Shown here: positions 1-64,000 of the stretch, piece by piece | How positions within the stretch are numbered: position 1 is the first letter of the stretch | How the letters are laid out: every line of letters starts with the position of its first letter | Origin: Thermoplasmata archaeon | GTDB taxonomy: Archaea; Thermoplasmatota; Thermoplasmata; Methanomassiliicoccales; Methanomethylophilaceae | DNA: 64,000 bases | Assembly (NCBI GenBank): GCA_015063125.1 | Contig: SUTB01000003.1 | Coordinates: 62,001-126,000, forward strand | Reading direction: 5' to 3' | Notes under the pieces: model-generated | What the model was told of the DNA's origin: nothing | Seen by the model: only the letters and a program-made list of their open reading frames with translations | Databases searched by the model: none | Position numbers and translations under genes: made by a program

Positions 1-1140
1 AACAACCGCCTCAGAAAGACGAGGAACGATGTTTCACTCGAGATCTCCAAGATGCCCAAGGGCCAGGAGAAGGATTCCAAGATCGCGGAGATGCGCGAAG
101 TCGGAGACAAGATCAAGGCCAACGACGACAGGATGGCCGAGCTCGAGGAGATCAGGCAGGACTGCGTCCTGAACATCCCCAACATCCCCCACGAGTCCGT
201 GCCAATCGGAAAGGACGACACAGAGAACGTCGTCGTATACGAGGCCGGAGAGAAGAGGAAGTTCGACTTCAAGCCCAAGGAGCACTGGGAGCTCGCCGAG
301 GAACTGGACATCATCGATTTCGACAGAGGAACCAAGGTCGCAGGAAGCGGATTCTATGTGATGAAGGGAGATGGAGCAAGGCTCGAGCGCGCCCTCGTCA
401 ACTACTTCCTGGACATGCACAAGGACCAGGGCTACACCGAGCTCGTTGTGCCCGCAGTCATCAACAAGGCGGCGGTCATCGGAACCGGTCAGTACCCCAA
501 CTTGAAGGATGACATGTACTACCTTGCGAAGGACGACATGTACCTCAACCCCACCGCGGAGGTCCCCATAACGAACCTCCTGCAGGACGAGATCCTGGAC
601 AGATCACAGCTTCCCATCTACTACACGGCTAACCTGACATCTTACAGGCGCGAGGTCGGAAAGCACGCGGACACCAAGGGGATCATCCGTGTCCACGAGT
701 TCAGGAAGACAGAGATGGTCAACTTCGTCGAGCCCAGCAAGTCATACGAGAGACTCGAGGAGCTCAGGAAGAATGCAGAGGACCTCATCAACGGTCTCCA
801 GCTGCCCTACAGGGTACTGCTCCTGTGCACTGGTGATATGAGTTTCTCATGCTCCAAGTGCTACGATCTGGAGCTGTACGCTCCCGGAAAGGATGCGTGG
901 CTCGAGGCATCATCCTGTTCCAACTTCACTGACTTCCAGGCAAGGAGGGCAAGGATCAAGTACAGGCCCGAACCCCACCTGAAGAGCGAGTTCGTTCACA
1001 CCCTCAACGGTTCCGGTCTCGCACTCCCCAGGACTGTAGTCGCAGTCATGGAGAACTATCAGAACAAGGATGGTACCATCACCATCCCCGAAGTCCTGAG
1101 ACCCTATATGAGGGGCCAGGAAGTCATCGACAAACACTGA
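1..1140 (+). CDS. serS: Seryl-tRNA synthetase, 5'-truncated by the window edge
   Basis: Charges tRNA-Ser with serine (class II aminoacyl-tRNA synthetase, cytoplasm). The reading frame is open from base 1 and begins inside the N-terminal coiled-coil arm (LRKTRNDVSLEISK), so the true start lies upstream and about 40 residues are missing. The class II motifs are visible: TAEVPITNL, motif 2 as HEFRKTEMVNF (about 690-725) and motif 3 as GSGLALPRTVVAVMEN (about 1009-1056). This is the common bacterial-type SerRS, not the rare methanogen-type enzyme. A stem-loop follows the stop, and the next gene converges on it. Confidence 0.97.
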   Translation, partial: NNRLRKTRNDVSLEISKMPKGQEKDSKIAEMREVGDKIKANDDRMAELEEIRQDCVLNIPNIPHESVPIGKDDTENVVVYEAGEKRKFDFKPKEHWELAEELDIIDFDRGTKVAGSGFYVMKGDGARLERALVNYFLDMHKDQGYTELVVPAVINKAAVIGTGQYPNLKDDMYYLAKDDMYLNPTAEVPITNLLQDEILDRSQLPIYYTANLTSYRREVGKHADTKGIIRVHEFRKTEMVNFVEPSKSYERLEELRKNAEDLINGLQLPYRVLLLCTGDMSFSCSKCYDLELYAPGKDAWLEASSCSNFTDFQARRARIKYRPEPHLKSEFVHTLNGSGLALPRTVVAVMENYQNKDGTITIPEVLRPYMRGQEVIDKH

Positions 1141-1152
1141 AAAACATTTAGA

Positions 1153-1170
1153 GGAGGGGTCTCCCCCTCC
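1153..1170. terminator. Stem-loop between convergent genes
   Basis: GGAGGGG, loop TCTC, then CCCCTCC. It lies between the stop of serS and the stop of the opposing flavin-reductase-like gene, so it may serve both directions. Seen directly; the function is inferred. Confidence 0.55.
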
Positions 1171-1174
1171 ATCA

Positions 1175-1732
1175 TCATTTTAGTTTCTTACCGTCGGAGA
1201 ATGCCTTCCCGACAACTTCGCCGAACGCGAGATAATCGTGGTTGATCGCATCGTAGATTATCGGGTGGTATTTGCTGAGGTCCACCTTGCCGTCCGTGAG
1301 GATCGCATCATCGATGTTCAGATTGACGATCTCACCGATGCACTCGCAGTTGCTCTTGGTGTAGCTCTTAAGTTTGCACTCCAGACAGATAGGGAGCTCC
1401 ATGATTATCGGAGCATCCACCTTCTTGCTCTTCTCGGCGTGGAATCCTGCCTTCTCGAACTTATTCGGGACATTGTTCCCAGATACGATACCGACGTAAT
1501 CGGATCCAACGACAGTCTCCTGCGTTGCGAAACCGACAGTGAACGCCTTGCGCTTCAGGATGTTCTCTACCGTCTTATGCTCCGGAGACAGACAGATGCT
1601 GATCTCCGTGTCCTCATGGATTCCTCCCCATGCCGCATTCATCGCATTGGGCGTTCCGTCACTGTTGTATGTACCGATGATCAGAACTGGCTCGGGATAG
1701 ATGCATGGTTTGGCTCCGAAATCCTTCCTCAT
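1175..1732 (-). CDS. Flavin reductase-like (FMN-binding split barrel) protein
   Basis: 185 residues. It resembles the flavoredoxin / flavin reductase-like family: an N-terminal PEPVLIIGTYNSDGTPNAMN strand-turn typical of the FMN-binding split barrel, then a conserved centre (ISICLSPEHKTVENI) and an acidic C-terminal part. Such proteins bind FMN and pass electrons, or reduce flavins with NAD(P)H; the substrate cannot be read from the sequence. There is no signal peptide or membrane segment, so it is cytoplasmic. It follows the HD-domain gene on the same strand with a 23 bp gap and may be co-transcribed. Family confident, role unknown. Confidence 0.8.
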   Translation of the reverse strand: MRKDFGAKPCIYPEPVLIIGTYNSDGTPNAMNAAWGGIHEDTEISICLSPEHKTVENILKRKAFTVGFATQETVVGSDYVGIVSGNNVPNKFEKAGFHAEKSKKVDAPIIMELPICLECKLKSYTKSNCECIGEIVNLNIDDAILTDGKVDLSKYHPIIYDAINHDYLAFGEVVGKAFSDGKKLK

Positions 1733-1755
1733 GAGGGCGGTATCGGTTTAGTATA

Positions 1756-2901
1756 TCAAATATTCATGGTGTCCAGGTCGGCAACGATCCTTGCGGTATC
1801 TATGCTTCCCTTCCTGTCCAGAAGCTTGGCGCGGATGTCCTTCTCACCCTGTCTTAGGGTGGTTGAGCTCACTCCGTAGCAGATGGAGATGTGCGCCTCC
1901 ATGTAAGCGGCGAGGTTGTCGCAGGTCTTGAGGTCGTAACCGTTCCTCCTCCCGAACTTAGGATTGGTAGCATCGACGAACGGGTCCATGACCATGAACA
2001 TGAACTCCTCATGCCACTCCGGCGCCAACAAGGGGAGGATCTTGCTCTCCACCAGATCCCTCTCGTAATCCTCCAGCAGGGATGCCAATCCGGAGACGTT
2101 CACCTTGATCGGCGTGATGACATCCTTGGTGAGCACCTCGGGAAGATCGTGGAATAGACCGGTGTAGTAATCGTTGTAAATCTGCCTATCTGAGGCACCG
2201 GCATCCAGATCGTTGAGGAACATCGAATTGGCGACCATCAGGGAGTGCCCCAGAACCGTCGTCTTGGGGATGCGGGGCGTCCTCGCCCAGCGCTGCTGGA
2301 ATCTCAGCTGTCCGATCAGGTCGATGAAATTGAATGAATCGCTCCTTGAGGTGGCGATCTCGCGCACCCCGGCCAGATCCATATGCTGGTCGATCTGCTC
2401 ATCGATCTCGTTGCGGGTGATATCGATGCCGTAAAGCGATCTGTTGGAATCATAGATCAGATTGAACTCCCAGCGTGTGGCCAGATAGTGAGCTGCACGG
2501 ATGATGTCATCCTCGTGAGACTTGTAGTTCTTCTCGAGGTATGTGATGAATCTCTGCCTGAAATCCGGATCGGAATCGGGGATCAACCTGTCATATTCTG
2601 AGATGACGAACTCGTTGACATCCTCTCTCCTGTCCTGGGAGATCTTGTGGAAGACCTGGGGCTTCAGGTCTGTGAGAACGGCGCGCTGTATGAACGAGAA
2701 GATCTGGTGCTCTATGAGCCTCTTCCAGTCCACGGATTTGCCGGCCTTCTCCTCGAACTTGCCGATCATCCAGGATATGGCGGCCTTGTGTGCCTGCTTG
2801 TCCATCTCCGTCAGATCGACCGGCCTGAGATGGTCGTTCCACCTGTGCATGTTGGCGGAATCGAAGAAAAGGTACAGGATACGTGCGTTGAGAGCGGACA
2901 T
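1756..2901 (-). CDS. HD-domain phosphohydrolase
   Basis: 381 residues. A metal-dependent HD hydrolase is indicated by LGHSLMVAN, then FHDLPEVLTKD (residues about 247-257) and a later conserved Asp in KTCDNLAAYMEAH, the order of metal ligands in YfbR-like/COG1896 proteins that act on nucleotides or other phosphoesters. The first 170 residues are helical and not recognised. No membrane segment. The gene starts 5 bp after a small membrane protein gene on the same strand, so the two are probably one transcript. The substrate cannot be assigned. Confidence 0.8.
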   Translation of the reverse strand: MSALNARILYLFFDSANMHRWNDHLRPVDLTEMDKQAHKAAISWMIGKFEEKAGKSVDWKRLIEHQIFSFIQRAVLTDLKPQVFHKISQDRREDVNEFVISEYDRLIPDSDPDFRQRFITYLEKNYKSHEDDIIRAAHYLATRWEFNLIYDSNRSLYGIDITRNEIDEQIDQHMDLAGVREIATSRSDSFNFIDLIGQLRFQQRWARTPRIPKTTVLGHSLMVANSMFLNDLDAGASDRQIYNDYYTGLFHDLPEVLTKDVITPIKVNVSGLASLLEDYERDLVESKILPLLAPEWHEEFMFMVMDPFVDATNPKFGRRNGYDLKTCDNLAAYMEAHISICYGVSSTTLRQGEKDIRAKLLDRKGSIDTARIVADLDTMNI

Positions 2902-2906
2902 GCCGA

Positions 2907-3194
2907 TTACTCCAGGACCTCTATCGTGGCGTCGTCGCCGACAGGCTGATAAGGGCCGTCAAGGGAGATTATGCATCCCCTGTCCATAGCGACCTCTTCC
3001 CTCGATGCCAATTCCTTCTCGATCTTCCTGGAGCTAAGTGCGGAGAGGGTATATCCTCCTACCATCAGGACCATTCCGATGATGAACGTCCCGATGAAGA
3101 CTCCGCTAGGGACGAACACGTACACCAGGAACGACAGGACCGTGGCGATCATGCCTACGATGGTCAGAATGGGCAGAAGTTCTCTGTACTCCAT
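2907..3194 (-). CDS. Small membrane protein with two transmembrane helices
   Basis: 95 residues. Two hydrophobic spans (residues about 7-30 and 33-52) are followed by a charged cytoplasmic tail (SSRKIEKELASREE) and a short C-terminal strand-like segment. No family recognised. It lies directly upstream of the HD-domain gene with a 5 bp gap and ends in TAA, one of the few non-TGA stops here. Coding is supported by codon use and operon spacing; the function is unknown. Confidence 0.7.
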   Translation of the reverse strand: MEYRELLPILTIVGMIATVLSFLVYVFVPSGVFIGTFIIGMVLMVGGYTLSALSSRKIEKELASREEVAMDRGCIISLDGPYQPVGDDATIEVLE

Positions 3195-3249
3195 GTTCTC
3201 AAATCCCTCTTGTCCGATAAATAAATGGGGGAATGCTCCCCCTTGACTT

Positions 3250-4800
3250 TCACTGAGATGCTTCGTTGAGCCTTCCGATGACGAACTGCTTGTCCATGCT
3301 GGCCAGGAACGGTCCGAGCCTCGGACCCATGTTCTTACCTATGAGGATCTTGTACATCGCCTTGAAGGCACCTTTGTTTCCGATGGAACCCTGTGCGACC
3401 TCGGTGACCGCAGCGTTGATCGATTCGGCAGTCCATGCATCATCCGCAAGCCTTCCCGCCAGTGCCTTGAAGTAAGCCTTCTCATCGGCGGAGAGCTCTA
3501 TTCCCTCGGGGACCTTGTCCTGTATGGAGAACTTGACGTTATCGGGAGCGAACTTGTCCAGCCAGAACCTGATGCAGTCCACACGGACCTGGAGCCTCTT
3601 GCGGTCGAAGTCGGTGATCTTGGACATATCCTCGGTCCTTCCCAGGATCTCCATCACACCGTCGAAGTCCTTCGCCATCTGGACGACATTGACCAGATGC
3701 CTGTATGAGATCTGCATGGGCAGCTTCTCGGGAACGTGGTTGTGCTGAGCGATGACGTATGCCGCGACGTTGTTCTCCTCTGCCTCGGTGAACTCCTTGG
3801 AGAAGTATGCCTTCTCCATCCTGTCGTACTCATCGGTCATGTCCAGGAGCCCCATTCCATAATCGTAGTCGATGGCCCTGTTGGGCTGTGTCCTGAGGAA
3901 CAGGTAGTTGAGGACCTCTGGAGGGGTCATGTTGATCGCATCGAGACCGGTGACCGCGCTTCCCAGTGACTTGTGCATCTGGACGATCTGTCCTCCGGAC
4001 TTCAGCTGGACGAACTCGTATGGAATAGGATAGGGTGCCTTTCCTCCGAAGATCTCTGAGACGAGCCTTTTTCCGGAATCGTAGGAACCTCCCGCTGCCG
4101 CGTGGTCCTTTCCGAAGGGCTCTGCGGATGTTCCGAAGATCATCCACTTGGCAGGCCACTCGAGCCTCCACTTGAGCTTTCCCTCCATCTTACGGACATC
4201 AACCTTTCCGCTGGATCCGCATTTACAGGAGTACTCGAGGTAGGGGAACTCGTATGTGTCGAAGTTCGCCTTGCAGAAACGACCGCAGTCTGGGCAGAGC
4301 GGATCGTAGGGCGAGAAGTTGGGGTCGGCATCCTTTCCGGTGACCTCGTGGAGGATCTGGATGACCTCCTGCCTCTTGTTGATCGTCATGTCGATCCACT
4401 TGGCGAACTCCCCATTAGCGTAGAGCTCGTGGGTCCAGACGATCTCGCAGTGGACCTCCAGGGAATCGACTGCGTCCAAGAAAGGCTGGATGAAGTGATG
4501 GGCGTAGTTGTTGTGCTTACCGCAGGGGCAGGGGATCATGCAGATAGGCTTTCCGACATAGTCCTCGTACTCTTCCGGGAGGAACTCGTACCTCTTCCTC
4601 AGAGGGTCGAACGAGTCTATGAGGTAGATCAGCCTGACGTTCTTACCTTGGGACGCCACGGCACTGCGGATGGATTCTCCGGTGATTGCCTCTCTTAGAC
4701 TTCCTACGTGGATGATTCCCGTGGGGCTGATTCCTGTAGCGATCAACGGGTGCTCGCAGGTCTCTGCCACTTCCTTTGCGATTACATCTGCCCAGTGCAT
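3250..4800 (-). CDS. lysK: Class I lysyl-tRNA synthetase
   Basis: Charges tRNA-Lys. Class I LysRS is typical of many archaea. About 516 residues from MHWADVIAKEVAE, the usual start of the family; a longer frame reaches 4848, but its extra 16 codons overlie the promoter. The signature region is GIIHVGSLRE (HIGH-type, residues about 25-36), and a KMSKS-type loop appears as MHKSLGS (about residue 275). Cys pairs (CPDCGRFC, CKCG) form a zinc ribbon in the middle. An A/T-rich TATA box lies about 25 bp before the start, giving a very short leader. Divergent from secG. Confidence 0.96.
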   Translation of the reverse strand: MHWADVIAKEVAETCEHPLIATGISPTGIIHVGSLREAITGESIRSAVASQGKNVRLIYLIDSFDPLRKRYEFLPEEYEDYVGKPICMIPCPCGKHNNYAHHFIQPFLDAVDSLEVHCEIVWTHELYANGEFAKWIDMTINKRQEVIQILHEVTGKDADPNFSPYDPLCPDCGRFCKANFDTYEFPYLEYSCKCGSSGKVDVRKMEGKLKWRLEWPAKWMIFGTSAEPFGKDHAAAGGSYDSGKRLVSEIFGGKAPYPIPYEFVQLKSGGQIVQMHKSLGSAVTGLDAINMTPPEVLNYLFLRTQPNRAIDYDYGMGLLDMTDEYDRMEKAYFSKEFTEAEENNVAAYVIAQHNHVPEKLPMQISYRHLVNVVQMAKDFDGVMEILGRTEDMSKITDFDRKRLQVRVDCIRFWLDKFAPDNVKFSIQDKVPEGIELSADEKAYFKALAGRLADDAWTAESINAAVTEVAQGSIGNKGAFKAMYKILIGKNMGPRLGPFLASMDKQFVIGRLNEASQ

Positions 4801-4814
4801 TCTAATCGAAGCGC

Positions 4815-4830
4815 GTATATATGTATAATA
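4815..4830 (-). promoter_or_regulatory. TATA box of lysK
   Basis: On the minus strand the region reads TTATACATATATAC about 15-30 bases upstream of the ATG at 4800. This supports a start at 4800 with an almost leaderless mRNA and argues against the upstream ATG at 4848. Confidence 0.6.
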
Positions 4831-4887
4831 AAAAGGGATTTCGGTCACGCGCGACTGAAAGGCTTTCCAATCTTTCTATGGCAGTCC

Positions 4888-4895
4888 TTTTATAG
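4888..4895 (+). promoter_or_regulatory. TATA box of secG
   Basis: TTTTATAG is centred about 25 bp before the ATG at 4917, so transcription would begin close to the start codon. This decides the start in favour of MAKKNDSG rather than the frame opening at 4896. Confidence 0.55.
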
Positions 4896-4916
4896 TTGTC
4901 CTTAATTCGCTATTTT

Positions 4917-5081
4917 ATGGCAAAAAAGAACGACAGCGGTTTCCAGTCCTCCGCAGGTCTGATGAGATACTTCGACGTCGAGAACGAGAAGGGTCTCAAG
5001 GTCAGCCCCTACGCGGTCATCGGTATCGCCATTGCTGTCATCGTCATCGTGGAGATCGCATCCGCATTCTTCTCCCTCTGA
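4917..5081 (+). CDS. secG: Protein translocase Sec61-beta / SecG subunit
   Basis: 54 residues. Small subunit of the archaeal SecYEG protein-conducting channel in the cytoplasmic membrane. The sequence runs QSSAGLMRYFD, then EKGLKVSPYAVIG, then one C-terminal transmembrane helix (about residues 34-52), which is the Sec61-beta plan and length. Start chosen at ATG 4917 because the TATA box sits 25 bp upstream and the family begins MAKK. Divergent from lysK, followed by its own intergenic region. Confidence 0.93.
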   Translation: MAKKNDSGFQSSAGLMRYFDVENEKGLKVSPYAVIGIAIAVIVIVEIASAFFSL

Positions 5082-5179
5082 TCGTTAGGTTGCCGTAGTC
5101 AGGCCCTTCATCAGTCGGTGAAAGGCTATTTTGAAAATCCATCAGAGTGCATTCCAGTTATATCCTCTGATTCCGATAC

Positions 5180-5689
5180 ATGCGCATGTCCGATCCAAGG
5201 CTCGATGCGCTGATGTCCGAATTCGAATCCGGACGCGTTCCACTTCTTCAGTTCATACGCTCGGCCAAGGGTATCCTGGATTCAATGGATGAGGGGCTGG
5301 AGATCATAGGGAAGGCCTATGTGGGCAGCTTCGGGAACCATACCGAAGGAAGGGACCTGATGTCATGCCTGCTCAGGATCTCCGGATTCGAGACCGTCGT
5401 GGCCGACCGTCATGTGAGCGTAGAGACGATGATCAAATCCTGCGCCGAGGACCCGACCATAGATGTTCTGTGCCTATCGGTTCAGACCACATACGACTGT
5501 CCTAGCCTCTATGATCTTGAAGAGCTTCTGGAGGAGGCAGGCATCAGGGATCGCCTTATCGTCAATGTTGGCGGTGCAGCCATCAACGAATTCCTTGCAG
5601 AGAAGATGGGATCAGACGTCTTCAGCAGATCCGCGGTTGAATCTACCAGGCTGATCAAAGAGAAAGTTCTGGAGAGAAAAGGATTGTAA
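5180..5689 (+). CDS. Corrinoid-protein-like (B12-binding fold) protein with altered cobalt motif
   Basis: 169 residues. The stretch from about residue 43 to the end follows the B12-binding Rossmann fold of methyltransferase corrinoid proteins (MtaC/MtbC type): a G-x-H-x-x-G motif (GNHTEG), LLRISGFETV, VLCLSVQTT (the conserved Ser strand), then IVNVGGAAINEFLAEKMGSD. The Asp of the usual DxHxxG is Gly here, while the cobalt-ligand His and the final Gly remain. The N-terminal helical cap is shorter than in MtaC. No methyltransferase gene is adjacent. It may bind cobalamin weakly, act as a sensor, or have lost cobalamin binding. Start at ATG 5180 or 5186; TATA-like TTATATCC lies just upstream. 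Confidence 0.7.
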   Translation: MRMSDPRLDALMSEFESGRVPLLQFIRSAKGILDSMDEGLEIIGKAYVGSFGNHTEGRDLMSCLLRISGFETVVADRHVSVETMIKSCAEDPTIDVLCLSVQTTYDCPSLYDLEELLEEAGIRDRLIVNVGGAAINEFLAEKMGSDVFSRSAVESTRLIKEKVLERKGL

Positions 5690-5699
5690 GGGGTTTGAT

Positions 5700-5715
5700 G
5701 CCCGCTTTCGCGGGC
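5700..5715. terminator. Stem-loop between convergent genes
   Basis: GCCCGC, loop TTTC, GCGGGC. It sits between the corrinoid-like gene (+) and the AGCS transporter (-). Perfect 6-bp stem. Confidence 0.5.
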
Positions 5716-5724
5716 TGAAATGTT

Positions 5725-7131
5725 TCATTCCCAATCGGTCACACCGGTGTCGTCACTGAGAACATCCTTGTGGAATTTGGGCTTCTCAACGCCTTCGGCC
5801 TTCTGCTTCTTGTAATCATTGTAGACTTCAACAGCACGGTTGAAGAGCTTGAAGATGACGAAACAGTTGATGATACCGCACAGCGCCAACAGGATGTCCA
5901 GTATGGCGAAGATTAGGTCCGATGCGTACAGGGTGGAGAAGAACACGACCACCATGACCAGGATCATGATGATGTACTTCGAGTTCTTGCTCTCGGTTAT
6001 GAACTTCAGATTGTTCTCACCGATCACATAGTCTCCCATGAGACAGGTGATAGAGAACAGGAAGATGAAGATGAAGATCAGCGTAGGCGCTATGTCTCCG
6101 AGAACACTGGTGAATGCTCCCTGCAGATAAGGCATGGAGTCCTCTGCGATCTCCACCAAGGGATCGAAGTTCATGTAGGTCAGGATGACCAGTGCAGTGA
6201 GGGTACAGATCAGTGTATCGATGAGTACTCCCAGGGACTGGGAGAGACCCTGAGCTACAGGGTGGTCGACATCCGCCAGGGACGATACGTTGGTAATGGT
6301 ACCGATACCGGCCTCGTTGGACCAGATTCCTCTCCTCATACCCCAGAGCAATGCACCGGCGATTCCACCGACGAATGCGGGCGGACTGAATGCATACTGG
6401 AAGATCATGACGATCGCGTTGCCGATATTCTGATAGTTCAACAGAACCGTAACGAGACAGATCACGAGCCATCCCAGAGCCATGAAGGGAACGATGTATG
6501 CGGATGATTTGGCGATCCTCTTGAATCCTCCTATGGCCACGATGAATGCGATGATGGTCATCACGATCGCGAGGATCAGCGCATTGTTCTCGAACTCGAA
6601 TGCTCCACAGAACGCTTCGGAAATGGCTGCCGTCTCCGACGAGATGTATCCGACCAGATACATCATGATCATAAGACCGGCGACGACTGCTCCGAACTTC
6701 TTCAATCCGAGTCCGTTGGCGATGTTGTAAGCGGGACCTCCCTTGGAGTTACCATCTTTATCACGGGTCTTGAACAGCTGTCCGATGGTCGACTCAACGA
6801 AACTCGTTGCTCCACCCAACGTAGCGAAAACCCACATCCAGAATATAGCTCCGGGTCCACCGCACAAGATAGCGGTAACAGGACCAGCGATGTTTCCGAC
6901 TCCCACACGGTTACCCATGCTCACGCAAAACACTTGGAACGGCGTGACTTCTCCTTTCTCACTCTTTTCCTTGGAGAATGTTACCTTGAACATCTCCTTG
7001 ATCTGTGTGAACTGGATCCCTTTGAACCTGATGGTCGAATACAATCCGAGAAGGAAGATCAACACGAACGGGATCAACCATAAGAGATCGTCGAATTCCC
7101 ACAGCATATCTGCAATTTCAGTCTCATCCAT
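5725..7131 (-). CDS. Sodium:alanine/glycine symporter (AGCS family)
   Basis: 468 residues, full length for the family. Imports small neutral amino acids with Na+ across the cytoplasmic membrane. Family hallmarks are GNRVGVGNIAGPVTAI near residues 70-85 and RRGIWSNEAGIGTITN near residues 275-290, with about ten hydrophobic spans and a charged C-terminal tail. It is first of three minus-strand genes in map order (AGCS, cation antiporter, repeat protein), separated by about 70 bp gaps, so each may have its own promoter. Alanine or glycine is the likely substrate by family, not proven. Confidence 0.93.
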   Translation of the reverse strand: MDETEIADMLWEFDDLLWLIPFVLIFLLGLYSTIRFKGIQFTQIKEMFKVTFSKEKSEKGEVTPFQVFCVSMGNRVGVGNIAGPVTAILCGGPGAIFWMWVFATLGGATSFVESTIGQLFKTRDKDGNSKGGPAYNIANGLGLKKFGAVVAGLMIMMYLVGYISSETAAISEAFCGAFEFENNALILAIVMTIIAFIVAIGGFKRIAKSSAYIVPFMALGWLVICLVTVLLNYQNIGNAIVMIFQYAFSPPAFVGGIAGALLWGMRRGIWSNEAGIGTITNVSSLADVDHPVAQGLSQSLGVLIDTLICTLTALVILTYMNFDPLVEIAEDSMPYLQGAFTSVLGDIAPTLIFIFIFLFSITCLMGDYVIGENNLKFITESKNSKYIIMILVMVVVFFSTLYASDLIFAILDILLALCGIINCFVIFKLFNRAVEVYNDYKKQKAEGVEKPKFHKDVLSDDTGVTDWE

Positions 7132-7201
7132 CCTTAAACCTCACAGTAGTTAAGGTAAGTACGGAGTACGAATCTCCATCTTCCGTTTTATAGGATGTGG
7201 G

Positions 7202-8491
7202 TCAGATCTCGTCTTCCGGGATGATGGTGTATTGCCCTTCGTACTTCTTCTTGAACAGTGAAGAAAGGATCGGAGGCGCTATGATAGTGGTCAGCACGGA
7301 CATCATGACGACGACGGTGTAGAGGTCTCCGGTCATCACACCAGCGTGGAGACCTATCGATGCGATGATGATTCCGACCTCTCCCCTGGGCATCATACCG
7401 ACTCCGATGATGCTGAAGGAGGCTCTGTCGATCGACTTGTCCCCGAGTCTTGCTCCGAGACCACATCCGAAGTACTTGGTGACCATTGCAAGGATGATGA
7501 CGATCAGAACAAGGAACACTATTGACAGATCGGTCATCGCGTATATGTCCACCTGCAGTCCGACGTTGATGAAGAAGAACGAGATCAGGAACGAGGTGAT
7601 AGCCTCCACCCTGTGCTCCAGCTCCCACTCCCAAGCGTAATCTGCGAACATCATTCCTGCAAGGAATGCTCCGATGATCGCTGCGAGACCGATGTACTCT
7701 GCCAGAGCGGCCATTGAGAGACAGACGATGATGGCGAAGACCAGCTTGTTGTATGTGATGGGGACCTTTCCGGCTGCCCTGACCTTCGCATTCCTCTCAT
7801 CGAAGAAGTCGTAGATCTTCGGGACGGCGTACTTGGCAACTGCTATCGCAGCCAACACGAACACCACAGCCTTGATGATGATAATGGAGAGGTCGACCAT
7901 GTCTATACCGCCCTCTGAGGAGGCCATTCCCTGGACGATGGCCAGAACGATCATTCCGAGAACATCGTCGATGACGGCTGCCGCGATGATTATACGGGAT
8001 TCCTTGACCTCCATCAGCCTCATGTCCTTGATGATACGGGCAGTGATCCCTACCGATGTGGCGACCATTGCCGCTCCCATGAACATGGCTGCATTCATGC
8101 TGTATCCTCCGATGGCCATGACCAATGAAAAACCAGCGATGAATGGCAGTATGACTCCCAGCAATGCCGTTAGGAATGCGGCCTTACCGGATCCCAGGAG
8201 GTCCTTGACCTTCGTCTCCAATCCGACGGAGAACAGCAGGAACATGACTCCTAGCTCTGATAGGGTGTAGATGATGTCGTAGATGTTATCCTCGCCGTAC
8301 TCATCAGAATAAGGATCGATAGCGAGGATATCTGTCATGAAGCTTCCTCCAGCAACGTTCGCAATCAGTATACCGATGAGTATCTCGCCGATAAGGCCGG
8401 GAAGACCGAATCTTGCGAAAAGTGTCGCACCTATACGGGCCAACGCGAAGATGACCGCCATACTGAAGAGAACCTGTAAGAGGAGTTCCAT
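7202..8491 (-). CDS. Na+(K+)/H+ antiporter, CPA2 (NapA/KefB) family
   Basis: 429 residues with about 12 membrane spans. Exchanges monovalent cations for protons. Features of the family are GLPGLIGEILIGILIAN near the N-terminus, an acidic pair in a transmembrane helix (AAVIDDVLGMIV) that marks the ion site of electrogenic NapA-type members, and GMMPRGEVGIIIASIGL near the C-terminus. There is no C-terminal RCK/TrkA regulatory domain, so it is the short form. Neighbouring AGCS and NSS carriers use Na+ gradients that this protein could help maintain. Confidence 0.9.
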   Translation of the reverse strand: MELLLQVLFSMAVIFALARIGATLFARFGLPGLIGEILIGILIANVAGGSFMTDILAIDPYSDEYGEDNIYDIIYTLSELGVMFLLFSVGLETKVKDLLGSGKAAFLTALLGVILPFIAGFSLVMAIGGYSMNAAMFMGAAMVATSVGITARIIKDMRLMEVKESRIIIAAAVIDDVLGMIVLAIVQGMASSEGGIDMVDLSIIIIKAVVFVLAAIAVAKYAVPKIYDFFDERNAKVRAAGKVPITYNKLVFAIIVCLSMAALAEYIGLAAIIGAFLAGMMFADYAWEWELEHRVEAITSFLISFFFINVGLQVDIYAMTDLSIVFLVLIVIILAMVTKYFGCGLGARLGDKSIDRASFSIIGVGMMPRGEVGIIIASIGLHAGVMTGDLYTVVVMMSVLTTIIAPPILSSLFKKKYEGQYTIIPEDEI

Positions 8492-8563
8492 GGGTCTCGT
8501 AATCTGATAATAATATAAAAACGTAAAAGAAATGGTTTGGATGGGAAAGAAGTTTCTTCGGAG

Positions 8564-10741
8564 TCAGAAGTTGAATCCGACTGAATCGTAGCTCTTGGAG
8601 GAGCGTCCGAAGGAGAAGCTGACCATGGGGGCCTGCTTGTCCTCGGGAAGGGGTGCGAGGCACTCCGAATCGGATGCGGCCTCGATCTTCTCCTCGACGT
8701 CCTCGGTTGTTCCCATGGGGATCTTCTGGACCATTCCGTCCTTGAACACGAACTTGTAGGTCGTTGCCTGGATCACAGGCTTCTCTACGATGACGCTGTC
8801 CTTGCTGAAGTCGGGGTTCTCCCTGACATCGGTCTTCTCCTCTACATCAGTGGAGGTCTCGGCCATCTCGGAGATGCCTCCGAGCGCAAGGGCGTTGAAG
8901 GACTCCTCGCGTGCCTCGAGAGGCTCGACCTCGATCTTCGTGAAGGCGACGGTTGAGGGCATTGCCTGGAAGACTGCCTGCTTCTGCATGTCCTGTTCGA
9001 TCTGCATGTAGTCTCCGAAGGCCTCGACAGCGGCCTCGGATGCATCCCATGCGGGCATGACGAATGCCTCCCTCGCAGGGAAGTCGGGAACAGATGCGGT
9101 GAATGCGGTGAATGCCGCTGCGCTCTCCTCGGTGACATCCCATGCGATTTCAGGCACAGGCTGTGCGGGGTACTCGGGCTCGATGGCTCCGAATGCGACG
9201 AATGCGTCTGCTCCGTCCTCGCTGATATCCCAAACGGGAACCTCGACTGATGCGGGCATGCGGACCAGTCCCATGGACTGGAAGTCCTCGAAGGACACTG
9301 CTGCATCCTCGGTGACGTCCCATGCGATTTCAGGCACAGGCTGTGCGGGGTACTCGGGCTCGATGGCTCCGAATGCGACGAATGCGTCTGCAGCATCATC
9401 CGAAATCTCCCAGACAGGAGCAGCAACGAAGGGCTCCTCTTCGGGGATCGACATGATGTGGTCGATGAAGGAGGCCGATGCTTCCTCTGTGATATCCCAA
9501 ACAGGGATCTCGACGGGAACGGGCTCCTCCTCCGGGATCATCGAGATGTAGTCTGCGAAGGAGACGGATGCCTCCTCGGTGACGTCCCATGCGGGCATCT
9601 CTACCGGTGCAGGTTCCTCTTCGGGGATGGACATGATGTGGTCGATGAAGGCGGTTGCCGCAACATCGGAGACATCCCAGACGGGTGCCTCGGCCACTAA
9701 GGGTTCCTCTGCGGGTATTGATGAAATGAAATCTGTGAATGAAACGGATGCTTCCTCGGAGATCTCCCAGACGGGTGCCTCGATAACAGCGGGCACCTCC
9801 ATTGCTGCCGGGACCTCGGGTGCCTGAACAGCAGGCATCTCGGGAACGGATCTGTAGAAGTCCTCGATCTTGGGCTCGTCCCTCTCGACGAACATGATGT
9901 CGAACTCGTCCTCGACATCGGTTCCATCCGCCTCGAAGGGCTGGTCTTCCTCGGCGATGGTCTCCTCCTCGATGAACGATGATTCGGCCCTGATCCTAGA
10001 CTCGACCTTGCTCTCCACGATCTCGTGTGATTCGACGGCGAAATCGAATGAATCGAACTTCTCCTCGGGGGCGGTTCCCCTGATGATACCGTCATCGTTG
10101 ATTCCGGACTGGACCATGACGTCATCGTCCTTCTTCATGATGAGGTTGCCGAAAAGAGCTCTGGGATCTATATCCTCAGCGGGAGATGCATAATCTGAGC
10201 TGTGGTGAACCTCCTCGAATTCCTCGGCGACTTCCTCCTCGATCTTCATGATCATAGGCTCGGAGGGCTCCTCGGCATCCTGTCCCTCGAAGAGGGAGTT
10301 GAAGTCCACGTTCTCCTCTTCCTCGTCATCGTCCTCGTACTCGAACTCGGGGTATTCCTGAGCGGTGTACTTGGGTACCGATTCCACAGGAACGGATTCG
10401 GGCTCCGCAGGGGTGTACTCGAACTCATCGGCGACAGGATGCGGGTTGATAACGACCGCGCTCTCATTGAAAATGTTCCTGACCGAGTGCCTCTGGAAGT
10501 AGATTCCCTGCATCTTCTCGTAACCGTAATCGCTGAGATCCACAGCCTCCGTCTCTTCAGAGGCGGAGGACCTGAACCTGGACAAGTCCGGTTTCTTGAT
10601 CATATCCTTTGCTTTTGATGATAACTGACCAACGCCTTTGCGAACGCTCTTCGTTATCGCATCCGTATTTAGCCTGCGGTCTTTGACTGAACCTACTAAG
10701 TTCTTAAAGCCCGAGCTAAGCTTGCGTGAGCTGTCACTCAT
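8564..10741 (-). CDS. Large acidic protein with nine ~30-residue W/F repeats
   Basis: About 725 residues from MSDSSRKLSSGF; the frame runs on to 10912, but the extra codons overlie promoter sequence. No signal peptide, membrane helix or known enzyme domain. Order: basic N-terminus (residues 1-50), long acidic linker, nine tandem repeats (about residues 319-582), then a C-terminal region with YKFVFKDGMVQKIPMGT. The repeat core is P-x-W-[DE]-[IV]-[ST]-E-x-A-x-x-[SA]-F followed by IPEEEP-like spacers. Repeats 5 and 7 are almost identical in DNA. Probably a cytoplasmic scaffold or binding protein; the partner is unknown. The upstream region is A/T-rich and divergent from the MFS gene. Confidence 0.75.
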   Translation of the reverse strand: MSDSSRKLSSGFKNLVGSVKDRRLNTDAITKSVRKGVGQLSSKAKDMIKKPDLSRFRSSASEETEAVDLSDYGYEKMQGIYFQRHSVRNIFNESAVVINPHPVADEFEYTPAEPESVPVESVPKYTAQEYPEFEYEDDDEEEENVDFNSLFEGQDAEEPSEPMIMKIEEEVAEEFEEVHHSSDYASPAEDIDPRALFGNLIMKKDDDVMVQSGINDDGIIRGTAPEEKFDSFDFAVESHEIVESKVESRIRAESSFIEEETIAEEDQPFEADGTDVEDEFDIMFVERDEPKIEDFYRSVPEMPAVQAPEVPAAMEVPAVIEAPVWEISEEASVSFTDFISSIPAEEPLVAEAPVWDVSDVAATAFIDHIMSIPEEEPAPVEMPAWDVTEEASVSFADYISMIPEEEPVPVEIPVWDITEEASASFIDHIMSIPEEEPFVAAPVWEISDDAADAFVAFGAIEPEYPAQPVPEIAWDVTEDAAVSFEDFQSMGLVRMPASVEVPVWDISEDGADAFVAFGAIEPEYPAQPVPEIAWDVTEESAAAFTAFTASVPDFPAREAFVMPAWDASEAAVEAFGDYMQIEQDMQKQAVFQAMPSTVAFTKIEVEPLEAREESFNALALGGISEMAETSTDVEEKTDVRENPDFSKDSVIVEKPVIQATTYKFVFKDGMVQKIPMGTTEDVEEKIEAASDSECLAPLPEDKQAPMVSFSFGRSSKSYDSVGFNF
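8995..9784 (-). repeat. Nine tandem protein-coding repeats of about 90 bp
   Basis: Nine units of 29-31 codons inside the acidic protein. Each has an invariant Trp followed 9-10 residues later by Phe. Spacers alternate between IPEEEP types and a FGAIEPEYPAQPVPE type. The periodicity is seen directly in the translated sequence. Confidence 0.85.
9127..9390 (-). repeat. 84-bp near-identical duplication, 180 bp apart
   Basis: Bases 9127-9210 match 9307-9390 with one difference (9137 a versus 9317 g). The spacing is exactly two repeat units. This indicates recent duplication or gene conversion within the repeat array. Confidence 0.9.
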
Positions 10742-10912
10742 GCTATCCCATCCAGAAGGAAAAAGGAGGTTCTGTAATATAAAGGTCGCGCCTTTATTTT
10801 GAATAAGATGCCTATAAATAGGCAATTTTTGACTGTTTTTGTCTCGCTTTGACCGGATTTTAAGAACGTTCAATTTTTTATATCGGCAAGCCTGATTGCC
10901 ATCCGATTGCAT
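10742..10912. promoter_or_regulatory. Divergent A/T-rich promoter region
   Basis: 171 bp between the repeat protein (-) and the MFS gene (+). It is rich in A/T runs. TTTTTTATATC at about 10874-10884 is a TATA box for the MFS gene, about 30 bp before its ATG. For the minus gene, ATATTACAGAACCTCC precedes the start and includes a possible TATA element. No other gene seen here. Confidence 0.5.
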
Positions 10913-12250
10913 ATGTCGAGCATCTCGGAACGTATCGAATCCTTACCGATGACCAGGATGACCTGGACAATCCTTTTCCTGGTCGGTCTCGGATGGATGT
11001 TCGATGCCATGGATCAGGGAATGGTCAGCGGTGTCATCGCCGCCATAAACCTTGACTGGGGTCTCGACAAGTATCAGCTCAGCTGGCTGACCAGCTCTGG
11101 CATATTCGGAATGATCCTGGGTGCGGCACTTTCGGGAGCGATTTCGGACCGCATCGGAAGGAGGGCCGTCATCCTTTATACCCTGCTGATCTACAGCATC
11201 GGCAGCTTCCTGTGCGGATTGGCCACGGATTATTGGATCCTGTTGTTGTTCCGTTTCATTACCGGATTCGGACTGGGAGGAGAACTACCTGCAGCCTCGA
11301 CTCTTGTCAGCGAGATCTCCCCCATCAAGTCCAGAGGACGCAACGTCATCATACTGGAAAGCTTCTGGGCATGGGGATGGATCGCCGCCTCGATGGTGGC
11401 CTTCCTGGTGATTCCGGCTTTCGGATGGCGCATGGCGTTCTTCGTGGGTGCGCTGCCGGCACTGTTCGCGGCACTGCTCCGTTTCAAGGTCCCGGAGTCC
11501 CCCAGGTATCTGGAGGTCAACGGTAAGAGAGAAGAGGCCGAGAGGATAGTGGAGGAACTGGAGAGGTCTGCCGGAGTGGAATCGGTCAAGGACGATTCTC
11601 CCTCGAAGGGTATAGAGAAGAGGCCCTGGTACGAAGAGTTCAAGATGCTTTGGAAGAGGGAGAACCTCCGTTCCACCGCAGTGCTTTGGGTCATCTGGTT
11701 CGGAATAAACTTCGGATACTACGGATTCGTCCTCTGGACCCCCAGCCTGCTGACCGATCAGGGATTCGACATCGTCAAGAGCTTCGGATTCACAGTGATC
11801 ATGTGCATAGCACAGCTCCCCGGATACTTCAGTGCGGCTTATCTTGTGGAACGCTGGGGACGCAGGCCTACCCTCATAGTGTATTTCTTCGGTACGGCAG
11901 CGGCCGCATGGTTCTTCGGACATGCGGACTCCGAGATGACGATCCTCTTGGCAGGATGCCTGCTGTACTTCTTCGCCCTTGGAGCATGGGGCTGCGTTTA
12001 TTCCTACACCCCAGAGGTCTACCCCACGGATGTCCGCGGCTCCGGTGCCGGTTGGGCATCAGCGTTCGGACGCATCGGAGCATTCATCGCGCCGTTCATC
12101 GTTCCCATCCTCTACTCCAGCTTTGGTACCGAATACGGTTTCGTCCTTGTATTCGCTGTATTGTCAGCGGCGTTCGCCATGGTGGCGATAGTCATCGCCA
12201 TATTCGGCAGAGAAACGAAGGGGATGAGCCTGAGAGACACCTCAGAGTGA
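10913..12250 (+). CDS. MFS transporter (sugar-porter / metabolite:H+ symporter type)
   Basis: 445 residues, 12 hydrophobic spans. Secondary carrier of the cytoplasmic membrane. MFS signatures: FDAMDQGMVSG in helix 1, SDRIGRRAVILY between helices 2 and 3, ESPRYLEVNGKREEAERI before the central loop, and ERWGRRPTLIV between helices 8 and 9. Substrate not readable; relatives carry sugars, aromatic acids or niacin-like compounds. Start set at ATG 10913 rather than the TTG at 10907 because the TATA box lies 30 bp upstream. Converges with the next gene with a 2 bp gap. Confidence 0.9.
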   Translation: MSSISERIESLPMTRMTWTILFLVGLGWMFDAMDQGMVSGVIAAINLDWGLDKYQLSWLTSSGIFGMILGAALSGAISDRIGRRAVILYTLLIYSIGSFLCGLATDYWILLLFRFITGFGLGGELPAASTLVSEISPIKSRGRNVIILESFWAWGWIAASMVAFLVIPAFGWRMAFFVGALPALFAALLRFKVPESPRYLEVNGKREEAERIVEELERSAGVESVKDDSPSKGIEKRPWYEEFKMLWKRENLRSTAVLWVIWFGINFGYYGFVLWTPSLLTDQGFDIVKSFGFTVIMCIAQLPGYFSAAYLVERWGRRPTLIVYFFGTAAAAWFFGHADSEMTILLAGCLLYFFALGAWGCVYSYTPEVYPTDVRGSGAGWASAFGRIGAFIAPFIVPILYSSFGTEYGFVLVFAVLSAAFAMVAIVIAIFGRETKGMSLRDTSE

Positions 12251-12252
12251 AA

Positions 12253-12996
12253 TCAGAAAAGCCTCTGCCCGTCGTGTACCAAGGACGATGCCCTCATGGG
12301 GATGCGGATCAGGACAAGGAACACCGCCGGGATCCAGAACGCCAGGAGCAATCCGAATTGGGTTATGTCATCAGTGACCGTTATCACCGTCGTTGCTAAA
12401 GCGGCGATGAGCGCCATGATGGTAGATGCATTAGCGGACCAGGCCCAATCGAACATCAGAAGGATCGGCGCAACTGCGAATAAGGCGCTCGCCACCAGCA
12501 TCGCAGCACCGCCGTGGTTGATCGCCAGGATCGATGACAGGTTGAGGAATATGAGCGAGACGATCAGCATCAGTATGCTGAAAGATCCCAATGCTCCGAT
12601 GGCATCCACCTTCTTCCAGAAGAACGCCTGGATGAGCATCGATACGAACACCATGATCCCTGAGAGGAGCATGAAATCGTTCGCACCGAATTCGGGATGG
12701 ATGATGATCAGGACGATTGATTCCATCAGAGGGACGACCGCCAGAAGAGATGTGATGCTAGAGGCTTCCCTGAGCCTCTCGCATGTGCTCCTCTCCGATG
12801 ACCAGAAGATGTCGCGGCGTCTGTTGATGAATACGAAGGAGAGTCCCGCGATTACCCCTATCACGATGGAGGCGATACAGATCATTTCTCTGGACGTCTC
12901 ATCGGTCAGCATGCTCCATGACACCAACGGCACGATGAGTGCGATGGCCAGAGCGATGGTCGTCATGATCAGATAATCGCGGATCTCCTGTTCCAT
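12253..12996 (-). CDS. Conserved multi-pass membrane protein
   Basis: 247 residues with about eight hydrophobic segments and few charged loops (one basic loop, NRRRDIFWSSERSTCERLRE, after the second helix). No family recognised and no catalytic motif visible. It follows the ZIP transporter gene on the same strand with a 54 bp gap and may share its transcript. Confidence 0.65.
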   Translation of the reverse strand: MEQEIRDYLIMTTIALAIALIVPLVSWSMLTDETSREMICIASIVIGVIAGLSFVFINRRRDIFWSSERSTCERLREASSITSLLAVVPLMESIVLIIIHPEFGANDFMLLSGIMVFVSMLIQAFFWKKVDAIGALGSFSILMLIVSLIFLNLSSILAINHGGAAMLVASALFAVAPILLMFDWAWSANASTIMALIAALATTVITVTDDITQFGLLLAFWIPAVFLVLIRIPMRASSLVHDGQRLF

Positions 12997-13050
12997 GGTA
13001 TCAGGACATCCTGCTCCTTGTAGTTATACCCATCATCCACCCCTTAGGCT

Positions 13051-13827
13051 TCAGTGAACATGCGGGAACAGCAGGGCGATGGCTAGCATCAGTCCGACTC
13101 CCAGCAGGATAAGGGCAAGAGACTTCATCTCCTTCTCCTCCCTGTGGAAGGCCTCGGGCAGCATGTCGCACATGGTGACATACAGCAGGGTTCCTGATGC
13201 GAACATCAGCGGCAGTCCGAGCAGTCCCTCTACCTCCATTCCGCTGAACAGCATGAAGAACAGCGTACCGGTGATCGGGGTGATCAGAGCGAATATCCCC
13301 AAGCGTACGAGCGAGCTCCTCCTGGTGTAATCCGAAAGGAGCATCGTGGACGATAGGGAGAACAGCTCCGCAAACTTGTGGATGCACAAACCGATGGTGG
13401 CCATCAGACCGACTTCCTCTCCGGCCATGAACATAGCCGCCAAGGCGAGACCGTCGCAGGCTGCATGGATCGCCAGACCGATGTATGACGAAACAGAGAC
13501 GAGCTTGTGGGAGTGCCCGTCCTCGTGGCAGCCGCACTTGTCGTGATGGAGATGGTCCATCAGCTTCTCCAGGATCAGTATGGCAAGGAAACCTAGCGCA
13601 AGGACGATCATCGAGTAGTGGGTGTCGATTCCACCCTCCTCGCTTTCCTCCAGAGCCTCTGGCAGGAGCATGAACAGAAGCAGACCGAGGAATATCCCCG
13701 CGCTTATGGCGATCATAAGATGGGTACGCCCATCATCCTTCCTGCCGAACATGGGCAGGTAAGCTCCTATCAGCGAGATCGCCACAAGGAGCGCCGAGTA
13801 CATCAAGAACAGCATTATCGGTTCCAT
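13051..13827 (-). CDS. ZIP-family divalent metal transporter
   Basis: 258 residues, eight predicted membrane helices. ZIP carriers bring divalent metals into the cytoplasm. The metal path residues are in helix 4 (AIHAACDGLALA) and helix 5 (CIHKFAELFSL). Between helices 3 and 4 is a His/Cys-rich loop (DHLHHDKCGCHEDGHSHK) that would collect metal. The divergent gene encodes a NikR-like regulator, and the shared promoter holds symmetric half-sites, so uptake is probably metal-controlled. Zn, Ni, Co or Fe are all possible cargo. The TATA box lies within the operator and gives a near leaderless start. Confidence 0.9.
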   Translation of the reverse strand: MEPIMLFLMYSALLVAISLIGAYLPMFGRKDDGRTHLMIAISAGIFLGLLLFMLLPEALEESEEGGIDTHYSMIVLALGFLAILILEKLMDHLHHDKCGCHEDGHSHKLVSVSSYIGLAIHAACDGLALAAMFMAGEEVGLMATIGLCIHKFAELFSLSSTMLLSDYTRRSSLVRLGIFALITPITGTLFFMLFSGMEVEGLLGLPLMFASGTLLYVTMCDMLPEAFHREEKEMKSLALILLGVGLMLAIALLFPHVH

Positions 13828-13847
13828 ATTCCCCTTGTTGAAATAAG

Positions 13848-13910
13848 ATTATTAAAATATTCGCAGAATGTTAATAATTTCTGCCGACAAGTTTGGCGGA
13901 TATTATTAAC
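13848..13910. promoter_or_regulatory. Candidate operator: three ATTATTAA-type half-sites between ZIP and nikR-like genes
   Basis: Half-sites are ATTATTAAA (13848-13856), GTTAATAAT (13870-13878) and ATTATTAAC (13902-13910). The second and third form a perfect 9-bp inverted repeat. Centres are 22 and 32 bp apart, near two and three helical turns. The 22 bp spacing equals that of known NikR operators, and the half-sites overlap the likely TATA boxes of both genes. Binding by the neighbouring regulator is inferred. Confidence 0.6.
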
Positions 13911-13918
13911 GTGGGACC

Positions 13919-14302
13919 ATGACGATAATAAGCGTGTCGCTCAGCGACGAATACACCGAAGAGCTGGACATCATACAGGAGACCTACAATCTCAAAGGGA
14001 GATCGGAGGCCATCAGGGCCTCGATATCCTCAGCGATGGGAGAGATAAAGGAACTGGACAAGATGGAGGGAATCATCGAGGGGGTGCTGATCATCGTGCG
14101 CAGCCACCACGAGGACCCATGGATGATGCAGATCCAAGGCAGATATCAGGATCACATCAAGACGCAGATGCACTCGCACCTCCAGAACCACAAATGCCTG
14201 GAGGTGATGGTGGTGTCATGCGATGCCCCTGTTCTAAAAGACATATTATCAGAAATAAGGGCTCAGGGGAAAGCGGACTATGTCAAGTTCGTGAGAGGCT
14301 GA
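13919..14302 (+). CDS. nikR: NikR-like ribbon-helix-helix metal-responsive regulator
   Basis: 127 residues. N-terminal ribbon-helix-helix (TIISVSLSDEYTEELD, then GRSEAIRASI) binds DNA. The C-terminal ACT-like domain carries MHSHLQNHKCLEVMVVSC, matching the Ni ligands His87, His89 and Cys95 of E. coli NikR with the same spacing. The fourth ligand, His76, is Gly here (QIQGRYQDH), so the metal site differs and specificity may not be nickel. Divergent from a ZIP transporter, with palindromic half-sites between them; likely represses that gene and itself when metal is plentiful. Confidence 0.88.
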   Translation: MTIISVSLSDEYTEELDIIQETYNLKGRSEAIRASISSAMGEIKELDKMEGIIEGVLIIVRSHHEDPWMMQIQGRYQDHIKTQMHSHLQNHKCLEVMVVSCDAPVLKDILSEIRAQGKADYVKFVRG

Positions 14303-14335
14303 GAACAGTCTACCTTCACTTTATTATGAGAAAAC

Positions 14336-14359
14336 GGATGCCCGGATCCCCGGGCATCC
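14336..14359. terminator. Stem-loop between convergent nikR-like and NSS genes
   Basis: GGATGCCCGG, loop ATCC, CCGGGCATCC: a perfect 10-bp stem. Confidence 0.6.
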
Positions 14360-14372
14360 TTATGGTTTCAGC

Positions 14373-15755
14373 TCAGAACGGCGGCAATACGCCGACCATC
14401 TGGAGCAGGCCGTAAACAAGCATAACTGCCAGGAAAACTGGACAGACGTACTTGATCATCAGGACGAAAGCCTTCTCCGACTTGAAGGAATTGCCTTCTT
14501 CCTTCACCTCGTCTGTGATGACGGTCACCTTGATGACATATCCTATGAAGAGACAGGTCAAGATGGCGACGATGGGCATCAGGATAACATTGGTGATGTT
14601 GTCGAAGATTCCTAACCATCCGGCTCCCTGATCGAGAGGCGACAGGTCGGTCATCCAGGGACCGAATCCCATGACTGACATGATTCCCAATACCAAGAGA
14701 AGTGCTATCGAGATCAGGATCGAGTTCTTACGCTTGATGGACTTGATATCCACGAACACAGAGACCACTGTCTCCAGAAGTGAGACAGCCGAGGTCATGG
14801 CTGCGAACAGAACGAGCAGATAGAATATGGGTGCAACGATCTCGCCTGCGGGCATTCCCTCGAATACCTGGGGCAGAGCGGAGAACATCAATCCCATGCT
14901 CTTCGAGTCTCCCATTCCCATCATAAATGCCGGTGGAACGATCATGAGACCTGCCAGGAAAGCGACTCCTGTATCAATGATACCGATGTTCCTTGCGGAC
15001 TTCTCGATGTTGACATCCTTCTTCATGTAGGAACCGTATGTGATCATGATTCCCATCGCCAGAGACATGGAGTAGAAGATCTGACTGATTGCTCCGACGA
15101 AGGTTCCTCCGCTCAGCTTTGAAACGTCGGGATTGAGATAGAACACGACTCCATCCCAAATACCTGGTAGAGTGAACTCGTAGATCGTGATACCTATAAT
15201 CATGAACAAGAGGAGAGGCATGAGGATCTTACTCAGCTTCTCGATTCCTCTCTCCACGCCGACTGCTACACAGACAACACAAAGCAATGCGAAGATCAGG
15301 AACCATGCCGTGGGGTCGGACATGCCGTCTATGGCACCCGTGATCCAACTCCACCAGTATGCTCCGCCTCCATCGGCCAGTGTGGCCAGTTCGCCCGTTG
15401 CGGACATCGCCAACCATTTTGTGACCCAACCACCGATAACGCAGTAGTATGGTACGATCAGAATAGGAACTATCGCTGCGATGATTCCGATGAATTTGTA
15501 TTTGCTGCACAATTCTCCGAATGCACTGATACAAGACTTTCCAGTCTTCCTTCCAAGAGCCGACTCAGCGATCAGCAGGGAGAATCCGAATGTCACCGCC
15601 AGAATAATGTACACGATGACGAAGATTCCTCCTCCGTAGTGGGATGTCAGATATGGGAACCTCCACAGGTTTCCAAGACCGACGGCAGATGCCGCTGCGG
15701 CCAGGACGAATCCCAACTTTCCGCTGAATGAAGCTCTCTCTTCATTTTCGGGCAT
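14373..15755 (-). CDS. Neurotransmitter:sodium symporter (NSS/LeuT) family
   Basis: 460 residues with about 12 membrane spans. LeuT-like Na+-coupled uptake, usually of amino acids. Helix 1 carries ASAVGLGNLWRFPY, the unwound Na+/substrate-binding segment, followed by SHYGGGIFVIVY and the ALGRKTGKS loop. Helix 6 region reads GAISQIFYSMSLAMGIMITYGSY. Archaeal members mostly move amino acids such as leucine, tryptophan or methionine; the substrate here is not known. It has its own promoter region upstream (15756-15922), divergent from a surface protein gene. Confidence 0.93.
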   Translation of the reverse strand: MPENEERASFSGKLGFVLAAAASAVGLGNLWRFPYLTSHYGGGIFVIVYIILAVTFGFSLLIAESALGRKTGKSCISAFGELCSKYKFIGIIAAIVPILIVPYYCVIGGWVTKWLAMSATGELATLADGGGAYWWSWITGAIDGMSDPTAWFLIFALLCVVCVAVGVERGIEKLSKILMPLLLFMIIGITIYEFTLPGIWDGVVFYLNPDVSKLSGGTFVGAISQIFYSMSLAMGIMITYGSYMKKDVNIEKSARNIGIIDTGVAFLAGLMIVPPAFMMGMGDSKSMGLMFSALPQVFEGMPAGEIVAPIFYLLVLFAAMTSAVSLLETVVSVFVDIKSIKRKNSILISIALLLVLGIMSVMGFGPWMTDLSPLDQGAGWLGIFDNITNVILMPIVAILTCLFIGYVIKVTVITDEVKEEGNSFKSEKAFVLMIKYVCPVFLAVMLVYGLLQMVGVLPPF

Positions 15756-15922
15756 GAGAGACGGAAGTGTTGTTCGCCGATATAAAAGGACATCAAAATC
15801 TGACCATGATCAATTATTATTGACCATTTTCCCAAGATAACCAGCAGAATTACGCGTTTACAAGCATCGCTTTGACAGTAATAAAGAAAGACCATTAATA
15901 CTGCCAATTTACTTTCACGGGC

Positions 15923-16903
15923 ATGAAGTCTACATATATGGCAATCATAGCGGTTGTGATCATCGCGGTCGCAGCCGTAGGTGTGTACTTCGCCTTCTTC
16001 AACAACGAGAACTACCCCGTTGATGAGATCGTGAGAGAAGACCTCAGGGAAGGAGATTACATTGAGATTGGACTTGAGGCGGCCATGCAGGCCAACAACA
16101 ACACTACAGGCGTTGAAAAAGAAACAGTCCTCTCCAACCTGACCAATTACTATGGCGAGTTGACCGGACAGCACTCCGTGACATACAAGGGAGTACTCAT
16201 CATGTGCGACCTGTATGAGTATAAGTTCGGAGAATCCACAACCGAGTTCTTGGTGCACCCCGAGACCAGAGTAGTATACGGATACAACTCCGTAACATCT
16301 AACCTCACTATGGAATACAGACTGGAAGATACCAACATCGACATCACTAAGAATGCCAGTGAGCTGACAATCGAGAAATCCTCATACATCAAGTTGTCGA
16401 ACAGCGTGAGAGTCGCCGAGGGCGAAATGGTCGTGGAGTTCAGCGGATCCACGATCACCACGGTCACCAACGAGTCTGAAGGCCTCTACGACTGTACTGC
16501 GGTATCCGAATTCTATGCGAACACCGATATACGGCTGGAAATCGAGTCCGTGTACCTTGACACCATAAAGCTCAAGGATATCGATGAGCCCATAAAGAAA
16601 GAGCTATTCCTGGCCTTCATCTCTGAGGATAAATTAATCGCACAGTTGGAAGAGGAGGAAGTCTCGCTTGAGCCCAAGAGCAAGAAGACCACTGAAATCG
16701 AGGATGTCGAAGGATACGGAAAGCGTAAGGTCACTTATGAGGTATTTGACGCGACCAAAGATGAACAGACGGCAACATTGACACTCGGTTACGGCGAGAA
16801 AGGCGTCAACTACAATCTGAGCATGGTCTATAGTAGTGACGGCAATTCCCTGAGCTTCGTCGTCAAACTGAAGACCTCCAACCTCATATCGGTCCCCAAC
16901 TGA
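15923..16903 (+). CDS. Membrane-anchored extracellular protein (paralogue-like to 18205-19176)
   Basis: 326 residues. One N-terminal transmembrane helix or uncleaved signal (residues about 6-27) followed by a hydrophilic domain rich in beta-prone, Thr/Ser/Val/Glu segments. No Cys lipobox and no known domain. Its plan (short basic N-terminus, anchor, about 290-residue exterior domain with a late GKRKVTYEVFDAT segment) resembles the protein at 18205-19176, which has GNRDVTVQEMNVDVF near the same place. Probably a cell-surface protein of unknown ligand. Ends at a strong stem-loop. Confidence 0.7.
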   Translation: MKSTYMAIIAVVIIAVAAVGVYFAFFNNENYPVDEIVREDLREGDYIEIGLEAAMQANNNTTGVEKETVLSNLTNYYGELTGQHSVTYKGVLIMCDLYEYKFGESTTEFLVHPETRVVYGYNSVTSNLTMEYRLEDTNIDITKNASELTIEKSSYIKLSNSVRVAEGEMVVEFSGSTITTVTNESEGLYDCTAVSEFYANTDIRLEIESVYLDTIKLKDIDEPIKKELFLAFISEDKLIAQLEEEEVSLEPKSKKTTEIEDVEGYGKRKVTYEVFDATKDEQTATLTLGYGEKGVNYNLSMVYSSDGNSLSFVVKLKTSNLISVPN

Positions 16904-16912
16904 TTACAAACC

Positions 16913-16935
16913 ATCCCGTCGGATTCCGACGGGAT
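16913..16935 (+). terminator. Stem-loop after surface-protein gene
   Basis: ATCCCGTCGG, loop ATT, CCGACGGGAT, a perfect 10-bp stem starting 10 bp after the stop codon, followed by ATTCCCCTTATTC. Confidence 0.65.
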
Positions 16936-17141
16936 ATTCCCCTTATTCTGCATCATTGCATCAGGAATGTTCTGCAAATCGGGGTAATCTCGATTCGTAT
17001 ACTATTAAGATCGATTAATCAGGAATACCAGAGACCGCCGAAGCACCTAACAGGATTGCCTCATACTCATAAATGCGGGCCTGGAAGAATAGTGCAACCT
17101 AGAGGGAGTACTACTTTCGGATCTGGGTGAGGAAAAAATAG
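16936..17141. other. Intergenic region, no gene recognised
   Basis: 206 bp between the terminator and tRNA-Glu. There is no ORF with family similarity. The region includes TATTAAGATCGATTAATC and a purine-rich stretch next to the 3' end of the tRNA. No convincing RNA fold recognised by eye. Confidence 0.4.
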
Positions 17142-17214
17142 TGCTCCCGACGGGATTTGAACCCGTGTTGAAGCCTCGAGAGGGCTTCATGATTGGCCGC
17201 TACACCACAGGAGC
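17142..17214 (-). tRNA. tRNA-Glu (CTC)
   Basis: 73 nt cloverleaf read on the minus strand. Acceptor GCTCCTG pairs with CGGGAGC. The anticodon stem AAGCC/GGCTT encloses loop CTCTCGA with anticodon CTC. The T-loop is GTTCAAA. CCA is not encoded. No intron. Confidence 0.95.
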
Positions 17215-17268
17215 AACATTGCAGAACATATAGCCGTAGTACATAAAGATTTCTGACAGGGGGGACGG

Positions 17269-18054
17269 TCAGTATTCCGACGGGCGGAACGCTGGCATCC
17301 TCTTGTGCTCCATCAGTTGCACCTGCCTGCGGATGTCGGAGACCTGCTCCTTCGGCAGTCCAGTGTCCGCAGCGATCTGCGCATCAGTGCGGTCCTGCTC
17401 CATCTCATACAGGATGGCATCCAGATCCTCGTACTTGATGCCCATCTCCGACTCATCCGTCTGACCCTCCCACAGTCCTGCGGACGGGGGCTTGTCGATG
17501 ATCGGCTGGGGGACGCCGATGATGGCGGCGATCTGCCTGACCTCGGTCTTGTACATGTTCGCCAGAGGGGTCATGTCGCATGCCCCGTCGCCGAACTTGG
17601 TGAAGTACCCCATCATGATCTCGCTCTGATTGGACGTTCCCGCAACTAGGTACTGCCTCTTCTTGGCCAGATTGTACAGGACGGCCATCCTGCATCTTGC
17701 TGAGATGTTGCCCCTCTCGAGAGGAGTCTCCGCATCTGACAGCAGAACTGCTGCCAGCGCATCGACTGCGGGCTGCACGTCGACCACCCTGTACTCGGTG
17801 CCCCAGAGGGCTGCGAGATCAGCGGTTGTCTTGTAGTCCTCCACAGGGGTGCCCCTGGAGGGCATGAAGATGTTCAGAACGTTCTCCGGGCCCAGCGCAT
17901 CGGCGCAGAGCTTTGTGACGACAGCGGAATCAATGCCTCCGCTGAGACCGATTACAACACCCTTCGACTTCGTCTTCTTGACGGTGTCCTTGATGAAGGA
18001 TTGCAACAGGTTCACGTCGTCCTTGGTGATCTTGGGGATCTTCGTTTCTGACAT
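17269..18054 (-). CDS. nadE: NH3-dependent NAD+ synthetase
   Basis: 261 residues. Final step of NAD synthesis: amidates nicotinic acid adenine dinucleotide using ATP and ammonia. The PP-loop GLSGGIDSAVVTKL is at residues about 37-50, and the region KRQYLVAGTSNQSEIMMGYFTKFGDGACDMTPL is the typical deamido-NAD/ATP site; P2 segment KPPSAGLWEGQTDE follows. There is no N-terminal glutaminase (nitrilase) domain, so free ammonia is used, which fits an ammonia-rich habitat and the amt-glnK genes further along. Downstream of tRNA-Glu on the map but with its own upstream region. Confidence 0.96.
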   Translation of the reverse strand: MSETKIPKITKDDVNLLQSFIKDTVKKTKSKGVVIGLSGGIDSAVVTKLCADALGPENVLNIFMPSRGTPVEDYKTTADLAALWGTEYRVVDVQPAVDALAAVLLSDAETPLERGNISARCRMAVLYNLAKKRQYLVAGTSNQSEIMMGYFTKFGDGACDMTPLANMYKTEVRQIAAIIGVPQPIIDKPPSAGLWEGQTDESEMGIKYEDLDAILYEMEQDRTDAQIAADTGLPKEQVSDIRRQVQLMEHKRMPAFRPSEY

Positions 18055-18169
18055 CGCTCTGGTATCTGATAGTGGAGTTATTAACTATTGGTCTGAACAG
18101 ATATGGGGTGGCATCTGTCGTTAATTACCGTTACAAATAGGGTTCAGAACTGGGAGAAAGGTAGGTTAA

Positions 18170-18193
18170 CGGCTTCCGATCGCTCGGAAGCCG
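18170..18193 (-). terminator. Stem-loop after surface-protein gene
   Basis: CGGCTTCCGA, loop TCGC, TCGGAAGCCG. It lies 12 bp past the stop of the minus-strand gene at 18205. Confidence 0.6.
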
Positions 18194-18204
18194 CTTACCA
18201 GTTT

Positions 18205-19176
18205 TCAAAGTGCTTTGACTGCGTCGCTTCCCACGAGATCCACGATCAGAGTGAGCTCGAAGACATTGTCGACAGCTTTTTCCATGTAGGTCTTGTACAG
18301 GACATCCTTGGATCCGTAGTAGAACTTGATGAATGTGTCCGTTCCGAACACATCGACGTTCATCTCCTGTACGGTGACGTCGCGGTTCCCGTATGCGGTG
18401 ACAATCTTTTCAGAATACTTCTTGCCCATGACGATTGAGTCCTCGCCATAGATCTCCTTGATATCGTTCAGACAGCTGGTGTAGGCGTAATAGGACATTG
18501 CTCCGTCCTTGGTGTACTCGTTGTCGTCGCCTTCGAACTTGTAGACGTCGCCTTCGATGCTTGCCAGCTTCAGTGTGAGCATATCCTTGTTTTCGGAATT
18601 CATGGTGGTGTTCAGCTTGCAGTTGTCCCCGTTTCCGATCTCTGTCACCGTGTTGACTGAATATCCCTCCACAGCCACAGCCTCCATGCCGGGTATGAGG
18701 GCCCTCATCAGGTAGGTATAGGTGGTGCCCACGGTCACTTCCTGCTCTTCAATGGTCTTAGTGACATCGCAGCTGGTGCCTGTGAGCTTGTAATTCGTAC
18801 CATCCTCGTATGACACACCGAGAATCACTCCGGAATCCTCGATGACATAGTACTCGGCGATTTCTCCGTTCTCATCGATATCATAGACGAAGCATTCGTA
18901 GACCTTGTCATTAAAGGTCTTCAGGGTCGAATTGATGGGTGTGGCCCCAACGATCTGGAAGTACATCTCGGAAAGGGCCTCAGATATCGGCAATTCCACT
19001 GTGACATCCGCTGAGAGAGTCACATCGAAATCGTTCTTGACCTCATCTCCGACCTTGATATCGGTGTAGATTTCGGTGCCTCCCATTCTCTCTCCCAGCC
19101 CATATGCAAAATAGGCGCAAACGCCAGCCACGATTACTATGGCTGCAATCAAAATGACAATGATTTTCTTGTCCAT
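18205..19176 (-). CDS. Membrane-anchored extracellular protein
   Basis: 323 residues. N-terminal MDKKI followed by one transmembrane helix (about residues 5-26), then a hydrophilic exterior domain of beta-prone segments with Tyr, Thr and Asp/Glu enrichment and several Cys. Same layout as the protein at 15923-16903. No lipobox, no sortase-like signal and no known domain. The two genes flank nadE and tRNA-Glu, so they may be distant duplicates. Likely displayed on the cell surface; function unknown. Confidence 0.7.
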   Translation of the reverse strand: MDKKIIVILIAAIVIVAGVCAYFAYGLGERMGGTEIYTDIKVGDEVKNDFDVTLSADVTVELPISEALSEMYFQIVGATPINSTLKTFNDKVYECFVYDIDENGEIAEYYVIEDSGVILGVSYEDGTNYKLTGTSCDVTKTIEEQEVTVGTTYTYLMRALIPGMEAVAVEGYSVNTVTEIGNGDNCKLNTTMNSENKDMLTLKLASIEGDVYKFEGDDNEYTKDGAMSYYAYTSCLNDIKEIYGEDSIVMGKKYSEKIVTAYGNRDVTVQEMNVDVFGTDTFIKFYYGSKDVLYKTYMEKAVDNVFELTLIVDLVGSDAVKAL

Positions 19177-19326
19177 GTTAAATGTATGAAGTTGGATTAT
19201 TTAGGATAATTGTTCCCACTTATGAGCAATGCGCCGACTCGGAAAACATCTAATCAGAGGTTGATCCAAAGACCTCGTTTCCTGTAAATAGGCTTTTATA
19301 TCGTAATAAAATCCCCCTACTTGCAC

Positions 19327-19415
19327 GCCGAGATGGCCCAGCCCGGTAAGGCGCGAGCCTGGAAAGCTCGTGGGCGCCTTTGCCCTCGGGAGTTCAAATC
19401 TCCCTCTCGGCGCCA
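19327..19415 (+). tRNA. tRNA-Ser (GGA) with encoded CCA
   Basis: Class II tRNA with a long variable arm. Acceptor GCCGAGA pairs with TCTCGGC. The anticodon stem CGAGC/GCTCG encloses CTGGAAA with anticodon GGA. Discriminator G is followed by genomic CCA (19413-19415), unlike most tRNAs in this window. A TATA-like TTTATATCG lies about 30 bp upstream. Confidence 0.95.
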
Positions 19416-19446
19416 TTTTTATCAATCATCGCTAGAGACTCAGATT

Positions 19447-19962
19447 TCAATATGTTGTTCGATCCTTGACCCTCATCGATTCCAGGATATCGTTGAGCTG
19501 CGGACGGTTGAGCGATTCCATCTCGGTTCTGGAGTATGCATAGACTGTATAGCAGAAGTTACCGTGCTTGAAGACGATTATCTCCGCGATGTATTGGTAT
19601 CCGCGTATCGAGTAGGAATGCCTGAAACCCTCGCCCTCGATGTTGCACAGCAACCTCCTGAAATGCTTCTCGAACCTGTAGTCGTGATCCTTCAGCGTGG
19701 CGGAGAGCCTCTCCTCGGTGCTCTTGCATATGATCTTTGTTGGGACCATCTTCAGAAGAAGTCCGTTGGGCATGTGCCAGAATACGGTGAGCACCATGTG
19801 GTTCTCCCTGTCGATGACACCCCATCTGTCATGGTTGTGATCCTCATAGAGCTCATCCATGAGAGAATCATCCATGACATCGAATCCGTCGGGTACCGAG
19901 ATCAGGATCTCGCCGTTCACCAATGCTTCCTGCATATCCGTCCTCGGGGTTGCATCGACCAT
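19447..19962 (-). CDS. Hypothetical protein
   Basis: 171 residues, soluble, no signal or membrane segment. Mixed alpha/beta with central strands (MVLTVFWHMPNGLL, YIAEIIVFKHGNFCYTVYAYSR) and a C-terminal helix. No family recognised. It faces the tRNA-Ser gene, with a promoter to its right shared divergently with the amino-acid operon at 20088. Codon use matches its neighbours. Confidence 0.6.
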   Translation of the reverse strand: MVDATPRTDMQEALVNGEILISVPDGFDVMDDSLMDELYEDHNHDRWGVIDRENHMVLTVFWHMPNGLLLKMVPTKIICKSTEERLSATLKDHDYRFEKHFRRLLCNIEGEGFRHSYSIRGYQYIAEIIVFKHGNFCYTVYAYSRTEMESLNRPQLNDILESMRVKDRTTY

Positions 19963-20087
19963 GTCGTTCTTTACCGTTTGCTTGACGATTTCCGATGATT
20001 TTCCTCCTTTTTACGCAAAATTACTGATTTTGCGCACGCATCCTTTATTATAGGGAAGAGCAGTTGGGTCAAACATCAGGTGCAAAA

Positions 20088-20579
20088 ATGATAGTTAACG
20101 CAGAACTGTTCGTAAACGACCTGCCTGGTCAGCTGATAGGTTCGCTAGAACCGGTATCCCTAGTCAACGGTAACATCCTGGGGGTGGTTCACAACCGCGA
20201 CAAGATCATCGACAACAGGATCTGCGTCAACATCACCTTCGAAGTGGATGACAAGCAGCTGGAGCGCCTCAAGGACCTCTGGAAGGCCAAGGACATAGTC
20301 ATCTCCAGCCTGGGATCCGTCCACGAGACATTCACAATGCACTACATACTGATAGGCGACGTCAACGCACAGTACATCGAGGGCCTCCTGAAGAAGGTCA
20401 ACGAGGCAACGACCCTGGATGAGATCAACGTCAGCTACTCATCCAAGTCGATAAAGACGGCAAGCCACACCAGCCTGATAACGGTCAAGGCCCGCTACGA
20501 GGACAATCTGGACAAGATCGATTCCATCCTCAGGAAGGAATGCAAGAGGGCAAACATAACCTACGTGAGGGGTGTCTGA
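20088..20579 (+). CDS. ACT-domain amino-acid-binding regulatory protein
   Basis: 163 residues. Two ACT-like halves: residues about 1-85 (an unusual N-terminal strand region with FVNDLPGQLIGSLEPVS) and 86-163 (HTSLITVKARYEDNLDKIDS). Proteins of this kind lie directly before homoserine dehydrogenase in many methanogens and probably sense threonine, isoleucine or a related amino acid. The stop overlaps the spacer of hom (TGAAATG), so translation is coupled. Start at ATG 20088; the TTG at 20064 is upstream of any leader expected from the TATA box (TTTATTATA, about 20043). Head of a five-gene operon. Confidence 0.85.
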   Translation: MIVNAELFVNDLPGQLIGSLEPVSLVNGNILGVVHNRDKIIDNRICVNITFEVDDKQLERLKDLWKAKDIVISSLGSVHETFTMHYILIGDVNAQYIEGLLKKVNEATTLDEINVSYSSKSIKTASHTSLITVKARYEDNLDKIDSILRKECKRANITYVRGV

Positions 20580-20580
20580 A

Positions 20581-21582
20581 ATGAGAGCTTTCATCTGCGG
20601 ATTCGGAACCATCGGACAGAGCGTAGCCAAGATCATCAAGGAGAAGCAGGACTTCTTCGAGAAGCGTTACGGAGAGCCTCTCATCATAGTGGGAGCTCTG
20701 GACTCCAAGAACTTCGTCATCGATCAGGATGGACTCGATGCGGATTCCGTCATCAAGACGAAATGTGACACCGGACGCGTCGGCGGAAGGGCGTACAAGA
20801 ACATCGAGGAAGCGCTGGACTCCGTCGATTTCGACATACTCATAGAGGTCACCTCGACCGACATCAAGACCGGCGGTGCAGGACTGAACAACATCCGCCA
20901 CGCCCTGGAGACCGGAAAGGACGTCGTCACGGCCAACAAGGGGCCGCTCGCACTCCACTACAAGGAGCTCATCTCCCTGGCGGACGAGCACGACCGCTAC
21001 CTCCTATTCGAGGGAACGGTCGGCGGCGCGATGCCCATCATCAATCTCAACAAGTACGACCTCGCAGGTCAGAAGATCAAGTCCATCAGAGGTATCTTCA
21101 ACGGTACATGCAACTACATCCTGACCAAGATGGACGACGGACAGCCCTTCGAGCAGGCGCTCAAGGAGGCGCAGCAGCAGGGATATGCGGAGACCGATCC
21201 CACCAACGACGTCGAGGGTTACGACAGCGCATGCAAGGTCGTCATCCTGGCCAACTCCATCTTCGGAAGGAACGCCACGCTCAAGGACGTGGAGATCACC
21301 GGAATCACCAGCATCAACTCCGACGCTGTCGCTCTGGCGCAGAACAACGGAATGGTCATCAGGCTCATCGGAGAAGTCTCTGCGACGAAGCTGGAGGTCG
21401 CTCCCAGGCTGATCCCGCGCGGACACCCGCTCAGTCTCCCCGGTACCCTGAACACCGCTGAGATCATCACAGAGTACGCTGGACCCATCACCGTCTCCGG
21501 TGTCGGAGCAGGCGGTCCCGAGACCGCATCCGCGATCCTCAGCGACATCATCGACATAATGGACGAGAGAATCGGTGACTGA
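20581..21582 (+). CDS. hom: Homoserine dehydrogenase
   Basis: 333 residues. Reduces aspartate semialdehyde to homoserine, leading to threonine and methionine. Rossmann motif GFGTIGQSVAKII at residues 6-18; NAD-site continuation VTANKGPLALHYKE; active-site region GTVGGAMPIINL then GIFNGTCNYILTKM and AQQQGYAETDPTNDVEG. It lacks a C-terminal ACT domain, so the separate ACT protein just upstream is a natural partner for feedback control. Start at ATG 20581, one base after the ACT stop; the 3' end overlaps cimA by 8 bp. Confidence 0.96.
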   Translation: MRAFICGFGTIGQSVAKIIKEKQDFFEKRYGEPLIIVGALDSKNFVIDQDGLDADSVIKTKCDTGRVGGRAYKNIEEALDSVDFDILIEVTSTDIKTGGAGLNNIRHALETGKDVVTANKGPLALHYKELISLADEHDRYLLFEGTVGGAMPIINLNKYDLAGQKIKSIRGIFNGTCNYILTKMDDGQPFEQALKEAQQQGYAETDPTNDVEGYDSACKVVILANSIFGRNATLKDVEITGITSINSDAVALAQNNGMVIRLIGEVSATKLEVAPRLIPRGHPLSLPGTLNTAEIITEYAGPITVSGVGAGGPETASAILSDIIDIMDERIGD

Positions 21583-23143
21583 GTTGACCGACTGGGTAGC
21601 CGTATACGACACCACCCTGCGCGACGGAGCGCAGACTGAAGGAGTTCTGTTCTCATCAGAGGATAAGCTCGATGTTCTGAAGGCATTGGATGACTTCGGG
21701 GTGGATTTCGTGGAGGGCGGCTGGCCAGGCTCCAATCCGGTCGATGACGAATTCTTCGAGAAGTCCAAGGATATCAAGCTCAAGAACACCAGACTCGTGG
21801 CCTTCGGCAGCACCCGCAGGAGCGGCGTGAAGCCTGAAGAGGACATGAGCCTGAAGGCTCTGGCGGAATGCCCGGCGGAATGGTGCTGCATCTTCGGCAA
21901 ATCATGGGATTTCCAGGTCGAGGAGGCGTTAGGGATCAGCCTTGCCGAGAACCTGGACCTGGTGCAGGACAGCGTCAAGTTCCTGGTGGATTCCGGGAAG
22001 CATGTCATTTTCGATGCAGAGCACTTCTTCGACGGATACAAGTCGGACAGGAAGTACGCTCTGAACGTCCTCAAGGCGGCAGAGATGGGCGGAGCCGAAT
22101 GGCTGGTCCTCTGCGACACCAACGGAGGAACCTTGCCGAGCGAGATCGGCGAGGCCGTAGAGGACGCATTGCTGTCTGTGGATGTCCCTCTGGGAATCCA
22201 CTGCCACAACGATTCCGATCTTGCGACGGCCAATTCCCTGACCGCTGTGGACAGGGGCTGCACCATGGTGCAGTGCACCGTGAACGGACTCGGAGAGAGA
22301 TGCGGCAACGCCAACATGTGCACGCTGCTCCCCAACCTTGTCTACAAGACGGGATTCGAGACGTCCGAGATGGACCTCCAGAAGATCACTCAGCTCTCCA
22401 AATCCATAGGGGAGATAGTCAACATCGCCCCTCGCTCCGACATGCCCTATGTCGGCGAGAGCGCTTTCGCTCACAAAGGTGGAGTACACATCTCCGCCAT
22501 GACCAAGAACAGCCGCACATACGAGCACATCGACCCCTCGGCCGTGGGCAACTCCAGGAAGATACTGGTGTCCGAGATGGCCGGTAAGGCTAGCATAGTC
22601 GAGAAGCTGAAGGAGCTCGGCCTGGAGTGCGGAGACGACACCCCGGACATCGCCAAGAAGATCAAGGAGATGGAGTCCAAGGGCTACCAGTTCGAGGGGG
22701 CTGACGCCAGCTTCGAACTGCTGGTCAAGAGGCTCAGAAGGGAGATAGAACCCAAATTCACAGTCAAGGGATTCAAGATACTGATGGACAACCGTCTGGG
22801 TGCTATGGACACCGAGGCCAGCATCAAGGTCCTGGATTCCGCAGGGGAGCTTGAGCAGACCGCAGCTGACGGCAACGGTCCGGTCAACGCCCTGGACAGG
22901 GCTCTGAGGAAGTCGCTGATCAAGTTCTTCCCGGAGATAAACGACATGAAACTAACGGACTACAAGGTACGTGTCTTCGAGGAGAAGAAGGCAACGGCAT
23001 CCGGTGTCCGTGTACTGATAAGATCGACTGACGGCAAGTGCAGCTGGACCACGGTCGGCGTGTCCGAGAACGTAGTGGAAGCCAGTCTAATCGCGCTTGT
23101 CGACGCTATCGAATACAAGCTGATGATAGGTGAGAGCAGATGA
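21575..23143 (+). CDS. cimA: (R)-citramalate synthase
   Basis: 522 residues. Condenses pyruvate and acetyl-CoA to citramalate, the threonine-independent route to 2-oxobutyrate and isoleucine. DRE-TIM barrel: AVYDTTLRDGAQTEG (residues 9-23), FVEGGWPGSNP, FDAEHFFDGYK and the metal site HCHNDSDLATANS. The C-terminal allosteric domain (about residues 370-522) is present. GGWPGSNP and the length favour CimA over isopropylmalate or homocitrate synthase, though biochemical identity is inferred. GTG start overlaps hom by 8 bp. Placing CimA after Hom joins isoleucine and threonine control. Confidence 0.9.
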   Translation: MTELTDWVAVYDTTLRDGAQTEGVLFSSEDKLDVLKALDDFGVDFVEGGWPGSNPVDDEFFEKSKDIKLKNTRLVAFGSTRRSGVKPEEDMSLKALAECPAEWCCIFGKSWDFQVEEALGISLAENLDLVQDSVKFLVDSGKHVIFDAEHFFDGYKSDRKYALNVLKAAEMGGAEWLVLCDTNGGTLPSEIGEAVEDALLSVDVPLGIHCHNDSDLATANSLTAVDRGCTMVQCTVNGLGERCGNANMCTLLPNLVYKTGFETSEMDLQKITQLSKSIGEIVNIAPRSDMPYVGESAFAHKGGVHISAMTKNSRTYEHIDPSAVGNSRKILVSEMAGKASIVEKLKELGLECGDDTPDIAKKIKEMESKGYQFEGADASFELLVKRLRREIEPKFTVKGFKILMDNRLGAMDTEASIKVLDSAGELEQTAADGNGPVNALDRALRKSLIKFFPEINDMKLTDYKVRVFEEKKATASGVRVLIRSTDGKCSWTTVGVSENVVEASLIALVDAIEYKLMIGESR

Positions 23144-23412
23144 GCAAGACCATAGTCACACTGGTAGGGAAGGACAAGGTGGGGATCATTGCCACCGTTT
23201 GCAACTTCTTCGCCGAGAACAACATAAACATCCTGGACCTGAAGCAGACCACTGCCCAGGGATACATCAACATGATGATGATCGTGGACACCGACCTCTA
23301 CGAGGGATCCACCGAGGACCTCAACAAGGGACTCGAAGGAATCGGTGTGAAGGTGGGCTGTACCATCAAGGCGCAGCACGAAGAGATCTTCGACATGATG
23401 CACAGGATCTGA
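23140..23412 (+). CDS. ACT-domain protein (UPF0237 type)
   Basis: 90 residues forming a single ACT domain: [38 protein letters not shown], with a C-terminal helix. Such stand-alone ACT proteins occur next to UPF0210 genes in many bacteria and archaea. The ATG overlaps the cimA stop (ATGA) and the UPF0210 gene follows after 4 bp, so all are one transcript. Ligand unknown, probably an amino acid. Confidence 0.9.
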
Positions 23413-23416
23413 GACG

Positions 23417-24781
23417 ATGGTAGAGCTCAATGAGGTCTTCGAGACCGTCAACATGGTCGCCCAGGAGAATCTGGATGTCAGGACCATCACCATGGGAATC
23501 AGTCTCCTTGACTGTATAGATCCTAATCTGGACAAGCTCTGCAACAAGATCTTCGACAAGATCACGACGTCCGCCAAGGATCTGGTCAAGGTAGGGGACG
23601 ACATCGGGAACGAGTTCGGTGTCCCCGTAATCAACAAGAGGATATCCGTCACGCCTATCGCGATAGTCGGAGGAGCTGCATGCAAGAAGCCCAAGGACTT
23701 CGTCAGGATCGCAGAGACCCTGGACAGTGCTGCGAAGGAAGTAGGCGTCAACTTCATCGGAGGATACTCTGCCCTGGTCCAGAAGGGAATGACCGCAGGC
23801 GACAGACTGCTCATAGAATCCATACCCGAAGCACTGGCCAAGACCGAGCGCGTGTGCTCATCCATCAGCCTCGGTTCCACCAGGACGGGTATCAACATGG
23901 ATGCCGTCAGGCTCATGGGGGACATCATCCTCCAGACCGCAACGGCCACCAAGGAGAACGACTCGCTCGGATGCGCCAAGCTCGTGGTGTTCTGCAACCC
24001 GCCGGACGACAACCCGTTCATGGCCGGTGCCTTCCACGGAGTGACCGAGGCCGACAAGGTGATCAACGTCGGAGTCAGCGGTCCCGGTGTCGTGAAGTAC
24101 GAACTATCAAAGGTTCGCGGCGAGGACTTCGAGGTCCTCTGCGAGACGATCAAGAAGACCGCTTTCAAGGTCACAAGGGTAGGGCAGCTGTTCGCCAAGG
24201 AGGCCTCCAAGAGACTCGGAGTCCCCTTCGGTATCGTTGACCTGTCCCTCGCACCCACACCTGCCGTGGGCGACAGTATCGCGGACATCATCCACGAGAT
24301 GGGGATGGAGTACGCCGGTGCACCCGGTACGACAGCCGCACTGGCGATCCTGAACGATCAGGTAAAGAAGGGCGGAGTCATGGCATCATCCTATGTGGGC
24401 GGACTGTCCGGAGCATTCATCCCCGTGACAGAGGACCAGGCGATGGCGGAGGCCACTGCGGTTGGAGCGCTTACCCTCGAGAAGCTCGAGGCCATGACAT
24501 GCGTCTGCTCGGTAGGACTCGACATGATCGCTATCCCCGGAGACACTCCGGCCACGACCATCGCGGGCATAATAGCTGACGAGATGGCCATCGGTATGGT
24601 CAACCAGAAGACGACTGCCGTCAGGCTCATCCCCGTCATCGGAAAGGGTGTCGGCGAGGTCGCCGAGTTCGGCGGTCTGCTGGGAGAGGCGAAGATCATG
24701 CCTGTCAACAGGTTCGGCTGCGCCGACTTCGTCGACCGCGGCGGAAGAATACCTGCGCCCATCCACAGCTTCAAGAACTGA
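23417..24781 (+). CDS. UPF0210 (DUF711, PFL-type) protein
   Basis: 454 residues, glycine-rich soluble protein of the UPF0210 family, usually about 450 residues and usually paired with the small ACT protein encoded just upstream. Characteristic stretches: [54 protein letters not shown] and [19 protein letters not shown]. Structures of relatives have a fold like anaerobic ribonucleotide reductase / glycyl-radical enzymes but without the radical site; the function is not established. Last gene of the amino-acid operon. Confidence 0.9.
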
Positions 24782-24857
24782 TCCGACCCGCTGGATGGTA
24801 TCGGTTGGCAAACCATTGCTGGATACAATCATATATCCACAAGGACTGTTACAGCCA

Positions 24858-25679
24858 ATGTACGAATCCAATTACCGAGCTCTGGCGTTCGATGAGAACG
24901 CCGAGGCTCCAGAAGTTGGCTTCAGGGATAACTTCGTGATATCTCTGAAGAATGCGTTCTCCGTCAGGGGAATAATCGGAATGGTGGCTTCGGTCATCAC
25001 CATATTAGTTCTGGTGTACCTGCAGGATTACCTTAACGGGTTACTTGCTGAGAGGGGCACCCCGATCTCACTTCCTCTTTTGGCCCTGATGATGATCGCA
25101 ATCCCTGTGTGGACGGTGGCGAATGCAAGCAGGGCATCGTTGAAGAAGAAACAGCTACTGAATGCGTCAGAGACGGCCGGTATCCTCGGAAGATACGTCG
25201 GGGCCGTCCTCGGTGCGACCCTCACGATGATCCCCGCCTTCGCGACGATAATCATCTGCATGTTTGTCATCAAAGGAATCATCCCCATGGCGATCCTGGA
25301 ATCGTTCGCGGTCATGGCCGCGTTCTCCGCTCTGGTATGCGCTATGACGATGATGTTCAACACAAGGGTGAAGATGGCTGGTGCTCTGACATTCCTTGTG
25401 GTCTTCGTGATCGTTCCGTTGGTGGTCTTCCTCATCGGTCCTTTCACGGGCCTTCTGGATCTGGGAACCATATGCGGAGTCATACCCCTGGTCGACACCA
25501 TATCGGCGATAGGTACGAACGGATTCGAAGGGCTGACCGTCCTGACGCTATGCACCTTGCTGGCCCCCGTATCATCAGTACCGACGGATCTGATTGTCGA
25601 TATCCTGCTGCCCGTTTCGTGGGCACTGGTGTTCCTGGGCCTGACCGTATTCCTCCAATTCAGGAGGGAGAACCAATGA
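24858..25679 (+). CDS. Multi-pass membrane protein, ABC-2 permease-like architecture
   Basis: 273 residues. A 40-residue cytoplasmic N-terminus, then about six hydrophobic spans ending in a helix and a basic tail (FLQFRRENQ), a plan like ABC-2 type permeases. There is no ATPase gene beside it. The ATG at 24858 is preceded by TATA-like sequence (ACAATCATATATCC, about 24826-24839); the frame runs upstream into the UPF0210 gene but those codons are not used. The following surface-protein gene overlaps by 4 bp (ATGA) with an AGGAGG site, so the two products probably work together. Confidence 0.7.
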   Translation: MYESNYRALAFDENAEAPEVGFRDNFVISLKNAFSVRGIIGMVASVITILVLVYLQDYLNGLLAERGTPISLPLLALMMIAIPVWTVANASRASLKKKQLLNASETAGILGRYVGAVLGATLTMIPAFATIIICMFVIKGIIPMAILESFAVMAAFSALVCAMTMMFNTRVKMAGALTFLVVFVIVPLVVFLIGPFTGLLDLGTICGVIPLVDTISAIGTNGFEGLTVLTLCTLLAPVSSVPTDLIVDILLPVSWALVFLGLTVFLQFRRENQ

Positions 25680-26920
25680 ACAAGAAGATATTGGCGCTGC
25701 TGCTGGTCTTCATGATGGCATTCACGGCGACGTTGCCGGCAGTGCAAGCTGATGCGGATGATGAAGAGGATAATGATCTGAGCGATTCGATAATCATCAA
25801 GATACTCGAAGCGATTCACAACAAATCCTATACTGTCGAGCTCACTGATGATCATGCCGCTAACAGGGCGATCATCGTGGATCTCATCAACAGCGTATTG
25901 TCGTCAGAGAGCGGGAGGACTGTAATCACTGAAGAATTCGCAGACATATTGGTCGGATACTTCGCAACAACGGTCCTCAAGCATATGGTTTCAGGCGATT
26001 TCGAATACAACGGCGGCACTGACATCGACGCGGGTTATGTGAAAGCAGCATCCGACATCCCCCAGTACATGATCGACCTCATCTCGGGAAAGGACACGGA
26101 GGTCGATTATTCCAAGATGTTCGCCGAATGCGGCCTTTCGATTGATCTAAATCTGGGATGCGACGTCAATACCGATGGTCTCGACCACATCGGACTTGAT
26201 ATCAACGATATGGAGAGCAGTCCGATTAGTTCCCTCCTTACCGCACTGATAGGTACCGACAATCCTGATGCGTTCAACGGCATGGACGTTGTTGCTGAAG
26301 ACGGTTCTATCTACAGCGCGTCGGCCAATCTGAAGCTGTTGACCTATCTGGGCATATTCGCCGACTCCAATATCGGCAAGACGGACAAGGATCCGTATGC
26401 GGCTTTGAGGATCGTCCTCAATGCTAACGGTAAGTTCGGGGAATCCCTGAATAGGGTCAGCGGAACCGGCCCAGAATCCATAAGAACCGGACTGGAGCTC
26501 AACAACCTGTCCCTTGATTTGGTCGTAGATATCGCAAAGAACGGTTCTAAGACCAACATTTCTATGACCATAAACAAAGCTCTGATCGATGCCAAATACT
26601 ACATCGGAGCCGATAGCGATTACAAGGAGACTGCGATTCACAACTCCAACCTTATGGCGATGGTCAACGAAACCACGATCGTGGTCTCCGGAGACAGGAA
26701 CCCTGTCACCCATGAGGTGTCCATAATCACCGATGCTGAAATGGCCAAGGCCAGAGCGGACAGGAGTCAGACCGTGAATGATATCATCGATGAAGCCAAA
26801 GATGGTACCGAAAACGAAACTGAGGAGATCGACAGGACGATCCCCCTGATCGTCAGTGCGGTACTGGCGATCGTGGGGATCGCAGTGATATCTGCGGTCA
26901 AGTTCGGTAAGAAATACTGA
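25676..26920 (+). CDS. Secreted protein with C-terminal membrane anchor
   Basis: 414 residues. Signal peptide (MNKKILALLLVFMMAFTA, cleavage near AVQADAD), about 350-residue extracellular domain rich in Asp, Asn and Ser, then a C-terminal transmembrane helix (IPLIVSAVLAIVGIAVISAV) and a basic tail. No known domain. Start codon ATG 25676 overlaps the previous stop and has CAGGAGGGAG upstream. Likely an exterior partner of the membrane protein before it. Ends before a stem-loop. Confidence 0.8.
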   Translation: MNKKILALLLVFMMAFTATLPAVQADADDEEDNDLSDSIIIKILEAIHNKSYTVELTDDHAANRAIIVDLINSVLSSESGRTVITEEFADILVGYFATTVLKHMVSGDFEYNGGTDIDAGYVKAASDIPQYMIDLISGKDTEVDYSKMFAECGLSIDLNLGCDVNTDGLDHIGLDINDMESSPISSLLTALIGTDNPDAFNGMDVVAEDGSIYSASANLKLLTYLGIFADSNIGKTDKDPYAALRIVLNANGKFGESLNRVSGTGPESIRTGLELNNLSLDLVVDIAKNGSKTNISMTINKALIDAKYYIGADSDYKETAIHNSNLMAMVNETTIVVSGDRNPVTHEVSIITDAEMAKARADRSQTVNDIIDEAKDGTENETEEIDRTIPLIVSAVLAIVGIAVISAVKFGKKY

Positions 26921-26930
26921 TAAAACAAAC

Positions 26931-26948
26931 GGTTCGGGAAACCGGACC
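26931..26948 (+). terminator. Stem-loop after surface-protein operon
   Basis: GGTTCGG, loop GAAA, CCGGACC (with a G-T pair), followed by CTTTTCC. Confidence 0.5.
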
Positions 26949-26959
26949 CTTTTCCTTCT

Positions 26960-27304
26960 TCAATGGTAGAAGTGCCTGCCCGAGGATGCGGAAGAATCCC
27001 TGACCTCAGACCTCTCGATGTGGATCGTGTTCTCTTTTGATTTGACAAGATTGGCGATGGATGCCGCCATATCGTAAGCTGCCGAGGACTGCTCGGTCTC
27101 CCAGCTCAACGCGATAGGGACGGCAATGGACTGATCCACATAATCTGAGGGAGAGGGTTTGCTCTTCTTTCCATTCTCGGATGACTCTGTGATAGATTCG
27201 CCACTAACAGCAATACGCTTGATTAACATGTACACCAGATAGCATGGAAGGACTACCAGGGCCAGGGTCATTATCACCATTTCACCGATTGATTTTCCGA
27301 ACAT
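26960..27304 (-). CDS. Small single-pass membrane protein
   Basis: 114 residues. One hydrophobic helix (residues about 10-29, MTLALVVLPCYLVYMLIKR), then a charged, Ser-rich cytoplasmic or exterior domain. No family recognised. Converges on the surface-protein operon. Supported by an open frame, matching codon use and an A/T-rich upstream region; moderate confidence that it is a gene. Confidence 0.55.
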   Translation of the reverse strand: MFGKSIGEMVIMTLALVVLPCYLVYMLIKRIAVSGESITESSENGKKSKPSPSDYVDQSIAVPIALSWETEQSSAAYDMAASIANLVKSKENTIHIERSEVRDSSASSGRHFYH

Positions 27305-27458
27305 CGTATCACCTCTGTTTCTGAATTACCATAGGCTACGGAGTATTTAATCCTACCCCTGGGGGGTATGGGTATAAGCGAAGAATTACGAAAAGATCGT
27401 CCAGATGTTGATGATTATAAGAAAAACAAAAAAAACCGTGACCGGGAAGAAGGTTTCA
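27305..27458. other. Intergenic region, no gene supported
   Basis: Promoter side of the small membrane protein, then an A-rich tract. A 50-codon plus frame opens at 27368 but runs into the tRNA-Trp gene and has no family similarity. Confidence 0.4.
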
Positions 27459-27474
27459 GGCACCCGAAGGTGCC
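27459..27474 (-). terminator. Terminator of the tRNA-Trp transcript
   Basis: On the minus strand: GGCACC, loop TTCG, GGTGCC, followed about 20 bases later by a run of eight T. It lies 28 bp past the tRNA-Trp 3' end. Confidence 0.55.
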
Positions 27475-27501
27475 ATGGAAGAAGCATCGAAGATGCGTGA
27501 G

Positions 27502-27672
27502 TGGGGGCAGAGGGATTTGAACCCCCGTCAGCGGGTTTCCACTACGGGAGGAGCTACCTCCCGCGGAATCAATGAGTCATCGCTCCAGTTAATCATCAAC
27601 TGTCAGCAAACCCATTTACAATCACGCTCAATAACTGGAGCCCGCCAGTCTGCCAGGTTAGCCTATACCCCC
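27502..27672 (-). tRNA. tRNA-Trp (CCA) with a 98-nt intron
   Basis: Acceptor GGGGGTA pairs with TGCCCCC. Anticodon stem GCGGG/CCCGC encloses C-T-C-C-A-G and then, after the intron, A. Exon 1 is 27672-27635, the intron 27634-27537 and exon 2 27536-27502. The intron lies at the archaeal position between 37 and 38, and its folding offers a bulge-helix-bulge type junction. The mature tRNA has anticodon CCA. CCA is not encoded. Confidence 0.92.
27537..27634 (-). ncRNA. Intronic box C/D 2'-O-methylation guide for tRNA-Trp
   Basis: Internal boxes are clear: D' CTGA (27603-27606) and C' TTGATGA (27593-27599). Outer C (GTGATTG) and D (ATGA) are degenerate. The guide before D', ATGGGTTTG, pairs with AAACCC at the intron/exon 2 border, and the fifth base upstream of D' faces position C39. 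The guide AACTGGAGC before the D variant pairs with GCTCCAGTT, and its fifth base faces C34. Both targets are those known for euryarchaeal tRNA-Trp. A GGGAGG/CCTCCC hairpin follows. Confidence 0.82.
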
Positions 27673-27694
27673 TGGAGAGTGATGCAAATGCAAA

Positions 27695-27802
27695 TCACTG
27701 CTTACGCATCTTCGCTTCTTTCTTTCTTCTTCTCATTTTCTTCTTGCGCCATTTCCAACGCTGGTTACCGCGTTTCTTCCAGGCGCGTGAGCCTCTCTTC
27801 AT
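27695..27802 (-). CDS. rpl41e: Ribosomal protein eL41
   Basis: 35 residues, very basic: MKRGSRAWKKRGNQRWKWR, then KKKMRRRKKEAKMRKQ. The W-R-K-K-K-M-R-R-R-K-K core matches the tiny eL41 protein of archaeal and eukaryotic ribosomes (about 25-37 residues), which bridges the two subunits. An in-frame TGA lies upstream of the ATG, and GGAAGGATCAAG serves as a ribosome binding site. It lies between tRNA-Arg and tRNA-Trp on the same strand. Too short for usual gene callers. Confidence 0.8.
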   Translation of the reverse strand: MKRGSRAWKKRGNQRWKWRKKKMRRRKKEAKMRKQ

Positions 27803-27847
27803 CTTGATCCTTCCTTGGATTTGTCATCATTAGGTGATGCATCCAGG

Positions 27848-27922
27848 CGGGCCCGTCGGGATTCGAACCCGAGGCGTCTGGCTTAGAAGGCCAGCGCTAT
27901 ATCCTGGCTAAGCCACGAGCCC
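27848..27922 (-). tRNA. tRNA-Arg (TCT)
   Basis: 75 nt. Acceptor GGGCTCG pairs with CGGGCCC. Anticodon stem CTGGC/GCCAG encloses CTTCTAA with anticodon TCT. T-loop GTTCGAA. No intron and no complete encoded CCA. Confidence 0.95.
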
Positions 27923-28021
27923 ACTCTTCCCCTCCATTGGCTACTATCATTTAAAGGTTGTTGCCTTTTTTCGATAGGCCAATCCAGGGTTTTTTCTGTA
28001 CTGGATGCACCTCGTTCAACG

Positions 28022-28645
28022 TCAGATTGCAGTCTCGATATGGGGTATCACTTCATCCCACGGGATCTGCAGGATGTAGTCGATTATGGACCCGTATCCG
28101 AAGTACTGACAGATGGCCTCGCCTATGCAGAGGAGTCCGAGTATGAACAGCACAGGCCAGCAGTTGAGGAAGGTCCCTACGACCTTCACGATGGCCTCGG
28201 CGAAGTTCAGGAGACCGTACACGATGGCACCGCAGACGAATGCGATTCCGATTCTGTACCAGCCGGTGGCCAGTATGGACAGGTCTATCTCACCGACCGT
28301 TACACCGTTCAGCCTAGCGAGAGCGATGTACACGATGGCCATCACGAGCATACCGATGATGACGGAGATGTGGATCTCGCGGATGGGCCTGATGATCAAT
28401 GTGAATGCCGCCAGAGCGATCAGGACCAGCGAATATGTCTCCGCATGGAATCCTTCGAGGACGGCCAGAAGCACTATGACGATTCCGAGCAGGGTTCCAA
28501 TTGCCACGCACGCCTTGTACTTGCCGGAATCCTTATCCTTGAGATAAGTGACCACTATGATGATGGCCATGATTCCTCCGAGCAGAAGCACGATGGGCGC
28601 CAGGTATGTGATTACCCACTCCGGAACGTATTCCTCTAGAGTCAT
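28022..28645 (-). CDS. Conserved six-span membrane protein
   Basis: 207 residues with about six hydrophobic helices separated by short loops. Residues near the middle (RPIREIHISVIIGML) form a loop between helices 3 and 4. No transporter or enzyme motif recognised. It has its own promoter region, and a terminator of the neighbouring gene lies upstream. Confidence 0.65.
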   Translation of the reverse strand: MTLEEYVPEWVITYLAPIVLLLGGIMAIIIVVTYLKDKDSGKYKACVAIGTLLGIVIVLLAVLEGFHAETYSLVLIALAAFTLIIRPIREIHISVIIGMLVMAIVYIALARLNGVTVGEIDLSILATGWYRIGIAFVCGAIVYGLLNFAEAIVKVVGTFLNCWPVLFILGLLCIGEAICQYFGYGSIIDYILQIPWDEVIPHIETAI

Positions 28646-28676
28646 GTTTGCCCTAATTGGTTAATAGGATAAAAAT

Positions 28677-28691
28677 GCCCCCAAAGGGGGC
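28677..28691 (-). terminator. Terminator of the pyridoxamine-oxidase-like gene
   Basis: GCCCCC, loop, GGGGGC (minus strand), followed by ATTTTTATCC. It lies 10 bp past the stop of the gene at 28701. Confidence 0.65.
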
Positions 28692-28700
28692 TAAACAGGT

Positions 28701-29099
28701 TCAGCAGATCTTGGTTCCGGCAGACGGTCCGGCACTCTCGTCCCAGATCTCTGCCACATCGAATGTCCACACTGCGAAACAGGGGAGGTTGACCGCGGCC
28801 ATCTTGGCTTTCATGTCTTCGTAGACAGGTCCGCTGTCCGCACGTGCGGGGTTCTTCAGGATCAGCTCATAGGCCTTGGGTCCCGCTGCGACGGTGAGCG
28901 CGGCCTTTCCTGTCTCTTTCAGGTTCTTCGCCGCTCTCTTCATGAGTATCTCTCCGACCCCGGCCATTCCCTCAGGTGTTACGAAAATGCTTCCACAGAC
29001 GATCGCATGGGGCTGTCCGTCAGACGCAGCCGTCACTAGAAGCTTTGTTGTCTCTTTTGCGTTAATGATGTCGATTATTTCCGCGGGTATGGATGCCAT
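28701..29099 (-). CDS. Pyridoxamine 5'-phosphate oxidase-like flavoprotein
   Basis: 132 residues. Small FMN-binding split-barrel protein of the PNPOx-like family: LLVTAASDGQPHAIVCGSIFV is the first strand pair with the substrate-facing loop, and GKAALTVAAGPKAYELILKN follows. Such small proteins bind flavin or F420; no specific reaction can be assigned. Cytoplasmic, stand-alone gene with upstream A/T-rich promoter and downstream terminator. Confidence 0.78.
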   Translation of the reverse strand: MASIPAEIIDIINAKETTKLLVTAASDGQPHAIVCGSIFVTPEGMAGVGEILMKRAAKNLKETGKAALTVAAGPKAYELILKNPARADSGPVYEDMKAKMAAVNLPCFAVWTFDVAEIWDESAGPSAGTKIC

Positions 29100-29240
29100 T
29101 TCCTCACCGATTGATTGGATGATTTTGGTCCGTATAAATAGGTTAACTTTTTTGTTATCGATATCCCGCTGGATTCAATCATCTTTTATTGTTATATTCC
29201 AAATGAATGTTCTTAAACCAACACAGATGATAAGGTCCAA

Positions 29241-30074
29241 ATGCCACTCTACGAAGACTACATCAGCAGGGAGCAGGAACTGTCATTCCACGATTTCCGC
29301 GAACTCAAGCACTGCCGCACCCAAAGGTACCTGTCCATCACCAACATGAAGAACGACATGGGCCTGTACACCAACTTCGCACTCATGATGTCTGACCAAT
29401 GCCCCTGGCATGTCCAGATACACATACCCGGATTCGATGCGACGATGAACGGTCCGCTCCCGAAGCAGATGGAGGATGCTATGAACTGCCTCTCAGAACG
29501 TCTGGGAACCTCCCTGAAGACGGACAGGATCGTGAAGCTCTCTTCCTTTCCACGCACAGCGATAATGGAATCCCTGGCCAACGCGATAATACACTTCGAC
29601 CCGTCGCTGATGAGGGACATCGTAATCACGGTCGATGAGCGGCACATGGTGATAGAATCTCCGGGGAACGCCGTGTACGAGGTAATAGAGAATGGCCTGC
29701 GTAACCCCAAGACTGCGGACATCATGAAGAAGATGGGTTACGCCAAGCTGATGGGGATCGGTTTGGATTCCATCAGATCGTCCTATTGCAATTCAGGTTT
29801 CATGCCCCGTCTCATCAGGGAAGACGATACCTTCGCCATCCACCTCCCTGCCATATCCGGGAAGGAGGACAGGGATGAGCGCAGCTACAAAGAGATCATA
29901 GAGTACATCGACACCATGGGCCACGCCTATCTGAAGGACCTCTGCGTGTCCCTGATGCTGTCCTCATACACCGCACTGAAAGCTGTTGACAAGCTGCTGA
30001 AGGACGGGGAGATATTCTCGATGGGCAGCGGTTCCAAGAAGCGCTATTACCGGAGCAAAAGGAAACAGAAATGA
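29241..30074 (+). CDS. GHKL-type ATP-binding winged-helix protein (RecG/Schlafen-like C-terminal part)
   Basis: 277 residues. Residues about 110-200 match the HATPase_c_4 domain: AIMESLANAIIHFDPS, RHMVIESPGNA, GLRNPKTADIMKKMGYAKLMGIGLDSIR. Residues about 210-277 form a winged helix. The N-terminal AlbA_2 (Schlafen-type) domain normally found in front is missing or highly diverged; only about 100 unrecognised residues stand there. Likely a DNA-binding regulator that binds a nucleotide. A TATA box (TTTTATTGTTATATT) lies about 45 bp before the start. Confidence 0.75.
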   Translation: MPLYEDYISREQELSFHDFRELKHCRTQRYLSITNMKNDMGLYTNFALMMSDQCPWHVQIHIPGFDATMNGPLPKQMEDAMNCLSERLGTSLKTDRIVKLSSFPRTAIMESLANAIIHFDPSLMRDIVITVDERHMVIESPGNAVYEVIENGLRNPKTADIMKKMGYAKLMGIGLDSIRSSYCNSGFMPRLIREDDTFAIHLPAISGKEDRDERSYKEIIEYIDTMGHAYLKDLCVSLMLSSYTALKAVDKLLKDGEIFSMGSGSKKRYYRSKRKQK

Positions 30075-30166
30075 TCGCCCCATAGTTGGACCATACCGCC
30101 ATATCAATATAATGCAATCTTCCTCTCGCCCTACATAACAGAAGCTCTGCCGCAGGAGTGAGAAGA

Positions 30167-30949
30167 ATGAGCAAAGGGGTATTGATCGTTGGATACGGTA
30201 CGAGGAACGGTAACCTCACAGAGATCCTGGATACACAGGTCAACAGGTTGAAATGCAGGGGATGGGAGCATGTGGGCAAGGCCTACTTCAGAGTGAACTC
30301 CCCCTCCATCCCTGAAGCGCTGGAGATGATGATGGACGAGGGCGTGGACGAGATCGTCGCAATCCCCTACTACATCTCGGAAGGTACCCTCACGAAGGAG
30401 CTCATCCCCGAGAAGCTCGGTCTGGGCACATCCGAATCCGGAAAGGCCCTGGTGAAAGGGAAGGAGGTCACGATATCCATAGCATCCGCCTTCGACACCA
30501 GCTTCACTCTCACCGACATCATCTGCGACAAGATCGCCGATGCCAACGGCAACATGGACGAAGGCATCCTGATCCTCGGTCACGGAACCAGGTTCAAGGC
30601 TCTCTCCAACATGCGTACCATCAAGATGAACGCTGAGAGGATAGCTGCCAGAGGCTACAAGCATGTTGCCTATGCCTTCAACGAATACTGCGAACCTACG
30701 ATCCCCGATGCGCTGGACCAGCTGGAAAAGTCCGGTGTCAAGAGGATCATCGCCGTCCCCCTGTTCATCGCAATGGGCGTCCATCTCGGAAAGGACATTC
30801 CCGAGAAGATGGGGCTCCAGCCTTACTCCGATGGCGGAGAGATAACCGTCAACGGCAGGACCATCACCGTCTTCATGGCGCGCCCTGTCGAGTCCAACCC
30901 TCGTCTTCTCGATGTGCTGGACCAGAAGGCCAGGGAATACCTGGGCTGA
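30167..30949 (+). CDS. cbiX: Two-domain CbiX-type sirohydrochlorin metal chelatase
   Basis: 260 residues, two repeated chelatase halves. CbiX inserts cobalt into sirohydrochlorin for B12, and relatives (CfbA) insert nickel for coenzyme F430. The C-terminal half keeps the His pair: LGHGTRF (residues about 141-147) and GVHLGKDIPEKMG (about 204-216). In the N-terminal half the first His is Tyr (IVGYGTRNG) and the second site is EGTLTKELIPEKLG, lacking His. So only one site looks active. Most archaeal enzymes are the short one-domain form. ATG 30167 has GCAGGAG upstream; the GTG at 30158 is rejected. Confidence 0.85.
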   Translation: MSKGVLIVGYGTRNGNLTEILDTQVNRLKCRGWEHVGKAYFRVNSPSIPEALEMMMDEGVDEIVAIPYYISEGTLTKELIPEKLGLGTSESGKALVKGKEVTISIASAFDTSFTLTDIICDKIADANGNMDEGILILGHGTRFKALSNMRTIKMNAERIAARGYKHVAYAFNEYCEPTIPDALDQLEKSGVKRIIAVPLFIAMGVHLGKDIPEKMGLQPYSDGGEITVNGRTITVFMARPVESNPRLLDVLDQKAREYLG

Positions 30950-30981
30950 AAAACATAAATCGTTTTTTATAATGTGCGGAA

Positions 30982-31007
30982 CCCGTCCGGTATCGAATCC
31001 GGACGGG
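30982..31007. terminator. Stem-loop between convergent cbiX and nhaC
   Basis: CCCGTCCGG, loop TATCGAAT, CCGGACGGG: a perfect 9-bp stem. Confidence 0.6.
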
Positions 31008-31020
31008 CCCGCTTTCAATC

Positions 31021-32334
31021 TCACTCCGATCTCTTGTCGGGGAACACGTAGATGTACGCCAGCACGAAGATCAACAGCACGAACTGATAGAACAGGAACG
31101 GCATGATGTCGAAAGCAGACAAGGTCAGTCCTGCTATAGATGCTGCGGACAGCGCAAGGAGCATCTGTGCTCCGTAGGGGATGATTCCCTGCACGACGCA
31201 AGAGAAGGTGTCCAGGATGGACGCGGCCTTCTTTGACGAGAAACCGTATTCGTTGGAGATGTCCTTGGCGATGGGGTTCGCCATGACGATGGCGACGGTG
31301 TTGTTCGCGGTTGCGACATCCATCGCGCTGACCAACAGACCGGTTCCGAGCATTCCGCCCTTGACGCCTTTGAAGGTCTTCCTGATCCAAGCCAGCAGAG
31401 CCTCGAATCCGCCGTTGAATACGATGAGCGCACAGATGGCAGAAACGAGTATGGCGACCATCGCGGTCTCCAGCATTCCGCCCATTCCGGATCCGATGAA
31501 TGATAGGACGTCTATGGCCTCGGTCGTACCGGTGCCGACCATGATGACCGCTCCGCTGACGATACCTGCTGCCAGGACGATGAACACATTAATTCCGATT
31601 ATTCCTCCTATCAGGACTATGAGGTACGGGAGGATCAGTATGAGGTCGTATGGTCCGACATCTCCGCCGGTTCCCGTTGCAGAGAACGACATGATGGCCA
31701 GTATCACGACTGTCACAATCGCTGCAGGAATAGCGAACTTCGCATTCTCCCTGAACTTGTCCTTCATCTGACATCCCTGTCCGTTACAGGCTGCTATGGT
31801 CGTATCGGAGATGAATGACAGATTGTCTCCGAACATCGCTCCACCGATGACCGACGCTATGCACAGGGCAGGGTCGAAGTTGGTGGTGAGCGAGATCGAG
31901 ATGGCGATCGGGGTCAGGACGGTGATGGTACCGCACGACGTTCCCATCGACACCGAGACGAATGCTGCAACAAGGAAGATGACGATGACAGCATACTCTA
32001 TGGGCACATAGGTCAGCACGAAGTTGGCCACACTGCTGGCTCCTGCCTGGTTCATGACTCCGGTGAAGACTCCTGCGGTCAGGAATATCAGGATCATCAT
32101 GAAGACGTTGGGATCTCCGGCCCCCTTTCCCATGATCGAGAACTTCTCGTTCGAATCGACGCCCTTCGTCTGTACGTACGCGACGGCCAGGGCGATGAGG
32201 AAGACCATCAGTACGGGGATGCTGTAGAATCCCATGGATATTCCCATGCCATACTCCAGGATGATACCCATCCCTAGATAGAGTATCACGAAGATCAGTA
32301 TGGGAAGCAATGCTTTCGGATTTCCTTGGTTCAA
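31021..32334 (-). CDS. nhaC: NhaC-family Na+/H+ antiporter
   Basis: About 437 residues, 11-12 membrane spans. Extrudes Na+ in exchange for protons or a metabolite. Family features: GTSCGTITVLTPIAISIS, AMFGDNLSFISDTTIAAC with its conserved Asp residues, and a C-terminal GIIPYGAQMLLALS. Start is uncertain: no ATG is available, the TTG at 32334 (MNQGNPKALLP) lies about 30 bp after a TATA-like CTTAAAAG and fits relatives, while a TTG at 32391 would add 19 codons. Converges with cbiX. Confidence 0.9.
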   Translation of the reverse strand: MNQGNPKALLPILIFVILYLGMGIILEYGMGISMGFYSIPVLMVFLIALAVAYVQTKGVDSNEKFSIMGKGAGDPNVFMMILIFLTAGVFTGVMNQAGASSVANFVLTYVPIEYAVIVIFLVAAFVSVSMGTSCGTITVLTPIAISISLTTNFDPALCIASVIGGAMFGDNLSFISDTTIAACNGQGCQMKDKFRENAKFAIPAAIVTVVILAIMSFSATGTGGDVGPYDLILILPYLIVLIGGIIGINVFIVLAAGIVSGAVIMVGTGTTEAIDVLSFIGSGMGGMLETAMVAILVSAICALIVFNGGFEALLAWIRKTFKGVKGGMLGTGLLVSAMDVATANNTVAIVMANPIAKDISNEYGFSSKKAASILDTFSCVVQGIIPYGAQMLLALSAASIAGLTLSAFDIMPFLFYQFVLLIFVLAYIYVFPDKRSE

Positions 32335-32501
32335 GGTATCACTTCGAATACCCCCAAAAGACGGTATCTCTCTTTTAAGGTTGATGTGCAAAATGGTCTT
32401 TTTTAGTCGTTTTCGTTGAATTGGCGCAATAATCCCATATCTGGAAGGACGGCTGCAACAACTAATATGTTCATGCAGAGGCTACAGGTGTCCGAGGACC
32501 C

Positions 32502-33734
32502 ATGGAAAGGCTGATCATACACGTGGACATGGATGCGTTCTACGCCTCCGTAGAGATACGTGACGACCCCAGCCTGAAGGGGAGGCCGGTGATAATAGGC
32601 TCCCTTCCCCATGAGAGAGGCATCGTGGCAACATGCAGCTACGAGGCCAGGGAGTTCGGGGTCCATTCTGCTATGAACATCAAGGAGGCCTATCGTCTAT
32701 GCCCCGACGGAGTGTACCTCAGGCCCAACTTCGATAAGTACAAGGCGACATCTGCCCAGATACACAAGATATGGGATGAGTACACGGAGATATCGGAGAC
32801 GATAGCTCTGGACGAGGCATATCTCGACGTAACGGAAACAGCTGGAAGCCTGGAGAAGGCCAGGGAGTTCGCCAAGGAGATCAAGGCCAGGATCCTCAAC
32901 GAGGTCGGTTTGACATGCTCCGTCGGATTGGCCTACTGCATGGGGGCCGCCAAGACGGCCAGCGAGGAGAGGAAACCCGACGGTTACTTCGAGATCCTCT
33001 CCCCACAGGATTTCATGGACCTGGTGATTGACCGCGACGTCCGCGTTCTGCCGTCCGTAGGTGTGAAGACGGCCGACAAGCTGCACAGTGTAGGGCTGGA
33101 CACCGTCAGGGACATACTGGAGAGGCAGGAGGATGTCACCGATCTACTGGGGAACCACGGTAAGATGCTCATCGATCTTGCCCAGGGAATCGACGACAGG
33201 GTCGTCACCCCCTACAAGCCCGAGGATGCCAAATCCATCAGCCACGAGCTGACCTTCCAGGAGAACGTATCCGACTTCGGATTGCTGGAGGATGTTCTTC
33301 TTCTGCTGTCGATGTGCGTAGTCCACAGGGCGAGGCGCTACGACCTCCACGGCAGCGGCGTGGTGCTGAAGATCACCTACTCGGACATGAAGAGCATAAC
33401 CCGGTCGAAGGTCACCCTGCTATGCGACGACCCGATCTCCATCAGGAACGAGGCTGTTGGGTTGCTGTCATCGGTGAGCAAGCGCCCGATTAGACTGATA
33501 GGCGTAGGGATCTACAATCTCATGAGCAAGGGCGTCCGCCAGATGACCCTGGACGAGATCATAGACAATGAGAACGGCGAGAGGGAGAAGAAGCTCGCTG
33601 CAGCCATCGCGGACCTGTCCGAACGGTACGAGCTGGACTTCGGATCACGCATACCCCAGATATACGGCAACGACTACCTTCACAGGCTTGTCAACTACAT
33701 GCAGAAACACAGGGTCTGTAACAAAAGTGTTTGA
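32502..33734 (+). CDS. dinB: DNA polymerase IV (Y-family)
   Basis: 410 residues. Low-fidelity lesion-bypass polymerase. Palm motifs IIHVDMDAFYASVEI (residues 4-18) and ALDEAYLDVTE (about 104-114) supply the three catalytic acids; thumb helix-hairpin-helix around VLPSVGVKTADKLHSVG; a little-finger domain of normal length follows. No clear C-terminal PCNA-binding peptide QxxLxxFF; the tail ends NYMQKHRVCNKSV. Single gene with its own promoter (ACAACTAATATG upstream). Confidence 0.95.
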   Translation: MERLIIHVDMDAFYASVEIRDDPSLKGRPVIIGSLPHERGIVATCSYEAREFGVHSAMNIKEAYRLCPDGVYLRPNFDKYKATSAQIHKIWDEYTEISETIALDEAYLDVTETAGSLEKAREFAKEIKARILNEVGLTCSVGLAYCMGAAKTASEERKPDGYFEILSPQDFMDLVIDRDVRVLPSVGVKTADKLHSVGLDTVRDILERQEDVTDLLGNHGKMLIDLAQGIDDRVVTPYKPEDAKSISHELTFQENVSDFGLLEDVLLLLSMCVVHRARRYDLHGSGVVLKITYSDMKSITRSKVTLLCDDPISIRNEAVGLLSSVSKRPIRLIGVGIYNLMSKGVRQMTLDEIIDNENGEREKKLAAAIADLSERYELDFGSRIPQIYGNDYLHRLVNYMQKHRVCNKSV

Positions 33735-33752
33735 CAGGGGTGGCCCCCTGTC
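33733..33752. terminator. Stem-loop between convergent dinB and glnK
   Basis: GACAGGGG, loop TGGC, CCCCTGTC. It begins inside the dinB stop codon, 9 bp before the glnK stop on the other strand. Confidence 0.55.
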
Positions 33753-33760
33753 TGGATTGC

Positions 33761-34108
33761 TCATTCCTTCTTGACCTCTTCCTCATTCGCTCCGTAGTCG
33801 CTTATGGTGTAGGACTCCTCCACAGGAACGACGAAGATCTTTCCGTCACCATGGCTGCCGGTTGTGGCCGTCTTGCATACGGTGTCGATCACCTTCTTGG
33901 CATCCTTGTCCTCGACCACGATCTCGAACTTGACCTTCTCTATCTCGTCGACCGTGAACTCCCCGAACCTGTTGGTGAACTTCACCCCAGCCTGCCTTCC
34001 GCGGCCGGTCACGTGGGAAATGGTCATTCCGTTTATCCCGATCTCATGAGTGGCATCCTTGACTTCCTGGGCCTTCTCCGGACGTACTATCGCTACTATC
34101 ATCTTCAT
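33761..34108 (-). CDS. glnK: Nitrogen regulatory protein P-II
   Basis: 115 residues. Trimeric sensor of ATP/ADP and 2-oxoglutarate that gates ammonium transport. Features: MKMIVAIVRPEKAQEVKDA, T-loop GRGRQAGVKFTNRFGEFTVDEIEKV, B-loop ATTGSHGDGKIFVVPV, and a C-terminal acidic tail. The residue equal to Tyr51 of the bacterial T-loop is Phe, so uridylylation at that site is impossible, as in many archaea. It follows amt on the same strand after 9 bp, the usual amt-glnK transcript. Confidence 0.96.
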   Translation of the reverse strand: MKMIVAIVRPEKAQEVKDATHEIGINGMTISHVTGRGRQAGVKFTNRFGEFTVDEIEKVKFEIVVEDKDAKKVIDTVCKTATTGSHGDGKIFVVPVEESYTISDYGANEEEVKKE

Positions 34109-34117
34109 GGTATCACC

Positions 34118-35473
34118 TCACTGGTATGCGGGCTCCCCATGCTCTATGATGTCCTGTCCGATGGCTTCCTCCTCTTTGGAGACACGCACCGGCATGAACT
34201 TTGACAGCACCCATATTATGCAATACGACGCAACGAAACAGAACGCAAGGGTCATGGCAACCGATGCCATCTGTCCGATCAGGAGGTCCGCCTGCCCGAA
34301 GATTATCCCTGCTGGACCCTCCTCGTAGATGCCTGAAGCGTTGATAGAACCGGTATATTTCGACTCGGCGAATATCCCTGTGGAGATAGCTCCCCAGATG
34401 CCTCCTATTCCGTGGACGCCGAAGACGTCCAGCGCGTCATCGAAGTTGCACTTGCTGTGGATGAACCTCACCGCGAAGAAGCACAGCATGGAGCCGATGA
34501 TGCCTATGACGAAGGATGCCCATACCGGCACGTATGCGCATCCTGGGGTTATGGCGACCAGCCCTGCCACCGCTCCGGTGATCAATCCCAACGCACCCAC
34601 GCGACCTGTCGTCTGATACTGGCAGATCGCCCAGGTTATCAGCCCTGCCGCACTGGCGAGCATGGTGACGAAGCATACGTGGATGGCCTGACCGTTGGCC
34701 ATCAGTCCCGACCCGCCGTTGAATCCGAACCAACCTATCCAGAGGAGCATAGCTCCGAGGAATGCGAAAGGTATGTTGTGTGCATGCGACTTGCGGATGC
34801 TGGCGCTTCTCACGCCCACGAAGGAGATCAGGGCCAGACCGGTCACTCCTGCACATATGTGGACGACCGTTCCTCCTGCGAAATCCCTCACGGTGAACAG
34901 CTGGTCGAACATCCCTCCGCCCCACACCCAATGGGCCATTGGGGTGTACACGAACAGTCCCCAGAATACCAGGAACCAGGCCAATGCTGTGAATCTCACA
35001 CGCTCCGCACAGGCACCGATGATGATGCATGCCGTAAGCGCCGAGAACATCATCTGGAAGAATGCGAACTCCAATTCGTTCACCTCTCCGTCGACCACAT
35101 CCTCGATGACCCCGTTCATGAACACGTGGTCCAGGTTACCGATCAGGAATCCTTCGCTCCCGAAGGCCAAGCTGTATCCGCAGATCACCCAAATGAGGAC
35201 CATTATGCCCGTGGCGATCAGGCACTGCGCCATGGTGGCGGTCATGCTCTGCTTCCTCAGCATTCCTCCGTAGAAGAACGCTATCCCCGGGATCATTGCG
35301 AACACCAGAATGGATGCCGTCATGATCCAAGCTATGTCCCCACCGCCGGAAACGGGGGTGAGGAAGCCCTCAGGCTCAGCATCGGCCGATGAAGACACCA
35401 GCCCGAGCGCGGTCATTGTCAAGCCCGCAGCGATTATCACAAACGCAGCTGCGATCTTTCCGTGATGATTCAA
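34118..35473 (-). CDS. amt: Ammonium transporter
   Basis: About 451 residues, a signal-like N-terminal helix then 11 membrane spans. Takes up ammonium; plugged by GlnK. Hallmarks: GGTVVHICAGVTGL, WIGWFGFNGGSGLMANG, HGIGGIWGAISTGIF and the C-terminal RVSKEEEAIGQDIIEHGEPAYQ used for regulation. The start is either TTG 35473, preceded by AGAGGAGGAG at proper spacing, or ATG 35506, close to the start site expected from a TATA-like CTAAATAC; the former puts the signal helix at the N-terminus and is preferred. Confidence 0.95.
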   Translation of the reverse strand: MNHHGKIAAAFVIIAAGLTMTALGLVSSSADAEPEGFLTPVSGGGDIAWIMTASILVFAMIPGIAFFYGGMLRKQSMTATMAQCLIATGIMVLIWVICGYSLAFGSEGFLIGNLDHVFMNGVIEDVVDGEVNELEFAFFQMMFSALTACIIIGACAERVRFTALAWFLVFWGLFVYTPMAHWVWGGGMFDQLFTVRDFAGGTVVHICAGVTGLALISFVGVRSASIRKSHAHNIPFAFLGAMLLWIGWFGFNGGSGLMANGQAIHVCFVTMLASAAGLITWAICQYQTTGRVGALGLITGAVAGLVAITPGCAYVPVWASFVIGIIGSMLCFFAVRFIHSKCNFDDALDVFGVHGIGGIWGAISTGIFAESKYTGSINASGIYEEGPAGIIFGQADLLIGQMASVAMTLAFCFVASYCIIWVLSKFMPVRVSKEEEAIGQDIIEHGEPAYQ

Positions 35474-35506
35474 TCCATCTCCTCCTCTGCTGCTTGAAAA
35501 CAGCAA

Positions 35507-35838
35507 ACGCTGACCTTACGCTGTCTTTTCGTATTTAGAACATCCCAATCTAATCGAAAATGGGCTGTTTTATGTCAAACCTGACGAAAAATCGATTGTA
35601 AAATAGACGACAAAGATGAACCTATGAGACAATATCGATTTCAGTCTGTAAAACCCGATTTTCGGCAAAAACGCCGAAATCGAAGAGTTCTCAACACCCA
35701 TTTTATTTAAGATGATGCCCACGGGAAACCCCCTAGAAACCTTCGGTTAACAGATTGGAACAAAGGGGGACAGATCATCCCTCCCTGGGGCACATACGAG
35801 GGAAACTGACTTAAATAATAGGTATGTACCCTCGTTTA
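35507..35838. other. Divergent intergenic region between amt and diaminobutyrate operon
   Basis: About 330 bp, A/T-rich, no protein gene. It holds a TATA-like CTAAATAC for amt (about 35533-35540), an imperfect hairpin GATTTTCGGC / GCCGAAATC (35657-35681), a second TATA-like TTTTATTTAAG (35701-35711) that could start a short RNA, and the operon's own TATA box. Whether a small RNA is made from 35735 onwards cannot be told from sequence. Confidence 0.45.
35811..35820 (+). promoter_or_regulatory. TATA box of the diaminobutyrate operon
   Basis: TTAAATAATA, centred about 25 bp before the ATG at 35839. This favours a leaderless start there over the ATG at 35824. Confidence 0.55.
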
Positions 35839-37188
35839 ATGAACCAGAATACGAACAAGTACTTCATCGACCGCCAGGGTGACTTCGAGTCTTCGGCCAG
35901 GAGCTACCCTCGCAAATTCCCGCTAGCGATTTCAAAGTCCAAGGGATCATGGATCGAAGACGTTGAAGGCAATCGTTACCTCGATTTCCTCAACGGAGCA
36001 GGCACGCTTGCGCTCGGCCATAACGATGACGAGATCAATCAGACGATGATTGAGCTTATCCAATCGGGTGCCGCGCTGCACACGCTGGACCTTATGACTC
36101 CGATGAAGGACGAGTTCGTGAAGACGCTCTTCTCGATACTCCCCCCTGAATTGGCAGCCAAAGCTAAGGTACAATTCTGCTCCCCGTCTGGAACGGATGC
36201 CGCCGATGCGGCCATCAAACTGTGCAAAACAGCCACCGGAAGGGGAACAATCATCTCGTTCTCCGGGGGCTACCACGGAATGGGCCACGGAGCTATCGCC
36301 CTCACAGGAAACTGCACCGCCAAAAACAAGGTGCAGAACATCATGCCCGGAGTCCAGTTCATGCCCTACCCTTATTCCTACCGCTGCCCCATGGGACTCG
36401 GCGGAGAGGCGGGAACGAAAGCATGCATCAACTACTTCGAGCGCCTTCTGAAGGACCCCGAGAGCGGAGTCACCAAACCGGCAGCGGTCATCCTCGAGCC
36501 CATCCAGGGAGAGGGAGGAGTAATCCCGGCACCCGTCGAGTTCCTCCAGGCGGTCCGCAGGATCACCAAGGAACTGGACATACCCCTGATCGTGGACGAG
36601 GTCCAGTCGGGAATCGGACGCTCCGGAAAGATGTTCGCATTCGAACACGCAGGTATCGTCCCTGACGTGATCCTCATCTCCAAGGCCATCGGAGGAGGAC
36701 AGCCCATGTCCGTCGTCGTCTACGACAAGAAGCTCGACGGATGGGAGCCCGGTGCGCACGCAGGAACCTTCCGCGGCAACCAGCTCGCTATGGCGGCAGG
36801 TACCATCGTCATGAAGAAGGTCAGCGACCCCAAGTTCCTGGCAGAGGTCACCCGCAAAGGGGACTACCTCAAATCACGCCTGATGAAGCTGAAGGACGAG
36901 GTCTCCATCATCGGAGATGTCCGCGGAACCGGACTCATGCTCGGTATCGAGTTCATCGACCCCAACGGCCCCAAGGACCTCATGGGAGTCCCCATGCCCG
37001 CAGGAGACATCACCCTCCGCGTCCAGCGCATGTGCTTCGAGAGGAAGCTCATCATGGAGAAGGGCGGACGCTACGGATCCGTCATGAGATGCCTGTGCCC
37101 CCTGACTGTCACCGACGAGGAGCTCGATACTATGTACTCGATCTTCGAAGGCGTGGTCAAAGAGGTCGACAAGGATGTCTGCCACTGA
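35839..37188 (+). CDS. dat: L-2,4-diaminobutyrate:2-oxoglutarate aminotransferase
   Basis: 449 residues. Class III PLP aminotransferase making diaminobutyrate from aspartate semialdehyde and glutamate. Motifs: FLNGAGTLALGHNDDE, CSPSGTDAADAAIKLCK, SFSGGYHGMGHGAIALTG, LIVDEVQSGIGRSGKMFAFEH, and the PLP lysine in VILISKAIGGGQPMSVVVY. The same fold serves EctB and 4-aminobutyrate aminotransferase, but the following gene is a diaminobutyrate decarboxylase-like enzyme overlapping by 14 bp, which settles the role. Start at 35839 by TATA spacing. Confidence 0.9.
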   Translation: MNQNTNKYFIDRQGDFESSARSYPRKFPLAISKSKGSWIEDVEGNRYLDFLNGAGTLALGHNDDEINQTMIELIQSGAALHTLDLMTPMKDEFVKTLFSILPPELAAKAKVQFCSPSGTDAADAAIKLCKTATGRGTIISFSGGYHGMGHGAIALTGNCTAKNKVQNIMPGVQFMPYPYSYRCPMGLGGEAGTKACINYFERLLKDPESGVTKPAAVILEPIQGEGGVIPAPVEFLQAVRRITKELDIPLIVDEVQSGIGRSGKMFAFEHAGIVPDVILISKAIGGGQPMSVVVYDKKLDGWEPGAHAGTFRGNQLAMAAGTIVMKKVSDPKFLAEVTRKGDYLKSRLMKLKDEVSIIGDVRGTGLMLGIEFIDPNGPKDLMGVPMPAGDITLRVQRMCFERKLIMEKGGRYGSVMRCLCPLTVTDEELDTMYSIFEGVVKEVDKDVCH

Positions 37189-38623
37189 CCCGCTGCTCCT
37201 TTCCGAATCCAAGGAAGTCCAGGAAAGATTCTCCCAGATGCTCAGGGAGACCCTGGAGGCCATATTCAACTCGTTCTCGGACGGCAGCGCCTTCTCCGGG
37301 ATCGACCCCTACGAACTGAGGGCGAAGATCAACGACCTCGGATTCCTTCCTGAAGAGGGAAAGGGATTCGAAAAGGTCCTGGAGGAGACAGAGAAGGTCA
37401 TCCTCCCCCACATGCTCAGGACATGGTCCACGGAGTACATGCCCCATCTGCATTCACCAGTTCTCACCGAGACGATATGCTCGGAGCTCATCATCTCATG
37501 CTTCAACAGCAGCCTGGACAGCTGGGATCAGGGTCCGGCCGCCACGGAGATGGAGGTAAGCATGATCAACGGCCTCGTGAAGCTGTTCGGCTTCCCCGAG
37601 GACACCTCTGACGGATGCTTCACATCCGGAGGATCGCAGTCCAACATCTCCGCCATCATCGCGGCGCGCGACTGGTACTGCGCCAAGAAGTTCAACTACG
37701 ACGTGAAGATGGACGGGCTCCCGCCGGAGTACTCCAAGCTCCGCGTCTACACATCGGAGATATCCCATTTCTCCATGGACAAGGCCAGCCACATACTCGG
37801 TATGGGGTATCGTGCCGTCAGGAAGATCCCTGTGGATTCCAAGTGCAGGATCGATGTGAAGGAGTTCGCCAAGATGCTCGAGGAGGACGTCGCCGCAGGG
37901 CTCTATCCCTACTGCGCGGTCGCCACCTTCGGCAGCACCGACTTCGGTTCCATCGACGATGCGAAGAGCATGAGGGAGCTCTGCGACAAGTACGGGATGC
38001 ACCTCCACGCGGATGCTGCGTACGGCTCCGGACTCATCATGAGCCAGAAATACCGCGACAGGATCTCCGCCATATCGCTCTGCGATTCGATTACCGTGGA
38101 CTTCCACAAGATGTTCCTGCTGCCGATATCGTGCTCCGCCATCCTAGTCAAGGACAAGGATCTGCTGAAGTGCTTCGAGCTCCACGCTGATTATCTGAAC
38201 CGTGAGGAGGACGAGGAGGATGGATACATCAACCTCGTTGGAAAGTCTATGCAGACCACCCGCCGCTTCGACGCGCTGAAGGTGTTCATGGCCTTCCAGA
38301 CCAGAGGAGTGAAGGGTTACGGCGAGATCATCGACAAGGCCGTCGGGAACGCTTCCTACTTCTACGAGAGGATATCCGCAGACCCCGAGTTCATCGCACC
38401 TGTGGAACCTGAGCTCTCATCCGTCGTGTTCGCTCTCAACAGCGGCGACGAGGTCAACAAGAAGGTCAGGCGCAAGCTGCTGAGCGAGGGTACCGTCATC
38501 GGACAGACCGTCAAAGACGGACGCGTCATGCTGAAGTTCACGCTGCTGAACCCCAACCTCGAGCATTCCAAGATCGACGCCATCATCGTGAGGATCAAGG
38601 AGCTGGGAAGGACCTTCTCTTGA
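37175..38623 (+). CDS. ddc: L-2,4-diaminobutyrate decarboxylase (group II PLP decarboxylase)
   Basis: 482 residues. Removes CO2 from diaminobutyrate to give 1,3-diaminopropane, a polyamine and norspermidine precursor. Group II motifs: GCFTSGGSQSNISAIIAARDW, VATFGSTDFGSIDDAKS, LHADAAYGSGLIMS, and SITVDFHKMFLLPISCSA with the PLP lysine (about residue 312). Length and motifs also fit glutamate or aromatic decarboxylases, but translation coupling to the aminotransferase makes the diaminobutyrate assignment most likely. Confidence 0.88.
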   Translation: MSATDPLLLSESKEVQERFSQMLRETLEAIFNSFSDGSAFSGIDPYELRAKINDLGFLPEEGKGFEKVLEETEKVILPHMLRTWSTEYMPHLHSPVLTETICSELIISCFNSSLDSWDQGPAATEMEVSMINGLVKLFGFPEDTSDGCFTSGGSQSNISAIIAARDWYCAKKFNYDVKMDGLPPEYSKLRVYTSEISHFSMDKASHILGMGYRAVRKIPVDSKCRIDVKEFAKMLEEDVAAGLYPYCAVATFGSTDFGSIDDAKSMRELCDKYGMHLHADAAYGSGLIMSQKYRDRISAISLCDSITVDFHKMFLLPISCSAILVKDKDLLKCFELHADYLNREEDEEDGYINLVGKSMQTTRRFDALKVFMAFQTRGVKGYGEIIDKAVGNASYFYERISADPEFIAPVEPELSSVVFALNSGDEVNKKVRRKLLSEGTVIGQTVKDGRVMLKFTLLNPNLEHSKIDAIIVRIKELGRTFS

Positions 38624-38657
38624 ACTTCTTATAAAGATGGAATGAGTTCCCGTGCTT

Positions 38658-40067
38658 ATGGCAGTCTACAGATGTTCAATATGCGGCGAGATTTACGACG
38701 AGGAGATCGAACCAGTCAAGTTCGACGACCTCCCGGACGATTGGGTTTGCCCTGTATGTCACGCGCCCAAGAGCGCGTTCGTAAAGGTCGAGGAGGATGC
38801 TCCCAAGAAGGAGAGCAAGCCTGTCGAGAAGAAGGTCGCAGACACCAAGGACATCTCGATAGACCCGAAGATGGTCAGGCACGACAACGGCCCTATGGAC
38901 GAGATCCATGCCCTGGCCCTGACTGGGAAGAGCGTGGGCGAGCCCATGGACACCCTTCTGCCGATCCCATCGTTCGATGACATACTATTCCTGGGAGGCC
39001 AGCTGGCCCACCCGCCTCTTGACGACGGGGCGGATGTCGACATCAGTGTGACCATAGGCAAGAACGCCGAGAAGCCAATGGTCCTCGAATCTCCCATTTA
39101 CATCTCGCATATGAGCTTCGGAGCACTGTCCGGAAGGGCCAAGAAGGCCCTATCCAAGGGCTCCGCCATGGCGAAGACCGCCATCTGCAGCGGAGAGGGA
39201 GGAGTCCTTTCCGATGAGATTGACAACGCCTACAGATACATCTTCGAGTACGTCCCCAACAAGTACAGCACCACCATGGACACCTATGAGAGGTGCGATG
39301 CGGTCGAGATCAAGATCGGCCAGGGGACCAAGCCCGGAATGGGAGGGCACCTTCCCGGGGACAAGGTCACCGACATCATCGCAATGATGAGGGGCAGACC
39401 CGTCGGAAAGGATATCCTCAGCCCGTCCAGATTCAAGGAGATAAACTCCCCTGAGGACCTGAAGACTATGGTAGAATTCCTTCGGAAGGAGACCAGGGGA
39501 AAACCGATAGGCGTCAAGATTGCAGCCGAGCATATCGAGGAGGACCTTGAATTCATCTCCAAGTCCGGATGCGATTTCATCACCATCGACGGTAGGGGCG
39601 GAGCGACCGGCTCGTCCCCCAAATTCCTGAAGGATGCCACCACGGTCCCGACCCTCTATGCTCTTTCCAGGGCTAGGAAGTACATGGACGAGCACGGCAT
39701 GGACCAGCAGCTGATCATCACCGGAGGTCTCAGGACCAGCAAGGACTTCATCAAGGCCTTGGCGATGGGTGCCGATGCCGTTGCGATCGCGACCGCTGCT
39801 CTCATGGCCCTCGGATGCCAGAAGTACAGGGCATGCAACTCCGGGAAATGCCCCATGGGGATCGCTACCCAGGATCCTGAGCTGGAGTCCCGCCTGGATA
39901 CCGAGGCCGGCGCCATCAGGGTCGGGAACTATCTCAACGCTACTGCAGAGGAGATCAGGATATTCCTCCGCGTATCCGGCCACAAGTCGCTTGGCGAGCT
40001 GTCCCTGGATGACCTGTGCACAGTGAGTTCCGAGATCTCGGAGCACACCGGCATCAGGCACGCGTGA
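38658..40067 (+). CDS. Rubredoxin - glutamate synthase-like FMN/iron-sulfur fusion
   Basis: 469 residues. Residues 1-45 are a rubredoxin-like domain (CSICGEIYD ... CPVCHAPKS). Residues about 80-469 match the FMN-binding central domain of glutamate synthase: [42 protein letters not shown], and the 3Fe-4S ligands [18 protein letters not shown] followed by [11 protein letters not shown]. Amidotransferase (GltB N-terminal) and GltD domains are absent, so another partner must supply electrons and ammonia. Role as glutamate synthase or other oxidoreductase is unproven. ATG 38658 begins [13 protein letters not shown] at 38652 less likely. Confidence 0.9.
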
Positions 40068-40070
40068 GGA

Positions 40071-41018
40071 TCAATCCCTGAACTGCACCAGCCAGGAGTC
40101 GATGGTCTCCTTCGTACCCTGATGCATGGGCTTCGCGGCCAGTCTGACGTACTGCTTCTTGACCTTCATGATGCTGTTGTCATCATCGATCTCCCTGAAG
40201 ATGTGGTTCACGTTCTGGGGGACGTAGCAGGTGATGCCCGGGACATCCTGTATCGCGTCAAGGAAATGATAGTCCGAAGACAGATCCGCCGTTCCGGTGA
40301 TCGCCAGGATCGGTTTCCCGTAGGATTTCAGCATGTTCACGAGATCCTCGGACGAATACGAATCGTGCTCCCTCAGCCATTTTGCGCTCGTCTTCGCGCC
40401 TTTGATGGAGATGGTATCGCCCTGAGCCTCAGCGGCCTTTCCGAACATCTCATCCTGATTGGACTCGATCTTCTCCCTAGATGCTAGCTTCTGCAGCAGC
40501 TTGCCCTTGATACCGCCGGTATTCTCTATCTGCTCCCCCGCTAACCTGCTCTGGTAGCGGAGCGCGTCCTTGAGGCACATGGCCGCTCCGCCAAGAAGGA
40601 TCAATCCTGCGGTCTCTTCCTTATCAGATAGGAGGGTGGCGATGATGGAACCTTCCGAATGGCCGCATACGATTATCCTGGAAGCGTCCACATACGGCAG
40701 CGACTTCATGTACCTGATAACCGAGATCGCATCGTCGGTGATATCGCTGAGACCAGCGGTGTTGAAGTCCCCTCCGGATCCGTGAGTGCCCCTCTTGTCG
40801 TAACGGACTGCTACGAACCCGTCCTCCGCGAACATCCTTGCGAAGTTCTTGTAGAGGTCCATCTTGAATCCCGTACCGTTGCCATCCCTGTCTAGCTTCC
40901 CGGTTCCCATGATGATCACGATGGCGGGCTTCCTCTCGCTCTTGTCGGTGTAGGTGATGGTCGCTCCCAGCGGCACACCGCCGTCTATGGTCACATTCTC
41001 CTCTTTGATATCCGTCAT
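40071..41018 (-). CDS. Alpha/beta hydrolase
   Basis: 315 residues. Serine hydrolase fold: RYDKRGTHGSGGDFN (residues about 75-89), nucleophile elbow VCGHSEGSIIATLLSD (Ser near residue 120), late Asp in ITGTADLSSDYHF and His in NVNHIFRE, the expected Ser-Asp-His order. Cytoplasmic; substrate unknown, esterase or peptidase. Start codon overlaps the stop of the upstream HTH regulator gene by 4 bp (ATGA), so it is probably under that regulator. Confidence 0.85.
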   Translation of the reverse strand: MTDIKEENVTIDGGVPLGATITYTDKSERKPAIVIIMGTGKLDRDGNGTGFKMDLYKNFARMFAEDGFVAVRYDKRGTHGSGGDFNTAGLSDITDDAISVIRYMKSLPYVDASRIIVCGHSEGSIIATLLSDKEETAGLILLGGAAMCLKDALRYQSRLAGEQIENTGGIKGKLLQKLASREKIESNQDEMFGKAAEAQGDTISIKGAKTSAKWLREHDSYSSEDLVNMLKSYGKPILAITGTADLSSDYHFLDAIQDVPGITCYVPQNVNHIFREIDDDNSIMKVKKQYVRLAAKPMHQGTKETIDSWLVQFRD

Positions 41019-41521
41019 TCCGATACCTCCTTCACCGGTGCCGATATGAACGATATACTCCTGAGCTTCCCCTCGTTGGAGGTTACGTACCTGGAGAGCA
41101 GATCCCTAAGTTCCCGAAGGTAACCGTCCATGGCCTCATCGGTCATGCGGACGGTGCATGTCCTCATGGAGAGCCTGTCCTTCAGAGGATCGTTCTCCCC
41201 CTCATCCACATACTCCTTGAAGCTGGCGTAGAGCGTCATGAGGAACTGGTAGGCCATATCTGCGATGTCATCTCCGGACTGCGACATGAATACGTCCTCG
41301 TCGAAGGAAAAGGTCCTCTCGATGGTCCCCCTCACCTTCCTTTCCTCCTTGACGATGATCACCTTTTCGTCTAGGAGCTTATTGATGTGGCGGTAGAGGG
41401 TCGGCACGGAGATATCGTTCAGAGCCTCAGAGATCTGCTTTGCAGTGGAATCCCCGTTGACTTTCAGGTACTGGACGATCCTTACCCTTACCGGGTTCGA
41501 GAGGAGTTCGCTTATCTTCAT
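41015..41521 (-). CDS. Winged-helix transcriptional regulator (ArsR-like)
   Basis: 168 residues from MKISELLSNPVRVR; the frame opens at 41539. Residues 1-85 form a winged helix: NPVRVRIVQYLKVNGDSTAKQI, recognition helix ISVPTLYRHINKLLDEKVI, wing KEERKVRGTIERTF. The rest is helical and may sense a ligand or dimerise. No Cys-rich metal site is seen. It heads an operon with the alpha/beta hydrolase and is divergent from a small membrane protein, sharing a palindromic promoter. Likely autoregulated. Confidence 0.82.
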   Translation of the reverse strand: MKISELLSNPVRVRIVQYLKVNGDSTAKQISEALNDISVPTLYRHINKLLDEKVIIVKEERKVRGTIERTFSFDEDVFMSQSGDDIADMAYQFLMTLYASFKEYVDEGENDPLKDRLSMRTCTVRMTDEAMDGYLRELRDLLSRYVTSNEGKLRSISFISAPVKEVSE

Positions 41522-41531
41522 TCGGTACACC

Positions 41532-41577
41532 ATTATCATTTTTGATTATATTCTCAATAATGATAATATTATATAAA
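41532..41577. promoter_or_regulatory. Shared divergent promoter with 9-bp inverted repeat operator
   Basis: ATTATCATT (41532-41540) and AATGATAAT (41559-41567) are a perfect inverted repeat 18 bp apart, covering the start region of the minus gene. TTATATAAA (41569-41577) can act as a TATA box in both directions: it lies about 25 bp from the ATG at 41597 and from the expected minus start near 41548. Probable binding site of the adjacent regulator. Confidence 0.6.
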
Positions 41578-41596
41578 CGTTAACAGATAGCTCATC

Positions 41597-41821
41597 ATGC
41601 GGAAAACGAAGGAGAAAGCGGGTGTCGTGGCGATAGTCGCCCTGGTATGCCTGTTGGAAGTGCTCATTCCGGTCATACTGTACATGCTGGACCTGCCTAT
41701 GTGGCTGATCGCAGTGTGTTCAGCCAACGCCTTGATCGTGGGCATAGCGCTGCCTTACTTCTCCCTTCAGAGGTTCCGTGAATTGGATGAGGGATTGGAA
41801 GATGCTGTTGACAACTACTGA
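41597..41821 (+). CDS. Small two-helix membrane protein
   Basis: 74 residues. Two hydrophobic spans (about 10-31 and 35-55) and an acidic C-terminal tail (LDEGLEDAVDNY). No family recognised. Leaderless start at 41597 by TATA spacing. The next gene (YbjQ-like) overlaps its end by 20 bp, so both are coupled. Controlled from the shared promoter with the HTH regulator. Confidence 0.7.
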   Translation: MRKTKEKAGVVAIVALVCLLEVLIPVILYMLDLPMWLIAVCSANALIVGIALPYFSLQRFRELDEGLEDAVDNY

Positions 41822-42116
41822 GAGCATACCCGATAAGAAGTACGAGATCATCGGAATGGTATCGGGAAACATGATACAGAGCAAGAACATCGGAAGAGAC
41901 ATAGGTCAGGGATTGAAGTCTGTTGTCGGAGGAGAACTCAAGACGTACACCAACATGATGAACGAGTCCAGGGCTATAGCTACTGAGAGGATGGTGGAGA
42001 ACGCCGAGGGCCTGGGGGCGGATGCGGTAGTCTGCATTAGGTACTCGTCTTCAGCCATAATGGGCGGTGCGGCGGAAATGGTCTGCTACGGCACCGCAGT
42101 CAAGTTCATCCAGTAA
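41802..42116 (+). CDS. YbjQ/UPF0145-family protein
   Basis: 104 residues, full length for the family. MLLTTTESIPDKKYEIIGMVSGN, then ESRAIATERMVENAEGLGADAVVCIRYSS and a C-terminal GTAVKF strand. Forms multimeric rings in relatives; sometimes called a heavy-metal-binding domain, but the function is not established. Start at ATG 41802 overlaps the preceding gene. Ends with TAA and a terminator. Confidence 0.88.
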   Translation: MLLTTTESIPDKKYEIIGMVSGNMIQSKNIGRDIGQGLKSVVGGELKTYTNMMNESRAIATERMVENAEGLGADAVVCIRYSSSAIMGGAAEMVCYGTAVKFIQ

Positions 42117-42123
42117 ACATTTC

Positions 42124-42138
42124 GGGGACATCGTCCCC
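42124..42138 (+). terminator. Terminator after the YbjQ-like gene
   Basis: GGGGAC, loop ATC, GTCCCC, followed by ACTCTTTTT. Confidence 0.65.
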
Positions 42139-42198
42139 ACTCTTTTTCAATAATTATTGATCGGATTGATCGGAATCAGCGCATTGATCTCATCTACA

Positions 42199-42342
42199 TC
42201 AGTATCTGATGAACCTATCCTCAGACCTAGCTAGGATCACCCCTACGATGAAGAATGCGATGCCCACAAGGATTCCGGGAATGCCGCCCAACAGATTCTC
42301 GTTTATGGACCACGTTAAGCTGCTCAAGGCGATGATGAATCC
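42199..42342 (-). pseudogene. Possible remnant of a small membrane protein gene
   Basis: Open frame of 47 codons with no ATG near its start: an upstream in-frame TAG at 42343, a possible TTG start, and a hydrophobic helix (IPGILVGIAFFIVGVILA) then RSEDRFIRY. It may be a short protein or the tail of a degraded gene. Weak support. Confidence 0.3.
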
Positions 42343-42357
42343 CTAAAGAAAAGGGAA

Positions 42358-42373
42358 ATGCCCTTGCGGGCAT
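42358..42373 (-). terminator. Terminator of the membrane-protein gene at 42382
   Basis: ATGCCC, loop GCAA, GGGCAT on the minus strand, followed by TTCCCTTTTCTTT. Confidence 0.6.
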
Positions 42374-42381
42374 GTTTGTAA

Positions 42382-42771
42382 TCAGATTCCGAAGAATTCC
42401 TTGACACCGGGCCTGAATAGATAGTACAGGATGATGGCGTCGATGACCAGCGGGATGATTCCGACGAAACTGCCGACAAAGATGGATGCGATTCCCATAA
42501 TAAGGCTGAGTCCGTTGACGATCACGCCGATGTACCACATGATCTTCCATCCGTTCCACATACCACCGGCTATGACCAGATAGATGATTCCGATGAGAAG
42601 GAGGATTCCACCACCGAGGGCAGAGTATTCTGCTATTTCTGGTATGTGAGTTGAAATATCGATGATGTTCAAGACCATCGCTATTCCACCAGCGAGGAAG
42701 AATAATCCTATCAAGAAGTTGAGAATAGCGACGATGCTGATTATAACAGGACGATTTTTGTCAGATGACAT
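42382..42771 (-). CDS. Small four-helix membrane protein
   Basis: 129 residues from MSSDKNRPVIISIVAILNFL; the frame extends to 42834 but those codons cover the TATA region (ATATATAATATTG). About four hydrophobic spans and a short tail (RPGVKEFFGI). Resembles the broad group of DUF-type four-helix integral membrane proteins; no function assigned. Confidence 0.7.
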   Translation of the reverse strand: MSSDKNRPVIISIVAILNFLIGLFFLAGGIAMVLNIIDISTHIPEIAEYSALGGGILLLIGIIYLVIAGGMWNGWKIMWYIGVIVNGLSLIMGIASIFVGSFVGIIPLVIDAIILYYLFRPGVKEFFGI

Positions 42772-42834
42772 GATGATGTAACGGCAATCAATATTATATA
42801 TGGATTTTTGGAAAAATAAGTTCAAAATGAACAA

Positions 42835-43296
42835 TAACCAAAAAAATCAGGTATCCAGTTGAGTAAAATGAGTGGCCAGGGCGAGAGTCACAACCCCCCA
42901 TCCAGTCATCTCACAACCACCCTTTATTGTCAGGAAATAAGTGAATTCGACCCCGGATACTGTCCGTTGTGAGTCATTTCGCGCTCTTTCATTCTCTACT
43001 CTTCTTGTTGTAGATTTCAAAGCAGTCTAGTGCAAACTCTTTACGGTGCTCCGGCACCGGTCAAAATCTATCGACAAAGACAGAACAGAGGAATAAAAAC
43101 GTCAGAAGAACAGAAACAGAATTTAGCAAACGCAGTTAAGAAACCCAATCAGACAGAGGGCAGCATACGGCAAGGATTCCATCGAACAGATGGGATCATC
43201 GCAATCACCGGCATGAAGCATCAGTGGACATGCTCATTGTCCGCTCACAAAATACTATATCATCATTCCTTATCTCGGCAAGTACAGGGTACGCAA
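42835..43296. other. Gene-poor stretch at the left end of an insertion remnant
   Basis: 462 bp without a supported gene. It begins with a copy of the tRNA-Ala 3' end (42868-42886). Base composition is more A-rich than the host genes. A frame from 43030 joins the DUF3800 frame, but its N-terminal 89 codons look random. TACTATATC (about 43252-43260) could be the TATA box of the broken gene. Confidence 0.5.
42868..42886. repeat. Left copy of 19-bp tRNA-Ala end repeat (possible att site)
   Basis: ATGAGTGGCCAGGGCGAGA matches 44061-44079 (ATGAGTGGACAGGGCGAGA) with one difference. The right copy covers the 3' end of tRNA-Ala plus five flanking bases. Copies are 1,193 bp apart in direct orientation. 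Confidence 0.55.
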
Positions 43297-43850
43297 ATGA
43301 CATGGCTTATCGCGATAGATGAATCAGGGGACCTTGGATCCGATTCCAGATTCTTTTCTATGGCAGCCATTGTCACCAGGCGTGTCCGTTCTTTGGTCCA
43401 GTCTTCAAGAAGATCCCGAATCATGATGATGAGTCCAAATTCCATAACTCGTCTGAATAGGAGATCGCAGGGATCCTATCTTCTCTGATCGCTACGGATT
43501 CCCAGATAGTGTATATCACCGTGGATAAGCATGATTACACATCTCCCTTTTATGGGATGAAAGGTAACAAGCTATACGGCGCCGTACTCCGTGATCTCCT
43601 AGATAGATCATTGGGATCGATCTCCGGTCACGATACCACCGTATTTGTCGATCGCAGCAGGTTCATCTCTTTGGAAGAGCTCCAATCCATGGCCAAGGAA
43701 CTGTCTGTCCAGCACAGATGTGCTTTAAAGAAATGCGAGAAGCATACTTCGCATCAGAACAAATGCATCCAGGTGGCGGATTATGTGGTGGGTGCAATCA
43801 ACAGACATTATGAGAACGATGACGAGAGGTTCGTATCATTATTGTCGTAG
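43297..43850 (+). pseudogene. Broken DUF3800-family gene (frameshift and in-frame amber)
   Basis: First frame from 43297: MTWLIAIDESGDLGSDSRF, the acidic N-terminal motif of DUF3800 proteins, then FSMAAIVTRR. Near 43400 similarity moves to another frame (PVFKKIPNHDDESKFHNSSE), which meets a TAG at about 43459-43461 and continues EIAGILSSLIATDSQIVYITVDKHDY. It ends with NKCIQVADYVVGAINRHYE, the family's C-terminal motif, and a TAG stop. About 184 residues in all, near the family's size. DUF3800 proteins occur with mobile elements and defence loci. Pyrrolysine readthrough could pass the amber but not the frameshift. Confidence 0.75.
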
Positions 43851-44060
43851 AAGATATCCTTTGCCCATAAGAATTAAGGGCCGCACGAGGCGACCGTCTT
43901 ACGGGTCTTATCAGGATGATTATCTATAGTCCTGCCGCATATATAAGACATTTTGCAGCTGTCCTGGTTGGCTCTCGTATCGAAATTCATTACTTTCCTG
44001 ACAATTGTCCACGTGGCGGACAAGGTTTCTGTCCACTTTTGGACAATCTGGTTAGAGAAG

Positions 44061-44079
44061 ATGAGTGGACAGGGCGAGA
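44061..44079. repeat. Right copy of 19-bp repeat at the tRNA-Ala 3' end
   Basis: Direct, 18/19 identical partner of 42868-42886. Covers the last 14 bases of tRNA-Ala and five bases beyond. Typical location for an integrase attachment site. Confidence 0.55.
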
Positions 44080-44138
44080 TTCGAACTCGCGACCTCTACA
44101 ATGCCAATGTAACGATCTTCCAACTGATCTACCTGCCC
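44066..44138 (-). tRNA. tRNA-Ala (GGC)
   Basis: 73 nt. Acceptor GGGCAGG pairs with CCTGTCC, including the G3-U70 pair that identifies alanine tRNAs. Anticodon stem TTACA/TGTAG encloses TTGGCAT with anticodon GGC. T-loop GTTCGAA. CCA not encoded. Confidence 0.93.
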
Positions 44139-44203
44139 AGTGGATAACCGCACATAGCCTTGCTGTTATTAAACCTTTGGATGAGCTGGAGAACGGAAAA
44201 AGC

Positions 44204-45592
44204 TCAGTTCTGGTCGAACCTGTAAACCTCGCCCTCGATCCTGGTGGGGTACTTGTTGTTGACACAGGCCAGGCACAGGTCCTCTCCCTTGAATCCGATG
44301 GCTTCGATGAGTCCCTCGAGGCTGATGTAACCGAGGCTGTCCGCTCCGATGATCTCGCGGATCTCTTCGATGGAGTGCTTGTTGGCGATGAACTGGTCCC
44401 TTGTCTTCATGTCTACGCCGTAGAAGCAAGGTGCGATGACAGGGGGGCATCCGATGCGGACATGGACCTCCTTCGCTCCGGCGTCCTTGAGCATGCCGAT
44501 GAGGATCTTCAGGGTCGTTCCCCTGACGATGCTGTCGTCGATGATCAGGACCTTCTTACCGCTGACAGCGCTCCTGATGGGAATCATCTTCATAGAGACC
44601 GCAGTCTCCCTGAGCTTCTGCTCGGGCAGGATGAATGTCCTTCCTGCTGCACGGTTCTTCATGAATCCTTCCTCGTACGGGATACCTGCCTCGATCGCGT
44701 AACCGATGGCGTGCGCACGTCCCGAATCGGGTATGGGCATGACGAAATCGACATCTGCCGGGCACTCTCTGGCCAGGACCCTTCCGATCTCCCTGCGGAC
44801 ATCGTACACGGTCCTTCCGTCGATGACTGAATCTGGCCTAGCGAAGTAAACCCACTCGAACATGCAGTGGGCCTTCGGATGCTTCGGGTTCTCGGCGGGT
44901 GTGAACTTGTAGGAAGTGCTGGTGATCTCGCAGATCTCTCCGGGCTCCACGTCCCTTATGACCTCTCCCTTGAGGGCCTCGATCGCTGAGCTCTCAGACA
45001 CTAGGATGTATCCGCCATTCAATTTTCCTAGGATCAAGGGCCTGAATCCGTACCTGTCCCTGAATCCGTAGGTCTTGCCGTTGATGGTGAATACGACAGA
45101 ATATGCTCCGTCGAGCTCGTCCATGATCTTGTGGACAGCATCGGTGGGGCTGTAGTCAACGAGATACTTTCCGAGGAGCCTGAGGATCAATTCGCTGTCG
45201 GACTGGGTAAAGAAGACCCAACCCTCCTTCATGTACTTCTCTTTCAGCTCGTTGTAGTTGGTGAGCTCGCCGTTGTGTGCGACTGCGATCTCACCGAAAT
45301 TAGTGGCGACGTTCAATGGCTGGGCGTTCTCGTAGCCGTTTGCGCCCAGGGTCGCGTACCTGACGTGACCGATTCCCGACTTACCGGGTAATTTAGAAAG
45401 GGAACCCGTCGGGATTGCGTCGTTGACCAATCCCTGACCTTTGATGGTGCGGATCGCCGCACCGTTGTAAACGGATATCCCTGCGCTTTCCTGTCCGCGG
45501 TGCTGTATAATCATCAGGGCCGTGTAGATATCAGAGGCTACGTCGTAATCGGCAGAAATCGCGACTACACCGCAACTGTGATTCACGGCCAT
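44204..45592 (-). CDS. purF: Amidophosphoribosyltransferase
   Basis: 462 residues. First step of purine synthesis: PRPP + glutamine to phosphoribosylamine. N-terminal Ntn glutaminase with MAVNHSCGVVAIS; Cys7 is the likely nucleophile after removal of a short propeptide. Then IQHRGQESAGIS, GIGHVRYATLGANG and AVAHNGELTNY. Phosphoribosyltransferase loop VLIIDDSIVRGTTLK at about residues 343-357. Two later Cys (CPPVIAPC, CLAC) fit the Fe-S type enzymes. It follows eL37 on the same strand by 6 bp, so the two are co-transcribed. Confidence 0.97.
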   Translation of the reverse strand: MAVNHSCGVVAISADYDVASDIYTALMIIQHRGQESAGISVYNGAAIRTIKGQGLVNDAIPTGSLSKLPGKSGIGHVRYATLGANGYENAQPLNVATNFGEIAVAHNGELTNYNELKEKYMKEGWVFFTQSDSELILRLLGKYLVDYSPTDAVHKIMDELDGAYSVVFTINGKTYGFRDRYGFRPLILGKLNGGYILVSESSAIEALKGEVIRDVEPGEICEITSTSYKFTPAENPKHPKAHCMFEWVYFARPDSVIDGRTVYDVRREIGRVLARECPADVDFVMPIPDSGRAHAIGYAIEAGIPYEEGFMKNRAAGRTFILPEQKLRETAVSMKMIPIRSAVSGKKVLIIDDSIVRGTTLKILIGMLKDAGAKEVHVRIGCPPVIAPCFYGVDMKTRDQFIANKHSIEEIREIIGADSLGYISLEGLIEAIGFKGEDLCLACVNNKYPTRIEGEVYRFDQN

Positions 45593-45598
45593 CTCGGA

Positions 45599-45772
45599 TC
45601 ACTCACGGAGTTTTGCCCAAGCGTATGTTCTCATCTTTGCGGTCTTTCCGTATCCGCATGAAGCGCATACTCCCTTCCTGACGTGGTATGCGCGCTTTCC
45701 GCACCTGCGGCAGGGGATGTGCGTCTTGTACTTGTTGTGCCTTCCCTGTGCCGGTGTTCCTGCTCCTGACAT
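45599..45772 (-). CDS. rpl37e: Ribosomal protein eL37
   Basis: 57 residues: [20 protein letters not shown], zinc ribbon [10 protein letters not shown] with VCASCGY, basic C-terminus. Large-subunit protein. Start codon ATG 45772 preceded by AAAGGAGAGATCG. Promoter: TATA-like CTATATAGG about 80 bp upstream, giving a leader of about 60 nt. It stands 6 bp before purF. An Sm-like (LSm) gene, a common neighbour elsewhere, is not present. Confidence 0.95.
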
Positions 45773-45961
45773 TTTCGATCTCTCCTTTGATTGTGATTTG
45801 TCCCCGCGGACAACGCACCATCACGATATTCCTATCATGGGTGCTAACTTTGGACACCTATATAGAAACTGTATTTTAAGGTATCCCCCTGAAGATGCCT
45901 CTTACAGGAGCCCTCTGGGGGCTGTATCCCCGGGGCATTGATAAATGTGCTGAACGCACCG

Positions 45962-47083
45962 TCAGAGGTCTATGTCCAACACGACGGCGACCTTGTAGTC
46001 GGGATATGCGGATTCGATATCCTTCAGGATGTCGCAGTAGACCGCCTCGCGGTCCTTCATGTCAAAGTCGATGATGACATCGAGATCCATCCTGCGGGCC
46101 TCGCGGTCCAGGAAGAATCCGTGGACCTGCAGCACACCCTCGTGGTTCATGACCCTATCCTTGACGTCGTTGCGGATGCGTGTGGATTCTTCGTCGGTGT
46201 CGATGGCGTAGATTCCTGTGGCGGTGAGGATTATGCCGAACTCCTGGTAGATGCGTGTCGCCAGGGAGCGCTCCAGCCTGTCGATCTCCTTGGCATCCAT
46301 GTCCGATGGGACCTCCACATGGACCGATGCCAGAGTGGTGTTGGGACCATAGCTGTGGATGATCAGGTCGTACACTCCGGTGACCTTCTCCTCCTTCATG
46401 ATGGAGTCTTTGATAGCATCCATCTCTTCCTTGTCGGTGCGCCTGCCGAGGATCTCGTCGACAGCCTCGCTGAACATCTCGATACTGGCCTTGATGATGA
46501 ACACGGAGATCAGCAGTCCGACGTAGGCCTCCAGGCTGATTCCCCAAACGACGAAAATAATGGCGGACAGGAGAACGGATGCAGACAGCACAGCATCGAA
46601 CAGCGCATCCTTTCCGGATGCCACCAGCGAACCCGAGTTGACCTTCTCCCCGACGCCCTTCACATACCTTCCGAGGAAGATCTTCACCAGGACAGCAGAG
46701 GCGATCACTATGAGGGAAACCGTTGAATAATCCGGGACCTCTGGATCGATGATCTTGCCGACAGATTCCGTCAATGCTGTGATTCCTGCATAGAGGACGA
46801 TGGCCGCGATGATCATCGTGGTCAGGTATTCGATCCTTCCGTATCCGAGAGGATGCTTCTTGTCCGGCTTCTTGCCGGCGAGCTTAGTGCCTATGATGGT
46901 GACGACGGAGGACAGCGCATCGCTCAGGTTGTTGACCGCATCCAGGGTGACAGCGATCGAGTTGCTAAGGATTCCCACTATGGCCTTGAACGTGGCCAGA
47001 AGAACGTTCACGACGATGCCGATTATGCTCGTGCGGACTATCTTGGAGTTCCTATCCTGCTGCTGACTGCCTATGTCGTCCAT
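45962..47083 (-). CDS. Cation diffusion facilitator (CDF) metal exporter
   Basis: 373 residues. Six membrane spans (residues about 15-215) then two cytoplasmic metal-binding regions. Motifs: TLDAVNNLSDALSSVVTIIG in helix 2, KHPLGYGRIEYLTTM in the loop before helix 3, and a later DAVLSASVLLSAIIF. Exports Zn, Co, Fe or Mn by proton exchange. The C-terminal part is longer than usual (about 160 residues) and seems to hold two tandem CDF-dimerisation domains. Alone on its transcript. Confidence 0.92.
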   Translation of the reverse strand: MDDIGSQQQDRNSKIVRTSIIGIVVNVLLATFKAIVGILSNSIAVTLDAVNNLSDALSSVVTIIGTKLAGKKPDKKHPLGYGRIEYLTTMIIAAIVLYAGITALTESVGKIIDPEVPDYSTVSLIVIASAVLVKIFLGRYVKGVGEKVNSGSLVASGKDALFDAVLSASVLLSAIIFVVWGISLEAYVGLLISVFIIKASIEMFSEAVDEILGRRTDKEEMDAIKDSIMKEEKVTGVYDLIIHSYGPNTTLASVHVEVPSDMDAKEIDRLERSLATRIYQEFGIILTATGIYAIDTDEESTRIRNDVKDRVMNHEGVLQVHGFFLDREARRMDLDVIIDFDMKDREAVYCDILKDIESAYPDYKVAVVLDIDL

Positions 47084-47115
47084 GTGTGGATGTTAAACCT
47101 ACCCCGTATAAAAGA

Positions 47116-48231
47116 TTAGACGAAAGCGCCTATCGCAGGTGCATCCAGACGGTCCATGTCGTAGAAGATTATGGCTTCCCTCACGCCCTCAGCTCCCACT
47201 CCGGTTCCCATGAAGTGGTCCAGCATGGACATCCTCCAGAGAAGGTCCATGACGGTCACGGCCATGCTGCCGAAGTACGCGTTGGTCATGTCGTCCTCAT
47301 AGCCGTTCTGGTCCATCATCGAGAACACGCTGCCGAGGAAGCTGTCCCTCTGATTGAGGGTGTTGACGTAGTCCGTCAGCACCTTCACTCCCTCGGAGTC
47401 GGGCACCTTCAGCTTGATGTCGGTGGCGTCGGCGAACGCCTTGTGGATGAGATTGCCGTCGTCATCCATCACCATCCACTCTATCCTGCCGTTCTGGGCC
47501 ATGAACATGTTCCAATTCCAATCCTTGTCGCAGTAGACCGGGACGCTCAGGGGATCGTTCGATGACATCGAGTCCATGGCGAGATCCCTGCCCGCCTCCT
47601 CCAGCGACTCCATGTCCAACTGCGTCTCCGGACGGGTGCCCGCCAATGCCATTATCGGCTCTATCTGGGACATGTCCATTATACGGCTGAGGTAAGCGAG
47701 ATCCGTGAACATCGAGACATTCTCGGAAACGGTCATGCGGAGCATGGACGGGTCCTGATAGACGCCGGCCTCCTTGCAGTTAGCATAGAACTCGCGGTAG
47801 ACCTCCTTGGCCTCCGCGATGGCCTCGGTTATCCTAGAATCCGCGGCCTTGATGAGTTCCTTGGCCTCGGTCAGAGCATCGTTGCCCTTGCCTTCCCAAG
47901 CGCCCCTGCAGGAGAGGTCCAATTCGACCTTCACCCTGTCGCTGGCGTAGATATGGTAGGGGAACTGTCTGCAATATGCGGTCCTGTGGTCGTAGACCTT
48001 GCATCTCCTGTTCTCCAGGAAGACGCATGATCCGCATCCCTTCTTCAGCGCCAGAGCGCTGTAGGGCTGGGGCCCCTTCGTCCTCACAAGGAACTGGGGG
48101 TAGTTCTTCTTGAAGAAAGGTCTCTCTTCGGGCAGGACCTCTGGCTGGCAGAGGCAGCACATCCCGCACTGCTCAGGACACGAGACCAGTCTGCCCGTGA
48201 CCTCCGAATAGTCCACTTCGTAATCAGCCAT
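47116..48231 (-). CDS. YkgJ-type cysteine-cluster protein
   Basis: 371 residues. N-terminal Cys cluster: LVSCPEQCGMCCLCQPEV, then KGCGSCVFLENRRCKVYDHR and AYCRQFPY, the CxxxCCxxC-type metal or Fe-S site of the YkgJ/UPF0153 family. The remaining 270 residues are helical with acidic patches and are not typical of the short family members. Starts inside the end of pyrC (8 bp overlap), so it is the last gene of the ArsA-like/pyrC operon. Ends with TAA. Function unknown; possibly redox or metal handling. Confidence 0.8.
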   Translation of the reverse strand: MADYEVDYSEVTGRLVSCPEQCGMCCLCQPEVLPEERPFFKKNYPQFLVRTKGPQPYSALALKKGCGSCVFLENRRCKVYDHRTAYCRQFPYHIYASDRVKVELDLSCRGAWEGKGNDALTEAKELIKAADSRITEAIAEAKEVYREFYANCKEAGVYQDPSMLRMTVSENVSMFTDLAYLSRIMDMSQIEPIMALAGTRPETQLDMESLEEAGRDLAMDSMSSNDPLSVPVYCDKDWNWNMFMAQNGRIEWMVMDDDGNLIHKAFADATDIKLKVPDSEGVKVLTDYVNTLNQRDSFLGSVFSMMDQNGYEDDMTNAYFGSMAVTVMDLLWRMSMLDHFMGTGVGAEGVREAIIFYDMDRLDAPAIGAFV

Positions 48232-49489
48232 AGATATCGACCCCTCTGCTCTCTCCGCAGAACTCTGCTCCTTCGACCTGTACCTCTCCCCTGATTATTA
48301 CTGTATCGGGGAAGATGGCCTCCATGCCTCCGTACTGGCTGTGGCCGCACTTGCTGTGGAGCATCTTTGGATCTATCCTGGTGACCTTCCTCATATCGAA
48401 GATGCTGAAATCGGCATCCATGCCGACTGCGATGTCGCCTTTAGGAAGTGAGAAGGCCTGTCCGGGTGCGTTGGCGCCCATCCTGACGGCTTGCGATAAT
48501 GGGATGATGTCCTTGCGGACCATGTTCATGATGATCGGCATGGTGGTCTCCACACCGGGCATGCCTCCTGGAGCTGAGTCGAAATCCCTGCTCTTCTCCG
48601 TGACCGTATGGGGGGCATGGTCGGTGCCGATCATGGTTATGTCGCCTGCCAGGAACCTCTTGTAGAGCTCGTCGCGATTGTTGATGTCCCTGATGGGCGG
48701 ATTGACCTTGTAGAATGCGTCCTTGTTGCGGTCCACCTCGAACATCATGTGATGCATGGTGACCTCTGTGGTGAACCCTGCCTTCCTGGCCTGATCCAAT
48801 CCCTCGGGCGTCGTGATATGGCAGATGTTGATCTTCTTTCCAGAGAAATGGCTAGCCAGCCTCCTGATGGCGTTGTGCTCGGCCTCGGCCGGGCGGTTCC
48901 TCAGGTGGTCCCTGGTGCAGCTCTCGGGCTCCTTGAGTATCATGGAGTCGTCCTCTGCATGGACGCTCACGCGCTTGCCGGTGGCAAGAGCATCGGATAC
49001 GGCGGGGATCAGCTCCTCGTCGTCATTGAGCAGGATGTTGCCTGTGGTGGAACCCATGAAAAGCTTGAATCCGGGGACCATCTTGGCCAGCATCCCCGCG
49101 TTGATGTTGGGTGTGATCGCTGCGAACAATCCGAAGTCGGTGTATGCCCTTCCTTTGAGGTGGGATTTCTTCGACATCAGGGTATCGACATCGAATACTG
49201 CGGGCTTGGTGTTGGGCATGTCCAGCACCGTCGTCACACCTGCATGGACGGCGGCCAGCGTACCTGTGGAGAAGTCCTCCTTCTCGGTCATGCCGGGGTC
49301 TCTGAGATGGACATGCGGATCGACGAATCCGGGGAGCACGGTCATGCTCGTCCCGAGCTCGATCCTCTTCTCCCCTCCGTTGACATAGCTGCCTACGGCT
49401 ACTATCTTCCCATCGTTGATTCCTATCTCGGTATACTTGAGTTCGCCGTTGACGAACGCTCTTCCCATCAGGACGGTCTCGATATCCAT
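48224..49489 (-). CDS. pyrC: Dihydroorotase
   Basis: 421 residues. Third step of pyrimidine synthesis, cyclising carbamoyl-aspartate. Amidohydrolase motifs: VDPHVHLRDPGMTEKEDF (metal His pair), metal-bridging Lys in GFKLFMGSTTG, SVHAEDDS, ICHITTPEG, and IGTDHAPHTVTEKS. The product is full length and PyrC-like rather than an allantoinase, although the families are close. It follows a small Cys-tailed protein gene by 1 bp and overlaps the next gene. Confidence 0.93.
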   Translation of the reverse strand: MDIETVLMGRAFVNGELKYTEIGINDGKIVAVGSYVNGGEKRIELGTSMTVLPGFVDPHVHLRDPGMTEKEDFSTGTLAAVHAGVTTVLDMPNTKPAVFDVDTLMSKKSHLKGRAYTDFGLFAAITPNINAGMLAKMVPGFKLFMGSTTGNILLNDDEELIPAVSDALATGKRVSVHAEDDSMILKEPESCTRDHLRNRPAEAEHNAIRRLASHFSGKKINICHITTPEGLDQARKAGFTTEVTMHHMMFEVDRNKDAFYKVNPPIRDINNRDELYKRFLAGDITMIGTDHAPHTVTEKSRDFDSAPGGMPGVETTMPIIMNMVRKDIIPLSQAVRMGANAPGQAFSLPKGDIAVGMDADFSIFDMRKVTRIDPKMLHSKCGHSQYGGMEAIFPDTVIIRGEVQVEGAEFCGESRGVDIYG

Positions 49490-49490
49490 G

Positions 49491-49877
49491 TCACTCAGCT
49501 TTCTTCTTTGAGGTCTTCTTCATCGGACAGTTGGAGTTGCATGCGCAGATGATCTGCCTGGTGTTCTTCTCCAGGTCCTCTGCCGCGTCCTTGGCGAATC
49601 CCGGCACCGGGGCCGATTGAAGAAGTGCCTTCATGCCCTCCATGAACTCCAGTCCCGCTGCGATGAAATGCTTCTGGATGTCGGGAGACAACAACATGGA
49701 ATGGATGGCATCGAAAGCTTCCTCGCCCTTCGCCTTGGCGAACTTATTGGTCATGCGGGCCCCCTCGTACGTCGCCATGGCCGCTGCCCTGATGGTATCC
49801 TTCGGGACCTTCATCATGCAGTCGACCAATTCCCTGTTCTGGGCCACGAACCTCTCCAGATCGTCGTTGGTAGTCAT
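49491..49877 (-). CDS. Small helical protein with Cys-rich tail
   Basis: 128 residues. Mainly helical (residues 1-105), then ICACNSNCPMKKTSKKK, a C-x-C-x3-C element that could bind a metal. No family recognised. Start codon overlaps the stop of the ArsA-like gene (ATGA), and pyrC starts 1 bp after its stop. Its fixed place between an ArsA-type ATPase and pyrC suggests a chaperone-linked or metal-linked role, which is inference. Confidence 0.65.
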   Translation of the reverse strand: MTTNDDLERFVAQNRELVDCMMKVPKDTIRAAAMATYEGARMTNKFAKAKGEEAFDAIHSMLLSPDIQKHFIAAGLEFMEGMKALLQSAPVPGFAKDAAEDLEKNTRQIICACNSNCPMKKTSKKKAE

Positions 49878-51052
49878 GGTCGTTTCCTCCTGAATTTTAT
49901 AATGAGTTCATTCTCTATGAAATCTGCGCCCATTACCTCGGCGGACACTAGCGAGTCCGGAAGATGGATGTTGCGCTTATGGCTTCCCACATGGACCATC
50001 AGAGATGTGGCGCTGACGCGGAACAGCTCCACATCGGCAGCCTCAACGAAAGGCATCTTCATCACCAGCATGTCGATGCCGTCCTCTCTGCGGAAACTCA
50101 TCGGACTCTCCGAGGAATACACCTTGATCGGATCCTCCTTGCCGTAGATCTCGTCGGCCATCGCCTCCAGCATGTCCAATCCTCTCAGCTCGGTGTTCCT
50201 CATGCGGCAAATCTTGATCTCCATGGGGTCGAACGCGTTGTGGATCTCGCCCATGTGGAACTCCTGCTCCTTGGCCTTCTCGTCGAAAATGCCGGAATTC
50301 AGGAACTCGTCAGGGATGACCTTGTTGACGACCAGCATCTCCACGTTCCTGTTGTACAGGCTGAGATAGGTGTAGGCGCGCATGGTCTCCTTGATGACCA
50401 TCTGCTCGGGGTTGAGGACGAGCCTGACGGTGGTTAGCTTTGGATTGTCCAGGATCTCGCTGACTTTCTGGAAGGTGTTCTTCAGGACATCCACCGTGTC
50501 CATTACCTCGGATGACGGTAGGGGTACGTTGGAGACCCTGCCGACGGTGACACGGGCCAGGGCCATCAGCTTCTTGAAGGTGCTGTAGAACCTCATCACA
50601 TACCAGTTCGCCGCTTCGGGCAGGCTCAGCAACCTGAGCGTCTCACCGGTGGGTGCGGTATCCATCACGATGACGTCGTACTCCCCGCTCTCGTTGAACT
50701 GGTTGACGTAGAAGAGAGCGGAGATCATCTCCATGCCGGGGAATATCGCCATCTCTTCAGCGGTGATGCTCCCCATCCCCTGGGATTCCATGAACTCGAC
50801 CACGTAGGACTGTATGTCAGACCACTTGGTCTTCATCTCGTGGATGATGTCTATCTCGAATGCGTCGAAGTTCTTCGAGATATGCTTGATCTCAGTACCT
50901 AAATCGATCCCCAGGGAATCGCCCAGAGAATGCGCTGAATCGGTGCTCATCAGGAGGGTGCGATGACCCTTCTTGGCCAGCCTGTATGCGGTGGCCGCAG
51001 ATGTCGATGTCTTTCCTACTCCGCCCTTCCCGGTGTAGATGATGAGCCTCAT
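49874..51052 (-). CDS. arsA: ArsA/Get3-family ATPase
   Basis: 392 residues. Deviant-Walker P-loop at the N-terminus (YTGKGGVGKTSTSAATAYR), STDSAHSLGDSLG switch, and DTAPTGETLRLLSLPEA (A-loop). One ATPase half only, as in Get3 rather than double ArsA. Cys ligands of arsenite are not evident, and no arsB lies nearby, so a Get3-like role in membrane-protein targeting or another client role is likelier than arsenic export. Heads a four-gene operon with pyrC. Confidence 0.9.
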   Translation of the reverse strand: MRLIIYTGKGGVGKTSTSAATAYRLAKKGHRTLLMSTDSAHSLGDSLGIDLGTEIKHISKNFDAFEIDIIHEMKTKWSDIQSYVVEFMESQGMGSITAEEMAIFPGMEMISALFYVNQFNESGEYDVIVMDTAPTGETLRLLSLPEAANWYVMRFYSTFKKLMALARVTVGRVSNVPLPSSEVMDTVDVLKNTFQKVSEILDNPKLTTVRLVLNPEQMVIKETMRAYTYLSLYNRNVEMLVVNKVIPDEFLNSGIFDEKAKEQEFHMGEIHNAFDPMEIKICRMRNTELRGLDMLEAMADEIYGKEDPIKVYSSESPMSFRREDGIDMLVMKMPFVEAADVELFRVSATSLMVHVGSHKRNIHLPDSLVSAEVMGADFIENELIIKFRRKRP

Positions 51053-51139
51053 GCCATCCTACTGGACATCGTAATATATAAAATTCAACGACCGAACAAC
51101 ACAACGAGCGTTGGATCACAGTATCATGAGAAGAAGAGA

Positions 51140-51248
51140 TGGTGCCGGGAATGGGGTTCGAACCCATGACCTTCGGATTTCCCTGGAAGAGGTCTAATTG
51201 ACCAGAACCCTATGAGTCCGACGCTCCACCAGGCTGAGCCACCCCGGC
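51140..51248 (-). tRNA. tRNA-Met (CAT), elongator type, with a 32-nt intron and encoded CCA
   Basis: Acceptor GCCGGGG pairs with TCCCGGC. Anticodon stem TCGGA/TCCGA encloses C-T-C-A-T-A, then A after the intron. Exon 1 51248-51211, intron 51210-51179, exon 2 51178-51143, then genomic CCA (51142-51140). The intron again lies between positions 37 and 38, as in archaeal bulge-helix-bulge introns. Elongator rather than initiator because the acceptor starts with a G-C pair. Confidence 0.9.
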
Positions 51249-51340
51249 CTTGTGCAGGAGATTGGCTTGTTCGTTATAAGGGTTTCTATCGGGGTAAGAT
51301 GGAAGCCAGAATCAGAAAATGAAGAAGAAAAGGGGTTTGA

Positions 51341-51361
51341 AGCCCCCGGCGTACCGGGGCT
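51341..51361 (-). terminator. Terminator of the eS1 gene
   Basis: On the minus strand, AGCCCCGG, a loop and CCGGGGGCT, followed by TCAAACCCCTTTTCTTCTTC. 8 bp past the stop. Confidence 0.6.
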
Positions 51362-51369
51362 GATGAAAT

Positions 51370-52098
51370 TCACTCGGAGGCTTCCTCTGCGGGAGCCTCT
51401 TCGGACTCCTCTGCAGGTGCTTCCTCGGCGGTCTCCTCTGCGGGAGCTGCTGCCTCGGGTGCCTGGGTGCTGACCATCTCGTCGGCTGTGAAGACTGCCT
51501 CGGGCTCTCCCTCACCGAACTCGAGAACCTCGGACTTCCTGATCTCGATCCTCTTGATGGGGATGATGACGTGGCATGCCTTTGCGAGGTCCCTGGAGAG
51601 GGTTCCGTTGATGATTGCCTTGACGATCTCGGACAGTGTCATCTCCTTACCCATGTTGGTCAGGGTCTCGGAGATGATGGCTCTCATTCCCTCCTCCTGG
51701 GAGGACTGGATACGCCTGTCCGCGATGGACATGGTCTTTACCCTGTACTTGAAGCCGTCCTTGGTGTAGAAGTCCACGACGTGGTCGGTCTTGGTCTTTC
51801 TGCGGCGGGTGAGCCTCCTTACGTAGTCGCTTGTGAGGTCGTGTCCGACGAAGACTGTCTTCGCATCGGTTCCCTCTGTCGCGTTGACCTTGAACTTTAG
51901 TTTGATGTGCATCTTGGAGAAGTCCCCGGTCAGGTCCTGAACGGTGACCTCGACGGTACGTCCGATGACGTACTCGGGGTCTGCCGAGGGTGTGTCTCCG
52001 ATCTCTGCCTCATTGAACATCTTGGGGGCGTGGATCTTGTACCACTCCTTCGCCTTCCACTTGTCCTTCACCTTACGTGCTGCTTGCTGTCTTGCCAT
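51370..52098 (-). CDS. rps3ae: Ribosomal protein eS1 (S3Ae)
   Basis: 242 residues. Small-subunit protein. Start MARQQAARKVKDKWKAKEWY as in the family; ATG 52107 is 3 codons upstream but is less typical. Core: APKMFNEAEIG, HDLTSDYVRRLTRRRKTK, IADRRIQSSQEEGMRAII. The last about 40 residues are an unusual Ala/Glu-rich extension (APAEETAEEAPAEESEE) not found in most family members. Confidence 0.96.
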   Translation of the reverse strand: MARQQAARKVKDKWKAKEWYKIHAPKMFNEAEIGDTPSADPEYVIGRTVEVTVQDLTGDFSKMHIKLKFKVNATEGTDAKTVFVGHDLTSDYVRRLTRRRKTKTDHVVDFYTKDGFKYRVKTMSIADRRIQSSQEEGMRAIISETLTNMGKEMTLSEIVKAIINGTLSRDLAKACHVIIPIKRIEIRKSEVLEFGEGEPEAVFTADEMVSTQAPEAAAPAEETAEEAPAEESEEAPAEEASE

Positions 52099-52107
52099 GA
52101 TAGACAC

Positions 52108-52241
52108 CTTTTACTGAGTCGAGGCATCCTATGGTCATATTAAAAGATATGTCGATGTGTGTACCACATATATTTGAACTTAACTCTTAATAATTTAGAG
52201 TCAGAATCTCTCCTTTATTATTATATCAATATTGGAGAAGA
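52108..52241. promoter_or_regulatory. Promoter region of eS1, A/T-rich
   Basis: 134 bp. TATCTTTTAATATGACC on the minus strand supplies a TATA box for eS1 about 35-40 bp upstream of its start. The rest is A/T-rich with no gene. Confidence 0.5.
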
Positions 52242-52259
52242 AGGGAGGTTTCCCTCCCT
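52242..52259 (-). terminator. Terminator of hdrB
   Basis: AGGGAGG, loop, CCTCCCT in the minus transcript, followed by TCTTCTCC. 13 bp beyond the hdrB stop. Confidence 0.55.
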
Positions 52260-52272
52260 AATGAGTTTCAAC

Positions 52273-53118
52273 TCAGAGCACAACAGGTGTCTGGTGCGTG
52301 GAGAGTGCAAGGTCCTTGGCATCCATTCCGATCGCAAGTCCGAGGAGCTGCGAGAGGTGGAGAACGGGGATGTTGTATCCCAGGTCCTTCTGGACACCGT
52401 CGAACTGAAGGTGGCAGAACGGGCAGACATCGATGATGAACTGTGCTCCGGATGCCTTCATGTTCTCGAGGTTTGTCTCGGTGAACTTCTTTGCAACGTC
52501 TCCGAATGCTGCCTTGAGTCCTCCTCCTGCACCGCAGCAGAGTGTCTTCTGCTTCCTGGGCATGGACTTGGCTCCGGTAGCCTCGATGAGGTCGTCGAGG
52601 ATGTGGGGGTTCTCGGGGTCGTCGACCTGCTTGATCTCGCTGGGCTTCAGGAAGTGGCATCCGTAGAATGCTGCGACCTGGTACTCCAGGGGGTTGGTGA
52701 CGGCGGCCTTGATCTTCTCGACTCCGACCTCGTTGTAGAGGACCTCGGCGAAGTGGTGGACCTTTGTGGTTCCCTTGTACTCCATTCCAATCTCTGCGAG
52801 GATCTTGTTGACCTCTGCGAGGAGCTCCTTGTCCTCGGCGAGCTCGTGGGCTGCGTCGAAGAGGGATCCGTAGCATCCGTTACAGATTGTGATGATGGGG
52901 AGACCCTGCTTCTCTGCGAGAGCGAGGTTCCTTGCTGCAGCTGCGAGCCATGTCTTCTTGTTGAAGGCCCTGATGACTCCGGGTGCAGGGCAGCAGCTTG
53001 CGTCGTTGAGGTCGACGAGTTCGATTCCGAGCGCCTCACAGACATCCCTTGTTGACTTCTCGATTCCGGGGTATCTGAGGGGTGCGATACATCCGAGGAA
53101 GAATGCGTATTTTGCCAT
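52273..53118 (-). CDS. hdrB: Heterodisulfide reductase subunit B
   Basis: 281 residues. Active-site subunit of CoB-CoM heterodisulfide reductase in the final step of methanogenesis. Two CCG-type cysteine motifs are complete: FFLGCIAP ... ASCCPAPG ... CNGCYGS, and FYGCHFLK ... TLCCGAGGGL ... CPFCHLQ, which hold the two noncubane [4Fe-4S] clusters. Start MAKYAFFLGC at ATG 53118, 5 bp after hdrC; the longer frame to 53424 overlaps hdrC and is not used. Terminator follows. Confidence 0.97.
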   Translation of the reverse strand: MAKYAFFLGCIAPLRYPGIEKSTRDVCEALGIELVDLNDASCCPAPGVIRAFNKKTWLAAAARNLALAEKQGLPIITICNGCYGSLFDAAHELAEDKELLAEVNKILAEIGMEYKGTTKVHHFAEVLYNEVGVEKIKAAVTNPLEYQVAAFYGCHFLKPSEIKQVDDPENPHILDDLIEATGAKSMPRKQKTLCCGAGGGLKAAFGDVAKKFTETNLENMKASGAQFIIDVCPFCHLQFDGVQKDLGYNIPVLHLSQLLGLAIGMDAKDLALSTHQTPVVL

Positions 53119-53123
53119 CTTAA

Positions 53124-53609
53124 TCACTCCTGTACGATCCTGTCGAATCCGGTCGCGATGAGGATCTTGTCCAGATCGGCCTTTGCCTTCTCGTTTGCCA
53201 GAACTGTGGGGGGAGTGTCGGGGAGTCCGATCTCGACCCTGAGCTTCGTGTATACATCCTGGACTGAGACGGTGTGTCCGTACTTCAGCAGGTTGGCAGC
53301 GGTTCCCTTGTGCTGCTCCCTCATGTGACCCTCTGCAACTGCGAGGTTCCTGAGGTCGATGATCAGGTCGACGATGGGGACCTGACGGGGGCATCTCTCT
53401 ACGCATGTGTAGCAGGTGCTGCAATCCCAGAGTTCCTCAGAGGTGATAATCTCGTCCTTGAGGCCGAGCTGTGCCATCCTGACGATCTTCCTGACCCTGT
53501 AGGAGGTCCTCCTTCCGGAGGGGCATCCTGCTGTACAGGTACCGCACTGGAAGCACATCTTGGCTGCGTCCGCGATTTCTTTCGAAATCTCTGCTTTGGG
53601 TGTAACCAT
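53124..53609 (-). CDS. hdrC: Heterodisulfide reductase subunit C
   Basis: 161 residues. Electron-transfer subunit with two 4Fe-4S motifs: CFQCGTCTAGCPSGR (residues about 19-33) and CSTCYTCVERCPRQ (about 63-76). Works with HdrB and HdrA; hdrA is not in this window. Start chosen at ATG 53609 (MVTPKAEISKE) because the TATA box lies about 33 bp upstream; ATG 53627 sits too close to it. First gene of an hdrCB transcript. Confidence 0.95.
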   Translation of the reverse strand: MVTPKAEISKEIADAAKMCFQCGTCTAGCPSGRRTSYRVRKIVRMAQLGLKDEIITSEELWDCSTCYTCVERCPRQVPIVDLIIDLRNLAVAEGHMREQHKGTAANLLKYGHTVSVQDVYTKLRVEIGLPDTPPTVLANEKAKADLDKILIATGFDRIVQE

Positions 53610-53636
53610 GTTAATCGGTCTATCCATGCTCCCACT

Positions 53637-53650
53637 GATATATAATAAAG
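53637..53650 (-). promoter_or_regulatory. TATA box of hdrCB
   Basis: On the minus strand CTTTATTATATATC; core TTATATAT at 53639-53646. Distance of about 25 bp places the transcription start near 53615, just before ATG 53609. Confidence 0.65.
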
Positions 53651-53695
53651 AATGATGAAACGGAGGAGCTATTATCAAAAAGGATAATGGCCTTT

Positions 53696-54496
53696 TCACA
53701 GATTTCTGGCCTTAGCGGCCTTCACTATCCTCAAAACCCTCGGATCCTCGTCCCTGTAGATGGCGGTGATGGCGTGGCGTATCATCTTCGGATCCACGGC
53801 GCTCTTGAGCCTGAGGTTCCTGCGGGTGAGCATGAACTCGTCGATGAAGAAGCTCTTGTTGGACCCCAAGAGCTCGGATAAGGAGAATGTCTCCGAGTCC
53901 ACCGTGTACTTCTTCTTGATGGAGTCAAGGTACATGAACGCCACCCTCTGCGCCCCGTACTTGTAGCGGATGAATGATGGACCGTTGTCCACGTACACCA
54001 TCCCCATGTACCCTATCTCGTCCATGAGGTACTCGTCGGCGTCGAATAGGAACAGAGGATCGTCGATGATCGCCAGGTCGGCACGGTTCTCCCTCATCAT
54101 ACGGATGTTGTACTCGTCGTCGGAGACGATCATGTGGACGTCCGGGATCTTCAGAGCGGACACGACGGACATCATGATGTCCTCGGTAACCGGGGAACAG
54201 CACACGGTGAAGTCCCTGTCCAGGTTGCATCTGTACCCCATGGCCTTGGCGGTCTCTGCGATCTCCTTGCCTGCGGCGGTCAATGCGGATCCTGCCGGGG
54301 TGGTGATCAGCACGGGCTCGCCTGCGGCCTCCTCGATGAACGAGATGTACTTGTGGAGGACAGGAACGGATATCCCGAGCTTCCTTGCGGCGGCGCTCTG
54401 ACTGTTGGTCTCCTGGACCGCCAGCAGGGCCTCCAGCTGACGGGTGGTGACGGTCTTGCCGTTGATGATCTGAGAGCTCTCCGCCTGGATGCGCAT
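53696..54496 (-). CDS. LysR-like winged-helix regulator
   Basis: 266 residues from MRIQAESSQIINGKTVTTRQ. Winged helix at residues about 18-75 (TTRQLEALLAVQETNSQSAAARKLGISVPVLHKYI), then a substrate-binding-like domain (CCSPVTEDIMMSVVSALKIPDVHMIVSDDE). LysR-type arrangement with ligand-sensing C-terminal domain; the ligand may be an anion such as tungstate or molybdate, but that is inference. Divergent from the hydrogenase maturation protease gene and next to hdrCB, so it may regulate hydrogen metabolism. Confidence 0.75.
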   Translation of the reverse strand: MRIQAESSQIINGKTVTTRQLEALLAVQETNSQSAAARKLGISVPVLHKYISFIEEAAGEPVLITTPAGSALTAAGKEIAETAKAMGYRCNLDRDFTVCCSPVTEDIMMSVVSALKIPDVHMIVSDDEYNIRMMRENRADLAIIDDPLFLFDADEYLMDEIGYMGMVYVDNGPSFIRYKYGAQRVAFMYLDSIKKKYTVDSETFSLSELLGSNKSFFIDEFMLTRRNLRLKSAVDPKMIRHAITAIYRDEDPRVLRIVKAAKARNL

Positions 54497-54578
54497 ATCA
54501 CAGAGAGTGTTACCAAAAAAGATAAAGCTAATCCCTGAAAAGATGATAAATGGGATGCCCCATAGGGGGTCCGATAAG

Positions 54579-55064
54579 ATGGACAGGAACTCCGAGATCG
54601 CCGTTGTAGGACTGGGCAGCCCGATCATGTGCGATGATGCCGTCGGACTGAGGGTATCGCAGGCCATTGAGGATATGCACCTGGACAGCGTGGACTGCCA
54701 CCAGGAAGCGGTCGGAGGATTGGACATCCTGCCTGTCATCCACGGTTACAGGATGGCCATCATAGTCGATGCCATCATGACCGGCGAATACGGTCCCGGG
54801 ACCATAGTAATCTATTCGGAATCGGATTTCGACAGCAAGATCGGGGAAGCGGCCACTCACGATGTCAACCTCCCCACTGCGATAAGGATCGGACGCCAGA
54901 TGGATCCGGAGATCATGCCCGAGAAGATCATGTTCATCGCGATCGAGGTCCAGGACATCAAGACCATGACCGAGACCATGACTCCCGAGATCGAAGCCGC
55001 GGTGCCCAAGGCATGCGATGCGGTGCTGTACCTTATCGACGATTTCAGAAAGCAAAAGAGCTGA
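54579..55064 (+). CDS. Hydrogenase maturation protease (HyaD/HycI family)
   Basis: 161 residues. Cuts the C-terminal peptide of the [NiFe] hydrogenase large subunit after Ni insertion. VVGLGSPIMCDDAVGLRV (residues about 8-25) holds the first metal-site acid, IIVDAIMTG the second, and ATHDVNLP the His. No hydrogenase subunits are in the window. Start ATG 54579. Its 3' end overlaps the convergent M16 gene by 20 bp. Confidence 0.9.
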   Translation: MDRNSEIAVVGLGSPIMCDDAVGLRVSQAIEDMHLDSVDCHQEAVGGLDILPVIHGYRMAIIVDAIMTGEYGPGTIVIYSESDFDSKIGEAATHDVNLPTAIRIGRQMDPEIMPEKIMFIAIEVQDIKTMTETMTPEIEAAVPKACDAVLYLIDDFRKQKS

Positions 55065-56319
55065 GATCGAGCTTCTTGAAGGTCCTGTTGTTCTTCCCCA
55101 GGACCACAATGTTCATCTGGTCCGGCTTGAGGATATCCCTTGCGACCCTCATGACGTCGTCCTCCGTGACAGCGTCGATCTTCTGAAGACGCTGCTCCAG
55201 CGTCTCTGTGCTCTCGTTCAGCATGTGGTTGACCCCAAGCCTGTAGAGACGGTTGTCCGTTGACTCCATCGCCCTGATGTTAGAACCTTTGACGAGCCTC
55301 TTGGCCCTCTCCAGCTCCCCCTTCTCCAGACCCTCGGCGAGGAATTTGCCTAAGACCTGGGAAGTTGTCTCCATTGCCTCGATCACGTTTCCTTTGGTGC
55401 ATGACATGTACGTGGCGAAGGAGCTTGCGTCGCTGTTCTGAGATATGCTGTTGAAGATGGAATAGACCAGGGCCTTCTTCTCCCTGACGTCCTGGAAGAG
55501 CCTTGAGCTGGTTCCGGAACCGAGGATCGCAGATAGCATCGATGCCGCCGTGCGGTCCTTGTGAGATGCTCCGTAGGCCTCGAATCCCATGGCCACCTGA
55601 TAATGCTCCGAATCGCTTGCCACGAACTCGTACTTCCCTTTGGGCGCCGGCGGAGCTGTCCTGACGTTCCTCTTGCCTCCGGCCATGCCGTCCAGGGTCT
55701 CCTCTGCCCATGCGACGGTTTCGTCCATGTCAGGCGTGCCGACGGCATAGACGGACAAATTGGGAATCCTGTACTTCTCGTCGTAATAGGCTCTGAGATC
55801 TTTGTAGGTCATGCCGGCGACGAGCTTCTCGTCGCCTCCCTCGTCCTGGCAGAGCTCGTGCCCTTTCCAGAGCACCATGCTGAACAGGTCGTGGATGTAC
55901 CTCTCGGGCTCGCTCTTGACCATGCTCAGCTCCTGCAACACGATCTTCTTCTCGAGCTCGGTGGCGTTCTCATTGATGAGCGGGTTGGCCAGGATGTCCC
56001 CGACAATCCTCCTGGCGACATCTGCAGTCTCGTTGATAGTGATCCCGTAGAATGCGGTCATCTCCCTTCCGGTGAAGGCGTTGAGCTCCCCTCCGGCACC
56101 CTCGATCTCCTTGGCCATCTGGTAGGAGTCCATGGTCTTGGTCTCCCTGAACACCGTGTGCTCCAGAAGATGCGATAATCCGAAGATGTCCGAAGTCTCG
56201 TCCCTGGATCCGGTGGCGACGCCGATCATGTATGCGATGCTCTCGCTGCCGGGGATGTTCTCCACTACGACCGGTATACCTCCGGAGGTCTTGGAAACCG
56301 TGATGGAATGACCGCTCAT
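55045..56319 (-). CDS. M16-family zinc metallopeptidase
   Basis: 424 residues. Inverted zinc motif HLLEH (residues about 48-52, FGLSHLLEHTVFRETKT) with the third ligand Glu in TELEKKIVLQELSM, and C-terminal half with REKKALVYSIFNS. Half-size protein, so it probably works as a homodimer; pitrilysin-like or processing peptidase family. Cytoplasmic by absence of a signal. Rare in methanogens, so possible gain by transfer. Divergent from the PAC2 gene, 42 bp apart. Confidence 0.92.
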   Translation of the reverse strand: MSGHSITVSKTSGGIPVVVENIPGSESIAYMIGVATGSRDETSDIFGLSHLLEHTVFRETKTMDSYQMAKEIEGAGGELNAFTGREMTAFYGITINETADVARRIVGDILANPLINENATELEKKIVLQELSMVKSEPERYIHDLFSMVLWKGHELCQDEGGDEKLVAGMTYKDLRAYYDEKYRIPNLSVYAVGTPDMDETVAWAEETLDGMAGGKRNVRTAPPAPKGKYEFVASDSEHYQVAMGFEAYGASHKDRTAASMLSAILGSGTSSRLFQDVREKKALVYSIFNSISQNSDASSFATYMSCTKGNVIEAMETTSQVLGKFLAEGLEKGELERAKRLVKGSNIRAMESTDNRLYRLGVNHMLNESTETLEQRLQKIDAVTEDDVMRVARDILKPDQMNIVVLGKNNRTFKKLDLSSFAF

Positions 56320-56361
56320 ATTGCGAGTATGATAGAACTTCTTAAAAAGTTATTCGGTATT

Positions 56362-57087
56362 ATGCCTCTCATGAACATGGAGATAATCCAGTACGAGGAC
56401 ATGGATCTGAACGACCCTGTGGGCATCATAGGATTCCCTACCGTGGGCCTCACCAGCTCGATCATGGCCAACATGTACGTGAAGAGCCTGGACATGACGC
56501 CCGTGGCAGGCATGGCCTCTGCCTGCATGCCTCCTTACTGCCTTGTCTCCGAGGACCGCGTGATGCCGCCCATCAGATTCTACGGCTACAAGAACAAGAG
56601 GAAGAACGGCCAGGATGTGCTCCTGTGCATGACCGAGTACGCCCCCAAACCGGAGGATTGCTACTTCACCTCGACGCAGATCCTGAACTACATGAAGTAC
56701 AGGGGATGCAAGACCATCATCTGCATGGAGGGAACCCCCAGATTCGAAGACTCCAAGGTCATGGCTGTCGCAGGAGGCGTGAACGGCAAGAAGCTCCTCA
56801 AGAAGTGCGGATTGGAGAGCATGAGCGAGGGGATGATCAGAGGTATGACCGGCATCATCATGTACCTGGCGCCCAGCAAGGGCATGGATGTCATCACGAT
56901 CATGTCCCCAGCTACATCCGGGGTGCCTGACCCGGCATCATCGACCGCGTTCATCGAGCCTATCTCCAAGCTCGTTCCCGGCTTCAAGACCACGCCCAAC
57001 GAGCTACTCAAGGAAGCGGAGATCATCCGCAACCAGATCGATATGGCCCAGAAGAACATCGAGGACACATCCCAATACATAGGTTGA
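56362..57087 (+). CDS. PAC2-family protein (proteasome assembly chaperone-like)
   Basis: About 241 residues. PAC2 fold: PVGIIGFPTVGLTSSIMANMYV, CLVSEDRVMPPIRFYGYKN, YLAPSKGMDVITIMSPATSG and a helical end. In archaea such proteins are close to proteasome-assembly chaperone 2 homologues; the partner is unproven. ATG start could be 56362, 56371 or 56377; a TATA-like CTTAAAAAG at about 56341-56349 favours the later ones. First of three genes with the arginine decarboxylase and a zinc-ribbon gene. Confidence 0.85.
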   Translation: MPLMNMEIIQYEDMDLNDPVGIIGFPTVGLTSSIMANMYVKSLDMTPVAGMASACMPPYCLVSEDRVMPPIRFYGYKNKRKNGQDVLLCMTEYAPKPEDCYFTSTQILNYMKYRGCKTIICMEGTPRFEDSKVMAVAGGVNGKKLLKKCGLESMSEGMIRGMTGIIMYLAPSKGMDVITIMSPATSGVPDPASSTAFIEPISKLVPGFKTTPNELLKEAEIIRNQIDMAQKNIEDTSQYIG

Positions 57088-57123
57088 CAAACAACCTAAT
57101 ATGAGTAAAACTTCGAGAGTCTC

Positions 57124-57597
57124 ATGGAGCTAGTTCCCAGCAAATTCTTCATCACCCACAGCTCGGCTGTGAGCGAGACGTCCGACCTGAATGCCTTCGA
57201 TAAGGCGCTGATACAGGCTGGCATAGGGGAACAGAACCTGGTCTCCGTGTCATCCGTCATCCCGATAGGCGCGGAACTCATCGACCCCTGCGTAATGCCT
57301 ATGGGTGCCGTAACGCACTGCGTCCTGGCCCAGATGAGGGGAACGGAAGGGGAGACCATCGCCGCCGGGATCGCCTACGCCTACCGCAAGGACGGAAGGG
57401 GCGGTTATGTGGCGGAAGGGCACATCCACGGCTCCGCCGAATCCCTAAGGGAGATCCTCAACTGCAAGATGGACGAGATGTCGAAGATACGCAACGTCGA
57501 GTTCGACGAGATCCACTTCGCCATGGAGGAGCTTAAGATCCCCATGGACAACTACGGCTGCTGCGTGGCTGCACTGGTGTTCGCCGAGTACAGGTGA
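57124..57597 (+). CDS. pdaD: Pyruvoyl-dependent arginine decarboxylase
   Basis: 157 residues. Converts arginine to agmatine for polyamine synthesis. The precursor self-cleaves at the Ser-Ser bond in LVSVSSVIPIGAEL (residues about 39-52), leaving pyruvoyl on the alpha chain; GTEGETIAAGIAYAYRKDG and a late E-x-x-IHFAMEE stretch match the archaeal enzyme. Together with the diaminobutyrate genes the cell has two polyamine routes. 36 bp after the PAC2 gene, 4 bp before the next. Confidence 0.96.
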   Translation: MELVPSKFFITHSSAVSETSDLNAFDKALIQAGIGEQNLVSVSSVIPIGAELIDPCVMPMGAVTHCVLAQMRGTEGETIAAGIAYAYRKDGRGGYVAEGHIHGSAESLREILNCKMDEMSKIRNVEFDEIHFAMEELKIPMDNYGCCVAALVFAEYR

Positions 57598-57601
57598 TTC
57601 C

Positions 57602-58042
57602 GTGTACGGGATCTTCATCTGCAGCCTCTGCGGAAGGGCCCGTATAGTCGACAAGGACAGCAAGAGCTCCTCATGTCCCTACTGCGGCACCACGACCAAG
57701 ACGAAGGACATGATCTTCATCTATGAATGCCGGGATCAGGAAAGGGCACGCGAGGCACTGGGCCAGGCCGCCGGGTTCGAAAGGCCTGACGACAAGGCCA
57801 AGAAGAAGAGGATCGAGAAGGCCGACCCCTACTCCACGATGATCTACAAGTACGAACACGCCTCGGACCTGGACGAGAAGATGGTGATTTTGGCCAAAGG
57901 CCTGACTAAATCCAAGGGAACGTTCACGCTTGAGGATGTGCAGGAGATCGTGGGCGAGAAGAACGCCGAGAGGTACGTCGCGGCCATGATGGACCGCTGC
58001 TACATAGCTGAGGTCAGACCCGGCCAGTACAGATCATCTTGA
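57602..58042 (+). CDS. DUF1922-type zinc-ribbon protein
   Basis: 146 residues. N-terminal zinc ribbon FICSLCGRARIVDKDSKSSS then CPYCGTTTKT (residues 7-35), the DUF1922 domain, followed by a charged linker and a C-terminal winged-helix-like helical region. GTG start 57602 follows the decarboxylase stop by 4 bp. Possible nucleic-acid-binding protein; function unknown. Confidence 0.82.
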   Translation: MYGIFICSLCGRARIVDKDSKSSSCPYCGTTTKTKDMIFIYECRDQERAREALGQAAGFERPDDKAKKKRIEKADPYSTMIYKYEHASDLDEKMVILAKGLTKSKGTFTLEDVQEIVGEKNAERYVAAMMDRCYIAEVRPGQYRSS

Positions 58043-58759
58043 CTTCGGGATGTCGTCCCTCTTCTCATTGTTGTACTTCAGCACATCCCTGACCACGTTC
58101 GGAAGGTTCACGAACAGATTCTTGTGGAAGAAGTACGCACCGATCAGAAGCATCAGCAGGAGCGCACCGATATAGACGATGCCACCAGTGGTGGGGAGTA
58201 TCGCGAATATCATGTTGAACGCCACCAGCGGGATGGCCCCCTGCATCAGGTACTGCATCGGCATGTGCCTGGCGATGCCTTCTCCGATGTTCGTTCCTCC
58301 TGAGGAGAATATGAGGGATATGCCGCAGGACAGAATCACTGCCATGACGACCATGGTTGGATCGAGTCCTTCCGATGAGGCCATGAGCATGAGGTAGACG
58401 AAACCGGACGCCATTCCTCCGGCCATTCCCAATCCCATGCCGTACCCGTAGAATATCGAATCGGACTTACCGCGGAACCTCTTGAGATTCATGACCACGA
58501 CGATTGCCATCAGCTCCACGAACGCCATCATGATCATGTACATGATGGAGAAGGAGCTCTCCAGCAAACCTAGGAGGCTTATGACCACGGCCATTACGGC
58601 TCCCTCTACGATGCCCACGGTGAACAGACCGAAGAAAGTGGTGTCCTTGAAGAACGGGGTCTCCACGCGGGGATAGGTGTAGTTCTTCAGGATGGTATCC
58701 ATCAGTATGAAGACCGGAGCGAATCCGATCAGGAGGGCTATGCCGAATGTCCAATCCAT
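58034..58759 (-). CDS. Conserved seven-span membrane protein
   Basis: 241 residues with about seven hydrophobic helices, Gly/Met-rich helix interiors (YGYGMGLGMAGGMASGF) and a basic C-terminal tail (NNEKRDDIPKSR). No family recognised by eye. Converges with the zinc-ribbon gene with a 9 bp overlap. Confidence 0.65.
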   Translation of the reverse strand: MDWTFGIALLIGFAPVFILMDTILKNYTYPRVETPFFKDTTFFGLFTVGIVEGAVMAVVISLLGLLESSFSIMYMIMMAFVELMAIVVVMNLKRFRGKSDSIFYGYGMGLGMAGGMASGFVYLMLMASSEGLDPTMVVMAVILSCGISLIFSSGGTNIGEGIARHMPMQYLMQGAIPLVAFNMIFAILPTTGGIVYIGALLLMLLIGAYFFHKNLFVNLPNVVRDVLKYNNEKRDDIPKSR

Positions 58760-58927
58760 GTTCGGGAGTAGGTGTGCGGGTATTAAAATCGTTATCTGAA
58801 AAATCCGGGCTTAGATTCTATAAACAAATTTTCAAAGACTTGTGTAGAAGTCATGATGACTAACGTCTCTACAGAAGTGCTAAGCCCAAAAACGACAAAA
58901 AAAAAGCCTAGCCCGAAACACTTAAGT
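58760..58927. other. Intergenic region with terminator-like T tract
   Basis: 168 bp. On the minus strand GGCTTTTTTTTTGTCG lies about 30 bp past the stop of the PAPS-reductase-like gene and is the likely termination site. No gene seen. Confidence 0.5.
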
Positions 58928-60868
58928 TCACTGTTTAGCAGAGGGGCAGGCCTTCTCTCCTTCTCCGGCGGATTCCATCAGTTTATCGTAGTAATGGATG
59001 ACCATACAGGACTTCTCGCACTTGCCGCATGACGTGCATCTGCCGGGATCGACCCTCATTCCGCCCTTGATGGTTATGGCATGGCGGTGGCAGCCCTTCG
59101 CGCATATGCCGCACTCAGTGCACAGCTCCGCCCTTATGAGGGCCTTGACCGCCCTCTCGAAAACGATCTTGGAGTTCTTGGCATCCGGAGCGGTCACCGA
59201 GACCTGCCCTCCGCCGAACAGCTTGGCCCTTCCGTTTGGCATCTTCAGCAGTGCTATCTCGAACTCCGAGGAGTACTTCACCTCCCCGACGGTCCTGAGC
59301 GCATCCTCCACATAGGAGAAGTCCCTGCTGCGGGGGACGTTGACGATGGCCTCCATGGAATACCCTCCTGCGGCGCAGGGCGATGCTCCTTTCAGCATCC
59401 TCATGCTGGGGCCTGAAGCCTTGGACGGTTTCAGGGAGATCCGCATCTCATCGGACAGTTGTATCATCTTGGGCGGAAGCACCTTCCATCTCCAGAATCC
59501 CATGTCGGCGTATTCCTTGGGAAGCCCCCTTTCCTCAGCGTACTTATGGAGGTAATCCTCCCATTCGGCATACAGGTCTGGATGGATCCTTCCGGTGTTC
59601 CTCCACTCGCTGGAAAGGCACGAGGGGCAGAGGTAGCAGCCAATCCTCTCGAAGTCCCTATCATACAATGGGTTGTACTCCAGTCCGAATGTGAGGATGT
59701 AGGCCCATACCTCAGCTGCGCACCAAGCCCTGATCGGATTGAGGTTGACCTGGTTGGGGACGAACGGGTTCTTCGTGACGAAACCGATGGTGGAACGTGC
59801 GTATGATTCCAGCCAGCGGTTGCCCTCCACGGTGATCGTCCCCTTGGGGAAATCCTCAGATATCATATCGGTGGTGGGTCCGAGCTTGCAGACCTTGCAG
59901 CACCATCTGAAGTCCTTGGCCGGAGGACCGAATGTGTCGACGTTCTCCCAGAAACCGTCTTTGCCCTCGGCTATGTGGAGCCTGTTGCCGTGCTCCATTG
60001 CAAATGCCTTCACATAGTTCACCGTCTCCGGGAACTCCAGACCGGTGTCGATGTACATCAGTTCGAGGTCCTTCACCGCCTGTGAGGCGAGGCCGTAGGC
60101 CGCCAGGGAATCCTTCCCTCCCGAGAAGGATACTGTGATCGGGAGACCTTTCTGATTCTTCTCGTCCAGGAACCTCTTGATCTCCTTGACCGCATGCCTG
60201 CTGATGCGTCTTATGTGATCCTTGTTCGCCTCGACGAAGGTCCTGAGGTCCGCATCCACAGGCGAAGGCTGCTCCGACGGGGCATTTAGATCGCGGATCT
60301 TCACCGCCTTCTCGGCGTTCTTCAGCTCCGTGCTGTCTGCCAGTGCTATTCCCGGGCCGACCTTCTGGCCCTTCCTTAGGATCAGCGTTTCCCCCGCCTT
60401 GAAGTCCCCAATTACATCGATGACGTTCTCGCCGGGGACCGACTTTCCCTTTAGATGCCCGGACATGCCCCCGAACACTACTATGTTCTTGGTGGCGACA
60501 GGGTTGAACATGTCCGCTCCTGGCTGTCTGATCTCCAGGACGATCCTGTCGGACCTCATATCGAATCTGAGTATCCCCAGAACGGAACCGTTGGCGACGA
60601 TCTCGTCGGTACGGTCCTCTCCAGGGACCTTGTTGAAGAAGATTGCTTTGCCTTCCAGCGGTGTCGAGGTGCCGAAGGCATCCTTGAACAGGGACAGGAC
60701 CATGGGGATGCTGTCCCCCATGCATGGTCTGATGTCTCCCGGGCTGTTGATCTCGAACTCCCTCCCTTGGGAGCCGCAACTGGAGCAGGACTCGCCTAGT
60801 ATGAGGGTGCCGCAGCCGTCGCACCATCTGCGTACCTCCTTCCCGTGGGCGATATTCTTTTGGACCAT
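58928..60868 (-). CDS. PAPS reductase-like PP-loop protein with zinc ribbon and ferredoxin domains
   Basis: 646 residues. Order: zinc ribbon WCDGCGTLILGESCSSCG (residues 15-33); a PUA-like domain (about 80-200); PP-loop reductase TVSFSGGKDSLAAYGLASQ (about 245-263) with RWCCKVCKLGP and EGNRWLESYAR and IGCYLCPSCLSSEW; C-terminal double 4Fe-4S ferredoxin CTECGICAKGCHRH and CTSCGKCEKSC. Methanogen-type homologue of phosphoadenosine phosphosulfate reductase; may reduce sulfate esters, act in thiolation of tRNA or in sulfur transfer. ATG start 60868. Confidence 0.85.
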   Translation of the reverse strand: MVQKNIAHGKEVRRWCDGCGTLILGESCSSCGSQGREFEINSPGDIRPCMGDSIPMVLSLFKDAFGTSTPLEGKAIFFNKVPGEDRTDEIVANGSVLGILRFDMRSDRIVLEIRQPGADMFNPVATKNIVVFGGMSGHLKGKSVPGENVIDVIGDFKAGETLILRKGQKVGPGIALADSTELKNAEKAVKIRDLNAPSEQPSPVDADLRTFVEANKDHIRRISRHAVKEIKRFLDEKNQKGLPITVSFSGGKDSLAAYGLASQAVKDLELMYIDTGLEFPETVNYVKAFAMEHGNRLHIAEGKDGFWENVDTFGPPAKDFRWCCKVCKLGPTTDMISEDFPKGTITVEGNRWLESYARSTIGFVTKNPFVPNQVNLNPIRAWCAAEVWAYILTFGLEYNPLYDRDFERIGCYLCPSCLSSEWRNTGRIHPDLYAEWEDYLHKYAEERGLPKEYADMGFWRWKVLPPKMIQLSDEMRISLKPSKASGPSMRMLKGASPCAAGGYSMEAIVNVPRSRDFSYVEDALRTVGEVKYSSEFEIALLKMPNGRAKLFGGGQVSVTAPDAKNSKIVFERAVKALIRAELCTECGICAKGCHRHAITIKGGMRVDPGRCTSCGKCEKSCMVIHYYDKLMESAGEGEKACPSAKQ

Positions 60869-60928
60869 GCCTGCTCCTTCCGTATTCTGATAATCGAGAT
60901 TCCATAAATGGATTGTCTTCTAAGACGT

Positions 60929-61642
60929 TCAGTCCCTGAAAAACGTCGGTATCTCCGATATCGATGAAACGATGCCGTTCTCCCTGGACGGTCTCGAGGG
61001 ATCTATCAGGAATGATCCCCTCATCCCGAATCTCCTGGGCCCGAGGAAATCCTTATCCTCGCTGTCACCGGCGAAGAAGCAGTCGCTCCTTTTCATCCCC
61101 AGCGAATCTATGGCGGCCTGGTAGGCGTTGTCGTGCGGTTTCCTGTATCCGACATCGGCGCTGCTTACGACAGCGTCTATGAGATGATCGAAGCCGACAT
61201 CCTCCAGCAACCCCTTGACCACGATGCCGCGATAGGATGTGTTGCTCAGGACGCCTATCTTGTAACCTCTGTCCCTGAAGTAGCGGAGCGTGTCCTCCGC
61301 ACCCTCCACTGGGATGAATGTGTGGGTGGACCTCATCATCACGTTCTCCGCCTCGAGGCTGTCGTTCTCCGTGTGGAAGGCCTCGTCCATCCTCTCCAGC
61401 AGATAGGTTATAGACATCTCCCTGTGCGGCCCATGGTTTCCCTCGAACTCGGAGACGATCTTCTCGTACTCCTTCTGGACGTCATCCTTCTCCGCATCCG
61501 GGAACAGCCTGTAGAATGCCGAATAGATATCATCGAGGTTCCCGAATCTCGCTCTGACCAGCGTTCCGTACATGTCGAATATGAACGCCCTCTTGGATTC
61601 ATCGGGGTCGTGTAGGAAGCAGAGGCTGCGATTGACGTCCAT
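60929..61642 (-). CDS. HAD-family hydrolase
   Basis: 237 residues. Nucleophile in RAFIFDMYGTLVRARFGN (residues about 14-31): D-x-Y-G-T as in haloacid dehalogenase type II and related phosphatases, rather than D-x-D. Then VLSNTSYRGI (motif 2), VGYRKPHDNAYQAA (motif 3, Lys) and FAGDSEDKDFLGPRRFGM (motif 4). Alpha-helical cap between motifs 1 and 2. Substrate unknown. Located 23 bp past the start of the divergent neighbour in map order but on its own transcript. Confidence 0.9.
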   Translation of the reverse strand: MDVNRSLCFLHDPDESKRAFIFDMYGTLVRARFGNLDDIYSAFYRLFPDAEKDDVQKEYEKIVSEFEGNHGPHREMSITYLLERMDEAFHTENDSLEAENVMMRSTHTFIPVEGAEDTLRYFRDRGYKIGVLSNTSYRGIVVKGLLEDVGFDHLIDAVVSSADVGYRKPHDNAYQAAIDSLGMKRSDCFFAGDSEDKDFLGPRRFGMRGSFLIDPSRPSRENGIVSSISEIPTFFRD

Positions 61643-61727
61643 GAGAATAGGATGGATACCAGGAATATAACGGATGGTACGGGTGGTCCGATGATACCCT
61701 TATCTACGGAGACGGTATCGAAGTTGC

Positions 61728-62414
61728 ATGGACGACGACTACTACGACGGTCTGCAGCGCGTGAATCCGGGATACGGAAAGCCCAGATTCAGTAAGACGG
61801 AGATCAGGGACATACTGATCTCGATACTGGCCCTCGGCATAGCGTTCACGCTGCTGTACAGGAACAACCAGTCATTCCTCTACTTCTTCTCAGTAACGTT
61901 AGGTGAATCTCTGAAATACGTCGGTCTGTTCGCCCTTTGCCTGGCCCTGGTGGTTGTCAGTTTCCTGTTCCACGAGTTCGGCCACAAGTTCGTGGCCCAG
62001 AAACACGGGCTCTGGTCGGAGTTCCGCATGTGGCCAGCAGGCCTGTTCCTCACGATCCTTACATCCCTTTTTGGATTCCTGTTCGCAGCACCCGGAGCAG
62101 TGATGATCTACGGCAACATGGACAAGGCCACCAACGGGAAGATCAGCATAGCAGGTCCGGCTGTGAACGTCGTGATGGCGTTCATAGGCATCATCGGATG
62201 CTTCCTGTTCAACTACACCGGATGGGTGATCTTCTTCTACATGCTGGCGCACCTGAACGCATTCCTGGCGATATTCAACCTGCTCCCCATACCTCCTCTG
62301 GATGGATCCAAGATCCTCCCGTGGAACATCGTCATCTGGGGAGCGGCTATAGCCATAGCCGCGGGTGAGCTGCTGTTCACAATGTACGGATTGCCTACCC
62401 TGTACTGGGGATGA
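61728..62414 (+). CDS. Site-2 protease-type membrane metallopeptidase (M50)
   Basis: 228 residues, about six membrane spans. Zinc motif HEFGHKFVAQKHG (residues about 84-96) in a helix, second motif NLLPIPPLDGSKIL with its Asp. The short form, with no PDZ or CBS domain. Intramembrane proteolysis, possibly cleaving a membrane-bound regulator; target unknown. Start ATG 61728, TATA-like sequence not clear. Confidence 0.9.
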   Translation: MDDDYYDGLQRVNPGYGKPRFSKTEIRDILISILALGIAFTLLYRNNQSFLYFFSVTLGESLKYVGLFALCLALVVVSFLFHEFGHKFVAQKHGLWSEFRMWPAGLFLTILTSLFGFLFAAPGAVMIYGNMDKATNGKISIAGPAVNVVMAFIGIIGCFLFNYTGWVIFFYMLAHLNAFLAIFNLLPIPPLDGSKILPWNIVIWGAAIAIAAGELLFTMYGLPTLYWG

Positions 62415-62531
62415 ATCAGTAACGACCCCCAGCAAACCGCTTATTCCACTCTTCTGGACTATCCTATTTTTATATTCATAAAGATGTTTTATCCTCCAAT
62501 ACGGTTCAGAAAGAACCGTAGAAGTGATACT

Positions 62532-63080
62532 ATGAATTTCTGGCAGATCCTATCATTGATTTTCGGGATCATCATGATCGTTGTGGGCTTCTACTGCTTG
62601 TTCTGGCCTGGGATCACATTCGCGATGCTCGGACTGGTCATCGGTGTGGTCATGGTCATGGATGGAATAACGAGGTTATTCGTATGGAGCGACCTCAAGA
62701 AGGAAGGAGCGAACGATTCACTGTTCCTCATGGGCGGAATACTGTCCCTCGTATTGGGATTGATCATCGTCTGCAGCGCTGCAGCCCAGTTCATGCTCGA
62801 TGTTATCATCGCTTACGGAATCGGAATCTGGTTCCTGATCATCGGAATTATCACAATGATTCGCGGATTCAAACTGCGCAACATCCATGAGGACCACGAC
62901 ACCGTCCTCATAGGAAAGCACTGGTATCTCAGTGTCATCCTCGGACTCATCGTCGCAGTGGTCGCGATCCTTGCACTGATCAACCCCTCAATCACGATGA
63001 TCGCTACGGGGATCCTGATCGGTCTCGCGATCATATTCCTCGGTACCAACCTGGTAGCTTCGTCCTTCGACGGATACTGA
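62532..63080 (+). CDS. HdeD/DUF308-family membrane protein
   Basis: 182 residues, about six membrane helices in three repeated pairs. Start MNFWQILSLIFGI at ATG 62532; the preceding 16 codons in frame overlie a promoter (TTTTTATATTCATAAAG). Family of acid-resistance/stress membrane proteins of unclear role. Followed by a terminator. Confidence 0.82.
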   Translation: MNFWQILSLIFGIIMIVVGFYCLFWPGITFAMLGLVIGVVMVMDGITRLFVWSDLKKEGANDSLFLMGGILSLVLGLIIVCSAAAQFMLDVIIAYGIGIWFLIIGIITMIRGFKLRNIHEDHDTVLIGKHWYLSVILGLIVAVVAILALINPSITMIATGILIGLAIIFLGTNLVASSFDGY

Positions 63081-63090
63081 AACCATTCAA

Positions 63091-63104
63091 GGGGCATCCG
63101 CCCC
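63091..63104 (+). terminator. Terminator after the HdeD-like gene
   Basis: GGGGC, loop ATCC, GCCCC, followed by TGTTTT. Confidence 0.55.
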
Positions 63105-63127
63105 TGTTTTCATGATTATATAGAATT

Positions 63128-63148
63128 CCGGTCGGGGGACCCGACCGG
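63128..63148 (-). terminator. Terminator after the FAD oxidase gene
   Basis: CCGGTCGGG, loop GGA, CCCGACCGG, a perfect 9-bp stem 12 bp past the stop. Confidence 0.55.
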
Positions 63149-63160
63149 GTTGAAAGGGAT

Positions 63161-64000
63161 TCAATCGAGTTTGCAGGGGTACCTGAGGTTCCTGAGGATC
63201 GATCCGGTCCACTGCTCCGATTTGCCGGGGTTCAGGATGTTGTCGGGATCGAACGCTGCCTTGACGGCCCTGATGGTGTTGAGCTCCGATGCCCTCTCCT
63301 TCTGGTAGTTGGGTGCCTTGGAGATTCCCACACCGTGCTCTCCTGTGACGGTCCCTCCGAGCTCGATGCAGACATCGAAGATCTCATTCACCGCGCTGAT
63401 TCCCCTCTCCCACTCGTCCTTGTCGGTGGGGTCGATGACCATCTTGGTGTGGAGGTTACCGTCAGATGCGTGTCCGTAGGTCGCTACGGTCACCCTGTAC
63501 TTGTCCGCGATCTCCTGGAATGCTTTCACCGCATCGGGGACCTTGGAGATGGGTACTCCCATATCGTCTGCGAGAGAGACGGATGAGCATCCGGGCTTCA
63601 GTGCCGCGAGGGAGACCATGACGGACTTCCTGGCATCGGTCCACTTGTTGATCAGCGCCTTGTCCTTGGTGGGCTCCACGGAGATAGCTCCGTTCTGCTT
63701 GGCGATGTCCGCGACGATCGCTATGTCCCTGTCGACGATCTCGTCGCTCTCTCCGTCCGCCTCGACTATTATCAATGCGCCGCAGTCTGGAAGGGGGTGT
63801 CCCCTGGCCTTGTTGACCGCGTTGATGCTCGTGCTGTCCATGAGCTCGCAGGATGCGGGGATCAGAGGCTTGGCGATGATAGCGGATATGCACTTGCCTG
63901 CTGCGACGACATCCTCGAAGCAGCAGAGGCAGTATGCCGACTTCTTCGGCTTGGTGGTGATCTTGAATGTGATCTCTGTAATGACGCCCAGGGTTCCCTC
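63161..64000 (-). CDS. GlcD-type FAD-linked oxidase, 5' part beyond the window
   Basis: 280 residues visible, continuing past base 64000. The first visible residues EGTLGVITEITFKI belong to the end of the FAD_binding_4 domain, followed by the FAD-linked oxidase C-terminal domain (RVTVATYGHASDGNLHTKM, CIELGGTVTGEHGVGISKAP, AAFDPDNILNPGKS). Relatives oxidise glycolate or D-lactate and often work with an Fe-S partner. Partner gene not visible. C-terminal end complete. Confidence 0.93.
   Translation of the reverse strand, partial: EGTLGVITEITFKITTKPKKSAYCLCCFEDVVAAGKCISAIIAKPLIPASCELMDSTSINAVNKARGHPLPDCGALIIVEADGESDEIVDRDIAIVADIAKQNGAISVEPTKDKALINKWTDARKSVMVSLAALKPGCSSVSLADDMGVPISKVPDAVKAFQEIADKYRVTVATYGHASDGNLHTKMVIDPTDKDEWERGISAVNEIFDVCIELGGTVTGEHGVGISKAPNYQKERASELNTIRAVKAAFDPDNILNPGKSEQWTGSILRNLRYPCKLD

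Follow-up and report, generated by a model that had tools for sequence, protein, structure and literature searches.

An acidic tryptophan-repeat protein encoded next to a Na+/H+ antiporter in Methanomethylophilaceae: family, array and possible scaffold role

Introduction

What might an acidic protein of 725 residues, with nine regularly spaced tryptophans and no recognizable domain, do in an archaeon of the family Methanomethylophilaceae, and why does its gene lie beside a cation/proton antiporter? The window, which is the whole stretch of 64,000 nucleotides analysed here (contig SUTB01000003.1, positions 62,001 to 126,000), carries this gene at 8564..10741 on the minus strand, with the ATG at 10741 and the end of the stop codon at 8564, as defined by the open reading frame and its translation. 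An initial annotation had described nine units of about 30 residues between a basic N-terminus and a unique C-terminal domain, had recognized no known domain, and had proposed a multivalent docking platform that may be lineage-specific.

The gene and its predicted structure

The position of the gene is constant within the genus in synteny comparison, and the gene is under purifying selection, with a dN/dS of 0.22 against the same-species genome G060 (protein 97% identical). Considering that the same comparison gives 0.255 for the tryptophan array and 0.05 for the adjoining antiporter gene, the 725-residue product is a real, selected and faster-evolving protein. Its open frame would allow a start as far upstream as 10912. 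The assigned start is supported by two conserved elements directly upstream, both on the minus strand: a TATA box (TTTATAT, 10777-10783), which is conserved in the upstream alignment of the clade and probably acts as the promoter, and the leader GGATGGGAT (10745..10753), which immediately precedes the ATG and is conserved in the genus and in most of the other genera examined. The first T of TTTATAT lies 30 nt from the first G of the leader and, in accordance with the known geometry of archaeal promoters, the transcript is predicted to start at GGATGGGAT.

The features of the protein are given here with their minus-strand coordinates. Residues 1-62 (10556..10741) form a basic segment with a net charge of +9, followed by a strongly acidic region (net -116 over residues 63-580), so that the charge division described initially was borne out by composition. 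Two conserved N-terminal blocks were delimited by a held-out profile of relatives together with an AlphaFold2 (AF2) model: block A (residues 68-97, 10451..10540), which is marked by YGYEK and is hairpin-like, and block B (residues 186-221, 10079..10186), in which LFGN is followed by a hairpin. The nine-unit tryptophan array, recognized by profile, tryptophan spacing and AF2, occupies residues 321-590 (8972..9781). It is followed by block C (YKFVFKDGMVQKIP; residues 661-676, 8714..8761), a hairpin identified from the alignment and AF2, and by the C-terminal end MVSFSFG...SVGFNF (residues 706-725, 8567..8626), which contains the invariant Phe columns of the alignment.

The AF2 model of the full protein, built with 30 aligned sequences, has a mean pLDDT of 51.9 and a pTM of 0.25, and 451 residues fall below 50. 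Within it, one helix of about 12 residues is predicted for each tryptophan unit, the last one being longer, as well as a hairpin at residues 74-83 of block A (pLDDT about 80 at residues 71-80), a short helix (193-197) and a hairpin (213-222) in block B, and a hairpin in block C (pLDDT 83 at residues 661-670). The unique C-terminal domain of the initial annotation did not hold: the C-terminal blocks are common to the family, and in this part of the protein the model contains the hairpin 661-676 alone, with no globular domain. A globular N-terminal domain is likewise unsupported, as the AF2 model of a short paralog sharing the N-terminal blocks has a pLDDT of 61 and a pTM of 0.19. No signal or membrane helix is evident in the 725-residue protein, judging from its sequence. 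The protein is thus predicted to be a disordered chain of short motifs.

Distribution and conserved blocks of the family

Neither the protein nor its homologs and paralog had a match above the cut-off in Pfam, NCBIfam, PHROGs or the sequences in PDB, in agreement with the initial annotation; a strong match to a described family did not appear. PF25195 (Diatom pyrenoid component 2) reached 34.3 bits (E 3e-8) in the G007 homolog only, against a curated cut-off of 70 bits; it was rejected as noise, being absent from the window protein and the other members and giving weak matches in unrelated places of the genus. A match to EhbP (E 0.054) was also attributed to chance.

A protein search of 60 relatives returned matches in seven genomes, including its own, the weakest of which (G028) was spurious. 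This match lies in an unrelated long repeat ORF, and the true G028 homolog adjoins the antiporter gene of that genome. The remaining matches are located immediately upstream of a PF00999 antiporter gene, on its strand. Within the genus, an acidic ORF, usually ending in FSFG...FxF, lies upstream of the antiporter gene in the genomes with enough upstream sequence. Beyond it, such ORFs were found by profile in genera g4, g22, g23 and part of g24, and were assigned by position, leader and composition in g3, g5, g6 and g20. Among the genomes examined, those of g2, g7 and g26 and a few scattered ones yielded no such ORF upstream, and the slot is empty in the genomes examined to represent the order's other families, though the antiporter is present there.

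The family consensus is YGYEKYNI..EIYISK.PE.A.FNDGEP for block A, LFxNVxRG....V.T.VG...DG.V for block B and RFxF(K)(D/N)GxLQ for block C, followed by the C-terminal FSFG...FxF, an end of this type being present in most homologs. To place the window protein, a profile of blocks A and B was built without the rows of its own clade, that is, the clade with the tryptophan array, and E-values were obtained for 16 sequences. This held-out profile recovered members from G022 (4e-26), g4 (4e-18), G007 (4e-15), g22 (3e-13), G003 (2e-11), G012 (7e-11), G013 (9e-11) and G009 (1e-9). The window protein scored an E-value of 0.003, which none of 100 block shuffles reached. For the ORFs of g3, g5, g20 and G075 (g24), the profile performed no better than with shuffles, and their placement is based on gene position and leader, with the C-terminal end in addition for g5 and g20. 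Acidic charge is kept among homologs while the sequence diverges. Judged by these sequence comparisons, this is an undescribed and fast-evolving family, seen only in Methanomethylophilaceae; related genomes conserve the gene, and the suggested lineage specificity applies at the level of this family.

The tryptophan array

The protein has exactly nine tryptophans (residues 325, 355, 385, 415, 444, 474, 504, 534 and 565), one in each unit. The regularity noted initially was confirmed, with a tryptophan spacing of 29-31 residues and a Phe at +10 that is invariant in all nine units, the unit consensus being approximately P-(V/A)-W-(D/E)-(V/I)-(S/T)-(E/D)-(E/D)-A-x-x-x-F-x-x-(F/Y). A loose Trp...Phe pattern occurs eight times, whereas 2000 shuffled versions of the protein contain it 0.01 times on average and never more than twice. 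Because the units are only 61-71% alike at the DNA level, the array is no fresh duplication.

Tryptophan units are present in seven genomes of six species, which form a single clade on the antiporter tree (support 0.992); the array, in other words, is confined to one clade of one genus. Their number ranges from about five to eleven: nine in G000, G060 and G007, seven in G013, ten or eleven in G003, and five in G012 and G009. In the next lineage, G022, the protein is a 411-residue version with the conserved blocks but zero tryptophan units. These distributions indicate that the array is a late addition to an older protein, with a single origin in the clade of six species, and, given that the sister species lacks it, the tryptophan units are not essential to the core role of the family. 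The (D)EVADVMRLTVPEL helix motif present in other members was considered as a source of the units and rejected, since the tryptophan-unit profile of the clade finds it no better than it finds shuffles.

Other genera have other repeats at the corresponding position, among them units of the FSWISDM type in G031. In genus g3 (L157:6460-8076, plus strand), a different aromatic repeat (approximately YxGDFSWISDMDxF, three units) was observed there, within the gene that precedes the antiporter gene. It apparently represents independent array growth. The varying unit number and the other repeats elsewhere suggest that arrays grow locally within the family while its short blocks are retained. Members without an array, arrays of about 5, 7, 9 or 11 units and the unlike arrays of other genera together form a natural series that would allow the birth of docking arrays to be tested.

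Shared leader and short paralog

The pattern GGATGGGATN{2,5}ATGRG, searched in 31 genomes of the genus, gave 36 matches compared with one for a reversed-pattern control, mostly two per genome in the clade of the window protein. The second of these matches is the leader of a short paralog, which on contig 3 of G000 encodes 147 residues comprising the N-terminal blocks A and B only (L079:715-1155, plus strand), preceded by the GGATGGGAT leader common to both genes (L079:703-711, plus strand). The paralog has the same blocks and leader and no adjoining antiporter. Its protein is identical in the same-species genome G060 (dN 0), while the G013 and G024 versions reach about 223 residues and contain block C as well. 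A match of the paralog to met_pdase_II (E 0.0013), far under the cut-off, was regarded as chance. The GGATGGGAT leader is possibly a control element of the two genes. Besides these genes, GGATGGGAT has few further matches in these genomes.

The split gene and a candidate frameshift

In nine genomes of the genus (G004, G008, G014, G015, G016, G020, G021, G023 and G027; loci L055, L057, L062, L064, L065, L067, L068, L071 and L119), the long gene is divided between two ORFs; the genomes represent nine species and group as a single clade on the antiporter tree, with a support of 0.935. The end of the first ORF has a layout conserved throughout this clade, GGAGG-N10-CCCTTT(A/G)...TGA, and the open -1 frame of the second ORF extends from precisely the CCCTTT(A/G) heptamer. 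Reading in the -1 frame at the heptamer yields PF, the same residues that the unsplit relatives read from CCCTTTTGA. In addition, the second ORF is intact and under purifying selection, with dN/dS values of 0.09-0.58 in five pairs. A downstream stem-loop at the split site was not significant. A heptamer of the form X_XXY_YYZ with an upstream GGAGG resembling a Shine-Dalgarno sequence corresponds to the arrangement at the dnaX frameshift of bacteria, and CCCTTT(A/G) may be viewed as a candidate site of programmed -1 frameshifting. The alternative is gene fission, with translation restarting at a GTG or CTG that overlaps the TGA. The clade thereby raises a testable question, namely whether -1 frameshifting is conserved in archaea. 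One unequivocal archaeal case, that of alpha-L-fucosidase, was counted in a paper of 2021 (PMC8037382).

Association with the antiporter and possible function

The next gene downstream, 73 nt away (7202..8491, minus strand), encodes a Na+/H+ antiporter of 429 residues, whose sole domain match is PF00999 (Pfam E 2.7e-62); no RCK domain was found in it. The antiporter occurs in 30 of the 31 genomes of the genus, and the acidic gene is located upstream of it on the same strand in all genomes of the genus whose upstream sequence is long enough, as well as in g3, g4, g5, g6, g20, g22, g23 and g24 (nine genera in all), often with a gap of about 50-200 nt. At two loci (L052 and L163), a further gene lies between them. 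One genome, G024, has neither the antiporter nor the long gene and has kept the short paralog. In addition, a C-terminal tail of the antiporter, Y.[IV]..[ED]D.[IL], is seen only in genomes having the acidic ORF, a correlation that is confounded by ancestry; the tail does not occur in g6, g20 or g23, nor in part of g4 and g24.

Both genes belong to a block, conserved as a whole, which also comprises genes for a ZIP transporter, a NikR-like regulator and lysyl-tRNA synthetase. In the window, the ZIP transporter (PF02535) is located at 13054-13827 on the minus strand and the regulator with a NikR_C domain (PF08753) at 13919-14299 on the plus strand; both are near the acidic gene across several genera. 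Tandem antiporter copies, with no acidic ORF upstream, were observed in genus g26 (L166 and L190).

From the antiporter linkage, the joint absence in G024 and the co-occurring tail, we infer an adaptor or regulator linked to the antiporter. The tentative reading that we favor is a cytosolic, mostly disordered multivalent adaptor whose partner would most likely be the antiporter. The conserved blocks may bind one fixed partner, for which the antiporter, perhaps through its short cytosolic C-terminal tail, is the most likely candidate, and the protein would then act as a regulatory or tethering subunit. The tryptophan helices could serve as weak, repeated sticker motifs through which a second protein, or the 725-residue protein itself, would be gathered in many copies at the antiporter site. 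For the basic N-terminus, contact with membrane lipid or nucleic acid is conceivable. Structure prediction supports the scaffold-like anatomy: nine short helices on a mostly disordered acidic chain are what the docking platform of the initial annotation would look like, and that proposal itself is plausible. If true, an antiporter in gut methanogens would have a partner unusual for prokaryotes, a disordered multivalent scaffold in place of a folded subunit.

A somewhat doubtful alternative is that the protein serves as a multivalent scaffold in some other cytosolic process, the gene order being inherited without functional coupling to the antiporter, since both genes lie within the stable block of ZIP transporter, NikR-like and lysyl-tRNA synthetase genes. 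It is consistent with the conservation of the whole block beyond the pair, with the paralog, which carries the N-terminal blocks and the leader but does not adjoin an antiporter, and with at least three genera that have the protein without the conserved antiporter tail. However, the acidic gene is the constant upstream neighbor, whereas the presence of the block's other members varies, and G024 is without both genes.

It is also conceivable, but unlikely, that function resides in the conserved blocks and that the array is a loosely constrained, tolerated expansion of a disordered linker. Unit numbers from about five to eleven within the clade and zero in the sister species, together with the different repeats at the equivalent place in other genera, would be expected from such growth, but the Trp and Phe are invariant across diverged copies, the array is under purifying selection, and it is kept in all seven genomes of the clade.

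Even less probable is a polyelectrolyte, in which an acidic low-complexity chain would mainly serve to buffer or sense cations or protons close to the antiporter, the precise repeats counting for little beyond their charge. The net charge of -116 over residues 63-580, its retention despite sequence divergence and the nature of the partner, a cation/proton antiporter, agree with this idea, whereas charge alone would need neither the invariant Trp and Phe, nor an array dN/dS of 0.255, nor the conserved short blocks. A nucleic-acid-linked factor, whose basic N-terminus (net +9 over residues 1-62) would bind DNA or RNA and whose acidic aromatic chain would recruit proteins as an activation domain does, is very improbable, as no nucleic-acid-binding family or confident fold was found.

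The antiporter-linked adaptor can also be extended into a fuller, speculative scheme, which we consider improbable as a whole: a disordered scaffold would control the antiporter and recruit clients through the new tryptophan-helix array, arrays would evolve in each lineage, the mRNA would have a fixed 5′ leader, and another clade would set the ratio of short to full-length protein by conserved programmed -1 frameshifting.

Comparison with known systems

In the Kef systems, an ancillary subunit binds the cytosolic part of the antiporter and is needed for full activity (PMC10224563). The locus resembles KefF/KefG, which accompany the K+/H+ antiporters KefC/KefB, in that the gene for a soluble protein lies directly upstream of that for a cation/proton antiporter. 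However, KefF is a folded FMN oxidoreductase of about 20 kDa binding the RCK/KTN domain, whereas the 725-residue protein is predicted to be mostly disordered. Because the flavodoxin-like quinone oxidoreductase fold of KefF/KefG is absent according to Pfam, PDB and the AF2 model, the protein is not a Kef ancillary subunit.

The stickers of the pyrenoid linkers EPYC1 and PYCO1 bind their client multivalently, and one tryptophan is essential in the PYCO1 sticker (PMC10288592). By prediction, the 725-residue protein shares with them a disordered repeat chain with evenly spaced helical or tryptophan-containing stickers, a likeness drawn from description. Their client is Rubisco, and the sticker KWSPR is unlike the PxW(D/E)(V/I)(S/T)EEA...F of the present protein.

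Borg elements encode amino-acid tandem repeats in archaeal disordered regions, with independent origins and fast evolution (PMC9879509), and in these respects they are similar to the arrays described here. Borg repeats, however, are perfect, belong to extrachromosomal elements and often lie in proteins that are extracellular or in the membrane, whereas the present repeats are chromosomal, 61-71% alike in DNA and shared by six species, in a protein with no evident signal or membrane helix.
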